From the NCBI GenBank assembly GCA_930633525.1, contig CAKNFP010000001.1:2768001-2832000 (forward strand): DNA of 64,000 nt, read 5' to 3'. The notes below the pieces were generated by a model that saw only the letters and a program-made list of their open reading frames with translations, was not told the DNA's origin and did no database searches. Position numbers and translations under genes: made by a program. Each line of letters starts with the position of its first letter. Position 1 is the first letter of the stretch. Source of the DNA: Hyphomicrobiales bacterium (GTDB lineage Bacteria > Pseudomonadota > Alphaproteobacteria > Rhizobiales > Beijerinckiaceae). Positions 1 to 64,000 of the stretch are shown in pieces.

Positions 1-50
1 CCAGAAAGCACCATCGCCCCACGAGGAACGTGATGCGCGTGCATGGACTG

Positions 51-81
51 GCATGCTTCGTGATTGTCTCGCGAAGCATGC
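51..81 (-). terminator. Hairpin downstream of alaS, possible terminator
   Basis: A perfect 10-bp inverted repeat (51-60 with 72-81, 11-nt loop) lies 44 nt beyond the alaS stop codon in the direction of alaS transcription. No U-tract follows it on the minus strand, so it may terminate weakly or protect the 3' end. The rest of positions 1-124 shows nothing else. Confidence 0.45.
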
Positions 82-124
82 GCCCGTCGCGCTCAAACCC
101 ACCGTGAGGAACGGGGCGCCCGGA

Positions 125-2779
125 CTAGCCGGCGATCGCAGCCTCGATGGCGGCAAGCGCCTCAGCGGCTCGCGCGCCATCCGGACCGCCGGCCTGGGCA
201 AGATCCGGCCGGCCGCCACCGCCGGCGCCGCCGAGAACGGCAGAGCCCGCCTTGACCAAGGTCACCGCGTTGACCGTATCGACCTTGTCCGCTGTCACGC
301 CCACGATCAGGCTGGCGCGGCCGTCCTCGGCCACGCTGACAAAGGCCACGACACCGCTGCCGATCCGCTTCTTGGCATCATCGACGATGCCCTTCAGCTC
401 CTTGGCAGGCGTATTGGCGAGAACACGTCCCATATAGGTGACACCCGCGACCGTCTTGGTCGCCTCATCACCACCACCGCCGGTCGCCAGCTGCTTGCGG
501 GCCTCGGCAAGCTCACGCTCCAGCTTGCGGCGCTCCTCCATCAAGGCCTCAAGGCGTCCGAATGCATCGACCGATGGCACCTTGAGCAAGCCCGCCAAAG
601 CCTTCAGCTGACGGGCCTCGTCGTTGAGGTAACGACGCGCTGCATCACCGGTCACCGCCTCGAGGCGGCGCACCCCCGCCGCGACCGCCCCTTCGGACAG
701 TACGGTGATGAGCCCGATGTCGCCCGTGCGCCCGACATGCGTTCCGCCGCAGAGCTCGATCGAGAACGCCTGCGAGGATGCCTGACCGTCGCCGGACTTA
801 CGGCCCATCGAGACAACCCGGACTTCCTCGCCGTATTTCTCGCCGAACAGCGCACGCGCACCGGAGGCAATCGCGTCATCCACGCCCATGAGACGCGTCA
901 CCACCTCGCTATTGCCCAGGAGGATCTCATTCGCCATGCTCTCGACGGCCGACAACTCCTCCTCGGAGATGGGCTTCGGATGGCTGAAGTCGAAACGCAG
1001 CCTGTCGGGCGCAACGAGCGAGCCCTTCTGGGCGATGTGATCGCCCAGCACGCGGCGCAGCGCCTCATGCAGGAGATGGGTCGCGCTGTGGTTCGCGCGG
1101 ATCGCCAGGCGGCGGCGATGATCGACCGTCAGCTCGACCGGGAGCCCAACCTTCAACGCACCGGCCTTCACTGCAACGCGATGAACGAACAGATCGCCCA
1201 GCTTCTTCTGCGTGTCGAGCACATCGGCCTGGAGACCCACGCCGGCTATGGACCCGGTATCGCCAACCTGACCGCCGGATTCGCCATAAAATGGTGTCTG
1301 GTTCAGGACGGCGTAGCCCTCCTGGCCCGCCTCCAGCTCCGTCACCTCGACACCATCGCGCAGAAGTGCGGTAATCACCCCCTCGGCGGTCTCTGTGTCA
1401 TAGCCAAGGAATTCGCTCGCCCCAAGCTTGTCCCGCAAGCCGAACCAGACGGCCTCGGTCGCAGCCTCACCCGACCCGGACCAGCCCGCACGCGCCATTT
1501 CGCGCTGGCGTTCCATCGCTGCGTTGAAGCGATCGACGTCAACGCCGATATCGCGCGCGCGCAAGGCGTCCTGCGTGAGATCGAGCGGAAAACCATAGGT
1601 ATCGTAGAGCGTGAAGGCGACTTCGCCCGACAGCTTGTCGCCGGACTTCAGCGCCCGCACCTCATCCTCGAGGATCGAAAGGCCACGCTCCAGCGTTTTC
1701 CGGAAGCGGGTCTCCTCGAGCCGCAAGGTCTCCGTGATGAGGGCCTCGGCGCGCACCAGCTCGCCATAGGCCTGCCCCATCTCACGGACGAGCGCCGGCA
1801 CAAGGCGCCAGAGGATCGGTTCGCGCGCACCGAGCAGCTCCGCATGGCGCATGGCGCGGCGCATGATGCGCCGCAGCACATAGCCGCGTCCCTCGTTCGA
1901 TGGCAGCACGCCATCGGCGACGAGGAAGGCGGAAGCCCTGAGGTGGTCGGCTATGACGCGATGGCTCGCCTTCTGCGGCCCGTCAGGATCAACACCCGTG
2001 AGATTGGCGACGGCCACCACCAGCGCCCGCATGAGATCGGTCGCGTAGTTGTCATGCGTGCCCTGCAGCACAGCCGCGACGCGCTCGAGACCCATGCCGG
2101 TATCGATCGAGGGCCGCGGCAGCACGACGCGGTTGCCCGGCGCCAGCTGCTCATACTGCATGAAGACGAGATTCCAGATCTCGATGAAGCGATCGCCGTC
2201 CTCATCGGGGCTGCCGGGAGGGCCGCCTGGAATATGATCGCCATGATCGAAGAAAATCTCCGAACAGGGGCCGCAGGGGCCTGTATCGCCCATCTGCCAG
2301 AAATTGTCCGAGGTCGGGATGCGGATGATCTTGTCGTCCGAAAAACCCGCGATCTTCTTCCACAGCCCATGGGCTTCGTCATCTTCGGAAAAGACCGTCA
2401 CCAGGAGCTTCTGCTCGGGCAGCCCGAACTCCCGGGTCACGAGCTTCCAGGCAAGCTCGATGGCATCGGCCTTGAAATAATCGCCGAAGGAGAAGTTCCC
2501 CAACATCTCGAAGAAGGTGTGGTGGCGGGCGGTATAACCGACATTGTCGAGGTCATTGTGCTTGCCACCGGCACGCACGCATTTCTGGGATGTCGTCGCA
2601 CGCTTGTAGGGCCGCGTCTCCACGCCCGTGAAGACGTTCTTGAACTGCACCATGCCCGCATTGGTGAACATCAATGTCGGATCATTGCGCGGCACGAGCG
2701 GGCTCGAAGGCACAACCTCGTGGCCGTTTTTGGCAAAATAGTCGAGGAAGCTCGATCTGATCTCGTTAACGCCGCTCAT
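125..2779 (-). CDS. alaS: Alanyl-tRNA synthetase
   Basis: Charges tRNA-Ala with alanine in the cytoplasm and edits mischarged Ser and Gly. The protein is 884 aa, normal for bacterial AlaS. The class II catalytic core is N-terminal, with motif residues [10 protein letters not shown]. The editing domain carries the metal-binding HSATH (His564, His568) and CGGTH (Cys677, His681) sets. A DHHA1-type C-terminal domain ends in a glycine-rich stretch near [14 protein letters not shown] chose the ATG at 2779 ([10 protein letters not shown]), which fits the family N-terminus; the frame stays open 25 codons further upstream, but that part does not look like AlaS. It follows recA on the same strand after 307 nt, the usual recA-alaS order of Hyphomicrobiales (from memory). 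Confidence 0.98.
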
Positions 2780-3086
2780 TCGGTCCACATCCGCACACCA
2801 GCGACGGCACGCCTCGCACCGCCTTCTCACTGCCAGGCATTCTTTCAAGGGCAAGGCCCCGCCCGAAAAGCGGACTTACGGGGAAAGTGATGAGCTTGGC
2901 AACAGCCGGTGTTTCTAGAGCCCCAGCGTCAACCTGTCGATAGGCTCGATAGCCTACTTCGCATTGTGATCTGCGAACCGCCGAAAACGCGACCATCGCG
3001 CAACACCGAGCTGGCAGGGCGGCCCTGCCAGCGCACAGCCGCCTTCTAGGTTACGAAAACCCCTCTCGCGCAAACAGAGCAGCCAA
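2780..3086. other. recA-alaS intergenic region
   Basis: This 307-nt spacer has no convincing gene. It holds the hairpin at 3010-3032 and must contain either read-through from recA or an alaS promoter. I could not find a clear -35/-10 pair for alaS, and there is no T-box-like leader. Confidence 0.6.
3010..3032 (-). terminator. Hairpin after recA
   Basis: A perfect 10-bp GC-rich stem (3010-3019 with 3023-3032) closed by a 3-nt loop lies 54 nt past the recA stop on the transcribed strand. No U-run follows it, so it is a candidate partial terminator or 3'-end stabiliser between recA and alaS. Confidence 0.4.
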
Positions 3087-4172
3087 TCAGGCCACGCCCT
3101 CATCCAGATCTTCGGCCGTCGGGTCGGCATTTTCGAGAATGCGATCTGCAAGCACGCCGGAGTTCTGGCGGATGGCGAGCTCGATACGATCCGCGACGTC
3201 GGGGTTGTTGCGAAGAAACTGCTTGGCGTTCTCACGCCCCTGGCCGAGACGCTGGCTGTCATAAGAGAACCACGCGCCCGATTTCTCGACGATGCCACCC
3301 TTGACGCCGAGGTCGACGAGTTCGCCGACCTTCGATACGCCTTCGCCATACATGATGTCGAACTCGACCTGCTTGAAGGGAGGCGCGACCTTGTTCTTCA
3401 CCACCTTGACGCGCGTGGTGTTGCCGATCGTCTCATCGCGGTCCTTGATCGCACCGATCCGACGGATATCGAGGCGCACGGATGCGTAGAACTTCAGGGC
3501 GTTGCCGCCGCTCGTCGTCTCCGGCGAACCGTACATCACGCCGATCTTCATACGAATCTGATTGATGAAGATGACCATGGTGTTGGAGCGCGAGATGGAA
3601 GCCGTCAGCTTGCGTAGCGCCTGGCTCATCAGGCGCGCCTGCATGCCGGGCTGCATATCGCCCATCTCGCCTTCGATCTCGGCCCGCGGCGTCAGGGCCG
3701 CGACCGAATCGACCACCAGAACGTCGATGGCCCCTGAACGCACCAGTGTGTCGGTGATCTCGAGCGCCTGCTCGCCGGTATCGGGCTGCGAGATCAACAG
3801 ATCGTCCAGCTTCACGCCGAGCTTGCGGGCATAGACCGGGTCAAGCGCATGCTCGGCATCGATGAAGCCGCAAACGCCGCCCTTCTTCTGCGCCTCGGCG
3901 ATCGTGTGAAGCGCAAGCGTCGTCTTGCCCGATGACTCCGGCCCGTAGATCTCGACGATGCGCCCGCGTGGCAGGCCACCAACGCCCAGGGCAATATCGA
4001 GACCGAGCGAGCCAGTCGAGACAGTCTCGATCTCGATCGGCTTGTCGTTCTTGCCAAGACGCATGATCGAGCCTTTGCCGAAAGCGCGCTCGATCTGCGA
4101 GAGCGCGGCGTCAAGGGCTTTCGATTTATCCATGGAGCTGCCTTCCACGAGTCGCAGGCTGGACTGGGACAT
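3087..4172 (-). CDS. recA: Recombinase RecA
   Basis: DNA strand-exchange ATPase that also activates LexA self-cleavage in the SOS response. The protein is 361 aa. It has Walker A GPESSGKT, a Walker B region [10 protein letters not shown], the DNA-binding loops around MGDMQPGMQ and the conserved [10 protein letters not shown] segment, and an acidic tail (TAEDLDEG). The ATG at 4172 is preferred over the adjacent in-frame GTG at 4175, because AAGGA lies 8 nt upstream of the ATG. The upstream region carries a promoter overlapped by a LexA operator (4271-4310), so SOS induction is expected. It lies between gpsA and alaS on the same strand. Confidence 0.99.
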
Positions 4173-4267
4173 CACTATCGTCCTTATGGCATGAGGCGAG
4201 AATGAAACTCAACGCTTAGGCGTTCAGCGCTTGACGAGAGCTTGTGGGCAATCCAACGCGCGTCGAA

Positions 4268-4296
4268 AATGTACTCTTTTTGTTCTCTCTCGCAAG
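4268..4296 (-). promoter_or_regulatory. Predicted recA promoter
   Basis: Read on the minus strand there is a -35-like CTTGCG (4296-4291), a 17-nt spacer and a -10-like TACATT (4273-4268). This places initiation about 90 nt upstream of the recA ATG. The -35 shares its first base with the end of the LexA box, so repressor binding would occlude polymerase. It is predicted from spacing and sequence only. Confidence 0.5.
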
Positions 4297-4310
4297 TTCT
4301 TTTTTTGTTC
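4296..4310. promoter_or_regulatory. LexA (SOS) box of recA
   Basis: GTTC-N7-GTTC on the plus strand (GAAC-N7-GAAC read toward recA), with a spacer of seven T residues. This direct-repeat form is the known alphaproteobacterial LexA operator. A second, degenerate copy GTAC-N7-GTTC lies at 4271-4285, 25 bp away on the recA-proximal side, overlapping the predicted spacer and -10. The operator lies 124 nt upstream of the recA start. Confidence 0.8.
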
Positions 4311-4464
4311 TCATTCACGCGGATATCATGCACCTCGGCTCAGGCGGCGAAGCGGGAACGATGCCGAGGCCAGCGACGCAACGCGGCGGCGTGTTGACGG
4401 CAACCGTTGTCTCGATGGCGCATCTGCCAGGGAGGGGATGGCGTGGTGATCGGGGAACCCGGCC

Positions 4465-5565
4465 TCAGGCTGTCTGATCGGGAGCCTGCTGCGCGAGACT
4501 GAGGTCCATGCCATGGGGCTCCGCCCGGAACGGGCGCGTCAGCAAGGCCGCCATGACATCGGCGATGGGCTGCCCCTCCAGCACCACGGCCCGCACCGCT
4601 TCACAGATTGGCATGTCGACATTCAGGTTGCGCGCCAGATCCGTCACCGACTGGGCGTTCTCGACGCCCTCCACCACCACCGGCCGTCCACCGAACATCT
4701 CGCTCGCCGAACGCCCGGTCGCGAGCCCCATGCCATAGCGCATGTTGCGGGATTGTTCGCTGGAGCATGTCAAGGTGAGGTCGCCGATCCCCGACAGGCC
4801 CGTCACCGTATCGCGGCGCCCGCCCAGCGCCTCCGCCAGTCCCTTGATCTCGTCCAGGCCGCGTGTGATCAGTGCAGCCCGCGTATTGGCGCCAAAACCG
4901 AGCCCGGTCGCGATGCCGCAGGCAATCGCCAGCACGTTCTTCACCGCGCCGCCAACCTCCACCCCCACGACGTCATCGGACACATAGGGACGGAAAGCCT
5001 GGGTCCCGAGGGCGACCGCGACCGCTGCAGCGAGCGACGCTTGGGGATCGGCGGCCGCGTCGGTGGAGGCAACCGTGATGGCCGTCGGCATGCCCGCCGC
5101 CACTTCCCCCGCGAATGTGGGCCCCGAAAGCACGGCGAGCGCATGGCCCGGCAGGGCTTCCTCGACGACCGTCGCGAGCAGCAGGCCGCTGCCGCGCTCG
5201 ATACCCTTCGCGCAGATGACGACCGGCGTCTCCGCCGCGAGAAGCGGACACAGGGCCTCGGCCGTCTTGCGCAGAAACTGCGAGGGGACGACGATGAGGA
5301 CGACGTCAGCGCCACTGACAACCGCAGCGAGATCGCTGTCCACGAAAACGGCTTCTGGAACGTGATGCCCGGGCAGGAAGAGCGTGTTTTCACGGCTTTT
5401 GCGAATGCTCGCGACAACCTCGGTCTCACGCGCCCAAAGGCGCACGGATCGGCCGGCGCGCATGGCGGTCATGGCAAGTGCGGTGCCCCATGCCCCTGCC
5501 CCGACCACAGCGATCTTGTCGAGCTTCCGCGCAGTCCTAAACTCCGAGGTCATAGCTTCGGCCAC
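4465..5565 (-). CDS. gpsA: Glycerol-3-phosphate dehydrogenase [NAD(P)+]
   Basis: Reduces dihydroxyacetone phosphate to sn-glycerol-3-phosphate, the backbone for phospholipid synthesis. The 366-aa protein has the N-terminal dinucleotide fold with GAGAWGTALA, the VVICAKGIE segment, the GGAVKNVLAIACG region with the catalytic lysine, and the later LSGIGDLTLTC motif. The start is uncertain: GTG at 5565 has GGAG 8 nt upstream, while the ATG at 5553 would trim four residues. It begins 22 nt after the cckA stop, so the two are probably co-transcribed. No terminator is evident before the recA control region. Confidence 0.96.
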   Translation of the reverse strand: MAEAMTSEFRTARKLDKIAVVGAGAWGTALAMTAMRAGRSVRLWARETEVVASIRKSRENTLFLPGHHVPEAVFVDSDLAAVVSGADVVLIVVPSQFLRKTAEALCPLLAAETPVVICAKGIERGSGLLLATVVEEALPGHALAVLSGPTFAGEVAAGMPTAITVASTDAAADPQASLAAAVAVALGTQAFRPYVSDDVVGVEVGGAVKNVLAIACGIATGLGFGANTRAALITRGLDEIKGLAEALGGRRDTVTGLSGIGDLTLTCSSEQSRNMRYGMGLATGRSASEMFGGRPVVVEGVENAQSVTDLARNLNVDMPICEAVRAVVLEGQPIADVMAALLTRPFRAEPHGMDLSLAQQAPDQTA

Positions 5566-5587
5566 CTTTCTCGCTCCACGCCCTCGA

Positions 5588-8116
5588 TCAGCGACTGACC
5601 ATCGCGCCCTTCACAGCCTCGATGAGCTGCTTGAGGCTGAAGGGCTTCGGTAGGAAGGTGAAGTCCTCGCCCTCCGGCAGGTGCTTCTTGAAGGCATCTT
5701 CGGCATAGCCGGACACGAATATGACCTTCAGATCCGACTGCCGGCCGCGCAGCTCGCCGAGAAGGGTCGGTCCGTCCATTTCCGGCATCACCACATCGGA
5801 GACCACGAGATCGATCGGCGCGGACCGCTCGTCGATGACCGCCAGCGCCTCACGACCGGATGCTGCTTCCAGCACAGTATAGCCGCGCGTGGCGAGGGCG
5901 CGCGCCGCAAAAGCGCGCACCGCCTCCTCGTCCTCCACCAGAAGGATCGTGCCACGCCCCGTGAGGTCGGGCATCTGAGCCTTGCCGGCCTGGATCTTGA
6001 CAGGTTCCTCAACGACGACCGGCTGATGGCGCGGCAGGAATATCGAGAATGTCGTGCCAACACCAGGTTCACTATTGCAGAAGATATAGCCCCCGGTCTG
6101 CTTGACGATGCCATAGACCGTCGAGAGCCCAAGCCCCGTTCCCTTGCCAATCTCCTTGGTGGTGAAGAACGGCTCGAAGATCTTGTCGATCACGTCGGCT
6201 GGAATGCCCGTGCCGGTGTCCGCCACCTCGATCAGCACATAGTCGGCGACAGGCATGGATTTGTCGCCGAGCTTCTCGCTGTCGGCAGCGGGCACATTGG
6301 CCGTGCGGATGGTGACGGTTCCGCCGTCGGTCATCGCGTCGCGGGCGTTGACCGCCAGGTTGACGACAACCTGCTCGAACTGGTTCACGTCGGCCTTGAC
6401 CAGCCAGAGGTCACGGCCATGGTGCAGATCCAGGGTCACGTGCTCGCCGAGCAGGCGCTTCAGGAGAAGGGAAAGATCCGACAGACTGTCGCCGAGCTGG
6501 ATCACCTGCGGACGCAAGGTCTGGCGACGGGAAAAGGCCAGCAGTTGCCGCACCAGGCTCGCGGCCCGGTTGGCGTTCTGCTTGATCTGCATGATGTCCT
6601 GGAACGAAGGATCCGTCGGGCGATGATTGGCGAGGAGGAGATCCGAGTAGCCGATGATCGCCTGCAGCACGTTGTTGAAATCATGCGCCACGCCGCCGGC
6701 GAGCTGCCCCACCGCCTGCATCTTCTGCGCCTGGGCAAACTGCGCTTCCAGCACCCGCTGCTCGGTGGTCTCCAGCGCGTAGATGATGGCGACCTCGCCG
6801 GCGCCATCCCCCTCCGTGTCTTCGACCCCGGTGATGTAGAGCCGGGCCGAACGCCCCCCCTCTCCATCGACAGTCGCCTCGATCGGCGCGATCTCGTCGC
6901 GGCCGGCAGCGGCCGCCGACAGTGCATTGCCCAGCGCTTCGCGGTCGCGCTCCACAACCATCTCGAACAGCGAGCGCTCTCCGCCGCCGTCGCTCTTGGT
7001 GAGCGCCGCGCCGAAGAGACGTGCGAACGAGCCGTTCGACCCCGTGATCGCGCCATGCCGGCTGACCGTGGCGATGCCAACTGGTGTATTGTTGAAGAAG
7101 CGCGCGAAACGGACCTCCGCAGCGCGTTGCCCCTCGGCGACGTCTTCACCCGGCGAACGGTTGAGCACGAGGGTGCGCGAAGGCCCGATGGCCCCATCAG
7201 CGCCAATGGCGACACGATGGAAAAGCCGCACCGGTAGAGACTTTCCGCCTCGCCGCCGCAGATCGACATCGAGAATCTCGGTGTGGACGTCGCCCGGCGC
7301 GCCCTTGACGGCGGAGATCAGCGCCGCCGCGTTGGCGGGAGCGACATCCCCCAGCTTCAGCCCGCCCGATCCAACCTGCGCGAGATCATGCTCCAGCCAG
7401 GTGGCCAAGGTCGCATTCATATAGACGATGTCACCGGCGGCATCGACGGAGAGAAAGCCCGCCGGCGCATGGTCCAGATAGTCGATTGCGTGCTGCAGTT
7501 CCTGGAACACGTTCTCCTGGCGCTCACGGTCCCGGGTCACGTCCACGACGCTCCACACCGTCGCCGCGCGGCTGCCAGGCCGCGGCAGGGGCCGCACGCG
7601 CACGCGGTACCAGCCGGCGTCGTTGCCTGTCAGGCCGGGCTGCAGCCGGATCTCCTCGGTGGCGACTCGGGATTCGCGGGCCGCCTGGGCCAGGCGATAG
7701 ATGGCCTCCGATACCTCCGCACTGCCGGAGAACAGCCGCTCGACGATGCGGACATCCCCACCCTTGGCGGAGCCGGAAAGCGTCAGATAAGTATCATTCG
7801 CATAGGTCACGCGGCTGTCGGGACCAACGACGATGATGCCCTCCGGCGCGGTATCGACGAGGTGCTTGGTCAAGTCGTTGCGCGCTCCCCGGCCGGTGAG
7901 CTGCACGAAACCGATCGCGAGGCCGAACAGGCTGAACACGCCGACCATGGCGAGGATTGCCAGGAACCCTATGATGAGCGGCTGCGCCGCATCGCTGGCG
8001 ACAAAGCTCAAAGCGACCACCGCGCCGATCAAGACGATAGCGAGCAGGAGGACGAAGCCGGCATGGCCCGGGCGATCAGATCGGTCGATCGACCTGTTCA
8101 CGCTCGTATCGCTCAT
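5588..8116 (-). CDS. cckA: Hybrid sensor histidine kinase CckA
   Basis: Membrane cell-cycle kinase that, through ChpT, phosphorylates CtrA and CpdR in alphaproteobacteria. The protein is 842 aa. Two transmembrane segments sit near residues 20-60. PAS-like sensor regions follow (for example [14 protein letters not shown] and [13 protein letters not shown]). Next come the HisKA box [21 protein letters not shown] with the predicted phospho-acceptor His478, an HATPase with [13 protein letters not shown], and a C-terminal receiver with predicted Asp774 in [12 protein letters not shown]. The ATG at 8116 is chosen for its AAAGG 7 nt upstream. It is longer than the Caulobacter protein, owing to the extended sensor part. 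A CtrA-type box lies upstream at 8492-8506. Confidence 0.95.
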
Positions 8117-8587
8117 TCCCGGACCTTTCGTACGCAATCGCGCGCGCTGGACGCGCCAGCCGTTCCCCTGCCCTCAAGGCGCCGGCCCATCAGGACCCTA
8201 TTCCAATGAATGGGCAGGATCATCGTGTCTAGCCCCCAAAGCCAAGCCCCGCCGCAGGACGATGAAGCCACACGAAAAAGCCCCGGCATTTCATCACTCG
8301 CTTCCCCCACCCGGCACGCATGGGCTGGCCTGCGGAGCAACACCCGAGACGCCATGACCACGAGGGCCCGCCTCAATCCCGATCGCAACTTGTCCCGGAT
8401 CGTAGCTGGCGCGTGCGTCCGCTTTGTGCCTGTTTGTGCCCATAAGCGCCAGCGCGAGGTGATGACGTGGCAAAAATCTATGTGGTTTGCATTAACCGCG
8501 GGTTAACCTTGCGCCGCAAAAACCGTACTGTGACAACGTCTCGAAGTATCCCCGCATGTCGGTGGCGGGACCAACGGGAGACGTGAG
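8117..8587. other. Divergent cckA / fliO-like intergenic region
   Basis: This 471-nt region between divergently transcribed genes has no gene I can support. Its notable content is the CtrA-type box at 8492-8506 on the fliO-like side. The cckA-proximal 370 nt shows no clear promoter by eye. Confidence 0.6.
8492..8506. promoter_or_regulatory. CtrA binding box (TTAA-N7-TTAA)
   Basis: TTAA at 8492-8495, a seven-base spacer, and TTAA at 8503-8506. This is an exact match to the established CtrA consensus, and it forms the near-perfect palindrome TTAACC-GCG-GGTTAA. It sits 82 nt upstream of the FliO-like start codon, where a CtrA activator site overlapping -35 would be expected. It lies 376 nt upstream of cckA. 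It is the only exact match I noticed in the intergenic DNA of this window. Confidence 0.75.
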
Positions 8588-9940
8588 GTGCAGTCCTTTT
8601 TCGGCTTAGAGATTTCAGCGGCGGTTCAATACCTTATCGCGCTGATCATTATTTTCGCGCTTCTGGTCGCCTTTGCTGTCGTCCTGCGTCGCATTACCGC
8701 GCCCCGCTCTGGAGGCGCGAATCATGCGTCATCGAGAAACAGGCAGCCCCGCCTCGCTGTGGTCGATACCTTTGATCTCGATCAGCGGCGACAGCTGATC
8801 TTGCTGCGGCGCGACAATGTCGAGCATCTCGTCATGGTCGGCGGGCCAACCGATATCGTCGTCGAAAGCGGGATCCTGCGCGGTGGCCAACGCGCGCTCT
8901 CGCCTGTCGGCAACCTGCAGCAGGCCATGGACGAAGCGTCCCAGCTTCCGCTTGATCTTGCATTGTCGGCCGCCCTGCCCGGCGCGGAGGCTCCTTCCGA
9001 GGCAGCCAGCCAACAGCGCCGGAGCGAAGCTCGGTTCACGCCGCAGCCGGATCTGCGTCAGGCGGGCACGGCCGAGCGACGCAAATCGGCACCTCCCGCG
9101 CCCGTCGCGCCGTCACGCGATCCCGAATCACATGATTCTCAGCCGCGCGATCCTCTCGGCGTGTTCCGACGAGAGGCGGCCCCGGCAGCTGACAAGACCT
9201 CCGCGGAGCGGATGCTCCAGACCGATATAGGCAATTTGACACCTCGTACCGGTTCGCCGCCGCGTCCAGTGGCAGCGACGCGTCCCACGGAGCCGGCCGT
9301 GCCGCCCCGCCCGGTCACGACACCGCTCGCGGAGAAGCCAGCGTCTCCTCGGCCCGAAGCTGTAAAGGCTCCGCCTGCCAAGGCAGAGCCTGTAACTTCG
9401 GACTCCGAGCCGATGTCCGCCATGGCGCGCGAGCTGGAACAGGCCCTGCAACGGCCGTTCTCCGCAGCACGGTCCGCCGCGCCCCCTGCCGCCACCCCTC
9501 CGGCTCCGCCACGGCCCGGTGGGATGCCCTCCAGCGGAACGCCGGCCGGTTCAGTCGACCCCGTGTCCCAGCCCCCGCTTTCTCCGGCAGCGCCGGCACG
9601 CCCCCGTTCCACGGCACCTAATGCGCCCTGGGATCAGTTGTCCGCGTTGATGAAGCGCCCCGCCACTGAAGCAGGCGCGCCAGCTGCCACGCCCCCCGAA
9701 AAACCTGCCGCATCACAGCCGCCAGCCCCGTCAGCTGCACCATTCCCGGCCTCACCCTCGCCGACGAGAGAACCCGCTCCCACCGTGAGCGACCCCACAT
9801 CCGCCAAGAGCGAAGCCACGCCCGCCAAGAGCGAAACCGCCGCGCCGGCCTCGCAGAAGCCTAACGTCGATCCATTCTCCGTCGACGATATCGAAGCTGA
9901 ATTCGCCCGCCTGCTTGGCCGAACACCTCCGAACAGGTGA
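8588..9940 (+). CDS. FliO-like membrane protein with long Pro/Ala-rich tail
   Basis: Probable FliO/MopB-family factor for the flagellar export apparatus, or a relative of unknown role. The 450-aa protein opens with a short periplasmic end and one strong transmembrane helix (about residues 12-34). A small FliO-like beta domain follows (RLAVVDTFDLDQRRQLILLRRDNVEHLVM, quoted here only as its location around residues 56-84). Roughly 300 residues of proline-, alanine- and serine-rich, probably disordered sequence come next, ending in a short acidic motif, DIEAEFARLLGR. The GTG at 8588 has GGGAG 7 nt upstream. Normal FliO proteins are about 100-150 aa, so the tail is unusual. The upstream CtrA box fits a motility or cell-cycle role. 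The family call rests on topology and the domain after the helix. Confidence 0.65.
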   Translation: MQSFFGLEISAAVQYLIALIIIFALLVAFAVVLRRITAPRSGGANHASSRNRQPRLAVVDTFDLDQRRQLILLRRDNVEHLVMVGGPTDIVVESGILRGGQRALSPVGNLQQAMDEASQLPLDLALSAALPGAEAPSEAASQQRRSEARFTPQPDLRQAGTAERRKSAPPAPVAPSRDPESHDSQPRDPLGVFRREAAPAADKTSAERMLQTDIGNLTPRTGSPPRPVAATRPTEPAVPPRPVTTPLAEKPASPRPEAVKAPPAKAEPVTSDSEPMSAMARELEQALQRPFSAARSAAPPAATPPAPPRPGGMPSSGTPAGSVDPVSQPPLSPAAPARPRSTAPNAPWDQLSALMKRPATEAGAPAATPPEKPAASQPPAPSAAPFPASPSPTREPAPTVSDPTSAKSEATPAKSETAAPASQKPNVDPFSVDDIEAEFARLLGRTPPNR

Positions 9941-10129
9941 AGCATTCGGGGGGCGGGCCCCTGGAGCAACTCCAGCGGAATCGTGCGGCGGTTCCTCGCC
10001 CAAGGCTGCACAAAAACAAGGCAATAGAACATTTTCGGCGAAGTGTGGAACGCGCCGAAAATGCTCTGAAAACATCGTCCGCGGAATGCAAGCGGTCTGG
10101 CGCCCCCGCGCCTACGATATGAAAAGAAA

Positions 10130-10166
10130 GAGGCGCTTCCGATGAAATCGGAAGCGCCTCTTTTTT
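10130..10166. terminator. Bidirectional rho-independent terminator
   Basis: A perfect 13-bp stem (10130-10142 with 10148-10160) has a 5-nt loop, six T residues on the plus side and an A-rich run (10121-10129) on the other. It lies between the fliO-like stop and the dksA stop, so it can end transcription from both convergent genes. Confidence 0.9.
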
Positions 10167-10226
10167 CGTCGGCAAACAGCGCGGGCCCGGTGTGCCAGGG
10201 CCAAACCGCTGCGAAACATTCGGCAA

Positions 10227-10646
10227 TCAGTCGTCGCGATAGACGCGCTCGTTGCGCTCGTGGCGCTCCTGTGCCTCCAGCGAGAGCGTAGCTATGGGAC
10301 GAGCCTCCAGACGCTTCAAGGAGATCGGCTCGCCGGTCTCCTCGCAGTAGCCATAGGACAAGTCCTCGATACGCAACAACGCCGCCTCAATCTTGGCGAT
10401 TAGCTTGCGCTGTCGATCCCGGGCCCTGAGTTCGATCGCCCTATCGGTTTCCGAAGAGGCACGATCGGCCAGGTCCGGGTGATTCTCACTCTCGCTTTGC
10501 AGCGCGACCAACGTCTCGCGGCTTTCCCGCAGGATGTCCTCTTTCCAGTTCAGGAGCTTGCGCCGAAAGTACTCTCGCTGACGCTCGCTCATGAACGGCT
10601 CGTCTTCTGACGGGCGGTAGCTCTCGTCGATTACGATATCCGACAT
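10227..10646 (-). CDS. dksA: RNA polymerase-binding factor DksA (single-cysteine form)
   Basis: Binds the RNA polymerase secondary channel and, with ppGpp, adjusts rRNA and amino-acid promoters. The protein is 139 aa from the ATG at 10646 (MSDIVIDESY); the open frame extends upstream, but without family similarity. The coiled-coil tip shows the DxxDxA pattern (DLADRA, residues 58-63). The zinc-finger region keeps only Cys101; the other three cysteine positions are Thr104, Ser122 and Ala125. This non-canonical finger is known from alphaproteobacterial DksA, such as that of Rhodobacter sphaeroides. It lies 199 nt downstream of the SGNH/MBOAT genes on the same strand and ends at the bidirectional terminator. 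Confidence 0.95.
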   Translation of the reverse strand: MSDIVIDESYRPSEDEPFMSERQREYFRRKLLNWKEDILRESRETLVALQSESENHPDLADRASSETDRAIELRARDRQRKLIAKIEAALLRIEDLSYGYCEETGEPISLKRLEARPIATLSLEAQERHERNERVYRDD

Positions 10647-10845
10647 GCGTGGCTTTGCTCTTATCCCCTGAGCCCCTTGTGAGGCGCCGCCTATATAGCG
10701 GCCGAAGGCCCCGGCGACAACGCGGATTACAGTCACCTTTTGGTGCAGGGTGGCAAAAACTTTACGCGGCTGGACGCAATTTGGGCAGAGACCACCTCAA
10801 GGCTTTGAAAATTAACACTTTATAAAAACCAGCCGCGGGTCCTGC

Positions 10846-11916
10846 TCAAGGCTGCGCGGCGCGTTTTCCGTCAATAAACGCGACGATCTCCGCCTCCAGA
10901 CGCTCGGCCAGGCTCCTGCGGTAGTGGGTATGGTCGAAGAAATTGCCGGGATCGCGATTCTCCGGGCGGTCGAAACGCCAGTCGACGATATGGGTGTTGG
11001 GGCGCTCCGCCGCGAGCTTGGCGAAGATGTCGCGGCAAACCGTTTCCGCGTCCGCTGCCGGAGTGCCCGGCTCGGGCAGCCCCGTGATGTAGACCGGAGG
11101 ACGCACGAGAACGACCGTCGTATCGGCGGGCAGCCCCGCAAGACGCGCCGCTATCGCCTTGGCGGCCGGAAAATCGGGGCCGAGATTGACGTCTGCCGTG
11201 CCCTGCGGCTTGTCGAGTTCCTGCCGCATGTGCGCCAGCTGTTCGGGTGTGCCTACACCATAGACGTTCTCGTAGTTCCAGAAGCCGTCAGGGCGCGCTT
11301 GCCGACGTTGGCCGATCACATAGGAGAAATAGTTGCGCAGGCCACTCAGCGAGGACGACCGGAAGAGGCCCTTCAGATAGTCCAGCGTCGAGAGGCTGTA
11401 GAGCCAATAGGGAAACGGGTTGACCTGCTTCGAGAAATCGTCCGAGCACCACACGCCGTCGATACCGAGCACCAGGACTTTCGGCGGCTCCGCGCGATGC
11501 GCCATGAACCAGTCCCATGTCGTCAGAAGTTCCTTGGGCAAGGCACCCTGAACAACCAGGGCCACGAAAGGAATACCGGTCTTCTCGGTCAGAACGGCCG
11601 GATCGATCATCTGCACGCGCGAGTTGCCAATGATCGCGGAATTGAAGGCCGGATCGCGGCCGCGGCTTACATTGGCCGTTCGCGGCCCCTGCTGCGGCAC
11701 GCCCTCCTTGAGGCGGACCGGCGAACGGCCGGTGTCGAAGGGATCGATCAACAGCATCAGAACAAGGACGCCGAACAGAAACCCGAAGGAGCCTATGCAG
11801 AAAATCGCGACGAACCGCCGCCAGGTCGCCGAAGAGACATCACGCATTGGCAGCCCAAGGCGGCGCCCGAAGCGGGCCACCCTCTCCTTCTGCGCTTCTG
11901 TACCCGTCAACTGCAT
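10846..11916 (-). CDS. SGNH-like membrane protein, copy A
   Basis: A probable accessory acyl-transfer or esterase protein working with the MBOAT enzyme upstream; no specific function is known to me. The protein is 356 aa. It has a single N-terminal transmembrane helix (about 36-57), then a periplasmic domain with an SGNH-type first block IIGNSR (GNSR at 97-100) and a C-terminal DHTHYRRS motif (Asp328, His331) resembling the DxxH block. It is clearly homologous to the next gene upstream (11963-12997) throughout: both share IDPFD.GRSP, GNSR, VRPPVY.TGL and DHTHYR. The start is the ATG at 11916 with GGAAAG about 9 nt upstream. It is the last of three genes transcribed MBOAT, copy B, copy A. Confidence 0.65.
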   Translation of the reverse strand: MQLTGTEAQKERVARFGRRLGLPMRDVSSATWRRFVAIFCIGSFGFLFGVLVLMLLIDPFDTGRSPVRLKEGVPQQGPRTANVSRGRDPAFNSAIIGNSRVQMIDPAVLTEKTGIPFVALVVQGALPKELLTTWDWFMAHRAEPPKVLVLGIDGVWCSDDFSKQVNPFPYWLYSLSTLDYLKGLFRSSSLSGLRNYFSYVIGQRRQARPDGFWNYENVYGVGTPEQLAHMRQELDKPQGTADVNLGPDFPAAKAIAARLAGLPADTTVVLVRPPVYITGLPEPGTPAADAETVCRDIFAKLAAERPNTHIVDWRFDRPENRDPGNFFDHTHYRRSLAERLEAEIVAFIDGKRAAQP

Positions 11917-11962
11917 GCCTTTTGCTTTCCAGGAAATACGGCGCGACCGGACCGCTATGCGG

Positions 11963-12997
11963 TCAGGAGCCCGGCGCCTGCACCTTTTTCAGGATCGCGG
12001 CAATCTCTGCCTCGATCATCCGGGCGACACTCTTTCGGTAATGCGTGTGGTCAATAAAGCCGTCGGGATCGCGGGTCTCGGCCCGGTCCACGCGCCAGTC
12101 GATCAAATAGGTATTCGCCCGCCCCGCGGCCAAGGCCTCGTGGACCGCCCGGCAAGCCGCATCGGTCTTCGCCTGATCACTCCCCGACGCGCCAAGTCCG
12201 GTCACGTATACGGGCGGACGAACGAGAAAGACGGCGGTCTCCGGCGGCAGATTGGCCAGGCGCTCGCCGAGTGCCTCCGCGGCCCCGAACCGGCCCGTGA
12301 GATTGATCTCGATTTCCGCGTCGGGCCCCAGCAATTTCTGCCGTCGCTCGGGGCTGTCATAGCCCAGTTTCTTGTAGACCGGCTCATAATCCCAGTAGCC
12401 GTCCGGGCGTGCGCGATCCCTGAGACCCAAGAGATAGCCGAGATAGCGCGGAACATAGTCGGCCAGCACGCTGTAGCGCAGAAGCCCATCGAGATAGGCC
12501 ACGCGGGACCGGTCATAAAGCCAGAACGGGAAGGGATCGGTCGGGCTCATCGAGACCCGGTCGTCGCACCAGGGCATGTCGAGCCCGATGATGATCGCCT
12601 TCGGCGGTGCCTCCCGATGCCGGATGAACCAGTCCAGCACCGCCAGCTGCTCCCGGGAGCGGCTGGCCTGGATCACAAGCGAGACAAAGGGGATGCCAGT
12701 CGCCCCGCTCAATCTCTCCGGCTCAAGCGCCTGAATGCGGGAGTTGCCGATGATGGCGGCCTGGAAGGCGTGGTCGCGCCCACGGCTGGCATTCTCGAGA
12801 CGGCTCGTCGCCGAGGTCTCGGCGTCCGGTGCCGGAACGCCGGGCGTGCGCAGAAGGGGCGAACGGCCACTGTCAAACGGGTCAATCAGAAACAGCAGCG
12901 CCACGACACCCACAAGGCCGGCCATGGACGCGACCATGAATGTCACCGCAAAGCGCCGCCAGGGCCCGCTCCAGCCGGCGACGCCGGAGCGCGCCAT
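11963..12997 (-). CDS. SGNH-like membrane protein, copy B
   Basis: Paralogue of the protein encoded at 10846-11916, with the same layout: one N-terminal transmembrane helix, the IIGNSR block (GNSR 84-87), a central VRPPVYVTGL segment and the C-terminal DHTHYRKS block (Asp316, His319). Its first 17 possible codons would overlap the MBOAT gene. I chose the ATG at 12997 (MARSGVAGW), since GGGGAG stands 6 nt before it, giving 344 aa and a 16-nt gap to the MBOAT stop. It is likely exported to act in the periplasm on the acyl group delivered by the MBOAT protein. The catalytic residues are inferred from motif position, not demonstrated. Confidence 0.65.
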   Translation of the reverse strand: MARSGVAGWSGPWRRFAVTFMVASMAGLVGVVALLFLIDPFDSGRSPLLRTPGVPAPDAETSATSRLENASRGRDHAFQAAIIGNSRIQALEPERLSGATGIPFVSLVIQASRSREQLAVLDWFIRHREAPPKAIIIGLDMPWCDDRVSMSPTDPFPFWLYDRSRVAYLDGLLRYSVLADYVPRYLGYLLGLRDRARPDGYWDYEPVYKKLGYDSPERRQKLLGPDAEIEINLTGRFGAAEALGERLANLPPETAVFLVRPPVYVTGLGASGSDQAKTDAACRAVHEALAAGRANTYLIDWRVDRAETRDPDGFIDHTHYRKSVARMIEAEIAAILKKVQAPGS

Positions 12998-13013
12998 GCC
13001 ACGCTCCCCGTGC

Positions 13014-14384
13014 TCAGAACTGGAAGTAGATGAACTCATAGGACTCACTGTCCCCGATCTTCAACAGCAGCACGATGAACATGACCGCGAGCGCCACCGC
13101 GAGCAGCGGATGCGGCTGCGGCTTATGCACCAGTGCCCAGGCCGTCGGGCCGATCATGGCGAAAGCGGCCGCCCAGGCGATCGCGCGCCATTTGAACCCG
13201 GAACCGAGCGGCGCCAGGCCGAGCAACCCTTCATAGATGTTGAGCGCACCCTGGAAGCTCTCGGCGCGGAACAACACCCAGGTCAGCACGACGAACAGAA
13301 AGGTCAGAAACCACCCGATAATCGGGTGCATGGGCAATCCCGCCCGGCGCCAGAGAACGCCAGCGACGAGGCCGACGCCGTGGGCCACGCCCCAGGCGAC
13401 GAAAGTCATCCCGGCGCCATGCCACAGGCCACCCAGCGTCATCGTCGCGAACAGGGCGAGCATCTGCAAGGCCAAGCCATGCCGGTTGCCACCGAGCGCG
13501 ATATAGAGATAGTCGCGGAGGAAGCGCGACAGGGTCATGTGCCAGCGCCGCCAGAAATCCTGCAGCGAGAGGGCCCGATAGGGCGTGTCGAAGTTTTGCG
13601 GCAGCACGACGCCGAACATCAGCGCGATACCGAGAGCCATGTCGGTGTAGCCGGAGAAATCGAAATAGATCTGGAAGGCGAAGGACAGCGTGCCCTGCCA
13701 CGCCTGGATCATCGTCACAGACCCCAGTTCGGCGGCGGCGAACACAGGATTGACGTTGACCGCCAGCTGGTCGCCGATCAGCACCTTCTTCGCCAGCCCG
13801 ACGATCAGCAGCATGATCCCGCGCGCGAAGCGCTCGGCCGCGTCGCTGCGCTGGTACGGCCGCTCGTCGAACTGGTGCATGATCTCGCTCCAGCGCACCA
13901 GTGGGCCGGCGAGAACCTGCGGGAAAAAGGCGATGTAGAGTCCGTAACGCACCAGATCGAACGGCTTGGTCTTACCCGCCTTTAGATCTGTCAGATACAT
14001 CACGTGGTGGAAGGTGAAAAACGAGATGCCGAGTGGCAGCGCCAGCGACAGCATCGGCAACGACACCCCCGGCAGCCTGTTGGCGAGGTCCGCGAAGAAG
14101 TCGGCGTATTTGAAGAGCGCCAGGACGAACAGGTTCGCGGTGATGGCAATGACGATCAGGCTCTCGCGCCGGGTGGACGCAAAAAGCGTCGCGATGGCCC
14201 AGTTGATCACGATCGACAGAACGATCAGCGGAATGAAACGCCAATCCCAGTAGCCGTAGAAGATGATCGAAAGAACGAGCAGCAGCGGCAGGCGCCAGGA
14301 AGGCTGGAAGCGTTCAACCAGCGCATGCAAGGCAAGCGCGGCAGGCAGAAACACGAGCAAGAACGCATAAGAGTTAAAAAGCAT
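13014..14384 (-). CDS. MBOAT family O-acyltransferase (AlgI-like)
   Basis: Polytopic membrane acyltransferase of the AlgI/DltB group, which moves acyl (often acetyl) groups across the membrane for modification of an exported polymer. The protein is 456 aa with about ten hydrophobic segments. Hallmarks are FNSYAFLLVFLP at the N-terminus, the FFPQVLAGPLVRW segment, the DFSGYTDMALG motif, and the active-site region LGGLWHGAGMTFVAWG with the conserved histidine and a second histidine in GVAHGVG. The ATG at 14384 has a GGGG-rich but distant SD. It is first in a three-gene set with the two SGNH-like proteins. The substrate polymer is unknown, because no polysaccharide synthase is nearby. Confidence 0.9.
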   Translation of the reverse strand: MLFNSYAFLLVFLPAALALHALVERFQPSWRLPLLLVLSIIFYGYWDWRFIPLIVLSIVINWAIATLFASTRRESLIVIAITANLFVLALFKYADFFADLANRLPGVSLPMLSLALPLGISFFTFHHVMYLTDLKAGKTKPFDLVRYGLYIAFFPQVLAGPLVRWSEIMHQFDERPYQRSDAAERFARGIMLLIVGLAKKVLIGDQLAVNVNPVFAAAELGSVTMIQAWQGTLSFAFQIYFDFSGYTDMALGIALMFGVVLPQNFDTPYRALSLQDFWRRWHMTLSRFLRDYLYIALGGNRHGLALQMLALFATMTLGGLWHGAGMTFVAWGVAHGVGLVAGVLWRRAGLPMHPIIGWFLTFLFVVLTWVLFRAESFQGALNIYEGLLGLAPLGSGFKWRAIAWAAAFAMIGPTAWALVHKPQPHPLLAVALAVMFIVLLLKIGDSESYEFIYFQF

Positions 14385-14799
14385 GGACCGGCTGCATCCC
14401 CCCGCTCCCCGGCACAGGCTGTGGCGGGAAACAACGGCGCGCGGCTGTCATGACTTCAAATCCGGCCGCAACAGGTGCTGAACCGAGCCGCGAACGCCAA
14501 CCCGCCTTTGATTCTGACCCTCAATCGGATCGAATGGATAGAGTGTCTATGTCATGAAGCACGGCGGTACCGTCAACCAATTTTAGGTCGCTAACAAATC
14601 CCGCCGGGGGTCCAGCTGTCGATTATCCCAAGCTGTGTTTCCATGGCGACAGGGCGGGAGCCAGCGCGGATGGGGAAGTCCCGCGCGATGACTTGACCCT
14701 CAAGCTCATCCCGTCTCTCCTTTGGGCAAGCGGTACGGATGTGTGAGTTCCAACGGCGCATGGGGCGGCGACGGGCTCGCGGGGAAGGAAACCAATTCT
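14385..14799. other. Intergenic region, no gene seen
   Basis: This 415-nt spacer between divergent genes (MBOAT on minus, SMP-30 on plus) must hold both promoters. I see no convincing -35/-10 pair, riboswitch or conserved small frame. A frame continuous with the SMP-30 gene extends back to 14722 but lacks family similarity before 14800. Confidence 0.5.
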
Positions 14800-15672
14800 A
14801 TGACCGAGATCACCTGCATTGCCCGCATGTCACACCTGGTGGGCGAATCCATCGTCTGGGACGCGGAGCGCAGCCATCTTCTTTGGTGCGACATCATGGA
14901 ACCGGCCATCTACGCGCTCGACATCAAGAGCGGCGAACGCCAGCGCTGGGGCTTCGCCGATCCCGTGGGCAGCTTCGGGCTGACGCGCAGCGGCAAGCTC
15001 GTGGTGGCTCTCGGCCGCGACGTCTATCTCTTTGATCGCGACACCGAGGAGCGGACCCACCTGGCGCAGGTGGAGACCAATCCCGGCACCGCGCGGCTCA
15101 ATGACGGCAAGGTCGGCCCGGACGGCGCGTTCTGGGTGGGAAGCATGACCCCGCCGGACAGCCCCTCGGTCGCCGCGCTCTATCGCGTGACCGCCGATGG
15201 CCGCGTCGAGCGGAAGGTCGAAGGCCTTGCGACCTCCAACGGCCTCGCCTGGTCGCCGGACGGGCGCATCATGTATCACTCGGATTCACGCGCTGCCTGG
15301 GTGGATCGCTGGGACTTCGATGCCGCGACTGGAAAGATCTCCAATCGCCAGCGCTTCCGGACCCTGAGCGAACAGGAGGGCAAGCCCGATGGCGCCGCCA
15401 CCGACAGCGCGGGCAACTACTGGAGCTGCGGCATCTCGGCCGGGTGCCTGAACTGCTTCGCCCCGAACGGCGGCCTGCTGGCGCGCATCCCCGTGCCTGT
15501 ACCGCGGCCGACCATGCCCTGCTTCGGTGGCCCGGATCTCAAGACGCTCTATTTCACGAGCCTGAGCTCCAATCTGAGCGACGAAGTGAAGGCCCAGTAT
15601 CCGCTGTCTGGCAGCGTCTTCAGCATGCCGGTCGATCTCGCCGGCGCGCCGGTGCCCCGTTTCGCCGACTGA
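14800..15672 (+). CDS. SMP-30/gluconolactonase family protein
   Basis: Predicted six-bladed beta-propeller lactonase that hydrolyses sugar lactones in aldose oxidation pathways. The protein is 290 aa, the family norm. Expected metal-ligand regions are present: GESIVWD near the N-terminus (Glu), RLNDGKVGPDG (Asn), and TSNGLAWSPDG followed by MYHSDS (Asn and Asp). The ATG at 14800 has AAGGA about 10 nt upstream, so the 26 upstream codons were rejected. It stands alone on the plus strand and converges with the ycjF-type gene. The actual sugar lactone cannot be told from sequence. Confidence 0.88.
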   Translation: MTEITCIARMSHLVGESIVWDAERSHLLWCDIMEPAIYALDIKSGERQRWGFADPVGSFGLTRSGKLVVALGRDVYLFDRDTEERTHLAQVETNPGTARLNDGKVGPDGAFWVGSMTPPDSPSVAALYRVTADGRVERKVEGLATSNGLAWSPDGRIMYHSDSRAAWVDRWDFDAATGKISNRQRFRTLSEQEGKPDGAATDSAGNYWSCGISAGCLNCFAPNGGLLARIPVPVPRPTMPCFGGPDLKTLYFTSLSSNLSDEVKAQYPLSGSVFSMPVDLAGAPVPRFAD

Positions 15673-15695
15673 TCAGTCAGGCTTCCTGCCGCGCC

Positions 15696-15723
15696 GTCAG
15701 GTTTGGCTTGTCAGGTTTGGCTT
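15696..15723. repeat. 14-bp tandem duplication across a stop codon
   Basis: The unit GTCAGGTTTGGCTT occurs twice head to tail (15696-15709 and 15710-15723). The second copy contains the stop and last codons of the ycjF-type gene; the first lies just past it. It is probably a slippage event. Confidence 0.8.
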
Positions 15724-16757
15724 GCCGGCGCATCGGCGGCGCGATCGAAGAGCCCCGCCGCGACATCCTGCAAACGCGGCTCTTCGACGCCGATGAAGGG
15801 CATCGGCCGGCAGACCGCAATGGCGGCGATGCCGACGCGCGCCGTCAACAGGCCATTCAGGGCCCCCTCCCCGAGCTTGGCGGAAATGCGCGCCGCCAAG
15901 CCGAGACCAAGCACCTGCTGGACGATGTCATCGCCAACCGCGACACCGCCAGTGACAGCCAGGTGCGACAGCACGTTGCCGGAAAGCCGGAGGAAGCCGA
16001 ACAGTCCCGGCCGGCCGCCATAGACGGCAGCGACCCGCCTCACCAGGCGGACGCAGGCGAACAGCACGAAGCCGATATCGACGATGGCGCGCGGGCTTAC
16101 CGCCGTCACCAGCGAGACCTGCTTCGCTCCATTGGCCACGATACGCCGGGCCTGCCGGTCCAAGGGTTCAAGAAGTTCGCGCTCGGCAACGGTCAGCCGA
16201 TCACTCGCATCGATGATTTCGTCGGCCATGCCGGACAGCACGGCGCGGCCGCGCGCGGTCTCCGGCCGATGGGCATAAAGCGCGCACAAAGCTGTCACGA
16301 TCGCCCCCGCCTCGCGATCGTCCTTCGTAAGGATGGCCTTTTCAGTCCTCGCCCGAAGCGTCTCGATGCGCCGCTCACGGAAGATGCCGAGCGCCTCGCG
16401 CAGGACGATCGCGAGGAAGGCGACGCCAGCGACGGCCGCGAGCGCGATGGCGACCCAGCCCAGCGCTGGATAGGCGTTGAACAGGTCACGAATCAGGCGT
16501 TCAAGCGCGAGCGTGAGGCCGAGGACAGCGAGCCCGCCGAGAGCGGAGGCAAGCCACGCGCCCCAGGCGATCTTGCGCCGCCGCCGAGGGACAATGATCT
16601 CGTCCGCCTCGTCGAACGGCGCATCCTCCTCCGCGACGACGATGCGGCCCCCGCGCCGCAATCCCTCGCCGACCGCGTCGGCACCTGGTCCGTAGGAGGC
16701 CACGGCCGGGTCATCGAGGCGGAAAGCCCGTGGCGCGCGCGGGCGGCTATCGGACAT
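15711..16757 (-). CDS. ycjF: YcjF family membrane protein (DUF697, TIGR01620)
   Basis: Inner-membrane protein of unknown function, normally paired with the YcjX P-loop protein. The 348-aa protein has a basic/acidic N-terminal cytoplasmic region, two transmembrane helices around residues 63-85 and 98-118 (KIAWGAWLASALGG, YPALGWVAIALAAVAG), and a C-terminal DUF697-type domain with alternating hydrophobic helices (SLVTAVSPRAIVDIGFVLFA, RLSGNVLSHLAVTGG). The ATG at 16757 has AGAGGA 9 nt upstream. It starts 18 nt after ycjX, forming a sixA-like / ycjX / ycjF operon. The end overlaps a 14-bp tandem repeat. Confidence 0.88.
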   Translation of the reverse strand: MSDSRPRAPRAFRLDDPAVASYGPGADAVGEGLRRGGRIVVAEEDAPFDEADEIIVPRRRRKIAWGAWLASALGGLAVLGLTLALERLIRDLFNAYPALGWVAIALAAVAGVAFLAIVLREALGIFRERRIETLRARTEKAILTKDDREAGAIVTALCALYAHRPETARGRAVLSGMADEIIDASDRLTVAERELLEPLDRQARRIVANGAKQVSLVTAVSPRAIVDIGFVLFACVRLVRRVAAVYGGRPGLFGFLRLSGNVLSHLAVTGGVAVGDDIVQQVLGLGLAARISAKLGEGALNGLLTARVGIAAIAVCRPMPFIGVEEPRLQDVAAGLFDRAADAPASQT

Positions 16758-16775
16758 CGGGTTGGGTCCTCTCCA

Positions 16776-18221
16776 TCACGCCAGCCTGTCGCCCAGCAGG
16801 AACTCCAGCGCACGATCAAGCCGGATATGGGGCAGCGGCGCGAGACGCCCGCCATGAGCACGCGCGCGGCGCGGCGGCCGAAAGCGCGGGAAGCGCAGGG
16901 CACCGGGCGGAAAGCCGCCTGAAAACACGGTCTCGGGATTGTCGGGCAGCTCGCCGGGAAAGATCGCGGCCTCCGTCTCACCGTCGAAAATCTGGCCGTC
17001 AATCTCTTCGCCGGCTGCCGGCGTGCCGACGATTGCCGCCAGGTTCTCGCCATCCTCGCGAACCGTTGCCTCGCGCGTCGCACGGATCGCGGCAAGGGCC
17101 ACTGTGCCGACGGTGCCCCCCGCGCCCTGCGTCCGGCGCATCGAACGGTCGACAAGCAACTTCAGGATGGCTTCCAGCCGCTGGTGGTCGGCCCGGTGCA
17201 GATGGTCGGCCTTGGTGGCGGCGAACAGCACCTTGTCGATACGCGGCGAGAAGATGCTCGACAGGAAACTGTTGCGGCCCGCACGAAAGGCGAGCAGCAC
17301 CTGATCGAGCGCGGTCTCCAGTTCGGCGAGCGCGGCGGGACCCGCGTCGAGTGATGCGAGCACGTCGACCAGAACGATCTGACGGTCGAGCCGCGCGAAA
17401 TGCTCGCGGAAGAACGGCCGCACGACCTGCGCCTTGTAAGCCTCGTAGCGGCGTTCCATCTGGCTCGCGAGGCTGCGCGGCGGCGTGACGAAGCCCGGCG
17501 GCAGATCGAGCGGCGCGAAGGTCAGGGCCGGCGAGCCGGCAAGGTCGCCTGGCATCAGGAAGCGGCCCGGTGGCGTCGTCGCGACGGCCTCGGGACCTGC
17601 CCGCAGCGCCTTCAGATAATCTGTGAATGTCCCCGCGAGCTGGGTAATATCGGCCTCGCCGACCGCGCCCGCCGGATCGCGCTGCAGGGCATGGTGCCAC
17701 GCCCCGGCAATCCCGGCCCGCTCCGGCTTGCGGCTGCCGGCCACCGTCTCACGCGACCATTCGGCGAAGCTCTTGTCGAGGAGCGCGAGGTCGAGGAGCC
17801 ATTCACCGGGATAGTCGACAATGTCGAGGGCGAGCGTCGCGGGGCCGCCTCGCCAGCCGGCAGCGCGCTCGTAGTCAATGCTGACGCGCAGCTCCGCGAT
17901 CCTGCGCGTCGACTCCGGCCAGCGCCGCTCCGGCTCGGCGAGCGACGCCATATGCTCCTCGAAGGGAAAGCGCGGCACCGTGTCGTCAGGCTGGTCGTCG
18001 AGGCGGGCCTTGCGGATGCGTCCTTCGGCGGAGGCGCGAAAGACCGGCATGGCGACGGAGGCGAGCAGATGATGGACAAGGGCCGTGGTGAAGACCGTCT
18101 TGCCCGAGCGTGACAGGCCCGTCACGCCCAGCCGCAACCGTGGAGAGACGGTGGCGGCTGCGTAATGGCCAAGGTTGCGGATGGCGTCGACGGTGCCGTC
18201 GAGGAAGGATGGTGTGCTCAC
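16776..18221 (-). CDS. ycjX: YcjX family P-loop protein
   Basis: Putative GTPase or ATPase of unknown role; in gammaproteobacteria it is linked with the phage-shock region. The protein is 481 aa. Its Walker A is GLSRSGKT (35-42), a Walker B/G3-like region reads DIVDYPGEWLLDL, and a TKADH segment resembles a G4 (TKxD) specificity motif. The GTG at 18221 is the only plausible start. It lacks a clear Shine-Dalgarno, which suggests translational coupling to the sixA-like gene 27 nt upstream. The protein probably acts at the membrane with YcjF. Its length and motifs match the family well. Confidence 0.9.
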   Translation of the reverse strand: MSTPSFLDGTVDAIRNLGHYAAATVSPRLRLGVTGLSRSGKTVFTTALVHHLLASVAMPVFRASAEGRIRKARLDDQPDDTVPRFPFEEHMASLAEPERRWPESTRRIAELRVSIDYERAAGWRGGPATLALDIVDYPGEWLLDLALLDKSFAEWSRETVAGSRKPERAGIAGAWHHALQRDPAGAVGEADITQLAGTFTDYLKALRAGPEAVATTPPGRFLMPGDLAGSPALTFAPLDLPPGFVTPPRSLASQMERRYEAYKAQVVRPFFREHFARLDRQIVLVDVLASLDAGPAALAELETALDQVLLAFRAGRNSFLSSIFSPRIDKVLFAATKADHLHRADHQRLEAILKLLVDRSMRRTQGAGGTVGTVALAAIRATREATVREDGENLAAIVGTPAAGEEIDGQIFDGETEAAIFPGELPDNPETVFSGGFPPGALRFPRFRPPRRARAHGGRLAPLPHIRLDRALEFLLGDRLA

Positions 18222-18248
18222 GGCATAGAGATAGGTAATGCAGGACGA

Positions 18249-18797
18249 TCAGTCATCCTCACCGCCCAGGCTTTTCGGCGTAATGAAACGGTCGAGGCGG
18301 CCCTTGAACGGCGCGAGCTCCGCCCAGCGTCCGGGAAAATCGATGACCGACAGCGCGGCCGTCGGAAACTTGCGCTGCAGATCCGCGAGCTGCTGGCTGT
18401 CGCCGCCGCCTGACAACAGCAGCGTCAGCTCCGCCATGCCGGGATTGTGGCCGACGACGAGAAGCGTCTTCACGTCCTCCGCGATCCCGCGCAGCACCGT
18501 TAGCAGGATCTCGACCCGCGCCTCGTAGATGCGCTTCTCGGTCTTCATCGGCAGGTCGGCCGTCCCCGTTCCGTCGGGGCGGGCTTTCCCGAGCGCCGGC
18601 CCCACCAAAGCCCAGGTGTCTTGTGTCCGCCTGGCGGAGGACACGAGGGCGAGGTCGGGAATCAGCTGCTCCGCGGCCATATAGGCGGCCATGAGCGGCG
18701 CTGCCTTGCGGCCGCGCGCTGCGAGGGGTCTGTCGTGATCAGCCACGCCATCGGGCCAGTCGGACTTGGCGTGGCGCAGGAGGATAAGCCGGCGCAT
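18249..18797 (-). CDS. SixA-like histidine phosphatase
   Basis: Member of the histidine phosphatase (phosphoglycerate mutase) superfamily, closest to SixA, which removes phosphate from phosphohistidine in phosphorelay proteins. The protein is 182 aa. The catalytic RHG-type motif is RHAKSDW (His9), with the second histidine in VGHNPGM and Arg in SSARRTQDTW. The ATG at 18797 fits the family N-terminus exactly. It is first in an operon with ycjX and ycjF. Because cckA and a free Hpt protein are in the same window, a phosphorelay target is attractive but unproven; a metabolite phosphatase is the alternative. Confidence 0.88.
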   Translation of the reverse strand: MRRLILLRHAKSDWPDGVADHDRPLAARGRKAAPLMAAYMAAEQLIPDLALVSSARRTQDTWALVGPALGKARPDGTGTADLPMKTEKRIYEARVEILLTVLRGIAEDVKTLLVVGHNPGMAELTLLLSGGGDSQQLADLQRKFPTAALSVIDFPGRWAELAPFKGRLDRFITPKSLGGEDD

Positions 18798-18970
18798 GGC
18801 GCCACGTTACGGCGGATTGCCGCGCGCGGAAAGATCCTCTCGGCACGCCGGACCAGCCCGAAGGCTCCCGGCCAGTCGAACCGGGCAGGAACTGCCATGC
18901 GCAACCCTTTATTACGTCTTATATTAAGCATGTACCGGCATAGCGGTGCCTGCGATCGGAGGATCGGCTC

Positions 18971-20290
18971 ATGAGTGCGTCGGACTATCACAAGGACCGC
19001 CTCGGCAACCAGAAGCTCCATCCCGAAACATTGATGCTCGGCTACGGCTATGATCCTGCCCTGTCAGAAGGGGCCGTGAAGCCGCCGGTCTTCCTGACCT
19101 CGACTTTCGTCTTCAAGACCGCCGAAGACGGTCGCGACTTCTTCGACTACACGGCCGGACGCCGGGTGCCGCCGGAGGGCGCGACAGGCGGCCTCGTCTA
19201 TTCCCGCTTCAACCATCCCAACAGCGAGATCGTCGAGGACCGCCTGGCGATCTTCGAGGAGGCGGAGAGCTGCGCCATCTTTTCCAGTGGCATGGCCGCC
19301 ATCGCCACCACGCTCCTTGCGGTGATGCGCCCCGGCGATATCATCCTGCATTCGCAGCCGCTCTACGGCGGCACCGAGACACTGATCGCCCGCACCCTAA
19401 GCCCCTTCGGCATCGGCGCGGTCGGGTTCAGCAACGGTGTTTCGCCCGATGCCATCGCCACGGCGACCGCCTATGCCCTCGCCGCCTGCGGGCAAGCGCA
19501 AACCGGGAGCGCCGGCAAGGTCAGCGTCATCTTCGTGGAAACCCCTTCGAACCCGCTCAATTCAGTCGTCGATTTCGAACTCATCACGCGGGCCGCTGAC
19601 ACGATCGCGGAGAAGCAGGGGTCCCGCCCCCTGATCGTCTGCGACAACACCCTGCTCGGGCCGCTCTTCCAGAAGCCGCTCGCCCATGGCATCGATCTGG
19701 TGATCTATTCGCTGACGAAATATGTGGGCGGCCATTCGGATCTGGTCGCCGGCGCGGTCGTCGGCGGACGCGAGACGGTCAAGCCCATCAAGCTTCTGCG
19801 CGGGGCCATCGGCAACCAGCTCGATCCCCATTCGGCCTGGATGCTCGGCCGATCCCTGGAAACGCTGACGCTGCGCATGACCGCCGCCTGCCGCAATGCG
19901 GAAGCCGTGACCCGCTTTCTGGCGGGGCATCCCAGGGTCAGCCGCGTCTACTATCCCGCCTTTTTCGCCGAGGGCAGCCCGGAGCGCGACGTCTATCTCA
20001 GGCAGTGCACGGCGGCAGGGACAACCTTCGCCTTCGATATCGCCGGCGGCCAGGATGAAGCCTTCCGCTTCCTCAACGCGCTCCGGATCGTCAAGCTCGC
20101 GGTCAGCCTCGGGGGCACGGAATCGCTCGTCTGCCATCCTGCGACGACGGTCCATTCGGGCGTGCCACGAGAGCTGCGGGAACGTATCGGCATCTCTGAT
20201 GCGACCATCCGCATGTCGATCGGCATCGAGCATGCCGATGATCTCATCGCCGATATTGCCCAGGCGCTCGCCACATTAGAACAAGCATAG
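18971..20290 (+). CDS. Cys/Met metabolism PLP-dependent enzyme (cystathionine gamma-synthase/methionine gamma-lyase type)
   Basis: PLP-dependent transsulfuration-family enzyme. The protein is 439 aa, somewhat longer than the usual 390-400. PLP lysine 250 lies in [11 protein letters not shown]. Other family signatures are [37 protein letters not shown] and the C-terminal [19 protein letters not shown]. The longer N-terminus and the [14 protein letters not shown] insertion are features of a cystathionine gamma-synthase-like subgroup. Exact substrate (homoserine ester, methionine or cystathionine) is unresolved. The ATG at 18971 has GGAGG 8 nt upstream. It is followed by a weak terminator at 20313-20339. 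I found no SAM riboswitch in the 170-nt leader. Confidence 0.88.
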
Positions 20291-20312
20291 AAACGGAGAA
20301 GGCCTTGTAAAT

Positions 20313-20339
20313 AATGGCCGGACAGCGGCTATTCTTTGC
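20313..20339 (+). terminator. Weak hairpin terminator after the PLP enzyme gene
   Basis: An 8-bp stem with one G-U pair (20313-20320 with 20326-20333, loop GACAG) is followed by CTTTGC. The U-tract is short, so termination is probably partial. It starts 22 nt after the stop codon. Confidence 0.35.
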
Positions 20340-20470
20340 TGCATTCATAGCGGAATTACGCCATAAGTTGCCCGCGGCTGGCAGGATGCTTGCCGATCGG
20401 GGACGAGCCTCTGCAGGCGCTAGCTGTCGAGCTTGGCCGCGAAGCAATGCGTAACGAGGGAGACGTAACC

Positions 20471-20851
20471 GTGAAACGAGCTTCGATAGCGGTGCTGACA
20501 GGCATCGCCCTGATGTTGGGTGCCTGCGTGGGAGCCGTGCAGGACAAGGAAAACATGATGACCGCGGCCGGCTTCAATGTGCGGCTGGCGGACACCCCCG
20601 ACAAGATTGCCGCTCTCAAGAAATTCCCGCCGCACAAGTTCTTCGCGCAGAACAAGAATAACCAGGTCGTCTATTTCTACGCCGACCCGACGATCTGTCG
20701 CTGCCTGTATTACGGCAATCAGCAGGCCTACCAGACCTATCGCCAGATGGCCTTCCAGCAGAACCTTGCCGACCAGCAGCAGATGACGGCCGAGATCAAC
20801 CAGCAGACGGCCTTCGACTTCGGCCCCTGGGGCGATCCCTTCTGGTACTGA
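20471..20851 (+). CDS. Small lipoprotein, function unknown
   Basis: The 126-aa product starts with a basic signal peptide and a lipobox LGAC, with Cys19 the predicted lipidation site, so it should be anchored in the envelope. The mature part is rich in Tyr, Gln and Asn (for example YYGNQQAYQTYRQM) and ends in GPWGDPFWY. I do not recognise a domain. The GTG at 20471 is chosen because GGGAG lies 8 nt before it and it opens directly on the signal sequence; an in-frame ATG at 20447 would add eight polar residues. It is monocistronic, closed by the terminator at 20895. Confidence 0.75.
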   Translation: MKRASIAVLTGIALMLGACVGAVQDKENMMTAAGFNVRLADTPDKIAALKKFPPHKFFAQNKNNQVVYFYADPTICRCLYYGNQQAYQTYRQMAFQQNLADQQQMTAEINQQTAFDFGPWGDPFWY

Positions 20852-20894
20852 GGACACCGTAGGCCTCTGGCCGCGTCCGAACTTGCGCATCGAG

Positions 20895-20923
20895 AAAAAG
20901 CAGGCTTCGTGCCTGCTTTTTTT
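20895..20923 (+). terminator. Rho-independent terminator of the lipoprotein gene
   Basis: An 11-bp stem (20895-20905 with 20911-20921, loop TTCGT) has A residues on one side and T residues on the other, so it may act for both convergent genes. It starts 43 nt after the lipoprotein stop. Confidence 0.88.
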
Positions 20924-20955
20924 ATGGTCCGGTTCTGCTTTTTTATGGTCCGGTT
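20913..20955. repeat. Tandem 22/21-bp duplication overlapping the terminator
   Basis: The unit CTGC-T(6-7)-ATGGTCCGGTT is repeated head to tail (20913-20934 and 20935-20955). The first copy includes the descending arm and T-tract of the terminator, so the T-tract is duplicated without the stem. It lies between convergent genes. Confidence 0.85.
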
Positions 20956-20987
20956 CTCATGCGCAATGCGCCAGGGACCATTCGTGG

Positions 20988-21875
20988 TCAGGACGAGGTC
21001 GCTCCCTCCCCCGCCCTGACAGGAAGAGGCGCGGCTCTTCTGGGATTGCCGCCCTGCGGCAGGCGCACGGCGGCGATCAACGCGATGCCGAAGCCGACCG
21101 CCATCACCCACCACGCGGGACGGATCGCTGTCTCCACGTCAAGATTGGCTTCAAGAACGAACTGCCAAGGCGCCCCGGTCGTCGCCGCATACCAAATGAT
21201 CTCCACGACGGCGGTGAGCGCGCCCGTGACGACCGCTGCGCCGGCGAGCTGCACCGCCCTCAGGGGTATGGCGAAGCGATGCATCAGGCGATAGGCGAAA
21301 GCCAATCCGAAAAGGCCGGTCATCAGCACGGCCTCCGTGACATCGATCTTCGATTGCAGGTAGAAATGGATGAGCGCCAGCGGCGTTATGGCGTAGATGG
21401 CGCGATGCAGCGTCTGCCAGCGGCGCCCCAGCCGCCGGATCATGGCATCGGTGGACGTCGCGGCAAGCGCCGCGAGCCCGACGAGGGCGACGAAGCCGAT
21501 CGTGAGATAGATCCGCAGGGCAATCTCGCTCGCCACGCGGCCGAGATCGAAACCCTGATCCAGGCAATAGAGCGCGAAGTGGATCACCACATAACCGAAG
21601 GCCGCCACACCGAGCATACGCCTGATGAGTATGAGCTTAGGCCAGTTGCCGATCCGGCGCAGCGGCGTCACGGCAAGCGATGCAAGGATCAGACGGACCG
21701 CCCACAACCCGTTCTGATGAATGGCCTCGGTCACAGGTTTGGGAGCATACCATCCCATCGCCCAGGAAAAGCCAATCCAGATCCCGGGCGCGAGGACGCA
21801 GAGGAAGGTGACGAGCTTGAGCGGCGAAAGCCGGCCCGCACGGTCGCACCAGGGCAGCTTTGCCGCAGGCGGCAT
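20988..21875 (-). CDS. msrQ: Heme-binding membrane protein MsrQ-like (YedZ)
   Basis: Integral-membrane b-type heme protein of the ferric reductase-like family that normally passes electrons to periplasmic MsrP for methionine sulfoxide repair. The protein is 295 aa. Characteristic parts are RRIGNWPKLILIRRMLG, VIHFALYCLDQGF, and LHRAIYAITPLALIHFYLQSK with the heme histidines. It is longer than E. coli MsrQ (about 210 aa), because of about 80 extra C-terminal residues containing two further hydrophobic helices. The ATG at 21875 lacks a good SD. No msrP gene is adjacent, so its partner must lie elsewhere or it serves another reductase. Confidence 0.82.
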   Translation of the reverse strand: MPPAAKLPWCDRAGRLSPLKLVTFLCVLAPGIWIGFSWAMGWYAPKPVTEAIHQNGLWAVRLILASLAVTPLRRIGNWPKLILIRRMLGVAAFGYVVIHFALYCLDQGFDLGRVASEIALRIYLTIGFVALVGLAALAATSTDAMIRRLGRRWQTLHRAIYAITPLALIHFYLQSKIDVTEAVLMTGLFGLAFAYRLMHRFAIPLRAVQLAGAAVVTGALTAVVEIIWYAATTGAPWQFVLEANLDVETAIRPAWWVMAVGFGIALIAAVRLPQGGNPRRAAPLPVRAGEGATSS

Positions 21876-22300
21876 CAACAGGGCGCTAGGCGAGCGAATG
21901 GCGCAATCCTCGTCGATTCTCTATCGCGGAGCGGCCGCAATAGATCTTGCAAAGCCCACGAGGGCGAACCACCTCGCGGATGACATGAGATTGGCAATAT
22001 CTGCATTTGGAGCGCAAGTACCGGGACCGATGACAGCAGACACATCACCGTGACGAGAACTCCCAAACTGAGGCCCACGCGCACGACGCAAATCGAAATG
22101 CCCTGAAACAAATTGAAACATAAAATACATAATAACTCATAAAATTTACTTCGATATACGTCGTTTTATTAAAGTATATGAGGAAAAATAAACAAAATTT
22201 TAAACTTCGTGGCAGCATTGTGACGTTGACTTACCGAAATTTAATTTGAAGTTCGGCAGAATACATCACAATCTTTCCTTCGCTCGAAGGAGACAGTGAT
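21876..22300. other. Intergenic region with an AT-rich island
   Basis: This 425-nt spacer lies between divergent msrQ and the Spy-like gene. About 22105-22215 is strikingly AT-rich compared with the GC-rich surroundings, with many A and T runs. It probably holds the promoter of the Spy-like gene; I could not fix a -35/-10. No gene is supported here. Confidence 0.6.
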
Positions 22301-22870
22301 ATGCAGAAGACAATGATAGCCGCCCTTGCCGCATTGGCCGTCGCCGGCTCAGGCGCCCTCTCGGCAAGCTATGCGCAGCCCGCCAACGCGCCGGGCGCCT
22401 CCCAAAGCAGCGCCACGCAGCAGGAAACCCGTGAGACCCGGGACCACAAGCGCGGCCCGATGCGGCTGTCGGCGGAAGACCGTGGCGCCTTGCTCGATGC
22501 ACGTCTCGCGGGCTTCAAGGCTGGATTGAAGCTGACGACCGAGCAGGAAAAGTCTTGGCCGGCGCTGGAGACCGCGGTGCGGGATATCGCCAAGCAGCGC
22601 GGCGAGCGGATGGCCAAATGGCGCGAGGCGCGCGAAGAGCGCGGCAAAAAGGAGCGCCCGGACATGATCGAGCGCCTCCGCCGAGGGGCCACGATGATGG
22701 AAGAACGGGCCAAGACCATGCAAACGCTGGCCGACGCGGCCGCGCCGCTCTACGAGAGCCTGGACACCGGGCAGAAGCGGCGCTTCGATGTGATGGCGCG
22801 CGACATGATGGATCAGCACGGCGGCCCCCGTCGTGGCGGCCCCGAGCGCGGCCCGCATCATCGCGGCTGA
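22301..22870 (+). CDS. Spy/CpxP-type LTxxQ periplasmic protein
   Basis: Likely periplasmic chaperone-like stress protein. The 189-aa product has a signal peptide ending near SASYAQ (about residue 26), then a helical mature domain with the family motif LTTEQEKSW and abundant charged residues, and a Gly/Arg/His/Pro-rich tail (PRRGGPERGPHHRG) that could bind metal. AAGGAG sits 8 nt before the ATG. In enterobacteria such proteins answer envelope stress through Cpx/Bae. No such regulator is adjacent here. The long AT-rich leader suggests dedicated control. It converges with the uspA-family gene. Confidence 0.8.
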   Translation: MQKTMIAALAALAVAGSGALSASYAQPANAPGASQSSATQQETRETRDHKRGPMRLSAEDRGALLDARLAGFKAGLKLTTEQEKSWPALETAVRDIAKQRGERMAKWREAREERGKKERPDMIERLRRGATMMEERAKTMQTLADAAAPLYESLDTGQKRRFDVMARDMMDQHGGPRRGGPERGPHHRG

Positions 22871-22880
22871 GGCAGCGATC

Positions 22881-22916
22881 AAAAAAAAGGATCGAAGCGC
22901 CCCGGCGCTTCGATCC
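22881..22916 (-). terminator. Rho-independent terminator of the UspA gene
   Basis: A perfect 12-bp stem (22889-22900 with 22905-22916, loop CCCG) is followed, read on the minus strand, by eight T residues (22888-22881). It is oriented for the UspA-family gene ending at 22970, and starts just after the Spy-like stop. Confidence 0.9.
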
Positions 22917-22969
22917 GTGCTGCGGGACAGCCGCAGCCAGCTTCACTCGCTCGGTGAGATGGCGTCCGT

Positions 22970-23395
22970 CTACTCCCTGACGACGAGCACCGAGCAAGTG
23001 GCGTGGCGAACGATGGTCGCGGCGTTTGATCCCAGCAAGTAGGTCGACATCGCCGGCTTGTGCGAGCCGACAATGATGAGATCCGCCTTCATGTCCTCGG
23101 ATTCCTGCAACACTTCATTATAGATCGAGCCTAGGCGCACCACGTGGCTGACCGCGATTTCCGGCGCCACGATCGACTTTGCAAGCGCCGCAAGATCGGT
23201 CTCGGCTGTCTCCTGCTGTTCCGTATCGAAGTCCGGCGGAACGAATTCCATGAAGGTCACGGGCAGGATCGACCTGACATAGATAAGGCGTACCGAGCCC
23301 GCCGTCGCACTGGCGAAGGCCACCGCCTTGTCGATGGAATGGCGCGAGAAACCGGCATCGGAGATGTCGATCGGCACCAGAATATTCTTGTACAT
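22970..23395 (-). CDS. Universal stress protein, UspA family
   Basis: Single-domain Usp protein of 141 aa, starting with the typical YKNILVPIDISD and ending with a nucleotide-loop-like segment VGSHKP...LLGSNA and VLVVRE. The second glycine of the classic G-x2-G-x9-G-S/T ATP motif is replaced (GSHKP), so nucleotide binding is uncertain. The ATG at 23395 has GGAGG 6 nt upstream. It is monocistronic, with its own terminator at 22881-22916. The cellular role is stress survival in general terms; its specific target is unknown. Confidence 0.9.
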   Translation of the reverse strand: MYKNILVPIDISDAGFSRHSIDKAVAFASATAGSVRLIYVRSILPVTFMEFVPPDFDTEQQETAETDLAALAKSIVAPEIAVSHVVRLGSIYNEVLQESEDMKADLIIVGSHKPAMSTYLLGSNAATIVRHATCSVLVVRE

Positions 23396-23589
23396 CCATT
23401 GCCTCCGTCACTGTGACCCGGCCGCGGGCCCATGGCCCGGAATATCGACCGGCAACCCTTCCCCTGGGGACACCAGGGCGCGAAACTTTCTCTGGAATAC
23501 ACCGATATCAGCACCGCGACCGGGTCGCTGACGATATCCGATGAACGCCCATGAACGGCAACAATAAAGCCCGATCATGAGAAGCGTCC

Positions 23590-23910
23590 TTATCCCTGGC
23601 GAGGAGGCGTGTGGACAACGAGACCGTCGAGTTCGGGCGTAATCCTGATCTGACACGACAGCCGTGAGCGTGGCTGCACATCGGAGGCGAAGTCGAGCAT
23701 GTCCTCCTCCATGCCTTCGGGAGGCCCCACCCGATCCCACCAGGCCTCCTCGACATAGACGTGGCACGTCGCGCAGGCGCAGGCTCCACCACATTCGGCA
23801 TCGATACCCGGCACCCCATTGTGGATGGCCACCTCCATTACCGTGGAGCCGACTTCCGCCTCGACGGTCCTTGCCGTCCCGGCTGCGTCCACAAAAGTCA
23901 CGGCTGTCAT
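23590..23910 (-). CDS. [2Fe-2S] ferredoxin, adrenodoxin type
   Basis: Small electron carrier of 106 aa. The cluster ligands are Cys40, Cys46, Cys49 (C-x5-C-x2-C in ECGGACACATC) and Cys86 (RLSCQI), as in adrenodoxin/putidaredoxin-like ferredoxins. The second of two adjacent ATGs (23910) is chosen, because AAGGA then has 6-nt spacing. Similar proteins support P450s, Rieske oxygenases or Fe-S assembly; no such partner is in the window, so the role is open. It lies 58 nt downstream of the Hpt gene on the same strand and may be co-transcribed with it. Confidence 0.92.
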   Translation of the reverse strand: MTAVTFVDAAGTARTVEAEVGSTVMEVAIHNGVPGIDAECGGACACATCHVYVEEAWWDRVGPPEGMEEDMLDFASDVQPRSRLSCQIRITPELDGLVVHTPPRQG

Positions 23911-23968
23911 CATCTGTCCTTCGACACGTAAAATGAAAAGCGGTTCAGGATCGGCGCGGGCCGCGCGG

Positions 23969-24343
23969 TCAGGTCGGGCGGGCCAGGATATCCTGCATCG
24001 CGACGTCCGCAGCAGCGATGGCCGCATCGAACCGCCGAAAGAGCATCTTGAGCTCCGGCGTTGCGGGGTCAGCCAGAGCACCTTCGATGTCCTGGACGAT
24101 GGCGGCCATCTTCCAGGCTCCTATGGCGCGGGAAGAGCCTTTCAGGGTGTGGGCGGCGTCGCTGCGCGCGCGCAGATCGCCGTGCCCTATGATGACGGCG
24201 TGTTGCTGGCGAAGCTGATCGCGGAAGAGGCCGATGATCTCGCACGCGAGCTCGCGGTCACCCCCGGTCTGTTGATCGAGGTAAGCCTCATCAATATCCA
24301 CAGCATCTTTGGCCGGGGAAGCCTCTCCGAATCGCTCACTCAT
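23969..24343 (-). CDS. Free-standing histidine phosphotransfer (Hpt) protein
   Basis: Small cytoplasmic phosphorelay intermediate of 124 aa. The phospho-accepting histidine is His65 in AAHTLKGSSRAIGA, the classic Hpt motif, within a four-helix bundle. It has no kinase or receiver domain. The ATG at 24343 (MSERFGEAS) is favoured by GAG 6 nt upstream; an ATG at 24361 lacks any SD. It is divergent from the giant repeat protein and precedes the ferredoxin gene. It is not ChpT, which has a histidine-kinase-like dimer fold. Its partner kinase and regulator are not in the neighbourhood. Confidence 0.9.
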   Translation of the reverse strand: MSERFGEASPAKDAVDIDEAYLDQQTGGDRELACEIIGLFRDQLRQQHAVIIGHGDLRARSDAAHTLKGSSRAIGAWKMAAIVQDIEGALADPATPELKMLFRRFDAAIAAADVAMQDILARPT

Positions 24344-24665
24344 AACACGCTCATTGTTCATGCAGATGTTGCACACAGACTGGGGCACCATGCAGCGCTA
24401 TCGCCGCTCCATCAACATTCTTCGCAACCTCTACGATGACCGATAGCGGCGTGGATCGAGAGCGCCAAAAGGGGTAAAAAAGCCGTTAACGAAACTCTCA
24501 ATTGCCTCTTGCCTCGGGTTTCAATTGCGGCGTCGGGGGGTTAAGCTCTCATGGTAAACAGCGGTATTTGCTGAATGTTTGCCGATAGCGGCGGCACACT
24601 CGGCAAGATCGGGGAGGAGGCACCCTGATCGCCGCTTGAAATTGGGGGCGATGCGAGGCGGCGAC
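24344..24665. other. Divergent hpt / growth-pole-ring intergenic region
   Basis: This 322-nt spacer has TTAA half-sites near 24484 and 24541 but no full CtrA box. A 12-bp direct repeat CCGATAGCGGCG occurs at 24440-24451 and 24582-24593. A 19-codon frame at 24390-24446 is too short to call. Promoters for both flanking genes should be here. Confidence 0.5.
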
Positions 24666-27600
24666 ATGGCCAAAGAAAATAAACTCGTTGATCCGACACA
24701 GGAAGCACTGTCGGCGCTGGAACAGGCGTTGACGCTGAATGTGGCGGACATGCAGGCGCCGGGCTCCCAGGCGAAAACCGCCGATTCCAAGGACCTCAAG
24801 GACACGCGGTTGCCCGACACGCGGGATGACGAGATGTTCGCGGGCAAGGGCCGGGATTCCGCGCCTTCGGAACCGACCCGCCCCGGGCCGAACCATATTG
24901 ATCCCCCTCGCCCCGCCGCCGTTATCGCGCCGGATCCTTCGCGCGTCGCCAACGATGACCGCCAGTCCGTCGGCGCCCTGCTCCAGACCTTGCAACAGAA
25001 GCCTTCGCGGGAGCCACTCTGGTTCGCGGCCTTGGCATCGCTGTGCTGGCTCATCGCGATGGGCGCCTTCCTCAACGCACGCTATGGTGTCACCACCAAT
25101 GGCGTGGAGAACGTGCTCGCCACCCTCGCCCCGACGGATTGGGGGTTGATGGGCATCTTGCTCATTGGCCCGGTGCTTCTGTTCTTCGTGCTGGCCATCC
25201 TGAGCGTGCGCACGCAGGAAATGCGTCATGTCGCGCGCGCCATGACCGGGGTCGCCGTCCGTCTCGCCCAGCCGGAAACATTGGCTTCGGAGGCGGTGGT
25301 CAATTTGTCGCAGGCCGTTCGCCGCGAGGTCGCAGCCATCGGTGACGGCGTCGAGCGCGCACTTGCCCGCGCCGGCGAGCTGGAGACACTTGTCCGCAGC
25401 GAGATTTCCACGCTCGAACGCGCTTACCAGGGCAATGAGATCCGCATCCGCACCCTGATCGATGAGCTGGTCGCACAGCGTGAAGCGATCGTCGCGAACG
25501 CCGACCGCGTGCGTGGCTCGATCACGGGTGCTCATGAAAATCTCACCCAGGAACTTGAGACGGCCGGCCGCAATCTCGTGGAGGCTGTGACGACGGCGGG
25601 CACGAAGGCCGCCGAGTCCCTCGGCTTCAAGGGCGAGCAGATGGCCCAGACGCTGGATCAGATCAGCGATCGCATGCTGAACGAGATGCAGAACCGTGGG
25701 ACCGGCCTCGTCGATCGCCTCAGCGCCACGGCAGAGAGCGTCAATGTGCGCCTCGCCACCGCGAGCAACGAGGTCACCGCGCTTCTCGACAAGAAGGGCC
25801 TGGAGATCTCGCAGACCATCGAGCAGACCGGGCAGAAGCTCAACGCCGGCCTCCAGGAAAGCTCCGTCGAGGTTACGCGCAAGATCGCCGCGACCGGCTC
25901 GGAGATCGCCGACAGCATCGCTCGCAAGGCGGGCGAGGTGAATGAGACCCTGAGGACCACGGGCGAGGCCCTGGGCACGACCTTGGGCGAACGGGGCGCG
26001 GAGGTCAGCCGCCGCATCGAGGAAGTGGGCGCGGGTGTCGCGACGACCATTTCCCAACAGGGCAGCGAACTCAACGAGACCATCTCCGTCGCCGGCCAGA
26101 AGGTAGCCAGCACCATCGTGCTGCGCGGCACGGAAGTGACGGAGCGCATCGAGGAGGTCGGCCGCGGCGTCACCGAAACCATCGTGGAGCGCGGCGGCAG
26201 CCTCGCGGATCGCCTCGCCTCGACCGGCGATCGCATCCACGAAACCATCGAGACGAACGGCCGCACGCTCGAAGAGACGTTGTCCGCCACGGGCGACCGG
26301 GTCGCGACCCTCATCGGCGAGCAGGCAAACGGCGCCCAAGGCGCCTTCGAGACCAGCGCCAAGCGTTTCGCGGAAGATTTCGTGAGCCGGACGGCCGAGT
26401 TCCGAGCCGCCATCACCAACCAGACGACCGAAGCGCAGGAACTGCTCAGCGGCACCGGCAATGAAATCGTGCTGGCCGTGGCAGCGCAGGGCACGCGCGT
26501 CAACGACACCCTCGCCCGCAACGCGGAAACGCTGGCACGCACGATCAACGAGCGCAGCCGCAACCTGGACGAGACCCTGCTGCAGCGCCTCGCGGCCTTC
26601 GAGCAGAGCATCGAGGCCGGCGGCGGCAAGCTCTCGTCCTCGCTCGAGGGCAGGCTCGCGGCCTTCGAGGCAAGCATCGCGACCGGCGGCGGAAATCTGA
26701 CCGCGGCCCTCGACGGGCGGCTCGCGGCGTTCCAATCCGGCATCCAGGACGGCAGCGGCCAGTTGGCGGCCACAATCGAGGAACAGTTGACTGCGCTGTC
26801 CAATGCCCTGCAGAGCGGCGGCGAGCAACTGGCCCAGACGCTGGCGGGACGTATCGATACGCTGAAGGCCAGCATCACTGAAGGTGGCCAGCAGCTCTCC
26901 ACTACCCTCGACGGACGCATCACCACCTTCATCAAGAGCGTCCAGGCCGGCACGCACCACCTCTCCGCAACGCTCGAGGGCCGCCTGAACGCCTTCAACA
27001 CGAGCATCAATACCGGCGGCCAGCTGATCACAGCTTCGATCGACGAGCGCCTGGCCGCTTTTGGCCTGCGTCTCGACGACGGCGGCAAGCAGCTCGCCAA
27101 CGCCCTGGATGAGCGCCTGGCAGCGCTCAACGGCGGTATCAACGAAGGTGGCGCGCGCCTTGCCGCGACCCTCGACGGACGACTGGCCGCGCTCAATGCC
27201 AGCGTCAACGAGGGCGGGAGCCAGCTTGCCGCAACCCTCGATGAGCGGCTTGCGGCCCTCAATGCCGGCATCAGCTCGGGAAGCGGACAACTCGCCGCCA
27301 CCCTGCACGATCATCTGTCGACCTTTGGCGATCGCATCAACGGCACGAGCGAGCAGCTCGCCGCGACGCTCGATGGACGTCTCGCATCGTTCAACGCGGC
27401 GATCGACACCGGCAGTCACCAACTTGCGACAGCCATCGACACACGGCTCAGCACCTTCAACAGCCGAATCGACGATGGGGCGAACCGCCTCGCGGACGCG
27501 CTCGACACACGTCTGGCCGTCTTCGGAAACGCGATCGGCGATGGCAGCACCCGCCTGGTCGAGGCCCTCGATGGCAGGCTGGCCACGTTCAACAGCCATG

Positions 27601-30600
27601 TCGAGGACGGCGCAACCCGCCTCGCAGACACGCTCGACACGCGTCTGGCCGTCTTCGGAAACGCGATCGGCGATGGCAGCACCCGCCTGGTCGAGACCCT
27701 CGATGGCAGGCTGGCCACGTTCAACAGCCACGTCGAGGGCGGTGCCACTCGCCTCGCCGACACCCTCGATATGCGCCTTGCTGTCTTCGGCGATACCATC
27801 GGAAAGGGCAGCACGCGCCTTGTTGCAACGCTCGATGACAGGCTGACGGTCTTCAGCAACAGGATCGAGGGCGGCAGCAGCAAGCTCGCCTTGACCTTGG
27901 ACGAGCGGCTCGCCGCGCTGGACAACTCGGTCGATCAGGGCAGCGAAAAGCTGGCCGCTGCTCTCGACAGCCGGCTCGCCGCATTCGGCAGTCATGTCGA
28001 AGAAGGCAGCGAGAAGCTCACGACCACGCTCGACGACCGGCTCGCGACTTTCAACAACCGCATCGAGGATGGCACCGGCCGCTTGGCGGAAGCGCTTGAC
28101 GGACGCCTCGCGGCGTTCAGCACCACGATCCACGGCGGCGGCGACAAGCTCGCCGCGTCGCTGGATGGCCGGCTACAAGCCTTCGGCGAGCTTGTGGAGA
28201 CCGGCAACAACCAGCTCGCGACCACGCTTGATACAAGGTTGGCCGACTTCGGCTCCACGCTCAGCGACGGCAGCGAAAAGCTCGCCAATACGTTTGACGA
28301 GCGCCTGGCTGTGCTGAGCAGCCACATCAAGGACGGCAGCGGCGCGCTCACCAGCACCATCGACGAACGGATCTCAACCTTCATCGAAGGGATCGAGGCC
28401 GGCAGTTCCCACCTTGCGTCCACGCTGGACGAGCGTCTCTCGGCTTTCGACGGGAGCATCAAGGACGGGAGCAGCGGGCTCGCGACCGCACTCGACGAGC
28501 GCATCGCGGCTTTCGCCAAGACCCTGGCGGATGGCGGCGAACACCTCGCGACAACGGTCGAGGGGCGGCTTGCGGCGTTCGACAGCAGCGTCAAGAACGG
28601 CGGCGGCCAGCTGCTCCAGCTGCTGCAGCAGCGCCTTTCCGCCTTCGAGACCACTGTGGAAAGCGGCACGGGACGCATCACGACAGCGCTCGACGCGCGC
28701 CTGTCGGCCCTCGAGACGACTGTCGAGGGCGGCGCCGGCCGCCTGACCGCCGCGCTCGATGACCGGCTGACCGTGCTGGAAACCAGCCTGGAAAGCGGCA
28801 ACAATCGTCTCAATTCGACGCTCGAGAACAGGCTTGCAGCCTTTACCGACAGCGTGGTCTCGGGCGGGCGGCAGCTCGACACGGTCATTGGCGAGCGCAT
28901 TGCCGGCTTCGAAGACGTGGTCGACACGCGCTCGCGCTCGCTCGACTTCGCTCTTGCCTCACGCCTCGCGAGCTTCGAGAACCTCGTCAATACCGGCGGG
29001 CAGGAGCTCATCGCGACCCTCGGCATGCGTATCGGCAGCCTGCAGGAGCTCATGGAGACACAAGGCCAGAAGCTCGACACGACGCTGACCAACCATATCG
29101 GCACGCTGCAGGAGACCGTCGTCATCCACGGCAGCACGCTCGTGGACCGCATCGCAAAAGACACCGGCCGCTTCACCGAGGTGGTCGAGGCGCAACTTAC
29201 CGCCGTGCGCGACCTGTTCGCGACCCATGGCGAGGAACTCGGTACCGCGCTTGTCGAGCGCAGCCGCTCCGCGGCCGAGGTCATGGAGCAGCAGATCGCG
29301 GCAATCGAACAGCGTTCAGCAGCGAAGAGCGGCGAGATCGCGAAGAACCTCGACACCCTCATCACCGGCATCGACGAGGGCCTCGGAGCTCGCGCCAATG
29401 CCCTGAGCGAGGCGCTGATCCGCCATACAAGCGGCATCGCCCGCGTCCTCGCCGAAGGCGGACGCGACGTGACACATGCCCTGCAGGTCAAGGCCGACGA
29501 GATCGGCAGCATGGTCTCCGGCAAGAGCGAAGCCCTTACCGAGATCCTTTCGCGCAAGGCCGAAGAGATCAACCAGACGCTCGGCGGCCGTGCCCTGGAG
29601 ATCGCCTCCACGCTCGACCAGCGCGTCGCGCGCTTCGAGGAACGCGTCGTCGATCGCCTGGATTCGGTCTCGACCACCCTGGACGAGCGGGGCCGCCGCT
29701 TGAGCGAGGAGCTGACACTGCGGTCTGAGGCCATCGACTCGAGCCTCGGCAATCGCATGGCAGAACTGTCATCGCTGTTCGGCGAGAGGGGCACCAACCT
29801 CGTTACCAGCCTTGGCGACCAGGGCGAGGCGATCGCCCGCGAGCTCGCCTCCATCGGCGAAGCCGTTGTCCGCACGCTCGAGGCGCGCGGCCTGTCCGTG
29901 GCCGATGCCGTCCGCGAGCGCAGCGAACACATGACCGAACTCTTCGCCGCGTCGAGCGAAGGCCTGCGTCAGGCCATCGACGCGGGTACGAGCCAGTCCA
30001 TCGACGCGCTGGTCGCGACCAACGACCGCCTGCGCGGCGAGCTGTCCGGCGTGCTCGGCCGCTTGTCGGAGGCCAACCAGCTCCTGCAGCAGCTTACCGC
30101 CGGCGCCAGCACCAATCTCACGAGCGTCGAGGAGGGCCTCGGCCACCGCGTGCGCGAGCTTGAGACCGTTCTGGCCACCGTGACCCAGGAGGCGCAGCGC
30201 GCCTCCAGCGAGGTGGGGGCGCAGGTGGAGGCTTTGCGCGAAGTGTCGAGCGGGTCCGTTCAGACCGCCAACACGCTCACCCAGCAGCTCGCAACCCAGG
30301 GCCAATCCGTCGCCCAGCTCACGACGGATCACGTCCAGGCGCTCGCGACGGCCGCCTCGACATTGGACAGTGTGGAAACGCGCCTCGGCGCCGCCCTCGA
30401 AAAGCGCCGCGCGACGCTGGAGAACCTGCTCGGCGCCGTGGCGGAGCGCACCGGTGATATCGAGCAGATCACGGGCTCCTTCAACGCGCTGCTGGCCGAT
30501 TCCCTGGAGGATGCCCAGAAGAAGGCACGTCAGATCGGCACGCTCCTGTCCAGCAACGCCGAGTCGACGACACAAGCGCTCACCGAGCAGTTCAACCAGA

Positions 30601-31661
30601 TCCGCGTGACGACCGATCATGAGCGCGAGCAGACCGCCGCGGCGCTGCGCAAGGCCTATGAACAGGTCCTCAAGGAGATGGGCGAAGGTCTCGGCAAAGC
30701 GACCGAACGTTTCCACGGCATTGCGGACGACATGCGCTCTGTCTCCGGCGAGATCCGCCAGGAACTCGATGCAACGCGCCGGGAGCTTCAGCGCGGCATG
30801 GTCGAGCTTCCGCGAGAGACGCAGGAAAGCGCCACCGCGATGCGACGTGTGGTGGCTGATCAGATCAAGGCGCTTAACGAACTGACTGATATCGTGTCCC
30901 GCCAGGGCCGGTCTCTCGACGTGGCCGAGCCTCGGACGAGCCAGCGCGGGGATGCCGGCCCGCGCATGGAAGCGCCCGTGCGCCGGAGCCCCCCTCCTTC
31001 AGCCGAAGGCACAGCGCCTCGCCCGAGTGGGCCAGCGCCGTCCGCGCAGATGCGCCCCCAGGCGACAGCCGTCGCCGATAGTTTCACCGATGCGGCCGCG
31101 CGCCTTGCTCCAGGCCGTCGGGAGGAAGCTGCGGCGCCGACCCCGGCCCCTGGCCCGGCGCGCGATACCAACCCGACGGGAGCCCGTGGCTGGCTGTCTG
31201 ATCTCCTGGTGCGGGCCTCGCGTGATGAAACCGCGCCGAAGGCTACGGACCTCGCTGCCAAGCTCGTGGACGCCCCGCCGCCTGCCCCTCAGGAACGCGG
31301 CGAGCGTTCCCCCCGGCATACGATCGAGCTTCTGGACTCGATCTCGGTCGATATCGCGCGGATGATCGACCACGACGCTGCGCTTGAGCTGTGGGAGCGA
31401 TACAAGCGCGGTGAACGCAACGTCTTCACCCGCCGGCTGTATACGCTCCAGGGCCAACAGACCTTCGAGGAGATCCGGCGGAAGTATCGTCGTGATCCCG
31501 AGTTCAGGGATACGGTGAACCGCTACATCGAGGAATTCGAGAGGCTGCTCGCCGAGGTGTCACGCAAGGACAGGGACTCGGTCATGACCAAGACCTACCT
31601 GACGTCCGAGACGGGCAAGGTCTATACGATGCTCGCCCACGCGACTGGGCGTTTCGACTGA
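24666..31661 (+). CDS. Giant membrane-anchored repeat protein, growth pole ring (GPR/RgsE) type
   Basis: A protein of 2331 aa. It matches in architecture the GPR protein of Agrobacterium and RgsE of Sinorhizobium, which form a ring at the growing pole and are needed for polar growth of Hyphomicrobiales. N-terminal 116 residues are soluble. Two transmembrane helices follow (about 117-137 and 159-181), placing both ends in the cytoplasm. About 450 residues of helical repeats come next, several with clear 22-residue period. Residues 640-1497 are 39 uninterrupted 22-residue apolipoprotein-like repeats. A further long coiled-coil region runs to about 2085. A Pro-rich linker (2086-2208) and a compact C-terminal domain follow (about 2213-2331: HTIELLDSISVDIARMID, YKRGERNVFTRRLYTLQG). 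The ATG at 24666 has GAGG 7 nt upstream. It is monocistronic, with a strong terminator. The family call is from architecture and memory of GPR, not alignment. Confidence 0.85.
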   Translation: MAKENKLVDPTQEALSALEQALTLNVADMQAPGSQAKTADSKDLKDTRLPDTRDDEMFAGKGRDSAPSEPTRPGPNHIDPPRPAAVIAPDPSRVANDDRQSVGALLQTLQQKPSREPLWFAALASLCWLIAMGAFLNARYGVTTNGVENVLATLAPTDWGLMGILLIGPVLLFFVLAILSVRTQEMRHVARAMTGVAVRLAQPETLASEAVVNLSQAVRREVAAIGDGVERALARAGELETLVRSEISTLERAYQGNEIRIRTLIDELVAQREAIVANADRVRGSITGAHENLTQELETAGRNLVEAVTTAGTKAAESLGFKGEQMAQTLDQISDRMLNEMQNRGTGLVDRLSATAESVNVRLATASNEVTALLDKKGLEISQTIEQTGQKLNAGLQESSVEVTRKIAATGSEIADSIARKAGEVNETLRTTGEALGTTLGERGAEVSRRIEEVGAGVATTISQQGSELNETISVAGQKVASTIVLRGTEVTERIEEVGRGVTETIVERGGSLADRLASTGDRIHETIETNGRTLEETLSATGDRVATLIGEQANGAQGAFETSAKRFAEDFVSRTAEFRAAITNQTTEAQELLSGTGNEIVLAVAAQGTRVNDTLARNAETLARTINERSRNLDETLLQRLAAFEQSIEAGGGKLSSSLEGRLAAFEASIATGGGNLTAALDGRLAAFQSGIQDGSGQLAATIEEQLTALSNALQSGGEQLAQTLAGRIDTLKASITEGGQQLSTTLDGRITTFIKSVQAGTHHLSATLEGRLNAFNTSINTGGQLITASIDERLAAFGLRLDDGGKQLANALDERLAALNGGINEGGARLAATLDGRLAALNASVNEGGSQLAATLDERLAALNAGISSGSGQLAATLHDHLSTFGDRINGTSEQLAATLDGRLASFNAAIDTGSHQLATAIDTRLSTFNSRIDDGANRLADALDTRLAVFGNAIGDGSTRLVEALDGRLATFNSHVEDGATRLADTLDTRLAVFGNAIGDGSTRLVETLDGRLATFNSHVEGGATRLADTLDMRLAVFGDTIGKGSTRLVATLDDRLTVFSNRIEGGSSKLALTLDERLAALDNSVDQGSEKLAAALDSRLAAFGSHVEEGSEKLTTTLDDRLATFNNRIEDGTGRLAEALDGRLAAFSTTIHGGGDKLAASLDGRLQAFGELVETGNNQLATTLDTRLADFGSTLSDGSEKLANTFDERLAVLSSHIKDGSGALTSTIDERISTFIEGIEAGSSHLASTLDERLSAFDGSIKDGSSGLATALDERIAAFAKTLADGGEHLATTVEGRLAAFDSSVKNGGGQLLQLLQQRLSAFETTVESGTGRITTALDARLSALETTVEGGAGRLTAALDDRLTVLETSLESGNNRLNSTLENRLAAFTDSVVSGGRQLDTVIGERIAGFEDVVDTRSRSLDFALASRLASFENLVNTGGQELIATLGMRIGSLQELMETQGQKLDTTLTNHIGTLQETVVIHGSTLVDRIAKDTGRFTEVVEAQLTAVRDLFATHGEELGTALVERSRSAAEVMEQQIAAIEQRSAAKSGEIAKNLDTLITGIDEGLGARANALSEALIRHTSGIARVLAEGGRDVTHALQVKADEIGSMVSGKSEALTEILSRKAEEINQTLGGRALEIASTLDQRVARFEERVVDRLDSVSTTLDERGRRLSEELTLRSEAIDSSLGNRMAELSSLFGERGTNLVTSLGDQGEAIARELASIGEAVVRTLEARGLSVADAVRERSEHMTELFAASSEGLRQAIDAGTSQSIDALVATNDRLRGELSGVLGRLSEANQLLQQLTAGASTNLTSVEEGLGHRVRELETVLATVTQEAQRASSEVGAQVEALREVSSGSVQTANTLTQQLATQGQSVAQLTTDHVQALATAASTLDSVETRLGAALEKRRATLENLLGAVAERTGDIEQITGSFNALLADSLEDAQKKARQIGTLLSSNAESTTQALTEQFNQIRVTTDHEREQTAAALRKAYEQVLKEMGEGLGKATERFHGIADDMRSVSGEIRQELDATRRELQRGMVELPRETQESATAMRRVVADQIKALNELTDIVSRQGRSLDVAEPRTSQRGDAGPRMEAPVRRSPPPSAEGTAPRPSGPAPSAQMRPQATAVADSFTDAAARLAPGRREEAAAPTPAPGPARDTNPTGARGWLSDLLVRASRDETAPKATDLAAKLVDAPPPAPQERGERSPRHTIELLDSISVDIARMIDHDAALELWERYKRGERNVFTRRLYTLQGQQTFEEIRRKYRRDPEFRDTVNRYIEEFERLLAEVSRKDRDSVMTKTYLTSETGKVYTMLAHATGRFD
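26583..29156 (+). repeat. Array of 39 exact 22-codon (66-bp) repeats inside the giant gene
   Basis: Counting from Gln640 (QRLAAFEQ) to Ala1497 (LVDRIA) gives exactly 39 units of 22 residues, 2574 bp, with no insertion or deletion. The consensus is xRLAAFxxxIxxGGxxLAxxLD: hydrophobic at positions 3, 6, 10, 17 and 21, a central Gly-Gly or Gly-Ser at 13-14, and Asp or Glu at 22. Twenty-two residues equal two hendecads, the geometry of apolipoprotein helices and straight coiled coils. Confidence 0.95.
27510..27773 (+). repeat. Recent 132-bp (two-unit) duplication in the repeat array
   Basis: Positions 27510-27641 and 27642-27773 are tandem copies. The first roughly 96 nt differ at only two sites, whereas other units of the array share protein pattern but have diverged DNA. 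The protein copies read TRLAVFGNAIGDGSTRLVE and GRLATFNSHVE twice. This indicates a recent unit gain by recombination or slippage. Confidence 0.9.
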
Positions 31662-31672
31662 AACGTTCTCGA

Positions 31673-31709
31673 AAAAACGGGCCCGATCAATAAGATCGGG
31701 CCCGTTTTT
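31673..31709 (+). terminator. Strong terminator of the giant repeat gene
   Basis: A perfect 16-bp stem (31673-31688 with 31694-31709, loop AATAA) has an A-run on the ascending and a T-run on the descending arm. It begins 11 nt after the stop codon. Confidence 0.93.
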
Positions 31710-32124
31710 GATTCAGATGCTGCGCTCCGCCGCCCGCGAATACGCGGACCTGCGGACTATCGCGATATCCGTTGAATCAATCTCTGAAGACGATGGAGGC
31801 GGGCGTCTACTGCAAGTCCGTCTGTTGCAGGCATGCTCCGCTTAAATTGGCGGCTCGGCCTGAGCCGGCATCCCACCCAGGTCATGGCCCACCAGCGCGC
31901 GTCCGACCCAAAAAGAATCCACGATCAGCGAGATAGCGCCGCTTCCGGAATCAGAATGAGAGCGCCTGGCCGCGACCGATTGGAGTGAATGGACGGCTAG
32001 GGGGAGGCTGCAGCCGAGCGCGCTCTATCCAAGCTGGCGCTGGAACGACGACGCATTCGTCGGCTTGCCTGAGGCTTGAAAGCGGCGAACGATCAGGGAT
32101 GGCGGATCGCGACGGTGCGCTGGA
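31710..32124. other. Intergenic region, no gene seen
   Basis: This 415-nt stretch lies between two convergent transcription units. Frames in it are short, lack ribosome-binding sites and show no protein pattern I recognise. No hairpin typical of a small RNA was evident, although that cannot be excluded without a fold. Confidence 0.5.
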
Positions 32125-32745
32125 TCACGCCCAGCGCACGATATCCCGGAGCACGCTCCCAAGCGCCTCGTCCAAGGCCGCAGCGCCCGCCGGACCGGAC
32201 AAGGTGCCACTAACGGGTACCTTGGCGGTGAAGATACGCGCAGAAACCACCTGCCCTGTCGAGGCATCGATGATGCGCGCTGCGATCTGGACGACGGCCT
32301 CGCCGGTGCCCGCTGTGATGTAGAACTGGCGCAATTCCGTCGCCAATTGCAAAGCGGCGATGGTGCCATCGCCCGGCCGCCCGACCCGGCGCAACTGGCC
32401 CGCATTCGTGAACGTCTGGATCAGACGTGTCTGCACGAGAGCTGGCAACCTGTCACTCCATTGGGCTCCGCTCAGGCTCGATACGGCTCCCGTGCGATCA
32501 TGGACGACGATCTGCTGGCTGTTGAGGGTCTCAAGGGCAACCGGTTCCGTCACGGCAAGCTGCCGCCCGCCACGCGCGCTCAAGCCGCTGCTCGGCGCGG
32601 TGAGATCGAAGGTCGGGGGCGGCGGTGAGGCGCAGGCGCCCAAACCGAGGGTCACCATCAACGACAAGGCTCGGACGGTCCATCCGCGCCCATCGATAGC
32701 CGTTTGCCGGGGACTGCCGCCGCGCGGCTCGCTCGCAGAACCCAT
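32125..32745 (-). CDS. ABC-type transport auxiliary lipoprotein (PqiC/YmbA-like)
   Basis: Periplasmic-facing lipoprotein partner of an MCE lipid transporter. The protein is 206 aa. Its signal sequence ends in a lipobox LGAC followed by ASPPPPTFDL, the TFDLxAP-like start typical of the ABC_trans_aux family. The remainder alternates beta strands and helices (VVHDRTGAVSSLSGAQWSDRLPALVQ, cited as location only). The second of two adjacent ATGs (32745) gives 7-nt spacing from GGAGG; 32748 is possible. It is last in the mlaE-mlaF-mlaD-lipoprotein operon, 44 nt after mlaD. Confidence 0.85.
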   Translation of the reverse strand: MGSASEPRGGSPRQTAIDGRGWTVRALSLMVTLGLGACASPPPPTFDLTAPSSGLSARGGRQLAVTEPVALETLNSQQIVVHDRTGAVSSLSGAQWSDRLPALVQTRLIQTFTNAGQLRRVGRPGDGTIAALQLATELRQFYITAGTGEAVVQIAARIIDASTGQVVSARIFTAKVPVSGTLSGPAGAAALDEALGSVLRDIVRWA

Positions 32746-32789
32746 CATAACGCCTCCAGAGCGCGGGTGTAGTGAAGGGAACCGGCCCA

Positions 32790-33905
32790 TCAGCGCGGGC
32801 CGCTATAGGCTGGCAAATTCGGCTTGGCGCCGAAAATGAACTGCTGGGGATTACGCTGCACACTCTGCAGGGTGCGGTTGAGGTCGTTGAGCGTCCGGCG
32901 CGCGTCACTCGTCAGAGCCTCGACGTTACCAAGGCCAGGACCGGTAAAGCGCTTGATGCCTGCCGTGATCTCGGCGGTTCGCACGTCGAGGTTTGTGGCA
33001 AGCGTGCGGATGGCCCGCGCGGCCTCGGCAACCTGGTCAAACGCACCCTTGCCATCCGGAGAGCTCAGGAGACCCTGGGCTGACTTCAGCACGCCCTCGA
33101 CCTGGTCGGCCGCGCGGTCGAGCTTGGCGGTCAGCGAATTCACGTTGCGCAGGATCGTCTGCACGTCACCGGCGTTGTCGCCGAGGGCGGCCGTGAACCG
33201 GTCGACATTAGTGACGATCTCGGAAATCTTGTTCGTATCGACAGCCTTGATCGCCGCATCGAGGCTGGTCGACAGGCTCGACAAGCTCTTCGCCGTGTCT
33301 CCGGCGCTCGACAGAAGCTGATTGACGTTGTCGGAGTTGTCGCCAAGGGCCTGGGAGAACTTCTCGACATTGCGGACCGTGTTGGCGATCGGCGTCTGCG
33401 CATCGCCCACGACGCTGTCGATCTTGTTGAGCACGTCGTCGGCGCGCCGCGCCAGCCGCTGGGCCGTTTCCAGCAGGTCCTGAAAGTCCGACCGGTCGGC
33501 GTAGATCGTCGGCATCGGCTGGCCGGCCGCCGCCACCAGCGGCGCCGCCTTGGGATCGCCGCCCGTCATCTGGATGGAGGCGACGCCCGTCAAGCCCTGG
33601 TATTCGAGACGTGCCTTGGTATCCGAGTTGATCGGCACGCCGGAATCGACATCGACGATGGCAACCACGTGGCGCGGATCTTCCGGCAGGAGGCTGATGC
33701 TGCGCACTTCGCCGACCCGCAGGCCGTTGAACAACACCGAGGCGCCTCGCGAAAGGCCGGAGACGGACCCTGTAAAGACCACCCGATAGGATTCGCGCGT
33801 GCCGCCGCTGCCCAGCGCCGCGAACCAGTAGACGAACAGGAACGCGCCTGTGACGACAGCAAGGGTAAACAGACCGATCAGAGCGTAGTTGGCGCGTGTT
33901 TCCAT
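32790..33905 (-). CDS. mlaD: MCE (MlaD-type) lipid-binding protein
   Basis: Membrane-anchored MCE subunit, expected to form a hexameric ring that carries phospholipids across the periplasm. The protein is 371 aa: one N-terminal transmembrane helix (about 7-28), an MCE domain (about 39-117, with YRVVFTGSVSGLSRGASVLFNGLRVG region and the TGVASIQMTGG end), and a long helical C-terminal part (about 140-345) that would form the central tunnel. It is longer than E. coli MlaD (183 aa), as usual for Rhizobiales. The ATG at 33905 is 6 nt from the mlaF stop. Confidence 0.93.
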   Translation of the reverse strand: METRANYALIGLFTLAVVTGAFLFVYWFAALGSGGTRESYRVVFTGSVSGLSRGASVLFNGLRVGEVRSISLLPEDPRHVVAIVDVDSGVPINSDTKARLEYQGLTGVASIQMTGGDPKAAPLVAAAGQPMPTIYADRSDFQDLLETAQRLARRADDVLNKIDSVVGDAQTPIANTVRNVEKFSQALGDNSDNVNQLLSSAGDTAKSLSSLSTSLDAAIKAVDTNKISEIVTNVDRFTAALGDNAGDVQTILRNVNSLTAKLDRAADQVEGVLKSAQGLLSSPDGKGAFDQVAEAARAIRTLATNLDVRTAEITAGIKRFTGPGLGNVEALTSDARRTLNDLNRTLQSVQRNPQQFIFGAKPNLPAYSGPR

Positions 33906-33911
33906 GGCTTG

Positions 33912-34763
33912 CTAACTATCACCCATCACTGCGCGCGCTCTCTTGCCATGGAAATATGCCTTCACCCAGGCATTGTCAGATGCCAGCATAGCCTCGATTG
34001 ACCCTTGAGCGATGATACGTCCTTCGCCCAGTGCCGCAATCCTGTCGCACACCGAATGAAGACTGTCGAGATCGTGGGTTACCATGAAGACCGTCAAGCC
34101 CAGCGTCTTCTGCAAGGTCGCGATCAAATCGTCGAACTCGCCCGCGCCGATCGGGTCGAGGCCCGAGGTTGGTTCGTCGAGGAAGACGATCTCCGGATCG
34201 AGTGCCAGAGCCCGCGCCAATGCGGCGCGCTTGATCATGCCGCCGGAAAGGTCGGACGGGTACTTGTCCGCGGCATCGGCCTTCAGGCCGACCATCTCGA
34301 TCTTCAACATGGCCAGCTCATCCAGCAAGCGTTCCGACATGCTGAGATATTCCCGCATCGGCACCTGAATGTTCTGCTTGACGGTCAGCGCCGAAAAGAG
34401 GGCTCCTTGCTGGAAGAGAACCCCCCATCGCCGCTCCACAGCCCGACGCGAATCGTCGCTGAGCTCATCAAGATCCTCGCCGAAAACCTCAATGGTGCCG
34501 TGGCGCTTGCGAACCAGCCCCAGGATCGTACGGGTCAACACGGACTTGCCCATACCCGAGGCGCCCACGAAGCCCAGGATCTCGCCTCGATACACGTCGA
34601 GGTCCAGGCCCTTCATGATGGTCTTCTCGCCGAAGCCGACCTCCAGGTCCCTGACCCGGATGACAATCTCGCGATTGTGCTCGCCGGTGCGGCCGCCCGC
34701 ATCATCGGCATAGCCCGGCTCTGGGGACCCTCCGTTGGTCGATGCGAGCTGCTGCTGGTCCAT
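33912..34763 (-). CDS. mlaF: Mla-type lipid ABC transporter ATPase
   Basis: Cytoplasmic ATPase driving lipid movement between membranes. The protein is 283 aa. The Walker A is GASGMGKS, the Q-loop region reads LFQQGALFS, the signature is LSGGM, Walker B is IVFLDEPTSGLDP, and the H-loop is VTHD. The variant signature LSGGMIKRAALARAL is typical of MlaF. About 33 extra N-terminal residues precede the ABC domain. The ATG at 34763 has GAGG 5 nt upstream, and starts 7 nt after the mlaE stop. Confidence 0.95.
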   Translation of the reverse strand: MDQQQLASTNGGSPEPGYADDAGGRTGEHNREIVIRVRDLEVGFGEKTIMKGLDLDVYRGEILGFVGASGMGKSVLTRTILGLVRKRHGTIEVFGEDLDELSDDSRRAVERRWGVLFQQGALFSALTVKQNIQVPMREYLSMSERLLDELAMLKIEMVGLKADAADKYPSDLSGGMIKRAALARALALDPEIVFLDEPTSGLDPIGAGEFDDLIATLQKTLGLTVFMVTHDLDSLHSVCDRIAALGEGRIIAQGSIEAMLASDNAWVKAYFHGKRARAVMGDS

Positions 34764-34770
34764 GCGCGCC

Positions 34771-35904
34771 TCAGAAGCGAATCGCGGCGAAGAACATCGC
34801 GAACAAGCCGTCCACGACGATCACCATGAAAATTGACTTCACGACCGCGGCCGTCACCTGCCGGCCGAGCGATTCAGCCGATCCCGCGACAGCCAGCCCC
34901 TCAAGGGAAGCAATCAGGCCGATGACAAGCGCCATGAACGGCGCCTTGATCATGCCGACGAGGAAGGTGTTGAAGTCGATCGCCGATTGCAGGCGGGCCA
35001 GATAGATCTCGGGGCTGATGCCTCCATAGATCCAAGCCACCAACCCGCCACCGAACAGCGCCGCCATCTCCGAGATGAAGGTGAGCAGCGGCAAGCCGAT
35101 GATCAAGGCAAGAACGCGGGGGATGATCAAAACCTCGATGGGATCGAGGCCCATCACGCGCAAGGCATCCACCTCCTCGCGCATCTTCATCGAGCCGATC
35201 TCCGCGGTGAAGGCGCTTCCCGAGCGGCCGGCCACCATGATCGACGTGAGCAGCACGCCGAGTTCGCGCAGCACGAGGATGCCGACCAAGTCCACCACGA
35301 AGGTGACGGCGCCGAAGCGTTGCAGCTGGAAAATGCCCTGCTGGGCAATGATGCAACCCACAAGAAACGAAATGAGCGCGATGATCGGCACGCCCCGGAA
35401 GGCGACCTGTTCAAGCTGATTGATAAGGGCCGTGAAGCGGAATCGCCGAGGATTGGCAAAAACGCGCGCAAGCCCGGCGGTGGTTTCGCCAAGAAAGCTG
35501 ATGCCGCGCGCCATGTCCCGCCCGGCATCGACCACAGCCTCGCCGACCTCCGCCAGAAAATCGACGAGCTTGGACTTCCGGCGTTTTGTTAGTTCATTGC
35601 CGCTACGGTAGGCGATCTCGTTGAGGAGAATGCTCTGCTCAGGACGCGCGCCCACGAAATCGGCGTGCAAGCCGCGATCGCCAAGCTCATGGCGCGTGCG
35701 ATCAAGCACCCAGGCACCCAGAGTATCGAGGCGCTGGATACCTGAAATATCGAGGATGACGCGGCCGGCTCCCTGGCTTGCGTCAATCAGGGTCTGCGCC
35801 TCTTTCTCGACAGCGGCCGCGTAAGGTGCCGTCCAAAGCCCGGAGAGCGTCGCCCTGATTTCGCTGCCAGCCTCTTCGGTCGCGGCGGTGGGTCCTGCGT
35901 TCAT
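34771..35904 (-). CDS. mlaE: MlaE-family permease with N-terminal STAS domain
   Basis: Inner-membrane permease of the lipid transporter. The protein is 377 aa. Residues about 15-105 form a STAS domain (VILDISGIQRLDTLGAWVL), here fused rather than encoded as a separate MlaB. The permease domain follows, with family motifs FRGVPIIALISFLVGCIIA, LRELGVLLTSIMVAGRSGSA and EIGSMKMREEVDAL, and about five transmembrane helices. The start at 35904 (MNAGPTAATEE) was chosen because everything upstream overlaps the divergent epimerase region and lacks similarity; its SD is weak. It is the first gene of the operon mlaE-mlaF-mlaD-lipoprotein. Confidence 0.93.
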   Translation of the reverse strand: MNAGPTAATEEAGSEIRATLSGLWTAPYAAAVEKEAQTLIDASQGAGRVILDISGIQRLDTLGAWVLDRTRHELGDRGLHADFVGARPEQSILLNEIAYRSGNELTKRRKSKLVDFLAEVGEAVVDAGRDMARGISFLGETTAGLARVFANPRRFRFTALINQLEQVAFRGVPIIALISFLVGCIIAQQGIFQLQRFGAVTFVVDLVGILVLRELGVLLTSIMVAGRSGSAFTAEIGSMKMREEVDALRVMGLDPIEVLIIPRVLALIIGLPLLTFISEMAALFGGGLVAWIYGGISPEIYLARLQSAIDFNTFLVGMIKAPFMALVIGLIASLEGLAVAGSAESLGRQVTAAVVKSIFMVIVVDGLFAMFFAAIRF

Positions 35905-36108
35905 GCACCTGTCTTGCCAGCCGACATCCACCCCCCCAGCGGACATCACGATTCCCAGTTTACGGCATCTGCAATCACGGATAGCGGCGATACCCCTCGA
36001 TGTCGAGCAAACCCATGCCGTACCGACGGAATAAGTGGTAAAGCTGCATCGCTGCAACATCACGGCGAAAGTCGTGGTTACCACATCCGGTCCACCAGAA
36101 GGTCTGTC

Positions 36109-37089
36109 ATGTCGCGCCGTCTCGCCGTCGCCATCGAACGCTTCCCGATCGCGGGAAAATTCGTCATCTCCCGCGGTGCCCGCACGGAAGCCGTCGTCGT
36201 GACGGCGACGATCAGCGACGGCGTCCATAGCGGTCGCGGCGAATGCGTGCCCTACGCTCGCTATGGAGAGAGTGTCGAGGGCGTTGCCGCGACCATTGAA
36301 AGCCAGCGCGCGGCGATCGAGGGCGGTCTCGATCGCCAAAGCCTCGGTGAAGCCTTGCCGGCAGGCGCGGCGCGCAATGCGCTCGACTGCGCCTTGTGGG
36401 ACCTCGAGGCCAAGATGACAGGGGTTCCCGCCCATGTGCTCGCAGGTCTCACGCGCGTTTCCCGGACAACGACGGCCTATACCATCAGCCTGGACACGCC
36501 AGCCGCGATGGCCGAGGCCGCGCAGCGCAGCGGCCGCCCCATCCTCAAGATCAAGCTTGGCGGCGCCGGCGATCCCGCGCGTATTGCCGCCGTGCGCGCC
36601 GCGGCGCCCGACTCAGTCGTCATCGCCGACGCCAATGAGGCCTGGACGCCCGAAACGCTGGCCGAGAACCTCGCGACTTGCCAGCGTGCTGACGTCGCGC
36701 TGGTCGAGCAGCCCCTGCCGGTAGGCGAGGACCACCACCTCGCCGCGCATCGCGGCGTCATCCCGCTCGGCGCGGACGAAAGCCTGCACACCCGGGAAGA
36801 CCTCGTCCGCCTGGCGGGGCTCTATGACGTCGTCAACGTCAAGCTCGACAAGACGGGTGGGCTGACGGAAGCGCTGGCCCTCGTTGCGGAGGCCGAGGCC
36901 CGGGGTTTCGGCATCATGGTGGGCTGCATGGTCGGCACCTCTCTCGCCATGGCACCGGCGATGCTCCTCACACCGAGGGCGCGTTTCGTCGACCTCGACG
37001 GCCCCCTCCTTCTCGCGGAAGATCGGCCCTTCGGCCTACTCTATGAAGGCAGCGTCGTCAGCCCGCCGACACGAGAGCTCTGGGGGTGA
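36109..37089 (+). CDS. L-Ala-D/L-Glu dipeptide epimerase (enolase superfamily)
   Basis: Predicted to epimerise L-Ala-D-Glu from peptidoglycan turnover to L-Ala-L-Glu. The protein is 326 aa. Muconate-lactonising subgroup residues are visible: the KIKLGG lysine pair, metal ligands Asp (IADANEAW), Glu (VEQPLP) and Asp (GADESLH), and the second-face lysine in NVKLDKTGG. The ATG at 36109 has AGAAGG about 6 nt upstream; the frame is open further upstream, but that part is non-homologous. It is divergent from mlaE. A short palindrome GTGGTTACCAC lies 24 nt before the ATG. Confidence 0.88.
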   Translation: MSRRLAVAIERFPIAGKFVISRGARTEAVVVTATISDGVHSGRGECVPYARYGESVEGVAATIESQRAAIEGGLDRQSLGEALPAGAARNALDCALWDLEAKMTGVPAHVLAGLTRVSRTTTAYTISLDTPAAMAEAAQRSGRPILKIKLGGAGDPARIAAVRAAAPDSVVIADANEAWTPETLAENLATCQRADVALVEQPLPVGEDHHLAAHRGVIPLGADESLHTREDLVRLAGLYDVVNVKLDKTGGLTEALALVAEAEARGFGIMVGCMVGTSLAMAPAMLLTPRARFVDLDGPLLLAEDRPFGLLYEGSVVSPPTRELWG

Positions 37090-37110
37090 GGAAAAATCCG
37101 ACTCTGCCGC

Positions 37111-37135
37111 CAGCGTAAAAGGATCCTTTACGCTG
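37111..37135. repeat. Inverted repeat after the epimerase gene
   Basis: CAGCGTAAA and TTTACGCTG form a perfect 9-bp inverted repeat around a 7-nt centre that itself contains GGATCC. It begins 21 nt past the epimerase stop and 63 nt before the next gene. It could be a terminator without U-tract or a protein-binding palindrome. Confidence 0.6.
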
Positions 37136-37197
37136 AGGCTCGTATCGTTGGGTCGAATGAGCCTGCATGCCGACGCGCCCAACGACCCGAGCACCAT

Positions 37198-38067
37198 ATG
37201 CTGACATCCGAAGCCAGTCCCATCGAGTCGTCACCGACCTACGATGCAATCGCCCGGGCCCTCACCGAGACCGAGCGCGGACGCTGGTTTCTGGCGGAAT
37301 ATGTGCGCCGCCAGCGCCATGCCGATCTCCAGTCTCTGATCGACGCATTGAGCCGCCTCCAGGGTAGCAGTCGCCGTGCGGAGCACACGGACGCGGGGGA
37401 GGATGATCGCGACCGACAGCGCTTCCGCCTCGTCCAGATACAACGCCTGATCGAGCGCACGCGTATCGAGATCGCTCTCGCGCCGGGAAGCCAGCCAGCG
37501 CTCGACCGGGAGGCCAGCGAAGACCCGTTCATGACTTTGGCGCGCGCACAGGACAAAACGACAGCTGCCGTCATCGATGCAGCCGAACTGATCCAGGAAA
37601 TAGCCTGGAGCAAGAAGTCAGCCGGGAATACACACGACGATATCGCCAACAGCGCGGTTCGGGATCGCCTGACGAGCCTCTATGCAGTCGCCGCGAACAG
37701 CATGGCGATCAGCGAGCGCTTCCGCCTTCTGGCGCGCCTGATGGACCAGATCGAACAGCGGTTGGCGAAGGCAGTCGAGGCCTGCGACGCCTCGACAAGG
37801 CCCGAGCCCACCCTGCGCGGAGAGCAAATCATCGAACCGGACCTGCCACAAACGGTGCGGCTCGTCGTCAATAATGCGGAACAGGCCGCCAGCCAGCAGA
37901 CAGTGATGCACAACACCGCCAGCATTCGCGAGCAACTGGAAGCGCTGGTAGCGCGCCAGGCGTCCTCGGCACGGCCCGGGCTACGCAAACCCATTCGCTC
38001 GCCTGGTGAGATTCTGGCCGGCCTCACCACCATGAGCGCTTCGGAAAAGCTCCGTCGGTTCACCTAG
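37198..38067 (+). CDS. Conserved alpha-helical protein, function unknown (weakly CheZ-like)
   Basis: The 289-aa product is soluble and almost entirely helical by composition. It opens with YDAIARALTETERGRWFLAEY, a pattern I associate with uncharacterised alphaproteobacterial proteins. A middle hairpin (AAELIQEIAWSKK, then SERFRLLARLMDQIEQRL) loosely recalls the CheZ helical pair, but the CheZ QDLTGQ motif is missing. A long polar C-terminal region ends in GLTTMSASEKLRRF. The ATG at 37198 has only a weak GAG SD. It is convergent with the glycosyltransferase gene. No function is claimed. Confidence 0.75.
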   Translation: MLTSEASPIESSPTYDAIARALTETERGRWFLAEYVRRQRHADLQSLIDALSRLQGSSRRAEHTDAGEDDRDRQRFRLVQIQRLIERTRIEIALAPGSQPALDREASEDPFMTLARAQDKTTAAVIDAAELIQEIAWSKKSAGNTHDDIANSAVRDRLTSLYAVAANSMAISERFRLLARLMDQIEQRLAKAVEACDASTRPEPTLRGEQIIEPDLPQTVRLVVNNAEQAASQQTVMHNTASIREQLEALVARQASSARPGLRKPIRSPGEILAGLTTMSASEKLRRFT

Positions 38068-38088
38068 CGAACCAAGCGCCAGAGCGCT

Positions 38089-39129
38089 TCAGGAAGCGAT
38101 GGCGAAACCGGCGACGCCGGCCGATGCCGTGCCATGCGCCAGACGGATGTTATCGAGGAACTGACGGGCGCTGGCCTGCCAGGTGAAGGTGAGACCATAG
38201 GCCCGGCAGCGCGCAGGGGGGATCTCCAGCGCCGCAAGTGCGGCTTTCCTCAGATCATGGTCCAGCACGCCGCATTGCGATGAGCCGATCACATCGATGG
38301 GTCCCGCAACCGGCAGGGCGGCCACGGGCAGGCCGCTTGCCAGCGCCTCCAGAAGCACGATGCCGAAGGTATCAGTCGTGCTGGGAAACACGAAGACATC
38401 CGCGGCGGAATAGACCTCCGCGAGCGCCTCGCCTGTGAGGCTTCCGAGGAAGCGGGCTTCAGGATAGGTCCCCTGCAAGGTGGGCCGCGCCGGGCCGTCC
38501 CCAACCACCACCTTTGTTCCCGGCAGGTCGAGCTTCAGGAAGGCCTCGATATTCTTGTCGACCGCAACGCGGCCTACATAAAGGAAAACCGGCCCCGCGA
38601 AAGGCCGCGCGGAATGAGGCCTGGGCCGGAAAAGCGATGCATCGACCCCGCGCGACCAGTGCATCAGTGGGCCGAACCCCCTCGCTGCGAGTTCCCGCTC
38701 GATCGTGCGGGTGCTCACCATGATGCCGGCGCCGGCGTTGTGAAAACGCCTGAGCGCGGCATAGCTCCAGGCCGTCGGTACGGGAAGGCGCGCCGCGAGA
38801 TATTCGGGGAAGCGTGTGTGATAGCTCGTCGTGAAAGACTGGCCTTCCCTGAGACAGGCGCGCCGTGCGGCGAGCCCTATCGGCCCCTCGGTCGCGATAT
38901 GCACGAAATCCGGCTTGAACGCGGCCATCTTGCGCCGGGCCGAAGAGGCGGAGGCGACCGCCAGCCTGATCTCCGGATAGCTCGGCATCGGCCAGGTCCG
39001 AAACATGTCCGGCGTCAGGAAGACGATCTCCGCACCGAGTTCGGGTGCTTCCCGCGCTACGTTCTCAAGCGAGCGCACGACCCCGTTGATCTGCGGGTGC
39101 CAGGCATCCGTGGCGATGAGAACACGCAT
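38089..39129 (-). CDS. GT4-family glycosyltransferase
   Basis: GT-B fold glycosyltransferase, 346 aa, resembling bacterial mannosyl/glucosyl transferases that act on lipids. The N-terminus MRVLIATDAWHPQINGVVRSL, given as its start, contains the glycine-rich acceptor loop. The donor site has FLYVGRVAVDKNIEAF and the E-x7-E-type segment PSTTDTFGIVLLEALASG. Its ATG overlaps the stop of the upstream phosphoesterase by one base (TGATG), so the two are translationally coupled. It probably makes a membrane glycolipid together with that enzyme. The sugar and acceptor are unknown. Confidence 0.88.
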   Translation of the reverse strand: MRVLIATDAWHPQINGVVRSLENVAREAPELGAEIVFLTPDMFRTWPMPSYPEIRLAVASASSARRKMAAFKPDFVHIATEGPIGLAARRACLREGQSFTTSYHTRFPEYLAARLPVPTAWSYAALRRFHNAGAGIMVSTRTIERELAARGFGPLMHWSRGVDASLFRPRPHSARPFAGPVFLYVGRVAVDKNIEAFLKLDLPGTKVVVGDGPARPTLQGTYPEARFLGSLTGEALAEVYSAADVFVFPSTTDTFGIVLLEALASGLPVAALPVAGPIDVIGSSQCGVLDHDLRKAALAALEIPPARCRAYGLTFTWQASARQFLDNIRLAHGTASAGVAGFAIAS

Positions 39130-39902
39130 CAGGCCGCCACTTCCTGAAGGGGAACGACGGCATTCGGCTCCCGCGAGCGTCCCCAGTGCACGATCTCGAA
39201 ACGGCCGTCATAGTGCTCGACGAGCGCCGTGCAGGATTCCACCCAATCGCCTGTATTGATATAGCGGACGCCATAGTCGTCGTGCATCGTGGCGTGGTGG
39301 ATATGGCCGCAGATGACGCCGTCGGCCTCGTGGCGACGCGCCTCCGAGGCGAGCAGTTCCTCGAAGCGGCCGATGTAGTTCACCGCGTTCTTCACCTTAA
39401 GCTTCGCCCAGGAGGACAACGACCAGTAGGTCAGCCCGAGGCGACGGCGCGCGACGTTGAGGTAGGTGTTCACGAATAGCGCAAAGCCATAGGCGCGATC
39501 ACCAAAGAACGCGAGCCAGCGGGCGTGGCGCACCACCATGTCAAATTGATCGCCATGCGTCACAAGATACCGGCTGCCGTTGGCGGTTTCGTGGATCGCG
39601 TATTCCATGATCAACACGCCGCCGAAGCTCGACCCCACGTAATCACGAAGAAACTCGTCGTGATTACCTGGAATATAAATGATCTGGCAGCCCTTGCGTG
39701 CTTTCCGGAGCATCTTCTGTACGACGTCGTTATGCGCCTGCGGCCAGTACCACTTCTGCCTCAGCCGCCAGCCGTCGACGATGTCACCGACCAAATAGAT
39801 CGTATCGGCGTCGTGGAACCGCAGAAAATCAAGCAGCATATCCGCCTGGCATCCCTTGGTACCGAGATGCACATCAGAAATGAACAGGGCTTTCGTTCGC
39901 AC
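39129..39902 (-). CDS. LpxH-like metallophosphoesterase
   Basis: Calcineurin-like phosphoesterase of the UDP-2,3-diacylglucosamine diphosphatase family, 257 aa. All metal motifs are present: ISDVHLG, VGDIVDGW, PGNHDEF, VTHGDQFD and CGHIHHA. The start is uncertain: GTG at 39902 with GGAA 7 nt upstream is preferred, and a TTG at 39917 would add five residues. It is coupled by TGATG to the glycosyltransferase. Many Rhizobiales use LpxI for lipid A synthesis, so this family member may instead hydrolyse a glycolipid precursor; that is inference. Confidence 0.85.
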   Translation of the reverse strand: MRTKALFISDVHLGTKGCQADMLLDFLRFHDADTIYLVGDIVDGWRLRQKWYWPQAHNDVVQKMLRKARKGCQIIYIPGNHDEFLRDYVGSSFGGVLIMEYAIHETANGSRYLVTHGDQFDMVVRHARWLAFFGDRAYGFALFVNTYLNVARRRLGLTYWSLSSWAKLKVKNAVNYIGRFEELLASEARRHEADGVICGHIHHATMHDDYGVRYINTGDWVESCTALVEHYDGRFEIVHWGRSREPNAVVPLQEVAA

Positions 39903-40274
39903 AACGTCGTTCCGCAAGGCTCCAGCCTTCCGCGTCAGCTTGCTCGGAGCACAGCGCGCATACCGCCGTGCGGGCTATCAAAAACCCGATTCCGATTGCA
40001 GTTTCGTGACGCAGGCCCGCGCCGAAGCCAAAACATGGGGGATCTCGGCCTGCCTAGATGATGGCAAGATTATGACTTAATATTGGCATCCCTAACAAGG
40101 ATAAACCATGTTTCTTCTTGCATCCGCAGCAGATCAATTAATTTCCTCCTAAAAGTAACCTGAGGAAATACACACCATCGCGCCGGACGCATAGCTGACC
40201 TGCTGCTTTCGATATTGGCTCCAAGGGGGTTGCCCAGTATGAAGGCAGCAGCTGCATAAATCTGGTCCCCCGCC
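39903..40274. other. Intergenic region, no gene seen
   Basis: This 372-nt spacer lies between divergent transcription units. Its central part (about 40070-40150) is less GC-rich than the surroundings and probably contains promoters. A minus-strand frame of 92 codons (40070-40348) overlaps the DMT gene and is not credible. Confidence 0.5.
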
Positions 40275-41210
40275 GTGAACCCCCTCCTAGGTATATCGCT
40301 CAAGGTCGTATCGGCTCTGTTCTTCACGCTGATGGCCGCGGGCATCAAATCGGTCGGTCAGGATTTCCCGACCGGCCAAATCGTCTTTTTCCGTTCGTTC
40401 TTCACGATCCTGCCACTCCTTGTGTGGCTCGGCTTTCGCCGTGAGATCATGGCATCGATGCGGACGACGAACATCGGCGGGCACATCAAGCGCGGACTGA
40501 TCGGCGGCTGCGGCATGTTTCTGGGCTTCGCGGCCCTCGCCAAGCTGCCGCTCTCGGATGCAATCGCCATCGGCTACATCGCGCCGCTGCTCGTCGTCGT
40601 CCTGGCGGCGATCTTCCTGCGGGAAAAAGTTCAGGCTTATCGCTGGCTGGCCGTCTGCATCGGCTTCGTGGGTGTGCTGGTGATGTTGACGCCGCATGTC
40701 GCGTCGAGCGCTCTGATGTCCGGCGCTGCCTCTCCCGCGGTCACCATCGGCCTCATGTTCGCCCTCTTCGCCGCGCTCTGCAACGCCAGCACCACCATCG
40801 AGGTGCGCAAGCTCATCAACACCGAGCGCACCGGCTCCATCGTGTTCTATTTCGTGGTCCTGATGAGCACGCTGGGCCTGAGCACGATCGTGCTCGGCAA
40901 CTGGGTCTTGCCTTCACCGCGTGAGTTCGCCTTGTTCGTTGCCATCGGCGTTGCCGGCGGCATCGGCCAGATCCTGCTCACCATGAGCTACCGGCATGCC
41001 GACACGTCGCTGATCGCGCCCTTCGAATACACGACAATGATCTGGGCCTGCCTTATCGGCTGGTTCCTCTTCGCGGAGCTTCCGGTCCCCGCAGTGGTCT
41101 TCGGATCGGGCATCATCATTGCCTCGGGCGTGTTCCTGGTGTGGCGCCAGCATCATCACAGCTACGCCGAGCGCGCGGCCCGCAAGGCCGGACCAACCCA
41201 TACCGTTTGA
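40275..41210 (+). CDS. EamA/DMT-family transporter
   Basis: Ten-helix drug/metabolite transporter made of two EamA repeats (about residues 5-137 and 156-290), 311 aa. Typical pieces are ALFFTLMAAGIK, GQIVFFRSFFTILPLLVW, LPLSDAIAIGYIAPLLVVVLAAIFLREK-type ends, and PFEYTTMIWACLIGWFLFAELP in the second repeat. The start is the GTG at 40275, although no good SD precedes it; the next methionine would remove part of helix one. Substrate is unknown. It is monocistronic, closed by the terminator at 41237. Confidence 0.88.
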   Translation: MNPLLGISLKVVSALFFTLMAAGIKSVGQDFPTGQIVFFRSFFTILPLLVWLGFRREIMASMRTTNIGGHIKRGLIGGCGMFLGFAALAKLPLSDAIAIGYIAPLLVVVLAAIFLREKVQAYRWLAVCIGFVGVLVMLTPHVASSALMSGAASPAVTIGLMFALFAALCNASTTIEVRKLINTERTGSIVFYFVVLMSTLGLSTIVLGNWVLPSPREFALFVAIGVAGGIGQILLTMSYRHADTSLIAPFEYTTMIWACLIGWFLFAELPVPAVVFGSGIIIASGVFLVWRQHHHSYAERAARKAGPTHTV

Positions 41211-41236
41211 GCTGACCTCCCTGCTCAACCGACTCG

Positions 41237-41269
41237 AGGCCGCGACGGGCATCCATCGCGGCCTTTTTT
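41237..41269 (+). terminator. Rho-independent terminator after the DMT transporter
   Basis: A perfect 9-bp GC-rich stem (41237-41245 with 41256-41264) has a 10-nt loop and six T residues (41264-41269). It begins 26 nt past the stop codon. Confidence 0.9.
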
Positions 41270-41452
41270 CATTCCTGCCATCCCCCCTGGTTCGCCCCCC
41301 AGGGCCAGGGATGCGCTCGACAAGCCGTCTCGCTAGACCCGCAACGGCTTGCCAAGGCGTCATCTTCTTGCCATGACCGACCCGTTGCGATCGTCCCCGT
41401 CGAGGATTACCTCGCAGGAACGATGTGGACACCGGCAGCAATGAGGGTAGTG

Positions 41453-42121
41453 ATGCCACAAGTTGACCTTCGCGTTTACGCGATCCTCGATCCCAGGCGC
41501 ACGAAGGGCCGCTCCTTGCCGGAGATGGCCCGCGCGGCCGTCGAGGGCGGCGCCACGCTGTTGCAGTACCGGGACAAGGACGGTGAAACCCGCCATCTCG
41601 TGGAGACCGCGCGCGCTATCCGCGCCGCCGTTGCGGGCTCCGGCGTACCGCTCCTGATCAATGACCGTATCGATGTCGCGCTCGCGGCCGAAGCCGAAGG
41701 TGTCCATGTGGGCCAGACCGACATGGCGATTGCCGATGCGCGCCGCCTCCTCGGCCCAGAGGCGATCATCGGGCTGACACTCAAGACTGAAGCTGACGCG
41801 CGTGGGATGGAGGGGCAGCCGCTCGACTACGGCTGCATCGGCGGCGTATTCGAGACCGTCAGCAAAGCCAATCCGGAACTGCCGCTCGGTGCGCGCGGCT
41901 TCGCGAAAGTCGCGGCGGTCGCCCGCGCCGCGGCTCCGGGCAAACCGGTCGGCGCGATCGCCGGGATCGACGTGTCCAATGCCGCCGCGGTCATCGCCGC
42001 TGGCGCGGACGGCGTCGCGGTGATATCCGCGCTGTTCATGCAGGAGAATGTCGCAGCCGCCGCGGCCAGCCTGCGCGCCGTCGTCGACGAGGCACTCGCC
42101 GCGCGTGGGCGTCCGGCCTGA
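41453..42121 (+). CDS. thiE: Thiamine phosphate synthase
   Basis: Joins HMP-PP and THZ-P to give thiamine phosphate. The 222-aa TIM barrel shows [37 protein letters not shown] (location of the diphosphate and metal site), and the C-terminal [25 protein letters not shown]. The usual GVSxH segment reads GLTLKTE, and the DY-x-GPVF segment reads [14 protein letters not shown], so it belongs to a divergent ThiE subgroup. The ATG at 41453 has GAGGG 5 nt upstream. thiD follows after 118 nt. I looked for a TPP riboswitch upstream and saw none. Confidence 0.9.
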
Positions 42122-42138
42122 GGCTCGGCGCGAGAGAC

Positions 42139-42168
42139 CTTGGCGCGACGGTTCTTGGCGCGACGGTT
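42139..42168. repeat. 15-bp tandem duplication between thiE and thiD
   Basis: CTTGGCGCGACGGTT occurs twice head to tail (42139-42153 and 42154-42168), and a partial CTT continues at 42169. It lies in the noncoding thiE-thiD spacer. Confidence 0.85.
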
Positions 42169-42239
42169 CTTCGCCCGGGGGATCTTGTCCTGAGGGCCCC
42201 GGCAGAAGCCGGCGAAGTGACCTTATGGGAGTTGAGTTC

Positions 42240-43049
42240 ATGACACCGATCGCGGTCACGATTGCCGGCTCCGATTCCGGCGGCGGCGCAGGTATCCAGG
42301 CAGATCTGAAAACCTTCTCGGCGCTCGGCGTCTATGGCGCCAGCGTGATCGCCGCCCTGACGGCCCAGAATACCCACGGCGTGCGTGGCATTCACGATGT
42401 CCCGCCGGAGTTCGTGACCGCGCAGATGGATGCCGTTTATTCGGATCTCGCCGTCGCCGCGGTAAAGATCGGCATGTTGTCGCAAGCCAGCGTCATCGAG
42501 GCCGTTGCGGACGGGCTGCTGCGGCATGGCCAGCGGCAGGTGGTGCTGGACCCGGTCATGGTAGCGACCAGCGGAGACCGGCTGCTGGCACCCGACGCCA
42601 TTACCGCGCTGCGCCGGAGCCTTATCCCGCGCGCCCGGATCATCACGCCGAACCTGCCCGAGGCGGCGGCGCTGGTGGACGGGCCCGTGGCCCATGACGA
42701 GGACGATATCATCGAGCAGGGCCGGCTCATTCTCGCGCTCGGCACCGAAGCCGTCCTGATCAAGGGCGGCCATGGCGATGGCCCCGAAAGCACCGATCTC
42801 CTGCTCAACGGCAAGGAGGTGCATCGCTTCAGCGCGCCACGCATCGCAAGCCGCAACACCCACGGCACCGGCTGCACCTTGTCGTCAGCCATCGCAGCGG
42901 GGCTCGCGAAGGGTCTTGATCTCAAGGCGGCCGTCGGCGCGGCCAAATCCTATGTCACGGCGGCACTGGCGGCCGCCGACCAGTTGACCATCGGCTCCGG
43001 TCACGGTCCCGTCCATCACTTTCACCGGTGGTGGACGAACAAGGCTTGA
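42240..43049 (+). CDS. thiD: Hydroxymethylpyrimidine/phosphomethylpyrimidine kinase
   Basis: Phosphorylates HMP and HMP-P for thiamine synthesis. The 269-aa ribokinase-fold protein begins [29 protein letters not shown] (family hallmark), has [15 protein letters not shown] and TPNLPEAA, and the catalytic anion-hole motif [15 protein letters not shown]. The ATG at 42240 has GGGAG 8 nt upstream; a frame open back into thiE is not real. It is probably co-transcribed with thiE. Confidence 0.96.
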
Positions 43050-43083
43050 TTGATCAGCACGACGCGGTCACATTGCGTCCGTC

Positions 43084-43105
43084 ATAGCAAACGCTTGTTC
43101 GCTAT
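43084..43105. promoter_or_regulatory. Imperfect palindrome upstream of the XRE regulator
   Basis: ATAGCAAAC-GCTT-GTTCGCTAT is a 22-bp palindrome with 8 of 9 pairs per arm. It ends 22 nt before the start codon of the XRE-cupin regulator, a position expected for an autoregulatory operator. This is inference from position and symmetry. Confidence 0.5.
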
Positions 43106-43127
43106 TCCGAAATCATGAGGCAGATTG

Positions 43128-43745
43128 ATGGCCGTCGAGGGCAAGGATCGCACGCGAGAAATGGAAGCTGGCGCGCAGCTCTTGTCCGGCCAACTCGGCA
43201 AGACGGTTCAGCGGCTACGCAAAGCCTATAATCTGTCGCTGTCGGAGCTTGCGGAGCAGTCGGGCGTCGCAAAATCCATCATCAGCCAGATCGAGCGCAA
43301 CGAGACCAACCCGACGCTCGCGACGATCTGGCGCCTGAGTCAGGCCCTCGATGTCTCGATCGAGCGCGTCCTCGCGTCCGGCGACGACGAGCCCTTCATC
43401 GAAAAATCATCACGGGCCGATACCCCTATCCTCGTCTCCGACGACGGCCGTATGCGGCTCGCGATCATCGGCTGGATCAAGACCGTCGAATGGCTCCAAT
43501 GGTACGACATCCAGGCGGAGCCGGGCGCGGTGCTCGACTCGGATGCCCATCAACGCGGCTCGATCGAATGCCTGTCCGTTCTCGAGGGCGAGTTCACGGT
43601 CGAGGTCGCGGGCATTCTCCAGTCTGCCCGTGGCGGCGAGAGCCTGCGCTACCGCTGTGATCGTCCGCATACCGTGCGCTGCACGAGCGACGGCCCGGCC
43701 CGCGCGGTCATGGTCTGCATCCTCAAAGCGGCGGTGATGGACTGA
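43128..43745 (+). CDS. XRE-family regulator with C-terminal cupin domain
   Basis: DNA-binding regulator of 205 aa. The helix-turn-helix covers about 25-80 (LGKTVQRLRKAYNLSLSELAEQSGVAKSIISQIERNE, location only). A cupin follows (about 115-200), with the usual GSIECLSVLEGEFTVEV and RCDRPHTVRC metal/ligand-like segments. Such proteins usually control amino-acid, polyamine or sugar genes in response to a small ligand. The ATG at 43128 has GAGG 7 nt upstream. The palindrome at 43084-43105 may be its own operator. Confidence 0.93.
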   Translation: MAVEGKDRTREMEAGAQLLSGQLGKTVQRLRKAYNLSLSELAEQSGVAKSIISQIERNETNPTLATIWRLSQALDVSIERVLASGDDEPFIEKSSRADTPILVSDDGRMRLAIIGWIKTVEWLQWYDIQAEPGAVLDSDAHQRGSIECLSVLEGEFTVEVAGILQSARGGESLRYRCDRPHTVRCTSDGPARAVMVCILKAAVMD

Positions 43746-43791
43746 CAGCCGTTACAAGGCGTTCTGCAGGGTCCCTGCGGAGATCGGGACG

Positions 43792-44142
43792 ATGGCGGTA
43801 AGGCGCATAGTCGCGAATATCGGCACGACGGACATCCATGCGGCCCGTCGCTTCTACGGCGACATCCTCGGCATGGATGTTGCCATGGATCATGGCTGGA
43901 TCATCACCTTCGCAAGTGACGCGCCGACCACGCCTCAACTCAGCGTGGCAACCCAGGGCGGCTCGGATACGCCCGTTCCCGATCTCTCCATCGAAGTCGA
44001 TAACCTGGACGAGATCCTTTGCAAGCTGACCGAGGCCGGGCATGCGATCGCCTATGGGCCCGCCTCGGAGCCCTGGGGCGTGCGCCGCTTTTTTGTCCGT
44101 GATCCCTTCGGGCGGCTCCTGAACATCCTCAGCCACGACTGA
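43792..44142 (+). CDS. VOC (glyoxalase/bleomycin resistance) family protein
   Basis: Single-chain VOC protein of 116 aa with paired beta-alpha-beta-beta-beta units: VRRIVANIGTTDIHAARRFYGDILGM at the start and VRRFFVRDPFGRLLNILSH at the end. It likely dimerises to a metal-dependent enzyme or binds a small molecule. Substrate is unknown. It follows the XRE-cupin regulator by 46 nt and is probably in the same transcript. SD is mediocre (GGAG 11 nt upstream). Confidence 0.88.
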   Translation: MAVRRIVANIGTTDIHAARRFYGDILGMDVAMDHGWIITFASDAPTTPQLSVATQGGSDTPVPDLSIEVDNLDEILCKLTEAGHAIAYGPASEPWGVRRFFVRDPFGRLLNILSHD

Positions 44143-44186
44143 CCGGAACACCAGCGGCGCGATCGCATCCTTGCGCGGTTGCGGGC

Positions 44187-45110
44187 TCAGTTTGCGCGCG
44201 GCGTTGCCGTGCGTGGCGGCAGCGACAGGATGTACTCCGCGATCGCTTCGCGATCCTCGGGGCTGAGCTGTGAGGTGCCGGCAACGACGGCGGCCATGCC
44301 GCCCCCGACCGAATCGAAGGTCGGGGTGAAGCCCGTGGTCAGAAGCTCGACCAGTTCCTCCTTCGACCATTTCCCGATGCCGGTCGCCTCATCCGGTGTG
44401 ATGTTGGGGACATAGCCACGCCCCTCCGGATTGGGCCCGCCCGCGAAGCGGCGATCGGGGACTATGCCGCCGAGCGCGTCCCTCGGGCTGTGGCACTCGG
44501 CGCAGTGAGCGACGCCTTCCACGAGATAGGCCCCCCGGTTCCAGGACGCGCTTTGTGCCGGATCGGGCTTGAACACCTCTCCGTCGAGATAGAGGATTTT
44601 CCAGAGGCCTATGCCGCGCCTGATGGCGAACGGGAACTTGAGCTCGTGGCCGGGAGCCTGTCCTTCAACCGTCGGCAGGCTCTTGATGAAGGCGAAGAGA
44701 TCGCGCAGATCACGTGCCGTCATCCGTTGAAATGAGGCATAGGGAAACGCGGGATAGAGATGCTGGCCATCGGGCCCCTCCCCCGCGTGCATCGCCCGCG
44801 CGAACTGCTCGACCGTCCAGTTGCCGATGCCATCGCGGGTGTCGGGGGAGATATTGGGCACGTGAAACGTGCCGAAGTTGGATGTCAGCGCGAGCCCGCC
44901 GCCAAGCCGCAGCTTGTCATCCTGACCCGGCGTCGCATGGCAGCCCATGCAATCGCCAGCCATGAACAGCGCGCGGCCATTCTCCAGGTTTGGCGCATCC
45001 GTTGGAATGGGGCCGATATCCTGGGATTGCCAGCGCGGACTCGTCAGCACCCAGAAACCGGCCGCACCGATGATCGCAAGCAGGATCAAACCGCTCAGAA
45101 GCCGCTTCAT
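44187..45110 (-). CDS. Membrane-anchored diheme cytochrome c
   Basis: Electron carrier of 307 aa with an N-terminal transmembrane anchor (about 5-24) and two c-type heme sites, CMGCH in the first half and CAECH in the second. Methionine ligands are plausible in later segments. The two-domain layout resembles cytochrome subunits of dehydrogenases for alcohols, aldehydes or aromatics (PNISPDTRDGIGNWT and PNITPDEATGIGKWS repeat internally). The ATG at 45110 is chosen over a TTG two codons earlier. It is same-strand with the cytochrome c' and molybdenum hydroxylase genes upstream, and may serve them. Confidence 0.9.
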   Translation of the reverse strand: MKRLLSGLILLAIIGAAGFWVLTSPRWQSQDIGPIPTDAPNLENGRALFMAGDCMGCHATPGQDDKLRLGGGLALTSNFGTFHVPNISPDTRDGIGNWTVEQFARAMHAGEGPDGQHLYPAFPYASFQRMTARDLRDLFAFIKSLPTVEGQAPGHELKFPFAIRRGIGLWKILYLDGEVFKPDPAQSASWNRGAYLVEGVAHCAECHSPRDALGGIVPDRRFAGGPNPEGRGYVPNITPDEATGIGKWSKEELVELLTTGFTPTFDSVGGGMAAVVAGTSQLSPEDREAIAEYILSLPPRTATPRAN

Positions 45111-45236
45111 GGGCAATCCCCAACAGGTTTAGTACCCGGGGGCCTAACCCCCGAGCCTGTCGATTATCGAGATGGGCTGCCGCCCGGCCAGCCCGGCCCG
45201 ATGGCGGCAATACCCAGCGTGGGCGGCGCCTACGCG

Positions 45237-45671
45237 TCAGTTCTGCTTGACGCGGAACCCCTCGTGGCAAGCGCCACAGCTGCGCCCGATCGCCGAAAAG
45301 GCGACCTTGAAGGTCTCAAGATCTTTCGTCTCGGCCAAACCTTTGCGGGCCTCTTCGCCGAATTTGGCGAGCGCGGCATCGAAGCCGGCGCGGTCCTCCC
45401 AGATCTTCGGCGAGGCCGCGGTCTTGCCCGTCTTCGAGCTATCAGGGAACAGCTTGCCGAAATTATCGGCCGTATGGATATAGGTGTTGAAGACCTGCTG
45501 GGCCTTTGCGAGATCAAAAGGCTCCTGCCCCCGAACCATGCCGGCGCCTATGCGCGAGGCTTGCCCGTTGTCCTTCATCTCCTGCTGCCGCTCGGCGATG
45601 GGATCAGTCTGTGCGATCCCGGCAGTTACCCCGAGTACCAGACCCATAACAACCAAAACACTTCGAATCAT
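45237..45671 (-). CDS. Cytochrome c' family protein
   Basis: Exported four-helix-bundle heme protein of 144 aa. It has a signal peptide (about 1-19, ending TAGIAQ) and one heme site, CGACHEGFR, near the C-terminus, the class II cytochrome c layout. Known members bind NO or CO or act as electron carriers. The ATG at 45671 is preferred to the upstream in-frame start, because it directly opens the signal peptide. It lies 126 nt upstream of the diheme cytochrome and downstream of the molybdenum hydroxylase on the same strand. Confidence 0.92.
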   Translation of the reverse strand: MIRSVLVVMGLVLGVTAGIAQTDPIAERQQEMKDNGQASRIGAGMVRGQEPFDLAKAQQVFNTYIHTADNFGKLFPDSSKTGKTAASPKIWEDRAGFDAALAKFGEEARKGLAETKDLETFKVAFSAIGRSCGACHEGFRVKQN

Positions 45672-45741
45672 GAGCTTTTCCCGTGCGATACGGACCACGG
45701 CTCATGATTAACATCGAATTGGACGTATTCTAATGACGACC

Positions 45742-45760
45742 TTGTGAAAAATCACCACAA
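45742..45760. promoter_or_regulatory. Inverted repeat TTGTG-N9-CACAA upstream of cytochrome c'
   Basis: A 5-bp inverted repeat 71 nt upstream of the cytochrome c' start, with an internal TTGTG-N4-ATCAC. It is loosely reminiscent of CRP/FNR-family operators, but the match to either consensus is partial. Confidence 0.25.
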
Positions 45761-45776
45761 CCGGCAGGTGCGGCAT

Positions 45777-48089
45777 TTAAGCCGCAGCCACATCGGCTTG
45801 CGCAAGAACCGCATAGATACGATCCGGTGTCGCTGGCATATCGATATGCATGAGACCGGTGGCGCGGTGCAGCGCATCCACGACGGCGTTGATCACCGCC
45901 GGGCAGGCGCCGATGGCTCCGGCCTCGCCGGCCCCCTTCATGCCCAGCGCATTGGTGGTCGACGGCACATTCCGCGTCGTGAAGGAAAAGGATGGAATGA
46001 GATCAGCGCGCGGGACGCCGTAATCCATCAGCGACGCGGTGATGAGCTGGCCATCCGCATCGAATAGCGTGCGTTCCAGGAGTGCCTGGCCAATCCCCTG
46101 CGCCGCGCCACCATGAACCTGCCCGGCGAGAAGCAGAGGGTTCATCGCCCGGCCGAAGTCGTCGACGACGGTATAGCGCTGGATGGCGACGACACCGGTA
46201 TCGGGGTCGATCTCCACCTCACAGATATGGCTCCCGTTGGGATAGGTCGGCTCAGGCGGTGTCCACGCCTCCGCCGATGTCACGGCCGCCGGCGTGGCGG
46301 AGGGAAGCGCCGCGACTTCACTCAACGTCATCGCACGATCCGTGCCGGCGATATGGATTCGCCCATCTTCGATTTCGAGATCCGCGACGCCCGCCTCCAG
46401 AGCCTCCGAGGCCAGACGCTTGAGCTTGTCCGCGAGATCGCCGCTGGCGCGCGCGAGTGCCGCGCCGCCGACCGGAATTGAACGCGAGCCCCCCGTGCCG
46501 CTGCCCGTGGCGATGGCGTCGGTATCTCCCTGGAGCACGGAAACCTGTTCCAGGGGCACGTCGAAATGCTCCGACACGATCTGCGCATAGGCCGTCGCGT
46601 GACCCTGGCCATTCGATTGCGTGCCGATTGTCACCTTGAAGGACCCGTCCTTGTCGAGGCTCACGGTGGACGATTCGGCACCGCCGCCCGAACAGGCCTC
46701 GATATAGGTGGCGAGCCCGATTCCCCGCAGAAGCCCAGCGCGCCGGGAGGCCTTCACCCTGTCCCTGAAACCGGCCCAGTCGGCGTTCTCCATGGCCTGA
46801 CGCATATGCCCCTCGAACTCCCCGGTGTCATAGAGACGTCCCGTCTGGGTCCGATGCGGCATGGCCGAAGGCTTGATGAAATTGAGCGCCCTGATCGCGT
46901 CGGGCGTCGAGCCGGTGCTGCGCGCGATATGATCGACAAGACGCTCGATCATATAAGCCGCCTCCGGCCTGCCAGCGCCGCGATAGGCATCAACCGGCGT
47001 GGTGTTGGTATAGACCCCGCGCACACGGCCGAAGAACGCGGGAATATCGTAGCATCCCGGCGACATGCGGACGCCCTCTGTCGGGATATAGGGGGCATAT
47101 TGAGAGAGATAGGCGCCAATATCGGCGCGCAGATCGACCTTGAGGGCGAGGAAACGCCCCTTCTTGTCGAGCGCCATCTCGGCCCGCGTGGCGTTCGCCC
47201 GTCCATGGGTGTCCGCGAGGAAATGCTCCCCCCGGCCGGCGACCCAACGAACGGGACGCCCAAGCCGCTGCGCCGCCACCGCGCACAGGGGATATTCGCG
47301 ATACATGAAGATCTTCGTGCCGAAGCCCCCGCCCACATCCGGCGTGATGACACGGATGCGCGCCGGATCAACCTTCAAGAGGTTCTTCGCGAGATTGTCG
47401 CGAATGTCATGGCTGCCCTGGCTGCCAAGAGTGATAGTCCAGCGGCCATCCGCCTTGTCGTATTCGGCAAGGCACGCACGCGTCTCCAGATAGTTGGAAA
47501 CAAGGCGGTTGTTGACGATATCGAGACCGACGACACGATCCGCCTTGGCGAATATTGCGTCCACCGCCGCCTCGTCGCCAATTCTGGTCTCGAAAGCGAC
47601 ATTGCTGCCGCGTTCCGCCCTCACGAGAGCGGCGCCCTGCGCCAACGAGGCATCGATGTCGACAGCGGCGGGCAGTGGCTCCCAATCGACCGTGATCGCC
47701 TCAGCCGCTTCCTGCGCCTCGAGCTCGGTCTCGGCCACGACGAAGGCGATCGCATCGCCCACATGCAACGCCACGTCCCGCGCCAGCACAGGATAGGAGG
47801 TGCGGTTGAGCGGCGAGCCATCGTAGTTCGTGACGCTGGCGAGGCATTGCAACTCGCCAAGCTCAGCGATGTCCGCGGCCGTCAGGATCGCGAGCACGCC
47901 CGGCATGGCGCGCGCAGTTTCGAGATCGTCGAAGCTAAAGCGCGCATGGGCATGGGGGCTGCGCAGAAGGACGGCGTGGGCCGTCCCCGCGGGCAGGATG
48001 TCCGACGTGTAGGTTCCCACGCCGGTAATGAAGCGGAGGTCTTCGATGCGACGGGCAGGTTGTCCAATACCGAACTTGCGTGCCGTCAT
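45777..48089 (-). CDS. Molybdenum hydroxylase large subunit (CoxL form II/xanthine dehydrogenase family)
   Basis: Molybdopterin-binding catalytic subunit of 770 aa. It starts with the typical IGQPARRIEDLRFITG and shows VGGGFGTK, AYRGAGRPEA (the form II loop, not the AYxCSFR of true CO dehydrogenase), SNGQGHATAYAQIV and the catalytic glutamate in MKGAGEAGAIG. Substrate is an aldehyde or N-heterocycle class, unresolved. The FAD and [2Fe-2S] subunits that form IIs need are not adjacent. AGGAGG 8 nt before the ATG at 48089 gives a firm start. It begins 20 nt after the RND permease gene on the same strand. Confidence 0.92.
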   Translation of the reverse strand: MTARKFGIGQPARRIEDLRFITGVGTYTSDILPAGTAHAVLLRSPHAHARFSFDDLETARAMPGVLAILTAADIAELGELQCLASVTNYDGSPLNRTSYPVLARDVALHVGDAIAFVVAETELEAQEAAEAITVDWEPLPAAVDIDASLAQGAALVRAERGSNVAFETRIGDEAAVDAIFAKADRVVGLDIVNNRLVSNYLETRACLAEYDKADGRWTITLGSQGSHDIRDNLAKNLLKVDPARIRVITPDVGGGFGTKIFMYREYPLCAVAAQRLGRPVRWVAGRGEHFLADTHGRANATRAEMALDKKGRFLALKVDLRADIGAYLSQYAPYIPTEGVRMSPGCYDIPAFFGRVRGVYTNTTPVDAYRGAGRPEAAYMIERLVDHIARSTGSTPDAIRALNFIKPSAMPHRTQTGRLYDTGEFEGHMRQAMENADWAGFRDRVKASRRAGLLRGIGLATYIEACSGGGAESSTVSLDKDGSFKVTIGTQSNGQGHATAYAQIVSEHFDVPLEQVSVLQGDTDAIATGSGTGGSRSIPVGGAALARASGDLADKLKRLASEALEAGVADLEIEDGRIHIAGTDRAMTLSEVAALPSATPAAVTSAEAWTPPEPTYPNGSHICEVEIDPDTGVVAIQRYTVVDDFGRAMNPLLLAGQVHGGAAQGIGQALLERTLFDADGQLITASLMDYGVPRADLIPSFSFTTRNVPSTTNALGMKGAGEAGAIGACPAVINAVVDALHRATGLMHIDMPATPDRIYAVLAQADVAAA

Positions 48090-48109
48090 CGCCTCTTCCT
48101 CCTATCGCT

Positions 48110-51100
48110 TCACGCGTGCGTCGACGCCGTTGGCTCCTCGGGAACCGTCTTACTCGCCGGCCGCAACCACAAGCTGAGCGACCGCAGGACGACGTAGAAG
48201 ACCGGCGTGAGGAACAAACCGAAGAATGTCACACCGGTCATGCCGAACACAACCGCCGTGCCGAGTGCCTGGCGCATTTCCGCACCCGGGCCCTGCGCGA
48301 TCGCCAGCGGAATGACGCCGAGAATGAAGGCGAAAGCGGTCATCAGGATCGGGCGCAAGCGCAGGCGGCAAGCCTCGACAACCGCGGCCACCGGCCCGTT
48401 GCCGTGATTCTCCGACTGCCGCGCGAACTCGACGATCAAAATCGCGTTCTTTGCCGCCAGGCCGACCAGCACCACGAAACCGATCTGCGTCAGAATATTG
48501 TTGTCCATGCCGCGCAGCATGACACCCACGAGCGCCGACAGCACCGCGAGCGGCACGATGAGCACGATGGCAAGCGGCAGGGTCCAGCTTTCATATTGCG
48601 CAGCCAGCACCAGGAACACGAACAGCACCGCGAGCGCGAAGATGAAGATGGCCGTGTTGCCCGCCTGCTGCTCCTGGAACGCGATGTCGGTCCATTCGTA
48701 GCTGATGCCGGGTGGCAAGAGCTCGTTGGCGATGCGTTCCATGGCCGCGATACCGGCACCGGAGGATACGGCCGGCGCCGTGTCGCCCTGGATCGGCACG
48801 CTCGTGTACATGTTGTAGCGCTGGATCAGGTTGGGGCCGGCCACATTGCTGACCTCGACCAGCGAACCGAGCGGAACGAGACCACCTGAGCTGTTACGGA
48901 CCTGGAGGCGTGAAATCTGATCAGCCTCGATCCGGAAACGCGCATCGGCCTGGGCGCGAACCTGATAGATGCGGCCAAAGGCATTGAAGTCGTTCACATA
49001 GACCGAGCCGAGATTGACCTGCAGCGCCTCGAAGATATTGGACACCGGCACGTCGAGCATGCGCGCCTTGGTGCGGTCGATGTCGATATAGACCTGCGGG
49101 GTGTTGGCGCCGAAGGTGGTGAACACACGCACGAGGTTCGGATCCTGGTTGGCCCGCGCGATGATGTCGCCGGCGGCGGCCAGAACCTGGCGCACGCCGA
49201 CGCCATTGCGGTCCTCAAGCTGCATCTTGAAGCCACCCGCATTGCCGAGGCCCTGCACCGGCGGCGGCGGCACCGCGATGGTGAAGGCCTCCTGGATGGC
49301 CTGCAGCCGGCCAACCAGGATGCCCGCGATGCTGTTGGCCGTCTGGCCCTTCGCCAACCGTTCCTCGAAGGGATCAAGCGGCGTGAACACCACGGCGGAA
49401 TTCGACGACACCGTGAAGGTCGACCCATCGATACCCGGAACGCCGATCACATTGGCCACACCCGGCACATCGAGCGCGATCTTCGTTGCTTTCTGGACCA
49501 CGGCATCGGTGCGCTCCAGCGATGCGCCCGGCGGCAGCTGGATGACCATGATGAGATAGCCCTGGTCCTGCGCCGGGATGAAGCCCGTCGGAACGATACG
49601 GCTTGCGTGAACCGTCGCCGCAATGAGGCCGCCGTAGACGCAGAGGGCGACCAGGAGCACGAGCTTATGGCCGACGATGCCCTTGACGGTGCGGGCATAG
49701 CCGTTGGACGTGCGATCAAAGCCGCGGTTGAACTTGTTGCCGAGCCAGCTGCCGACCCGGACGAGCGGATTGCGCGACCTGTGGTGGGGATCGTGCGCCT
49801 TCAGGAGAAGGGCGCAGAGCGCTGGTGACAGCGTCAGCGAGTTGAAGGCCGAGATGATCGTCGAGGCCGCGATCGTCAGTGCGAACTGCTGGTAAAAGCG
49901 GCCCGAGATGCCCGGAATGAAGGCCGTGGGGATGAACACGGCGGAGAGCACCAGCGCGATGGCGATGAGGGCGCTGCCGACCTCGTCCATAGTGCGATGA
50001 GCCGCGTCTCGTGGTGACAATCCCAATGAAATGTTACGCTCGACGTTCTCCACCACCACGATCGCGTCGTCGACCACGATGCCGATCGCGAGAACGAGGC
50101 CGAACAATGTGAGCGTGTTCAGGGAGAATCCGAAGGCGGCCATCATCGCGAAGGTGCCGATCAGCGACACCGGGATGGCGATGATGGGAATGATGGCCGT
50201 CCGCCAGGATTGCAGGAAGACGAGCACCACGATGACGACGAGAATGACCGCCTCGAACAGGGTCTTGTAGACCTCGTTCACGCTGGCCTGGATGTAATTC
50301 GTCGGATTGTAGACGATGGAGTAGTCCATCCCCGCGGGGAAGTCCTTCTTCAACTCCTCCATCCTGGCGATCACGTCGTTTGACGCCTGCAGGGCGTTGG
50401 TCCCCGGCCGCTGGAAGACACCGATGGCGACCGTTTCCTGGCCGTTGAGATAGGAGCTGGTGGTGTAGTCGCGGGCGGCCAGTTCAATGCGCGCGACATC
50501 GGAGAGCCGGACCAGACGCCCGGCCTCGCCCGCCTTCACGATGATATTGTTGAACTGCGAGACATTGCTGAAGCGCCCCTGCGTCTGCACGGTGAGCTGG
50601 AACGCGGCCTTGGCATCCGCCGTGAGCGGCGGAGCACCCAGCGCGCCACCCGACACCTGGACGTTCTGCTCCTGCAGGGCGGACACGATATCGCCGCCGG
50701 TGAGGCCGTAGGAAGCGAGCCGGTTCGGATCAAGCCACACGCGCAGCGAATATTCGCGCGCACCGAAGACCTGGATGTCGCCGACGCCATCGAGACGCAG
50801 GAGCGAATCGCGGACCCGCATCAAGGCGTAGTTCGAGAGGTAGAGCTGATCGAACGTATTATCCGGAGACTGGATGTTGACGATCATGAGGAAGTCGGAC
50901 GAGGCCTTGCGGGTGACCACGCCGAGCTGGCGAACCTCCTGGGGCAGGCGCGGCTCGGCAACGGCCACGCGGTTCTGCACAAGGACGTTCGCCTGATCGA
51001 GATCCGTGCCGATCTTGAAGGTGATCGTCAGGGTCATCGAACCGTCGGAGGCGGAATAGGAGGACATGTAAAGCATGTCCTCGACGCCGTTGATCTCCTG

Positions 51101-51304
51101 CTCGATCGGCGTCGCAACCGTTGCCGCGACCGTCTCGGCATTCGCGCCCGGATAGGTTGCGCGCACGGTGATCGTGGGCGGTGCGATTTCCGGGTACTGC
51201 GCAACAGGCAGAGCGATGTACGAGATATAGCCGACGATGACCAAAACGATGGACAGGACCGACGCAAAGATCGGACGATCGACGAAGAAATGCGTGAACT
51301 TCAT
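48110..51304 (-). CDS. RND multidrug efflux permease (HAE-1, AcrB-like)
   Basis: Proton-driven inner-membrane pump of 1064 aa, trimeric in known relatives, moving drugs to an outer-membrane channel. The N-terminus FFVDRPIFASVLSIVLVIVG and the YPEIAPPTITV segment are typical HAE-1. Two sets of transmembrane helices flank periplasmic domains; the proton-relay region IGIVVDDAIVVVENVERN is present in TM4. The start at 51304 (MKFTHFF) matches the family. The adaptor gene is 142 nt upstream. No outer-membrane factor or TetR regulator is adjacent. Confidence 0.97.
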   Translation of the reverse strand: MKFTHFFVDRPIFASVLSIVLVIVGYISYIALPVAQYPEIAPPTITVRATYPGANAETVAATVATPIEQEINGVEDMLYMSSYSASDGSMTLTITFKIGTDLDQANVLVQNRVAVAEPRLPQEVRQLGVVTRKASSDFLMIVNIQSPDNTFDQLYLSNYALMRVRDSLLRLDGVGDIQVFGAREYSLRVWLDPNRLASYGLTGGDIVSALQEQNVQVSGGALGAPPLTADAKAAFQLTVQTQGRFSNVSQFNNIIVKAGEAGRLVRLSDVARIELAARDYTTSSYLNGQETVAIGVFQRPGTNALQASNDVIARMEELKKDFPAGMDYSIVYNPTNYIQASVNEVYKTLFEAVILVVIVVLVFLQSWRTAIIPIIAIPVSLIGTFAMMAAFGFSLNTLTLFGLVLAIGIVVDDAIVVVENVERNISLGLSPRDAAHRTMDEVGSALIAIALVLSAVFIPTAFIPGISGRFYQQFALTIAASTIISAFNSLTLSPALCALLLKAHDPHHRSRNPLVRVGSWLGNKFNRGFDRTSNGYARTVKGIVGHKLVLLVALCVYGGLIAATVHASRIVPTGFIPAQDQGYLIMVIQLPPGASLERTDAVVQKATKIALDVPGVANVIGVPGIDGSTFTVSSNSAVVFTPLDPFEERLAKGQTANSIAGILVGRLQAIQEAFTIAVPPPPVQGLGNAGGFKMQLEDRNGVGVRQVLAAAGDIIARANQDPNLVRVFTTFGANTPQVYIDIDRTKARMLDVPVSNIFEALQVNLGSVYVNDFNAFGRIYQVRAQADARFRIEADQISRLQVRNSSGGLVPLGSLVEVSNVAGPNLIQRYNMYTSVPIQGDTAPAVSSGAGIAAMERIANELLPPGISYEWTDIAFQEQQAGNTAIFIFALAVLFVFLVLAAQYESWTLPLAIVLIVPLAVLSALVGVMLRGMDNNILTQIGFVVLVGLAAKNAILIVEFARQSENHGNGPVAAVVEACRLRLRPILMTAFAFILGVIPLAIAQGPGAEMRQALGTAVVFGMTGVTFFGLFLTPVFYVVLRSLSLWLRPASKTVPEEPTASTHA

Positions 51305-51446
51305 CGGAAAAACTTTCCTAGCGTACGGACGGCCCAACGACTGGCCAGGAGGCCCGCCGCGCCGTCATGCCAGTCCTGTCGGGAAAGGCACGATTTGACT
51401 GTCAATCCTGCCGCCCGCCCCGCCGGAACGCAGGGCGACGACCTCG

Positions 51447-52586
51447 CTATTGTCGTTGCGGCGCCAAGGTACTCATCTGCGGGGTGACCTTGCCGCCGGG
51501 CCGCACGCGCTGCAGGCCGACGACAACGATCGTCTCGTCCCCCTTCAAGCCGTCGCGGATAACGCGATAGCCGTTCGACTTCGGCCCCAGACGCACGATA
51601 CGCGGCGAGACCGTGCCATCATCCGCCACCACCCACACGAGGCGGCGATCCTGGTCGGTGGCGACCGCCTCATCCGGGATCATGATGGCCTCATATTCGG
51701 GCGAACCCGGGAACAGCACGCGGCCGAACAGGCCGGGCGAGATCTTGAAATCCGGATTCTTGACGATGGCCCGCGCCCGCATCGTGCCAGTCGCCTGATC
51801 CATCCGGTTGTCGACGAAGTCGAGCGTCCCCGTATGGCTGGGCTCACGGTCGTCCGTCAGGGCTATCTTCACCTCGACCGGCCGTGTCTTCGTCATGCTG
51901 TCGGCAACGAGGTTGAACACCTTGTTGTAGGCAAGGAAGGACCGCTCATCGAGGTCGAAGTAGAAATAGATGGGATCGCGGGAAACAATCGTGGTGAGCA
52001 GCGTGCTGTTGGCCGTCACCAGATTGCCGACACTGACGAGCTTCCGGCCAATGCGCCCGGCGATGGGAGCGCGTATTTCGGTGAACTCATAGTCGAGGCG
52101 GGCCTGGCGGACGGCGGCCTCGGCCCCGTCGATATCGGCCTTCGAAGTCAGGAAATTCTGCTGGCGCTGATCAAGAAGCTGATCGGAAATATTCCCGGAG
52201 CGCGAGAGCGACTGTGCACGTTCCAAATCCGCCTGGGCGAATTTCAGCTTGGCCTGGGCTGACACCAGGGTGGCTTCCGCCTGATCGAGCGTCGCCTTGA
52301 AGGGCCGGCGATCAATGACGAAGAGAAGGTCGCCCTTGTTGACATAGGCGCCGTCCTCGAAGTCGACGGATTCGAGATAGCCGCCCACACGAGAGCGGAC
52401 CTCAACGGCATCGATCGGCTCGAAACGGCCGGTGAACTCATCATAGTCGATGATTTTCTTGACGAGCGGCTTGGCAACGGTGACCGGCGGCGGAGCTCCG
52501 CCGGGCTGTTGCGCCGACACCGACGCCGCGCCGGCAAGCAAGAGTGCCGCCGCGAAGAAAGAACGAGCAAACATTCTGGTTTGCAT
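51447..52586 (-). CDS. RND efflux periplasmic adaptor (AcrA/BepF-like)
   Basis: Membrane-fusion subunit of the RND pump, 379 aa. It has a signal peptide ending SVSAQ (about residue 25). A lipoyl domain is split around the coiled-coil hairpin (VRSRVGGYLESVDFEDGAYV, then EIRAPIAGRIGRK), and beta-barrel and membrane-proximal domains follow (VWVVADDGTVSPRIVRLG). There is no lipobox cysteine, so it is probably soluble rather than lipid-anchored. It is first gene of the adaptor-permease pair, with a palindrome upstream at 52684-52703. Confidence 0.95.
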   Translation of the reverse strand: MQTRMFARSFFAAALLLAGAASVSAQQPGGAPPPVTVAKPLVKKIIDYDEFTGRFEPIDAVEVRSRVGGYLESVDFEDGAYVNKGDLLFVIDRRPFKATLDQAEATLVSAQAKLKFAQADLERAQSLSRSGNISDQLLDQRQQNFLTSKADIDGAEAAVRQARLDYEFTEIRAPIAGRIGRKLVSVGNLVTANSTLLTTIVSRDPIYFYFDLDERSFLAYNKVFNLVADSMTKTRPVEVKIALTDDREPSHTGTLDFVDNRMDQATGTMRARAIVKNPDFKISPGLFGRVLFPGSPEYEAIMIPDEAVATDQDRRLVWVVADDGTVSPRIVRLGPKSNGYRVIRDGLKGDETIVVVGLQRVRPGGKVTPQMSTLAPQRQ

Positions 52587-52683
52587 GACTTCTGCCCTGT
52601 CTCGACGGTCGGTGACTCAAAGCCAAGCAAACGACACGCCCTAAAAATTTGCGTCATATACGTGCCGCACTTTAGCCAAATTA

Positions 52684-52703
52684 CAAGTGCGTGAGCGCAC
52701 ATG
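52684..52703. promoter_or_regulatory. Palindrome upstream of the efflux genes
   Basis: CAAGTGCG-TGAG-CGCACATG pairs at 7 of 8 positions per arm, with a perfect GTGCG/CGCAC core. It is 98-117 nt upstream of the adaptor ATG, in the spacer after the rhodanese gene. This suits a TetR-type operator, but no repressor gene is nearby. Confidence 0.4.
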
Positions 52704-52784
52704 AATACCGATTGGCGCTGCAGTGCACAATGCTGGACATATTACTATTATGTGCATTGGCGCGCCGCCCCAGGGAGGGCACGG

Positions 52785-53114
52785 TCAATCGTCCGGGCCG
52801 AAAGCGACAGCTCCGCCCCGCCCCAGCCAATCCGCAAAACTGCCACGATAATGCTCGCGAAGCGGGTATCCGGCCTGCTGCATCAGCGCCACAGCTTGCG
52901 CTGATCGAACACCGGCCTTGCAAGAGAAGACGATCCGCCTCCCGCCCGCCTCCGGTAGCACCGCCGGAACGAAAGTCGACAGAGGGACGGAAATGGAGCC
53001 AGGAATATGACCTGCGGCATATTCATAAGCCTCCCGGACGTCGACCAGCAGGATCGAGCCGTCATCGAGGCCGCGCCTCACGTCATCGTAGTCCAGATCG
53101 ATCAACGGATTCAT
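52785..53114 (-). CDS. Single-domain rhodanese-like sulfurtransferase
   Basis: Small cytoplasmic sulfurtransferase of 109 aa. The active-site cysteine is Cys65 in CKAGVRS, preceded by LLVDVREAYEYAAGHIPGS, the standard rhodanese start. It may move sulfane sulfur or detoxify cyanide; substrate is not evident. It is upstream of the efflux genes on the same strand and divergent from the peptide ABC operon. A partial GAGAGGA SD precedes the ATG at 53114. Confidence 0.92.
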   Translation of the reverse strand: MNPLIDLDYDDVRRGLDDGSILLVDVREAYEYAAGHIPGSISVPLSTFVPAVLPEAGGRRIVFSCKAGVRSAQAVALMQQAGYPLREHYRGSFADWLGRGGAVAFGPDD

Positions 53115-53365
53115 CCCATCCTCTCATCGCGGTGCGAACGCGGCCCCGCCGGCGTTTTCGAATAGCCCTCGGATATGCCAACAAGTCCCGCGCCTTCACA
53201 AACGCCGTATCGCGGCCTCGTAAGTCTCGCCAAATCAAAAACGCTGACATTAACTATAAATGTGACTAACACATGGGCATCATCACGAGAATGTCTGCTG
53301 AAAGCCGTTGCCAAAGGCTCTGACCTAGCGCAGATTCCCGCCATTCGTAGACGGTGGGCGGCATC

Positions 53366-54976
53366 ATGGACAAGACTTGGCAAACATTAGCGAGATACCT
53401 GCGCATCGGCCTGATCGCAGCTTTGGCGACGGGTTCGCTCGCCGCGGGCGCGTCGGCCGAGGTCATCTATCGGCGTGGCAATGCGGGCGACCCGAAGACG
53501 CTGGACCAGCATCAGACGTCGATCGACGTCGAAGCCAACATCCTGCGCGATCTTTATGATGGCCTTCTCGCTTATGATTCCCGCGGCAAGGTGACGCCGG
53601 CGGCTGCCGCGAGCTGGACCATCTCGCCTGACGGCAAGGTCTATACCTTCAAGCTGCGTGAGAACGGGAAGTGGTCGAACGGCGATCCGGTCAAGGCATC
53701 GGACTTCGTGTTTTCCTTCCGCCGCATGCTCGATCCGCAAACGGCCGCCCGCTACGCCGCCCTGCATTATCCGATCAAGAACGCCCGCGCAGTCAACCGC
53801 GGCGAGCTGCCTCCGGCTGAACTCGGCGTGAAGGCGATCGACGACAGCACGCTCGAAATCACGCTCGAGCAGCCGACCCCCTACTTCCTGGAGCTCCTGA
53901 CGCATCAGACCGCGCTGCCTCTGCACCAGGCCAGCGTCGAGAAGTTCGGCAAGGACTTCGTCAGAGCCGGCAACCTCGTCTCGAACGGCGCCTTCCAGCT
54001 CACCGAATTCGTTCCGAGCGATCACATCAAGGTCGTCAAGAACCCGAACTATTTCGATGCGAAGGACGTGAAGGTCGACACCGTCATCTTCTATCCGACC
54101 GAGGACAGCGCCGCCGCCGTGCGCCGTTTCATGGCGGGCGAGCTCGACACCAACTACCAGTTCCCGATCGACCAGCTCACCTTCCTCAAGGAGAAGCTCG
54201 GCGGGCAGGTGCGCACCGCGCCTTATCTCTCCATCGAATACTACGCCACCAATTTCCAGAAGGCGCCGTTCAACGATCCGCGCGTCCGCCATGCGCTTTC
54301 GCTCGCCATCGACCGCGACTTCCTCGCCGAGAAGACCTGGGGCGGCGCGGCGGTTCCGGCCTATCGCCTCACTCCGCCTGGCCTTCAGAACTACACACCG
54401 CCGGAAATCGCGGGCGCGGGCGAGACCCAACTCGATCGCGAGGACAAGGCCAAGGAGCTTCTCAAGGAAGCGGGTTACGGCCCGGGGCTGAAGCCGCTGA
54501 AGGTGGAGATCCGCTACAACACCAACGACAGCAACAAGAATACGGCGACAGCCGTCGCCGACATGTGGAAGTCGGCGCTGGGCGCCGAGGTCACGCTCCT
54601 CAACAGCGACATCAAGAGTCACTATGCCTACCTGCAGAACAAGGGTGATTTCGACATCGCCCGTGCCGGCTGGGTGGGCGACTATGCCGATCCGCAGAAC
54701 TTCCTTTTCCTCGGCCTGTCGGACAACGCGGTCAGCAATTATTCGCGCTACAAGAACCCCGACTATGATGCGCTCCTGAAAAAGACCGACGAGACCGGCG
54801 ATCAGGCTCAGCGCATGAAAATGCTTTCGGACGCGGAGGCCATGATCATGAAGGACGAGCCGATCATCCCGCTGATCTATCGGTCATCGCTCCACCTCGT
54901 CTCGCCGAAGGTGACCGGTTACGAGGATAATGTGCAGAACGTGCATCGCAGCCGCTATATCAGCATAGCACCTTGA
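53366..54976 (+). CDS. Peptide ABC transporter substrate-binding protein (OppA/DppA type)
   Basis: Periplasmic solute-binding protein of 536 aa, cluster C. It has a signal peptide ending GASA before EVIYRRGNAGDPKTLDQ (about residue 31). The SBP_bac_5 core has DLYDGLLAYD, WSNGDPVKASDFVFSFRRMLDPQ, ALSLAIDRDFLAE and GWVGDYADP. The start at 53366 is preferred to an upstream GTG. It is the first gene of a complete importer. A hairpin separates it from the permease genes, as is common where the binding protein is made in excess. Confidence 0.94.
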   Translation: MDKTWQTLARYLRIGLIAALATGSLAAGASAEVIYRRGNAGDPKTLDQHQTSIDVEANILRDLYDGLLAYDSRGKVTPAAAASWTISPDGKVYTFKLRENGKWSNGDPVKASDFVFSFRRMLDPQTAARYAALHYPIKNARAVNRGELPPAELGVKAIDDSTLEITLEQPTPYFLELLTHQTALPLHQASVEKFGKDFVRAGNLVSNGAFQLTEFVPSDHIKVVKNPNYFDAKDVKVDTVIFYPTEDSAAAVRRFMAGELDTNYQFPIDQLTFLKEKLGGQVRTAPYLSIEYYATNFQKAPFNDPRVRHALSLAIDRDFLAEKTWGGAAVPAYRLTPPGLQNYTPPEIAGAGETQLDREDKAKELLKEAGYGPGLKPLKVEIRYNTNDSNKNTATAVADMWKSALGAEVTLLNSDIKSHYAYLQNKGDFDIARAGWVGDYADPQNFLFLGLSDNAVSNYSRYKNPDYDALLKKTDETGDQAQRMKMLSDAEAMIMKDEPIIPLIYRSSLHLVSPKVTGYEDNVQNVHRSRYISIAP

Positions 54977-54985
54977 CCCGAACTC

Positions 54986-55011
54986 TATCCCCCGCCACAG
55001 GGCGGGGGATA
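54986..55011 (+). terminator. Intercistronic hairpin between binding protein and permease genes
   Basis: An 11-bp stem (54986-54996 with 55001-55011, loop ACAG) has no T-tract. It sits 10 nt after the binding-protein stop and 24 nt before the permease start. It probably protects the upstream message or attenuates read-through rather than stopping it. Confidence 0.6.
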
Positions 55012-55034
55012 TCCTGTTCACGAAGCGGGGAGCC

Positions 55035-55955
55035 ATGCTCTTCTACACATTGCGACGGCTGGCCAGTGCGATCCCGACGTTGTTTATCATCGTCACCGTG
55101 GCCTTTTTCCTCGTGCGCTTCGCGCCGGGGGGGCCGTTCGACATGGAACAGCCGGTAGCCCCCCAGGTTCTGGAGAACCTGAAGCGCGCCTACCGCCTCG
55201 ATCAGCCCCTGTTCTTCCAGTATCTGGACTATCTCGGAAAGCTCGTCCGGGGCGATCTCGGCCCCAGCTACTCCGCGCTCGACTTCACGGTCGGTGAAAT
55301 GCTCATGCGCGGCCTCCCCTATTCCATCTCGCTCGGCTTCGGCGCCCTGATCCTCGCCGTCATCGGCGGCGTGAGCGCCGGGGTTCTCGCAGCCCTGCAC
55401 CAGAACAGCGCCAGCGACTACTCTGTCATGACGGTCGCGACGGTCGGCGTCACCGTCCCCAATTTTGTCGTCGGCCCCCTGCTGCAGCTCGTTTTCGGGC
55501 TGGCGCTCGGCCTTCTGCCGCTCGGCGGCTGGGGCGGCGGCGACCTCAGCCACCGAATCCTGCCGACAATCGCCCTCGCCCTCCCGCAGATGGCCGTCAT
55601 CGCCCGCCTGACGCGCGGTGCGATGATCGAGGCTTTGCGCGCCGACCATATCCGCACGCTCCGCGCCAATGGGCTCTCCAACCGCACCATCGTCACCCAT
55701 GCCCTGCGCGGCGCGCTCTTGCCCGTCATTTCCTATCTCGGCCCAGCCGCCGCCGCCCTCGTCACCGGCTCGGTCGTCATCGAGAAGATCTTCGCCATTC
55801 CAGGCGTCGGCGCCTATTTCGTGGATGGCGCGCTGAACCGCGACTACACGCTCGTTATGGGAACGGTGGTGATGCTCGCGGGCTTCGTGGTGGCCTTCAA
55901 TCTCATCGTCGACCTGCTTTATGCCGCCCTTGATCCACGGGTGCGCTATGAGTGA
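55035..55955 (+). CDS. Peptide ABC transporter permease (OppB type)
   Basis: First inner-membrane permease, 306 aa, with six helices. It begins MLFYTLRRLASAIPTLFIIV, the OppB/DppB N-terminal motif. The EAA loop includes DHIRTLRANGLSNRTIVTHALRGALLPVI. Its stop overlaps the next permease start by 8 nt. The ATG at 55035 lies close to GGGGAG. Confidence 0.95.
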   Translation: MLFYTLRRLASAIPTLFIIVTVAFFLVRFAPGGPFDMEQPVAPQVLENLKRAYRLDQPLFFQYLDYLGKLVRGDLGPSYSALDFTVGEMLMRGLPYSISLGFGALILAVIGGVSAGVLAALHQNSASDYSVMTVATVGVTVPNFVVGPLLQLVFGLALGLLPLGGWGGGDLSHRILPTIALALPQMAVIARLTRGAMIEALRADHIRTLRANGLSNRTIVTHALRGALLPVISYLGPAAAALVTGSVVIEKIFAIPGVGAYFVDGALNRDYTLVMGTVVMLAGFVVAFNLIVDLLYAALDPRVRYE

Positions 55956-57080
55956 CGCCACCCTCGCACCAGCTGGCGCGTCAACCGTCACGCAAGGCCG
56001 CAGCCTCGCGGCGCTGGCGCTGCTGCGCCTTCGGCGTAACCGTGCCGCTGTTGTCAGTTTCATCGTCCTCGTCGCAATCACGTTGTTCTGCATCGTCGGG
56101 CCCTGGCTCTCGCCCCATGCCTACGATCAGGTCTACCGCTCCTATGTGGGCGAGCGGCCGAGCCTTACACCCCGCCCGGCCCAGGACACCCTGGAAGACG
56201 CGATGCGAGGAGCGCTGGACCGCGCCCGCATCGGCATGCGCGACTTCTCGATCACCGGGTCGACCTTCAGGGTCACGCTGACCTCGCCCAATCCCATCGA
56301 TCCCCGCAACACGCGCTACATCGACCGTGTGGACCAGTTCCGCGACGCCAAGGTCGTGGCGACGGAAGATGGCGGCAAAAGCCTCGTCGTAGAAGGCACG
56401 GTACAGCGCCAGCTCTTCCTGATGGGAACGGACCTCGCCGGGCGGGACCTGATGACCCGCATCATGGTCGGCGGGCGCGTCTCGCTCCTGGTCGGCCTGC
56501 TCGCCACCTTCGTCAGCCTCGTCATCGGCGTCAGTTATGGCGCGGCGGCCGGCTTCTTCGGCGGGCGCATCGACATGGTGATGATGCGCGTCGTCGATGT
56601 GCTCTATTCCCTGCCCTTCGTCTTCTTCGTCATCCTGCTCGTCGTCTATTTCGGCCGGGATTTCGTGCTCATCTTCGTCGCCATCGGCGCGGTCGAATGG
56701 CTCGACATGGCGCGGATCACCCGTGGGCAGACACTCGCGCTGAAGCGCCGTGAGTTCGTGGAGGCCGCCCATGCGCTCGGTGTCTCGGAGCCGGCGATCC
56801 TGCGCCGTCACATTATCCCCAACCTGCTCGGGCCGGTGGTCGTCTTCATGACCCTGATGGTCCCGAAGATCATTCTCCTGGAGAGCTTCCTGTCCTTCCT
56901 CGGGCTCGGCGTGCAGGCCCCGCTGACGAGCTGGGGCGTGCTCATCGCCGAGGGGGCCAACAACATCCAGAACGCCCCCTATCTCATCATCTTCCCCGCC
57001 ATCTTCTTCGTGTCCACGCTATTCGCGCTGAATTTCATCGGGGATGGCCTGCGCGACGCCCTCGACCCAAGAGATCGCTA

Positions 57081-57081
<1 letters not shown>
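55948..57081 (+). CDS. Peptide ABC transporter permease (OppC type)
   Basis: Second permease, 377 aa, starting within the upstream permease gene (ATGAGTGA overlap), so the two are translationally coupled. The N-terminal helix (RNRAAVVSFIVLVAITLFCIVGP) is followed by an extended periplasmic insertion (about 50-150), then the conserved TDLAGRDLMTRIMVGGRVSL and the EAA loop RREFVEAAHALGVSEPAILRRHIIPN. The long insertion is typical of the YejE-like subgroup. Its TAA overlaps the ATPase start (TAATG). Confidence 0.95.
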
Positions 57082-58751
<1,670 letters not shown>

Positions 58752-58870
58752 AGCGCGATGGCTTGCACGTAGAGCCCGACCGCTTGTTGATCGCCTCCCG
58801 AAACGACAAGATATGCGCGAGGCGTTTGACGCGAACACAGTATGCTTCGACTGTGCAGCCCACAAACGGC

Positions 58871-58902
58871 TGCGGCCTCCCCCGATGTCGGGGAAGGCCG
58901 CA
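58871..58902. terminator. Hairpin between convergent opp and lysM genes
   Basis: A stem of 8 bp plus 5 bp with one mismatch (58871-58884 with 58889-58902, loop ATGT) lies in the 173-nt convergent spacer, 22 nt past the lysM stop. No strong T-tract is present on either strand. Confidence 0.45.
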
Positions 58903-58924
58903 TGTTACATCACCCTGTCGGCGA

Positions 58925-59368
58925 TCAGAGCGCGGGAATGCGCAGGACCTGGCCGGGATAGATCTTGTCGGGGTGGCTCAACATCGGCTTGTTGGCTTCG
59001 AAGATGACGGGATATTTGGCGCCATTCGCCTTGCCATAGTTGGCCTCGGCGATCTTCCAGAGCGTATCGCCCTTCTTCACCGTGTACATGACGGCGGCAG
59101 CGGCCTCCTTCTCGACGGCAAGGCCATTGTCGACGCTGGCGACGCCGACCGTGTTGCCGAGCGCGAGGATGATCTTCTCCGCCTCTTCGGTCGACACGGT
59201 CTTGCCCTTGACCGAGACCTTATCGCCGTCGACGGCGATTTCGAGGCCATCGGCCTTCAGGCCATTCTTCTCGATCTCTTTCTTCAGCTCGTCCGGCGTT
59301 GCGGCCTTCGCCTCGCTGGCGCCGAAGAGCTTTTCACCCGCTTCCTTGATGAAGCTGAACAGTCCCAT
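58925..59368 (-). CDS. lysM: LysM/BON-domain protein (Kbp/YgaU-like)
   Basis: 147-aa protein with an N-terminal BON domain (about 24-88, GLKADGLEIAVDGDKVSVKGKT region) and a C-terminal LysM domain (about 93-146, YTVKKGDTLWKIAEANYG...IYPGQVLRIP). The E. coli relative Kbp binds potassium in the cytoplasm. There is no signal peptide here, which agrees with that rather than wall binding. GGGAG is 7 nt before the ATG. It is monocistronic and convergent with the peptide transporter. Confidence 0.95.
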   Translation of the reverse strand: MGLFSFIKEAGEKLFGASEAKAATPDELKKEIEKNGLKADGLEIAVDGDKVSVKGKTVSTEEAEKIILALGNTVGVASVDNGLAVEKEAAAAVMYTVKKGDTLWKIAEANYGKANGAKYPVIFEANKPMLSHPDKIYPGQVLRIPAL

Positions 59369-59593
59369 AGTGTTTCTCCCTGCACTTTCCAGCGCGGCGT
59401 GGATGCCGCCCGCCTACAATAGCGCACCTTATCGACACTTGTTCCATCTGTCCCGTGACAGTCGCGCCAAAGGGTGGAAAAACTACATGTAGAATCCGTT
59501 TTTAACCGACTTTCCCGCGCCTCCATGGACAATGGCCCGGTGCTATCCTATCTGGATGGAGATCTCATCGCACTGCACCCTGAGGCCCTTGCC

Positions 59594-60625
59594 ATGTCCT
59601 TTGCTCCCAGCGTGATCGAACTCATCGGCAACACGCCGTTGATCCGCCTCAAGCATGCATCGGAGCTGACGGGCTGCACCATACTCGGCAAGGCCGAATT
59701 CCTGAATCCAGGTCAATCGGTGAAGGATCGCGCCGGGCTCTACCTGATCAAGGATGCCGTGGCGAAAGGCCAGTTGCGTCCCGGCGGGACGATCGTCGAG
59801 GGCACGGCGGGCAATACCGGCATAGGTCTCGCCGTCGTCGCGAATGCGCTCGGCTTCCGGACGGTCATCGTCATCCCGGAGACGCAATCGCAGGAAAAGA
59901 AGGATGCGCTGCGCCTGCTGGGCGCGGAGCTCATCGAAGTGCCGGCGGTGCCCTACGCCAACCCGAACAACTACGTGAAAGTCGCGGGCCGGCTGGCTGA
60001 GAAGCTCGCCGCGGAGACACCGGAAGGGGCTGTCTGGGCGAACCAGTTCGACAATGTCGCCAACCGCCGGGCGCATCTTGAGACGACCGGACCGGAGATC
60101 TGGGCCCAGACCGACGGCAAGATCGATGGCTTCATCGCCTCTGTCGGCAGCGGCGGCACGCTCGCCGGCGTAGGCCTTGCCCTTAAGGAACGCAATCCGA
60201 AGGTGGTGGTCGCGCTCGCCGACCCACAGGGCGCCGCGCTGCACAACTATTACACCCATGGCGAACTGAAATCGGAAGGCTCCTCGATCACCGAGGGCAT
60301 CGGCCAGGGCCGCATCACCAAGAACCTGGAAGGCGCGCCGATCGATCTGTCATTCCAGATCCCGGACGCGGAAGCCTTGCCGGTCATCTTCGAATTGCTG
60401 CAGCATGAAGGCCTTTGCCTCGGCGGCTCCACTGGAATCAATGTGGCGGGCGCGATCCGTCTCGCGCGCCATCTCGGCCCCGGCCATACCATCGTGACCG
60501 TGCTCTGCGACTACGGCAATCGCTACCAGTCCAAACTGTTCAATCCCGTTTTCCTCCGCGAGAAGGGCCTGCCAACCCCACCTTGGCTGGAGCGCACGGC
60601 GACGATCAAGCCACCGCTGGAGTGA
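59594..60625 (+). CDS. cysK: Cysteine synthase A
   Basis: PLP-dependent O-acetylserine sulfhydrylase of 343 aa. The PLP lysine is in NPGQSVKDRAG, the phosphate loop is EGTAGNTGIGLA, and the serine/asparagine loop is ASVGSGGTLAGVG. The ATG at 59594 (MSFAPSVIEL) has GAGG 8 nt upstream; upstream in-frame codons from 59474 have no family match. It is a bit longer than E. coli CysK owing to an inserted loop after NRRAHLETTGPEIW. It is monocistronic as far as can be seen; the 213-nt spacer to the next gene holds no gene. Confidence 0.94.
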   Translation: MSFAPSVIELIGNTPLIRLKHASELTGCTILGKAEFLNPGQSVKDRAGLYLIKDAVAKGQLRPGGTIVEGTAGNTGIGLAVVANALGFRTVIVIPETQSQEKKDALRLLGAELIEVPAVPYANPNNYVKVAGRLAEKLAAETPEGAVWANQFDNVANRRAHLETTGPEIWAQTDGKIDGFIASVGSGGTLAGVGLALKERNPKVVVALADPQGAALHNYYTHGELKSEGSSITEGIGQGRITKNLEGAPIDLSFQIPDAEALPVIFELLQHEGLCLGGSTGINVAGAIRLARHLGPGHTIVTVLCDYGNRYQSKLFNPVFLREKGLPTPPWLERTATIKPPLE

Positions 60626-60838
60626 GGCCTGCGCAGTCTTGCGCATGGAATGCCGGCTCCACCGCGGGATCTCGGCCCGGAAACATGGCGAGGGAAGTTG
60701 GCCCGGGACCTTGCCATCGGGGCGGCGGAATGACCATTTGACATCGAGGCCATGACGCCGTGTTGTGCCGGCCATCCGCTGGCGCGCGTCTGCGTGGATT
60801 CGATGGCGGGAGGCTTTGGCGGGAGGCGGTGAACGGTC

Positions 60839-61762
60839 ATGACGGATGCGCTTTTCATCGGAATCGATGGTGGCGGCACCCATTGCCGGGCGCGTATCCG
60901 TGATGCAGGCGGGCGGCTGATCGGCGAAGGCCGGGGCGGCCCGGCGAATGTCCGCCTCGGGCCGGAGAGAGTGATGGCGTCCATCCTCGCCGCCGCACGA
61001 GAGGCAGCGAAGGCCGGAAGCCTCGCGGAAGACGCATTCCATCGCATGCATGCCGGGCTTGGACTCGCGGGCGCCGCTCAGTCCAAGCCTCTTGCCCTGT
61101 TCCAGGCCGTGCCGCATCCCTTCGCGAGCGTCAGCATCGACACGGACGCCTATGCGGCCTGGCTCGGCGCGACCCAAGGCGCGGACGGCGCCATTCTCAT
61201 CCTCGGCACCGGTTCCTGCGGTTTCACCGTCGTTCAGGGCACACGCCATTCGATCGGCGGCTACGGCTTCATCGTCTCGGACGGCGGCAGCGGCGCGGTG
61301 ATCGGCCGTGAAGGTATCCGCCGTGCCGTGCTGGCTTTCGACGAACTCGGGCCGCGCTCAGCCTTGACCGACGAATTGCTTGGCGCTTTCGGCAACAGCG
61401 CCGAAGCGGTCGTGGACTGGGCGGACGCGGCGACGCCCGGCGAGTTCGCCGGCTACACACCGACCATCTTCGCGCATGCCTCGTCCGGGGATCCTGTTGC
61501 AACCGCCATTGTCACTGCCGCAGCCAGCGATGCAGATGCGCTCATCGCACGGCTCGTCACACTCGGTGCGCCGACCGTGGCCTTGCTCGGCGGGCTCGCG
61601 GACCCGTTGATCCCCTGGCTTTCCCCCCAATCCCGTCATCACATCGTCGCACCGATCACCGACGCCATCGACGGCGCTATTCTGATGGCGCGGCAGTATG
61701 CCCTGCCGTCGCGGGATAGCATGCCTCTCCAGGACAACTTTTTATCAGGGACCCGACCATGA
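60839..61762 (+). CDS. BadF/BadG-family ATPase, probable N-acetylglucosamine kinase
   Basis: 307-aa ASKHA-fold sugar kinase. The phosphate-1 motif is FIGIDGGGTHCRARI, phosphate-2 is ILGTGSCG, and a central IGGYGFIVSDGGSGAVIG segment matches GlcNAc kinases. Overlap with the following SIS-domain gene (ATGA) suggests amino-sugar use: GlcNAc is phosphorylated, then further processed. The leader carries two copies of GGCGGGAGGC (60805-60814 and 60818-60827). An alternative substrate is glucosamine. Confidence 0.85.
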   Translation: MTDALFIGIDGGGTHCRARIRDAGGRLIGEGRGGPANVRLGPERVMASILAAAREAAKAGSLAEDAFHRMHAGLGLAGAAQSKPLALFQAVPHPFASVSIDTDAYAAWLGATQGADGAILILGTGSCGFTVVQGTRHSIGGYGFIVSDGGSGAVIGREGIRRAVLAFDELGPRSALTDELLGAFGNSAEAVVDWADAATPGEFAGYTPTIFAHASSGDPVATAIVTAAASDADALIARLVTLGAPTVALLGGLADPLIPWLSPQSRHHIVAPITDAIDGAILMARQYALPSRDSMPLQDNFLSGTRP

Positions 61763-62817
61763 CCTCCGATGCCGCCAATCGTGACACCGCCATGCTGCGT
61801 GAGAGCCGCGAGGCACCCGGAGCCGTCGCGCGCCTGATCGCCGAAAACGGTGCGTTGACGACAGCCCTCGGGCAACGGTTGCGCGCCAATCCGCCCCGTT
61901 TTGCCGTCACCTGCGCGCGCGGCAGCTCCGATAATGCCGCGACCTTCGCCAAATATCTGTTCGAGATCCGCCTCGGTGTCGTCACCGCCTCCGTCGGGCC
62001 GTCGATCAGCTCTGTTTACCAGGCAAAACTGCGCGTCGCGGACGCGTTGTTCCTCGCCATCTCCCAGTCCGGCCGCAGCCCAGACCTCCTGCATCTCGCC
62101 GAAAGCGCGCGCGATGAAGGCGCGACGACGGTCGCGGTCGTCAATGATGCCGCCTCGCCGCTGGCGGCGCTGTCCGAGGTGGTCCTGCCGCTGCAGGCGG
62201 GGCCGGAGCGCAGCGTCGCCGCCACCAAGTCGTTCATCACGTCGCTCGCCGCCGGTCTTATGGTCACCGCGGACTGGAGCGACGATGCAGCCCTCAAGAA
62301 GGCCGTCGCCGCCCTGCCGGAGACACTCGCGACCGCGCTGGAACAGGATTGGGACGCCGCGATCGGCCCACTCGTCGCGGCCCGAAATCTCTATGTCGTC
62401 GGACGCGGGACAGGCTTCGCCGTCGCGCAGGAAGCCGCCCTCAAACTGAAGGAGACGGCTGGCCTGCATGCGGAAGCCGTCAGTGCCGCCGAGGTGATGC
62501 ACGGGCCCCAGGCGCTCGCCGGCCCGGATTTCCCCGTCCTCGTGCTGAGCCAGCCCGACGAAACGTTGAAGGGAACCCGCGAGCTCATCGGCCGTCTGCG
62601 GGATCGGGGGGTACCGGTCATCATCGCGGGTCCAGCCGGCGATGGGCTGGGTGAGCGGGGCGTGGTGACCCTGCCGCTCGCGGCCGGAATCGATCCGCTG
62701 GCCGCCCCCATCGCCCTGATCCAAAGCTTCTATCCGCTGGCCGATTCGGTGGCCCGCGAGCGCGGCTTCGATCCCGACCGCCCGCCCCACCTCAACAAGG
62801 TGACCGAGACCGTTTGA
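61759..62817 (+). CDS. Double-SIS-domain protein (glucosamine-6-phosphate deaminase/GlmS-like)
   Basis: 352-aa protein with two SIS domains (about 35-170 and 195-335) and no glutaminase domain. Key pieces are TCARGSSDNAATFAKYL, ISQSGRSPDLLHL, VAATKSFITSLAAG and VGRGTGFAVAQEAALKLKET. This is the AgaS/NagB-II type thought to deaminate glucosamine-6-phosphate. It starts inside the kinase gene (ATGA overlap), so both are likely one catabolic unit. Its stop overlaps the folP start (TGATG). Confidence 0.88.
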   Translation: MTSDAANRDTAMLRESREAPGAVARLIAENGALTTALGQRLRANPPRFAVTCARGSSDNAATFAKYLFEIRLGVVTASVGPSISSVYQAKLRVADALFLAISQSGRSPDLLHLAESARDEGATTVAVVNDAASPLAALSEVVLPLQAGPERSVAATKSFITSLAAGLMVTADWSDDAALKKAVAALPETLATALEQDWDAAIGPLVAARNLYVVGRGTGFAVAQEAALKLKETAGLHAEAVSAAEVMHGPQALAGPDFPVLVLSQPDETLKGTRELIGRLRDRGVPVIIAGPAGDGLGERGVVTLPLAAGIDPLAAPIALIQSFYPLADSVARERGFDPDRPPHLNKVTETV

Positions 62818-63689
62818 TGGTGCATGCGACCGCCCCGAAGCGCGCTCTTCTTCCGGATCTCGGCCGGCGCCCCCTGATCATGGGCATTCTCAACGTCACG
62901 CCGGATTCCTTTTCCGACGGCGGCCGCTTCGCGACTCATGAGGCGGCGGTCGCCCAGGCCGCCCGCCTGGTGAGTGAAGGCGCCGACATCGTCGATATCG
63001 GCGGGGAATCGACGCGGCCGGGCCATACAGAAATCTCTGCGGAGGAAGAAATTGCCCGCGTCGGTCCCGTCATCGCGGCGATTGCGGCACTGCATGACGT
63101 GCCGATCTCGATCGACACGTACAAGGCCAGGACGGCGGAGGCGGCCATCGCGGCCGGGGCGTCCATCATCAATGATATCTGGGGCCTCCAGCGCGACCCG
63201 GCCATCGCGGGGGTGGCGGGCGCGCACGGCGTGCCCGTGGTCGCCATGCACAATCGCGAAACGATCGATCCCGCGCTCGACATTATCGCGGATATGAAGG
63301 CTTTCTTCGCGCGAACCTTGGAACTGGCCGACCGCGCCGGTGTGCGACAGGGCGACATCATTCTCGATCCCGGCATCGGCTTCGGCAAGACACCGGCGCA
63401 GAACCTCATCGCCCTGCAGCGGCTCGGGGAGCTTCGAACGCTCGGCTGCCCCATTCTTGTCGGTGCCTCGCGCAAATCCACGATCGGCCTCGTGACCGGC
63501 CGGCCGGCCGACGAACGTCTCGCCGGCTCGCTCGCGGCCCATGTCCTGGCGCTCGCCCATGGAGCCGATATCATTCGTGTCCACGACGTCGCCCCACACC
63601 GCGACGCCTGCCGGATCTTCGAGGCGGTGCAGGACCCCGCGCGCCTCGATGTCCTGACCGGGGAACCCGCCCCAAGGAGTGCGCCATGA
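62817..63689 (+). CDS. folP: Dihydropteroate synthase
   Basis: Condenses pABA with the pterin diphosphate in folate synthesis; the target of sulfonamides. The 290-aa TIM barrel has MGILNVTPDSFSDGG, DIGGESTRPG, SIDTYKA and the GASRKSTIG end motif. The start at 62817 (ATG) overlaps the SIS-domain stop by one base. folB begins 4 nt before its stop is complete (ATGA). Confidence 0.97.
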   Translation: MVHATAPKRALLPDLGRRPLIMGILNVTPDSFSDGGRFATHEAAVAQAARLVSEGADIVDIGGESTRPGHTEISAEEEIARVGPVIAAIAALHDVPISIDTYKARTAEAAIAAGASIINDIWGLQRDPAIAGVAGAHGVPVVAMHNRETIDPALDIIADMKAFFARTLELADRAGVRQGDIILDPGIGFGKTPAQNLIALQRLGELRTLGCPILVGASRKSTIGLVTGRPADERLAGSLAAHVLALAHGADIIRVHDVAPHRDACRIFEAVQDPARLDVLTGEPAPRSAP

Positions 63690-64000
63690 CGACACGGCCC
63701 CTCGACCATATCCTCATCCGGCGCATCGCCATCTTCGCCTATCACGGCAACAACGACGAGGAGAAGAAGCTTGGCCAGCGCTTCTACGTATCGCTCGATA
63801 TCGGCTTTGATGCCGAGCCGGCGGGCCATAGTGACGACTGGAACGAGACGGTCTGCTACGGCCAGATGACAGCGCTGGTGACGCGCGTTGGGACCAGCCG
63901 GCGTTTTCGTCTCATCGAGGCTCTGGCGCAAACGGTAGCCGACGAAGCATTGGCGGAATTCCCGCGCGTCGAACGCATCAGCGTCGAAGTCGAGAAGCCG
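63686..64000 (+). CDS. folB: Dihydroneopterin aldolase (3' end missing)
   Basis: First 105 codons are in the window and the gene runs off the right edge; the family is about 120 aa, so little is missing. Start MTTRPLDHILIRRIAIFAYHG, with AAGGAG 6 nt before the ATG. FAYHGNNDEEKKLGQRFYV and LIEALAQTVADEAL give the family pattern, with the substrate-binding Glu in LIEAL and the Lys in VEVEKP at the very edge. It is coupled to folP by an ATGA overlap. folK would be expected next. Confidence 0.93.
   Translation, partial: MTTRPLDHILIRRIAIFAYHGNNDEEKKLGQRFYVSLDIGFDAEPAGHSDDWNETVCYGQMTALVTRVGTSRRFRLIEALAQTVADEALAEFPRVERISVEVEKP

Follow-up and report, generated by a model that had tools for sequence, protein, structure and literature searches.

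Conserved 11-residue register and variable rod length in a GPR/RgsE-type protein of a Hyphomicrobiales bacterium

In the giant protein described here, and among its relatives, the register of an 11-residue hydrophobic pattern is conserved, and the length of the rod that carries the pattern is not. The gene lies in a window (the whole 64,000-nucleotide stretch of DNA that was analysed) from a Hyphomicrobiales bacterium close to Chelatococcus, and a preliminary description had compared its product with the GPR/RgsE proteins of polar-growing members of this order. The regularity extends beyond the repeat array noted in that description, as a single register spans the whole rod (Table 1), and the rod lengths of relatives are concentrated at whole multiples of 11 residues from the length found here. 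We consider it probable, with some reserve, that the protein is a GPR/RgsE polar-growth scaffold with a register-locked hendecad rod, in an organism that appears to manage without MreB.

Table 1. Features of the rod gene and its neighbourhood (positions in the window; residue numbers of the protein)
Feature	Position	Strand	Basis or remark
gpr/rgsE ortholog, 2331 aa	24666..31661	+	translation and orthology alignment
First membrane helix, residues about 117-138	25014..25079	+	hydropathy
Second membrane helix, residues about 157-184	25134..25217	+	hydropathy
Conserved N-terminal cap, residues 182-330	25209..25655	+	conserved columns, <5% gaps, 75 relatives
Proline-free stretch, residues 204-2048	25275..30809	+	1845 residues
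Register-locked hendecad rod, residues 286-1803 (138 x 11)	25521..30074	+	constant phase, one lattice offset
39 units of 22 residues, residues 638-1495	26577..29150	+	2574 bp
132-bp tandem duplication, 3 copies, inside the array	27452..27845	+	84% matches
Post-rod helical segment, residues 1804-2086	30075..30923	+	periodicity changes, length nearly constant
Pro-rich linker, residues 2087-2174, variable	30924..31187	+	30 distinct lengths, 75 relatives
Conserved C-terminal domain, residues 2175-2331	31188..31658	+	predicted all helical
Hpt-domain gene, divergent, upstream of the rod gene	23969..24391	-	PF01627, E 2.8e-8
Mla-type lipid transport operon (auxiliary lipoprotein, MlaD, ABC protein, MlaE)	32125-36435	-	directly downstream

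The overall layout given in the preliminary description holds. Two hydrophobic segments are present near the N-terminus, the 22-residue units follow each other in phase with zero indels, and both the Pro-rich linker and the conserved C-terminal domain are present. The segments that flank the rod are nearly fixed in length among 75 relatives, with four distinct lengths between residues 121 and 254 and five between residues 1800 and 2085. The reading frame extends 87 bases further if it is begun at an upstream TTG. Two long open frames on the minus strand (24549-28133, 1194 aa, and 27992-29932, 646 aa) overlie the repeat array in antisense and are probably an effect of composition.

The family itself is already known, and the protein adds a member to it. 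The C-terminal domain aligns with that of a 2089-aa protein of Sinorhizobium meliloti at 58.5% over 171 residues (E 5.6e-63), and the N-terminal cap at 39% over 247 residues (E 1.5e-52). This protein is encoded in the 3.7-Mb Ak57 record, one of six C-terminal-domain matches in a search of a plasmid collection, where it is annotated as “kinesin”. Because its length equals the published length of RgsE, which is 42% identical to Agrobacterium GPR (PMC7327166), we take it to be RgsE. The alignments identify the present protein as an RgsE ortholog; the earlier comparison with GPR/RgsE is thus supported by alignment to RgsE, the tie to Agrobacterium GPR running through the published homology of the two, and the absence of C-terminal similarity, which the preliminary description had named as an outcome that would speak against the family, was not what we found against RgsE. 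The present protein resembles both RgsE (SMc00190, 2089 aa) and GPR (Atu1348, 2115 aa) in having two N-terminal membrane helices, a long rod that matches PF01442, and a Pro-rich linker followed by a C-terminal domain, and its two conserved ends are both homologous to those of RgsE. It differs from RgsE in that its register is unbroken over 1518 residues, whereas in RgsE a single register lasts 605 residues and is followed by several steps.

The gene is single-copy, as all four matches to the C-terminal part in its own genome lie inside one frame. The closest C-terminal domain from a named species (82%) is that of Chelatococcus asaccharovorans. No Pfam model matched this domain above its cut-off, and structure searches returned no solved structural relative of the protein. 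In the helical part, Baculo_PEP_C and ApoLp-III scored barely above their Pfam cut-offs; among NCBIfam models, the LA_3659 family reached 55.7 bits (cut-off 36), and SpiroCoCo, ZorA, ATP synthase B' and sll1863 stayed below their cut-offs. We read all of these matches as shared helical periodicity and reject membership in the corresponding families. A shorter relative, of 774 aa, is found in the Sphingomonadales (L185:4015-6339, a Sphingomonas parapaucimobilis record, large plasmid); its C-terminal domain aligns at 38% over 110 residues, and it also shows N-terminal similarity.

The repeats had been called exact, which is true of their length and not of their sequence: each unit has 22 residues, and neighbouring units agree on average in 45% of residues and 57% of bases. 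Between residues 601 and 1500, identity at an offset of 22 is 0.43, as against 0.036-0.129 at the other offsets from 5 to 69 (non-multiples of 22). Seven positions are nearly invariant in the 39 units (L1, R4, L5, F/L8, I/V12, G15, and L19). Underlying the 22-residue unit is a finer lattice, in which large hydrophobic residues occupy positions 1 and 8 of an 11-residue frame. The 3/11 periodicity exceeds the 2/7 periodicity in every scan window starting at residues 225-1721. The pattern holds the same phase between about residue 290 and residue 1803, after which the periodicity shifts. Within the rod, 270 of the 276 lattice sites are hydrophobic, compared with 118 of the 1242 other sites, and 81% of the large hydrophobic residues fall within 50 degrees of the resulting stripe. 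The lattice also continues on either side of the array (residues 286-637 and 1496-1803).

In the lattice scan, one run of this protein reached from residue 254 to residue 1815 without a slip (1562 residues, with the scan windows counted in), and the longest such run among the relatives has 1804 residues (L103). In the shuffle control (five shuffles of each of 155 proteins), runs of at least 99 residues occurred in 9 of 775 cases, the longest having 121 residues. Since the two-site score can take a switch of core positions for a -4/+7 slip, run lengths may be underestimates. To our knowledge, the hendecad stripe described here is among the longest unbroken ones known, and it far exceeds the familiar examples of hendecad coiled coils.

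The modulo-11 length test is independent of the lattice score. We defined the rod distance as that from conserved residue 254, past the membrane helices, to residue 1800 at the rod end, and measured it in 74 named or same-genus relatives (75 when landmark 200 was used). Genes of relatives were read as stop-to-stop open frames and recognised by the C-terminal domain encoded in them; the set includes apparent duplicates (L009 and L180 seem to be one gene, and so do L022 and L106). The rod distance ranges from 596 to 1546 residues, up to 2.6-fold, with 40 distinct values. Of these, 24 equal the value of the present protein modulo 11 (class 0). The remaining 16 lengths fall into class 10 (seven), class 7 (four), class 6 (four), and class 3 (one). 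Counted by sequence with landmark 200, class 0 holds 36 of the 75, class 10 holds 26, class 7 seven, class 6 five, and class 3 one. No comparable concentration appears in control segments of the same proteins, in which class 0 takes 2 of 30 distinct lengths (Pro-rich linker), 2 of 15 (a second linker), and 3 of 28 (the segment before the membrane helices).

The same tendency is seen across the order, sampled at about one genome per genus. Among the 54 of 80 representatives that could be measured, the rod distance runs from 522 to 2089 residues, and 18 fall into class 0, 15 into class 7, seven into class 3, five into class 10, and nine elsewhere; the other 26, including all 13 that bear MreB, were dropped as a landmark was absent or gapped. 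In the linker control (52 representatives), class 0 holds two, and there is no clear peak. The binomial values computed for this order-wide set assume independent lengths, an assumption that related species violate. The preliminary description had expected strong selection on length or register, and these observations support the half of that claim that concerns register and give no support to the half that concerns length. In our searches of the literature on GPR/RgsE, hendecad coiled coils and polar growth, mostly papers available without subscription, we did not find this register result reported, and the words “repeat”, “hendecad” and “ruler” do not occur in the main text of the GPR paper of 2021.

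A mutational origin of the length steps must also be considered, namely that they arose as a side effect when 66-bp or 33-bp repeats exchanged DNA, and that register was hardly under selection. Relative to L180, the present protein shows rod differences of 88, 11 and 22 residues, each of them within the array, as would be expected from exchange between repeats, and the gaps outside the rod are of 9, 6, 1 and 4 residues (a further 26-residue gap at the start stems from the stop-to-stop reading of relatives). The tandem duplication within the array, which looks recent, likewise favours repeat exchange. However, odd multiples of 11 make up 10 of the 24 class-0 lengths, for which exchange of the 66-bp unit alone is insufficient. 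The limited base identity of neighbouring units also speaks against DNA exchange, as does the persistence of the lattice on both sides of the array, in regions whose offset-22 identity is as low as 0.07-0.36. Thus, we regard this origin as unlikely.

The reading we prefer, that of a register-locked scaffold, can be put in mechanistic terms. The two membrane helices would anchor the protein at the inner membrane. The proline-free rod presents a narrow, straight stripe that returns every 11 residues (three turns) and would pack on partner rods as a hendecad coiled coil; the zipped rods would then form a stiff cytoplasmic bundle that keeps the conserved C-terminal domain, and the growth machinery that it may recruit through its partners, at the pole. 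Because the stripe must remain on one face in such a bundle, indels would be retained chiefly if their length is a multiple of 11 or if they displace the stripe little, as -4/+7 does, and rod length would otherwise be free. A stripe that stays on one face for 1518 residues, with two hydrophobic sites per 11 residues as in hendecad coiled coils generally, is what such packing would call for; the coiled-coil packing itself, the oligomer and a role as scaffold in the present bacterium are inferences. Polar location, the ring, and depletion phenotypes are carried over by analogy from homologs. In the consulted parts of the published work, GPR forms a ring of foci, both GPR and RgsE are located at the pole and give a shape defect on depletion (PMC8262873, PMC7327166), and two-hybrid assays show RgsA, RgsS and TolQ as interaction partners of RgsE (PMC7327166). 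According to the consulted parts of the same paper, S. meliloti Rm2011 survives mutation of rgsE.

Several observations count against a strict form of the lock, which is not universal. The single register of RgsE is far shorter than that of the present protein, and a number of genus representatives show several to many changes of offset in the lattice scan. All 30 Microvirga sequences differ from the present protein by a non-multiple of 11: the 26 members of class 10 are all Microvirga, one residue under a multiple, and the other four belong to class 6, a further -4 away. Because most Microvirga lattice runs slip once, near residues 670-860, the shift of class seems to go back to a single ancient event. 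The stripe is rotated by only about 33 degrees when the step is -4 or +7. The scaffold model is also weakened by the single-sequence structure model of residues 639-1100, which is helical at low confidence (pLDDT 64).

Published deletions in GPR bear on the register-locked scaffold in both directions, as far as the consulted parts of the paper allow (PMC8262873). GPR without its last 221 residues fails to complement, and removal of 332 C-terminal residues left more function than removal of 221, with rings still formed; this outcome is a poor fit to a simple role of either the C-terminal domain or the register. A deletion of about 20 residues near 413-433 had the strongest effect in an interference assay, beyond that of removing the entire domain around it, and a break of register could explain it. 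A similar deletion near 1100-1120 disturbed cell shape in the interference assay yet complemented well, which speaks against a simple register idea. The source is inconsistent about the sizes of these deletions, which appear there as 20 residues, as coiled coils of 21 residues, and under the ranges 413-433, 413-434 and 1100-1120.

An alternative function for the rod is that of a lipid-binding, apolipoprotein-like amphipathic helix that organises the polar membrane, as proposed for GPR; a lipid role is favoured by the GPR authors in the consulted parts of their paper (PMC8262873). The protein as a whole matches the Apolipoprotein A1/A4/E family model (PF01442) at 1.8e-86 and 289 bits, over 14 stretches and against a cut-off of 90, and it shares with that family an amphipathic periodicity of 11 and 22 residues. 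Against the lipid reading, single genomic pieces reach 27-53 bits, below the cut-off, and the model also responds below its cut-off in 7 of 14 control genomes. Apolipoproteins have 22-mers that are punctuated by proline, and their hydrophobic faces are wide. The present rod, in contrast, is free of proline, its stripe is narrow, and its array carries a net charge of -44, all of which argue against a helix lying on lipid; compared with solved apolipoproteins, the rod gave no significant match (best E-value 0.093). The Mla-type operon downstream in the window might point to lipid traffic, but it does not adjoin rgsE in the S. meliloti record. A lipid-organising rod therefore seems to us a rather poor prospect.

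The idea that the rod is a molecular ruler, whose fixed length sets ring size or cell width, is very improbable: three genomes of the genus (the present one, G002 and G003) do share the rod distance of 1546, and the fully extended rod would measure about 228 nm, close to the 200-nm GPR ring described in the consulted parts of PMC8262873, but in the fourth one the distance is less by 99 residues, and the ranges found among relatives and across the order are wide. The ruler suggested in the preliminary description is hence disfavoured in its fixed form; a ruler with a species-specific setting could still be accommodated. That register is kept while length varies argues against a fixed ruler and for a register-locked coiled-coil scaffold.

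With respect to the neighbourhood, the divergent Hpt gene is followed on its far side by a ferredoxin-type frame (PF00111). An Hpt gene occupies the same place in the S. meliloti record (L183:7207-7575) and the Sphingomonas record (L185:3619-3912), and in the latter the protein appears, from its sequence, to have lost the phospho-accepting histidine. The Hpt gene is present, always on the opposite strand, in 42 of the 72 sequences that reach 3 kb upstream (the present one counted); the other 30, which are 29 Microvirga loci and Ancylobacter (L087), lack it. A common regulatory link between the Hpt gene and gpr/rgsE is possible, and our literature search on an Hpt gene beside gpr/rgsE found nothing.

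The genome contains no convincing MreB, which fits a polar grower. Three PF06723 hits in its genome score 40-57 bits, as against 367-485 bits for MreB in relatives, and their frames of 455-671 aa would suit proteins of FtsA or DnaK type. Within the order, true MreB (best E below 1e-100) is found in 35 of 297 genomes, and the C-terminal domain in 292 of the 297, among them all 35 that bear MreB. At the sensitivity of the search, the domain was unmatched in five genomes (G033, G061, G116, G176 and G259), four of them from one genus, and none of the five has true MreB. A 2020 paper, in the parts consulted, calls Rgs and MreB “mutually exclusive”; the present counts suggest that MreB and RgsE-type proteins are not. 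The published survey retained RgsE lengths within 50% of the reference, according to the consulted parts of PMC7327166, and this filter may have removed short forms.

Short forms do accompany MreB. The open frames of the 13 MreB-bearing representatives have 915-1498 aa (median 1123), and those of the 68 others have a median of 1897.5 aa (range 1064-2940). The N-terminal cap aligned without gaps in 12 of the 13 (L161 gave no value). A tree built from the caps places these 13 representatives in roughly two clades, one of which also contains short proteins from MreB-less genomes (L164, L165 and L167), so that descent accounts for much of the association of short frames with MreB. A sample of 241 genomes of the class yielded the C-terminal domain in 101, of which 97 lie outside the order; most of the frames concerned are shorter than 1500 aa. 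In addition to the main gene, two genomes of one family (G180 and G249, family f27) have a further match to this domain, in short frames (448 and 476 aa), and two matches occur in other genomes of that family too.

On this basis we put forward, with slightly less than even confidence, a broader proposal: that GPR/RgsE is a register-locked fibre of free length which evolves mainly by 11-residue steps, that its rod was lengthened in MreB-less lineages from a short ancestor of a kind still seen together with MreB, and that the severe effect of the published 20-21-residue deletions in GPR stems in part from a broken register and not from a lost binding site. The fibre would evolve by whole 11-residue steps because its stripe must zip along the full length. 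GPR/RgsE is a giant component of the machinery by which Hyphomicrobiales grow from one pole without MreB. A conserved register together with a free length makes the label “apolipoprotein-like” testable, since deletions of 11n residues should be tolerated and others should not, and it offers an alternative reading of the published GPR deletion phenotypes.
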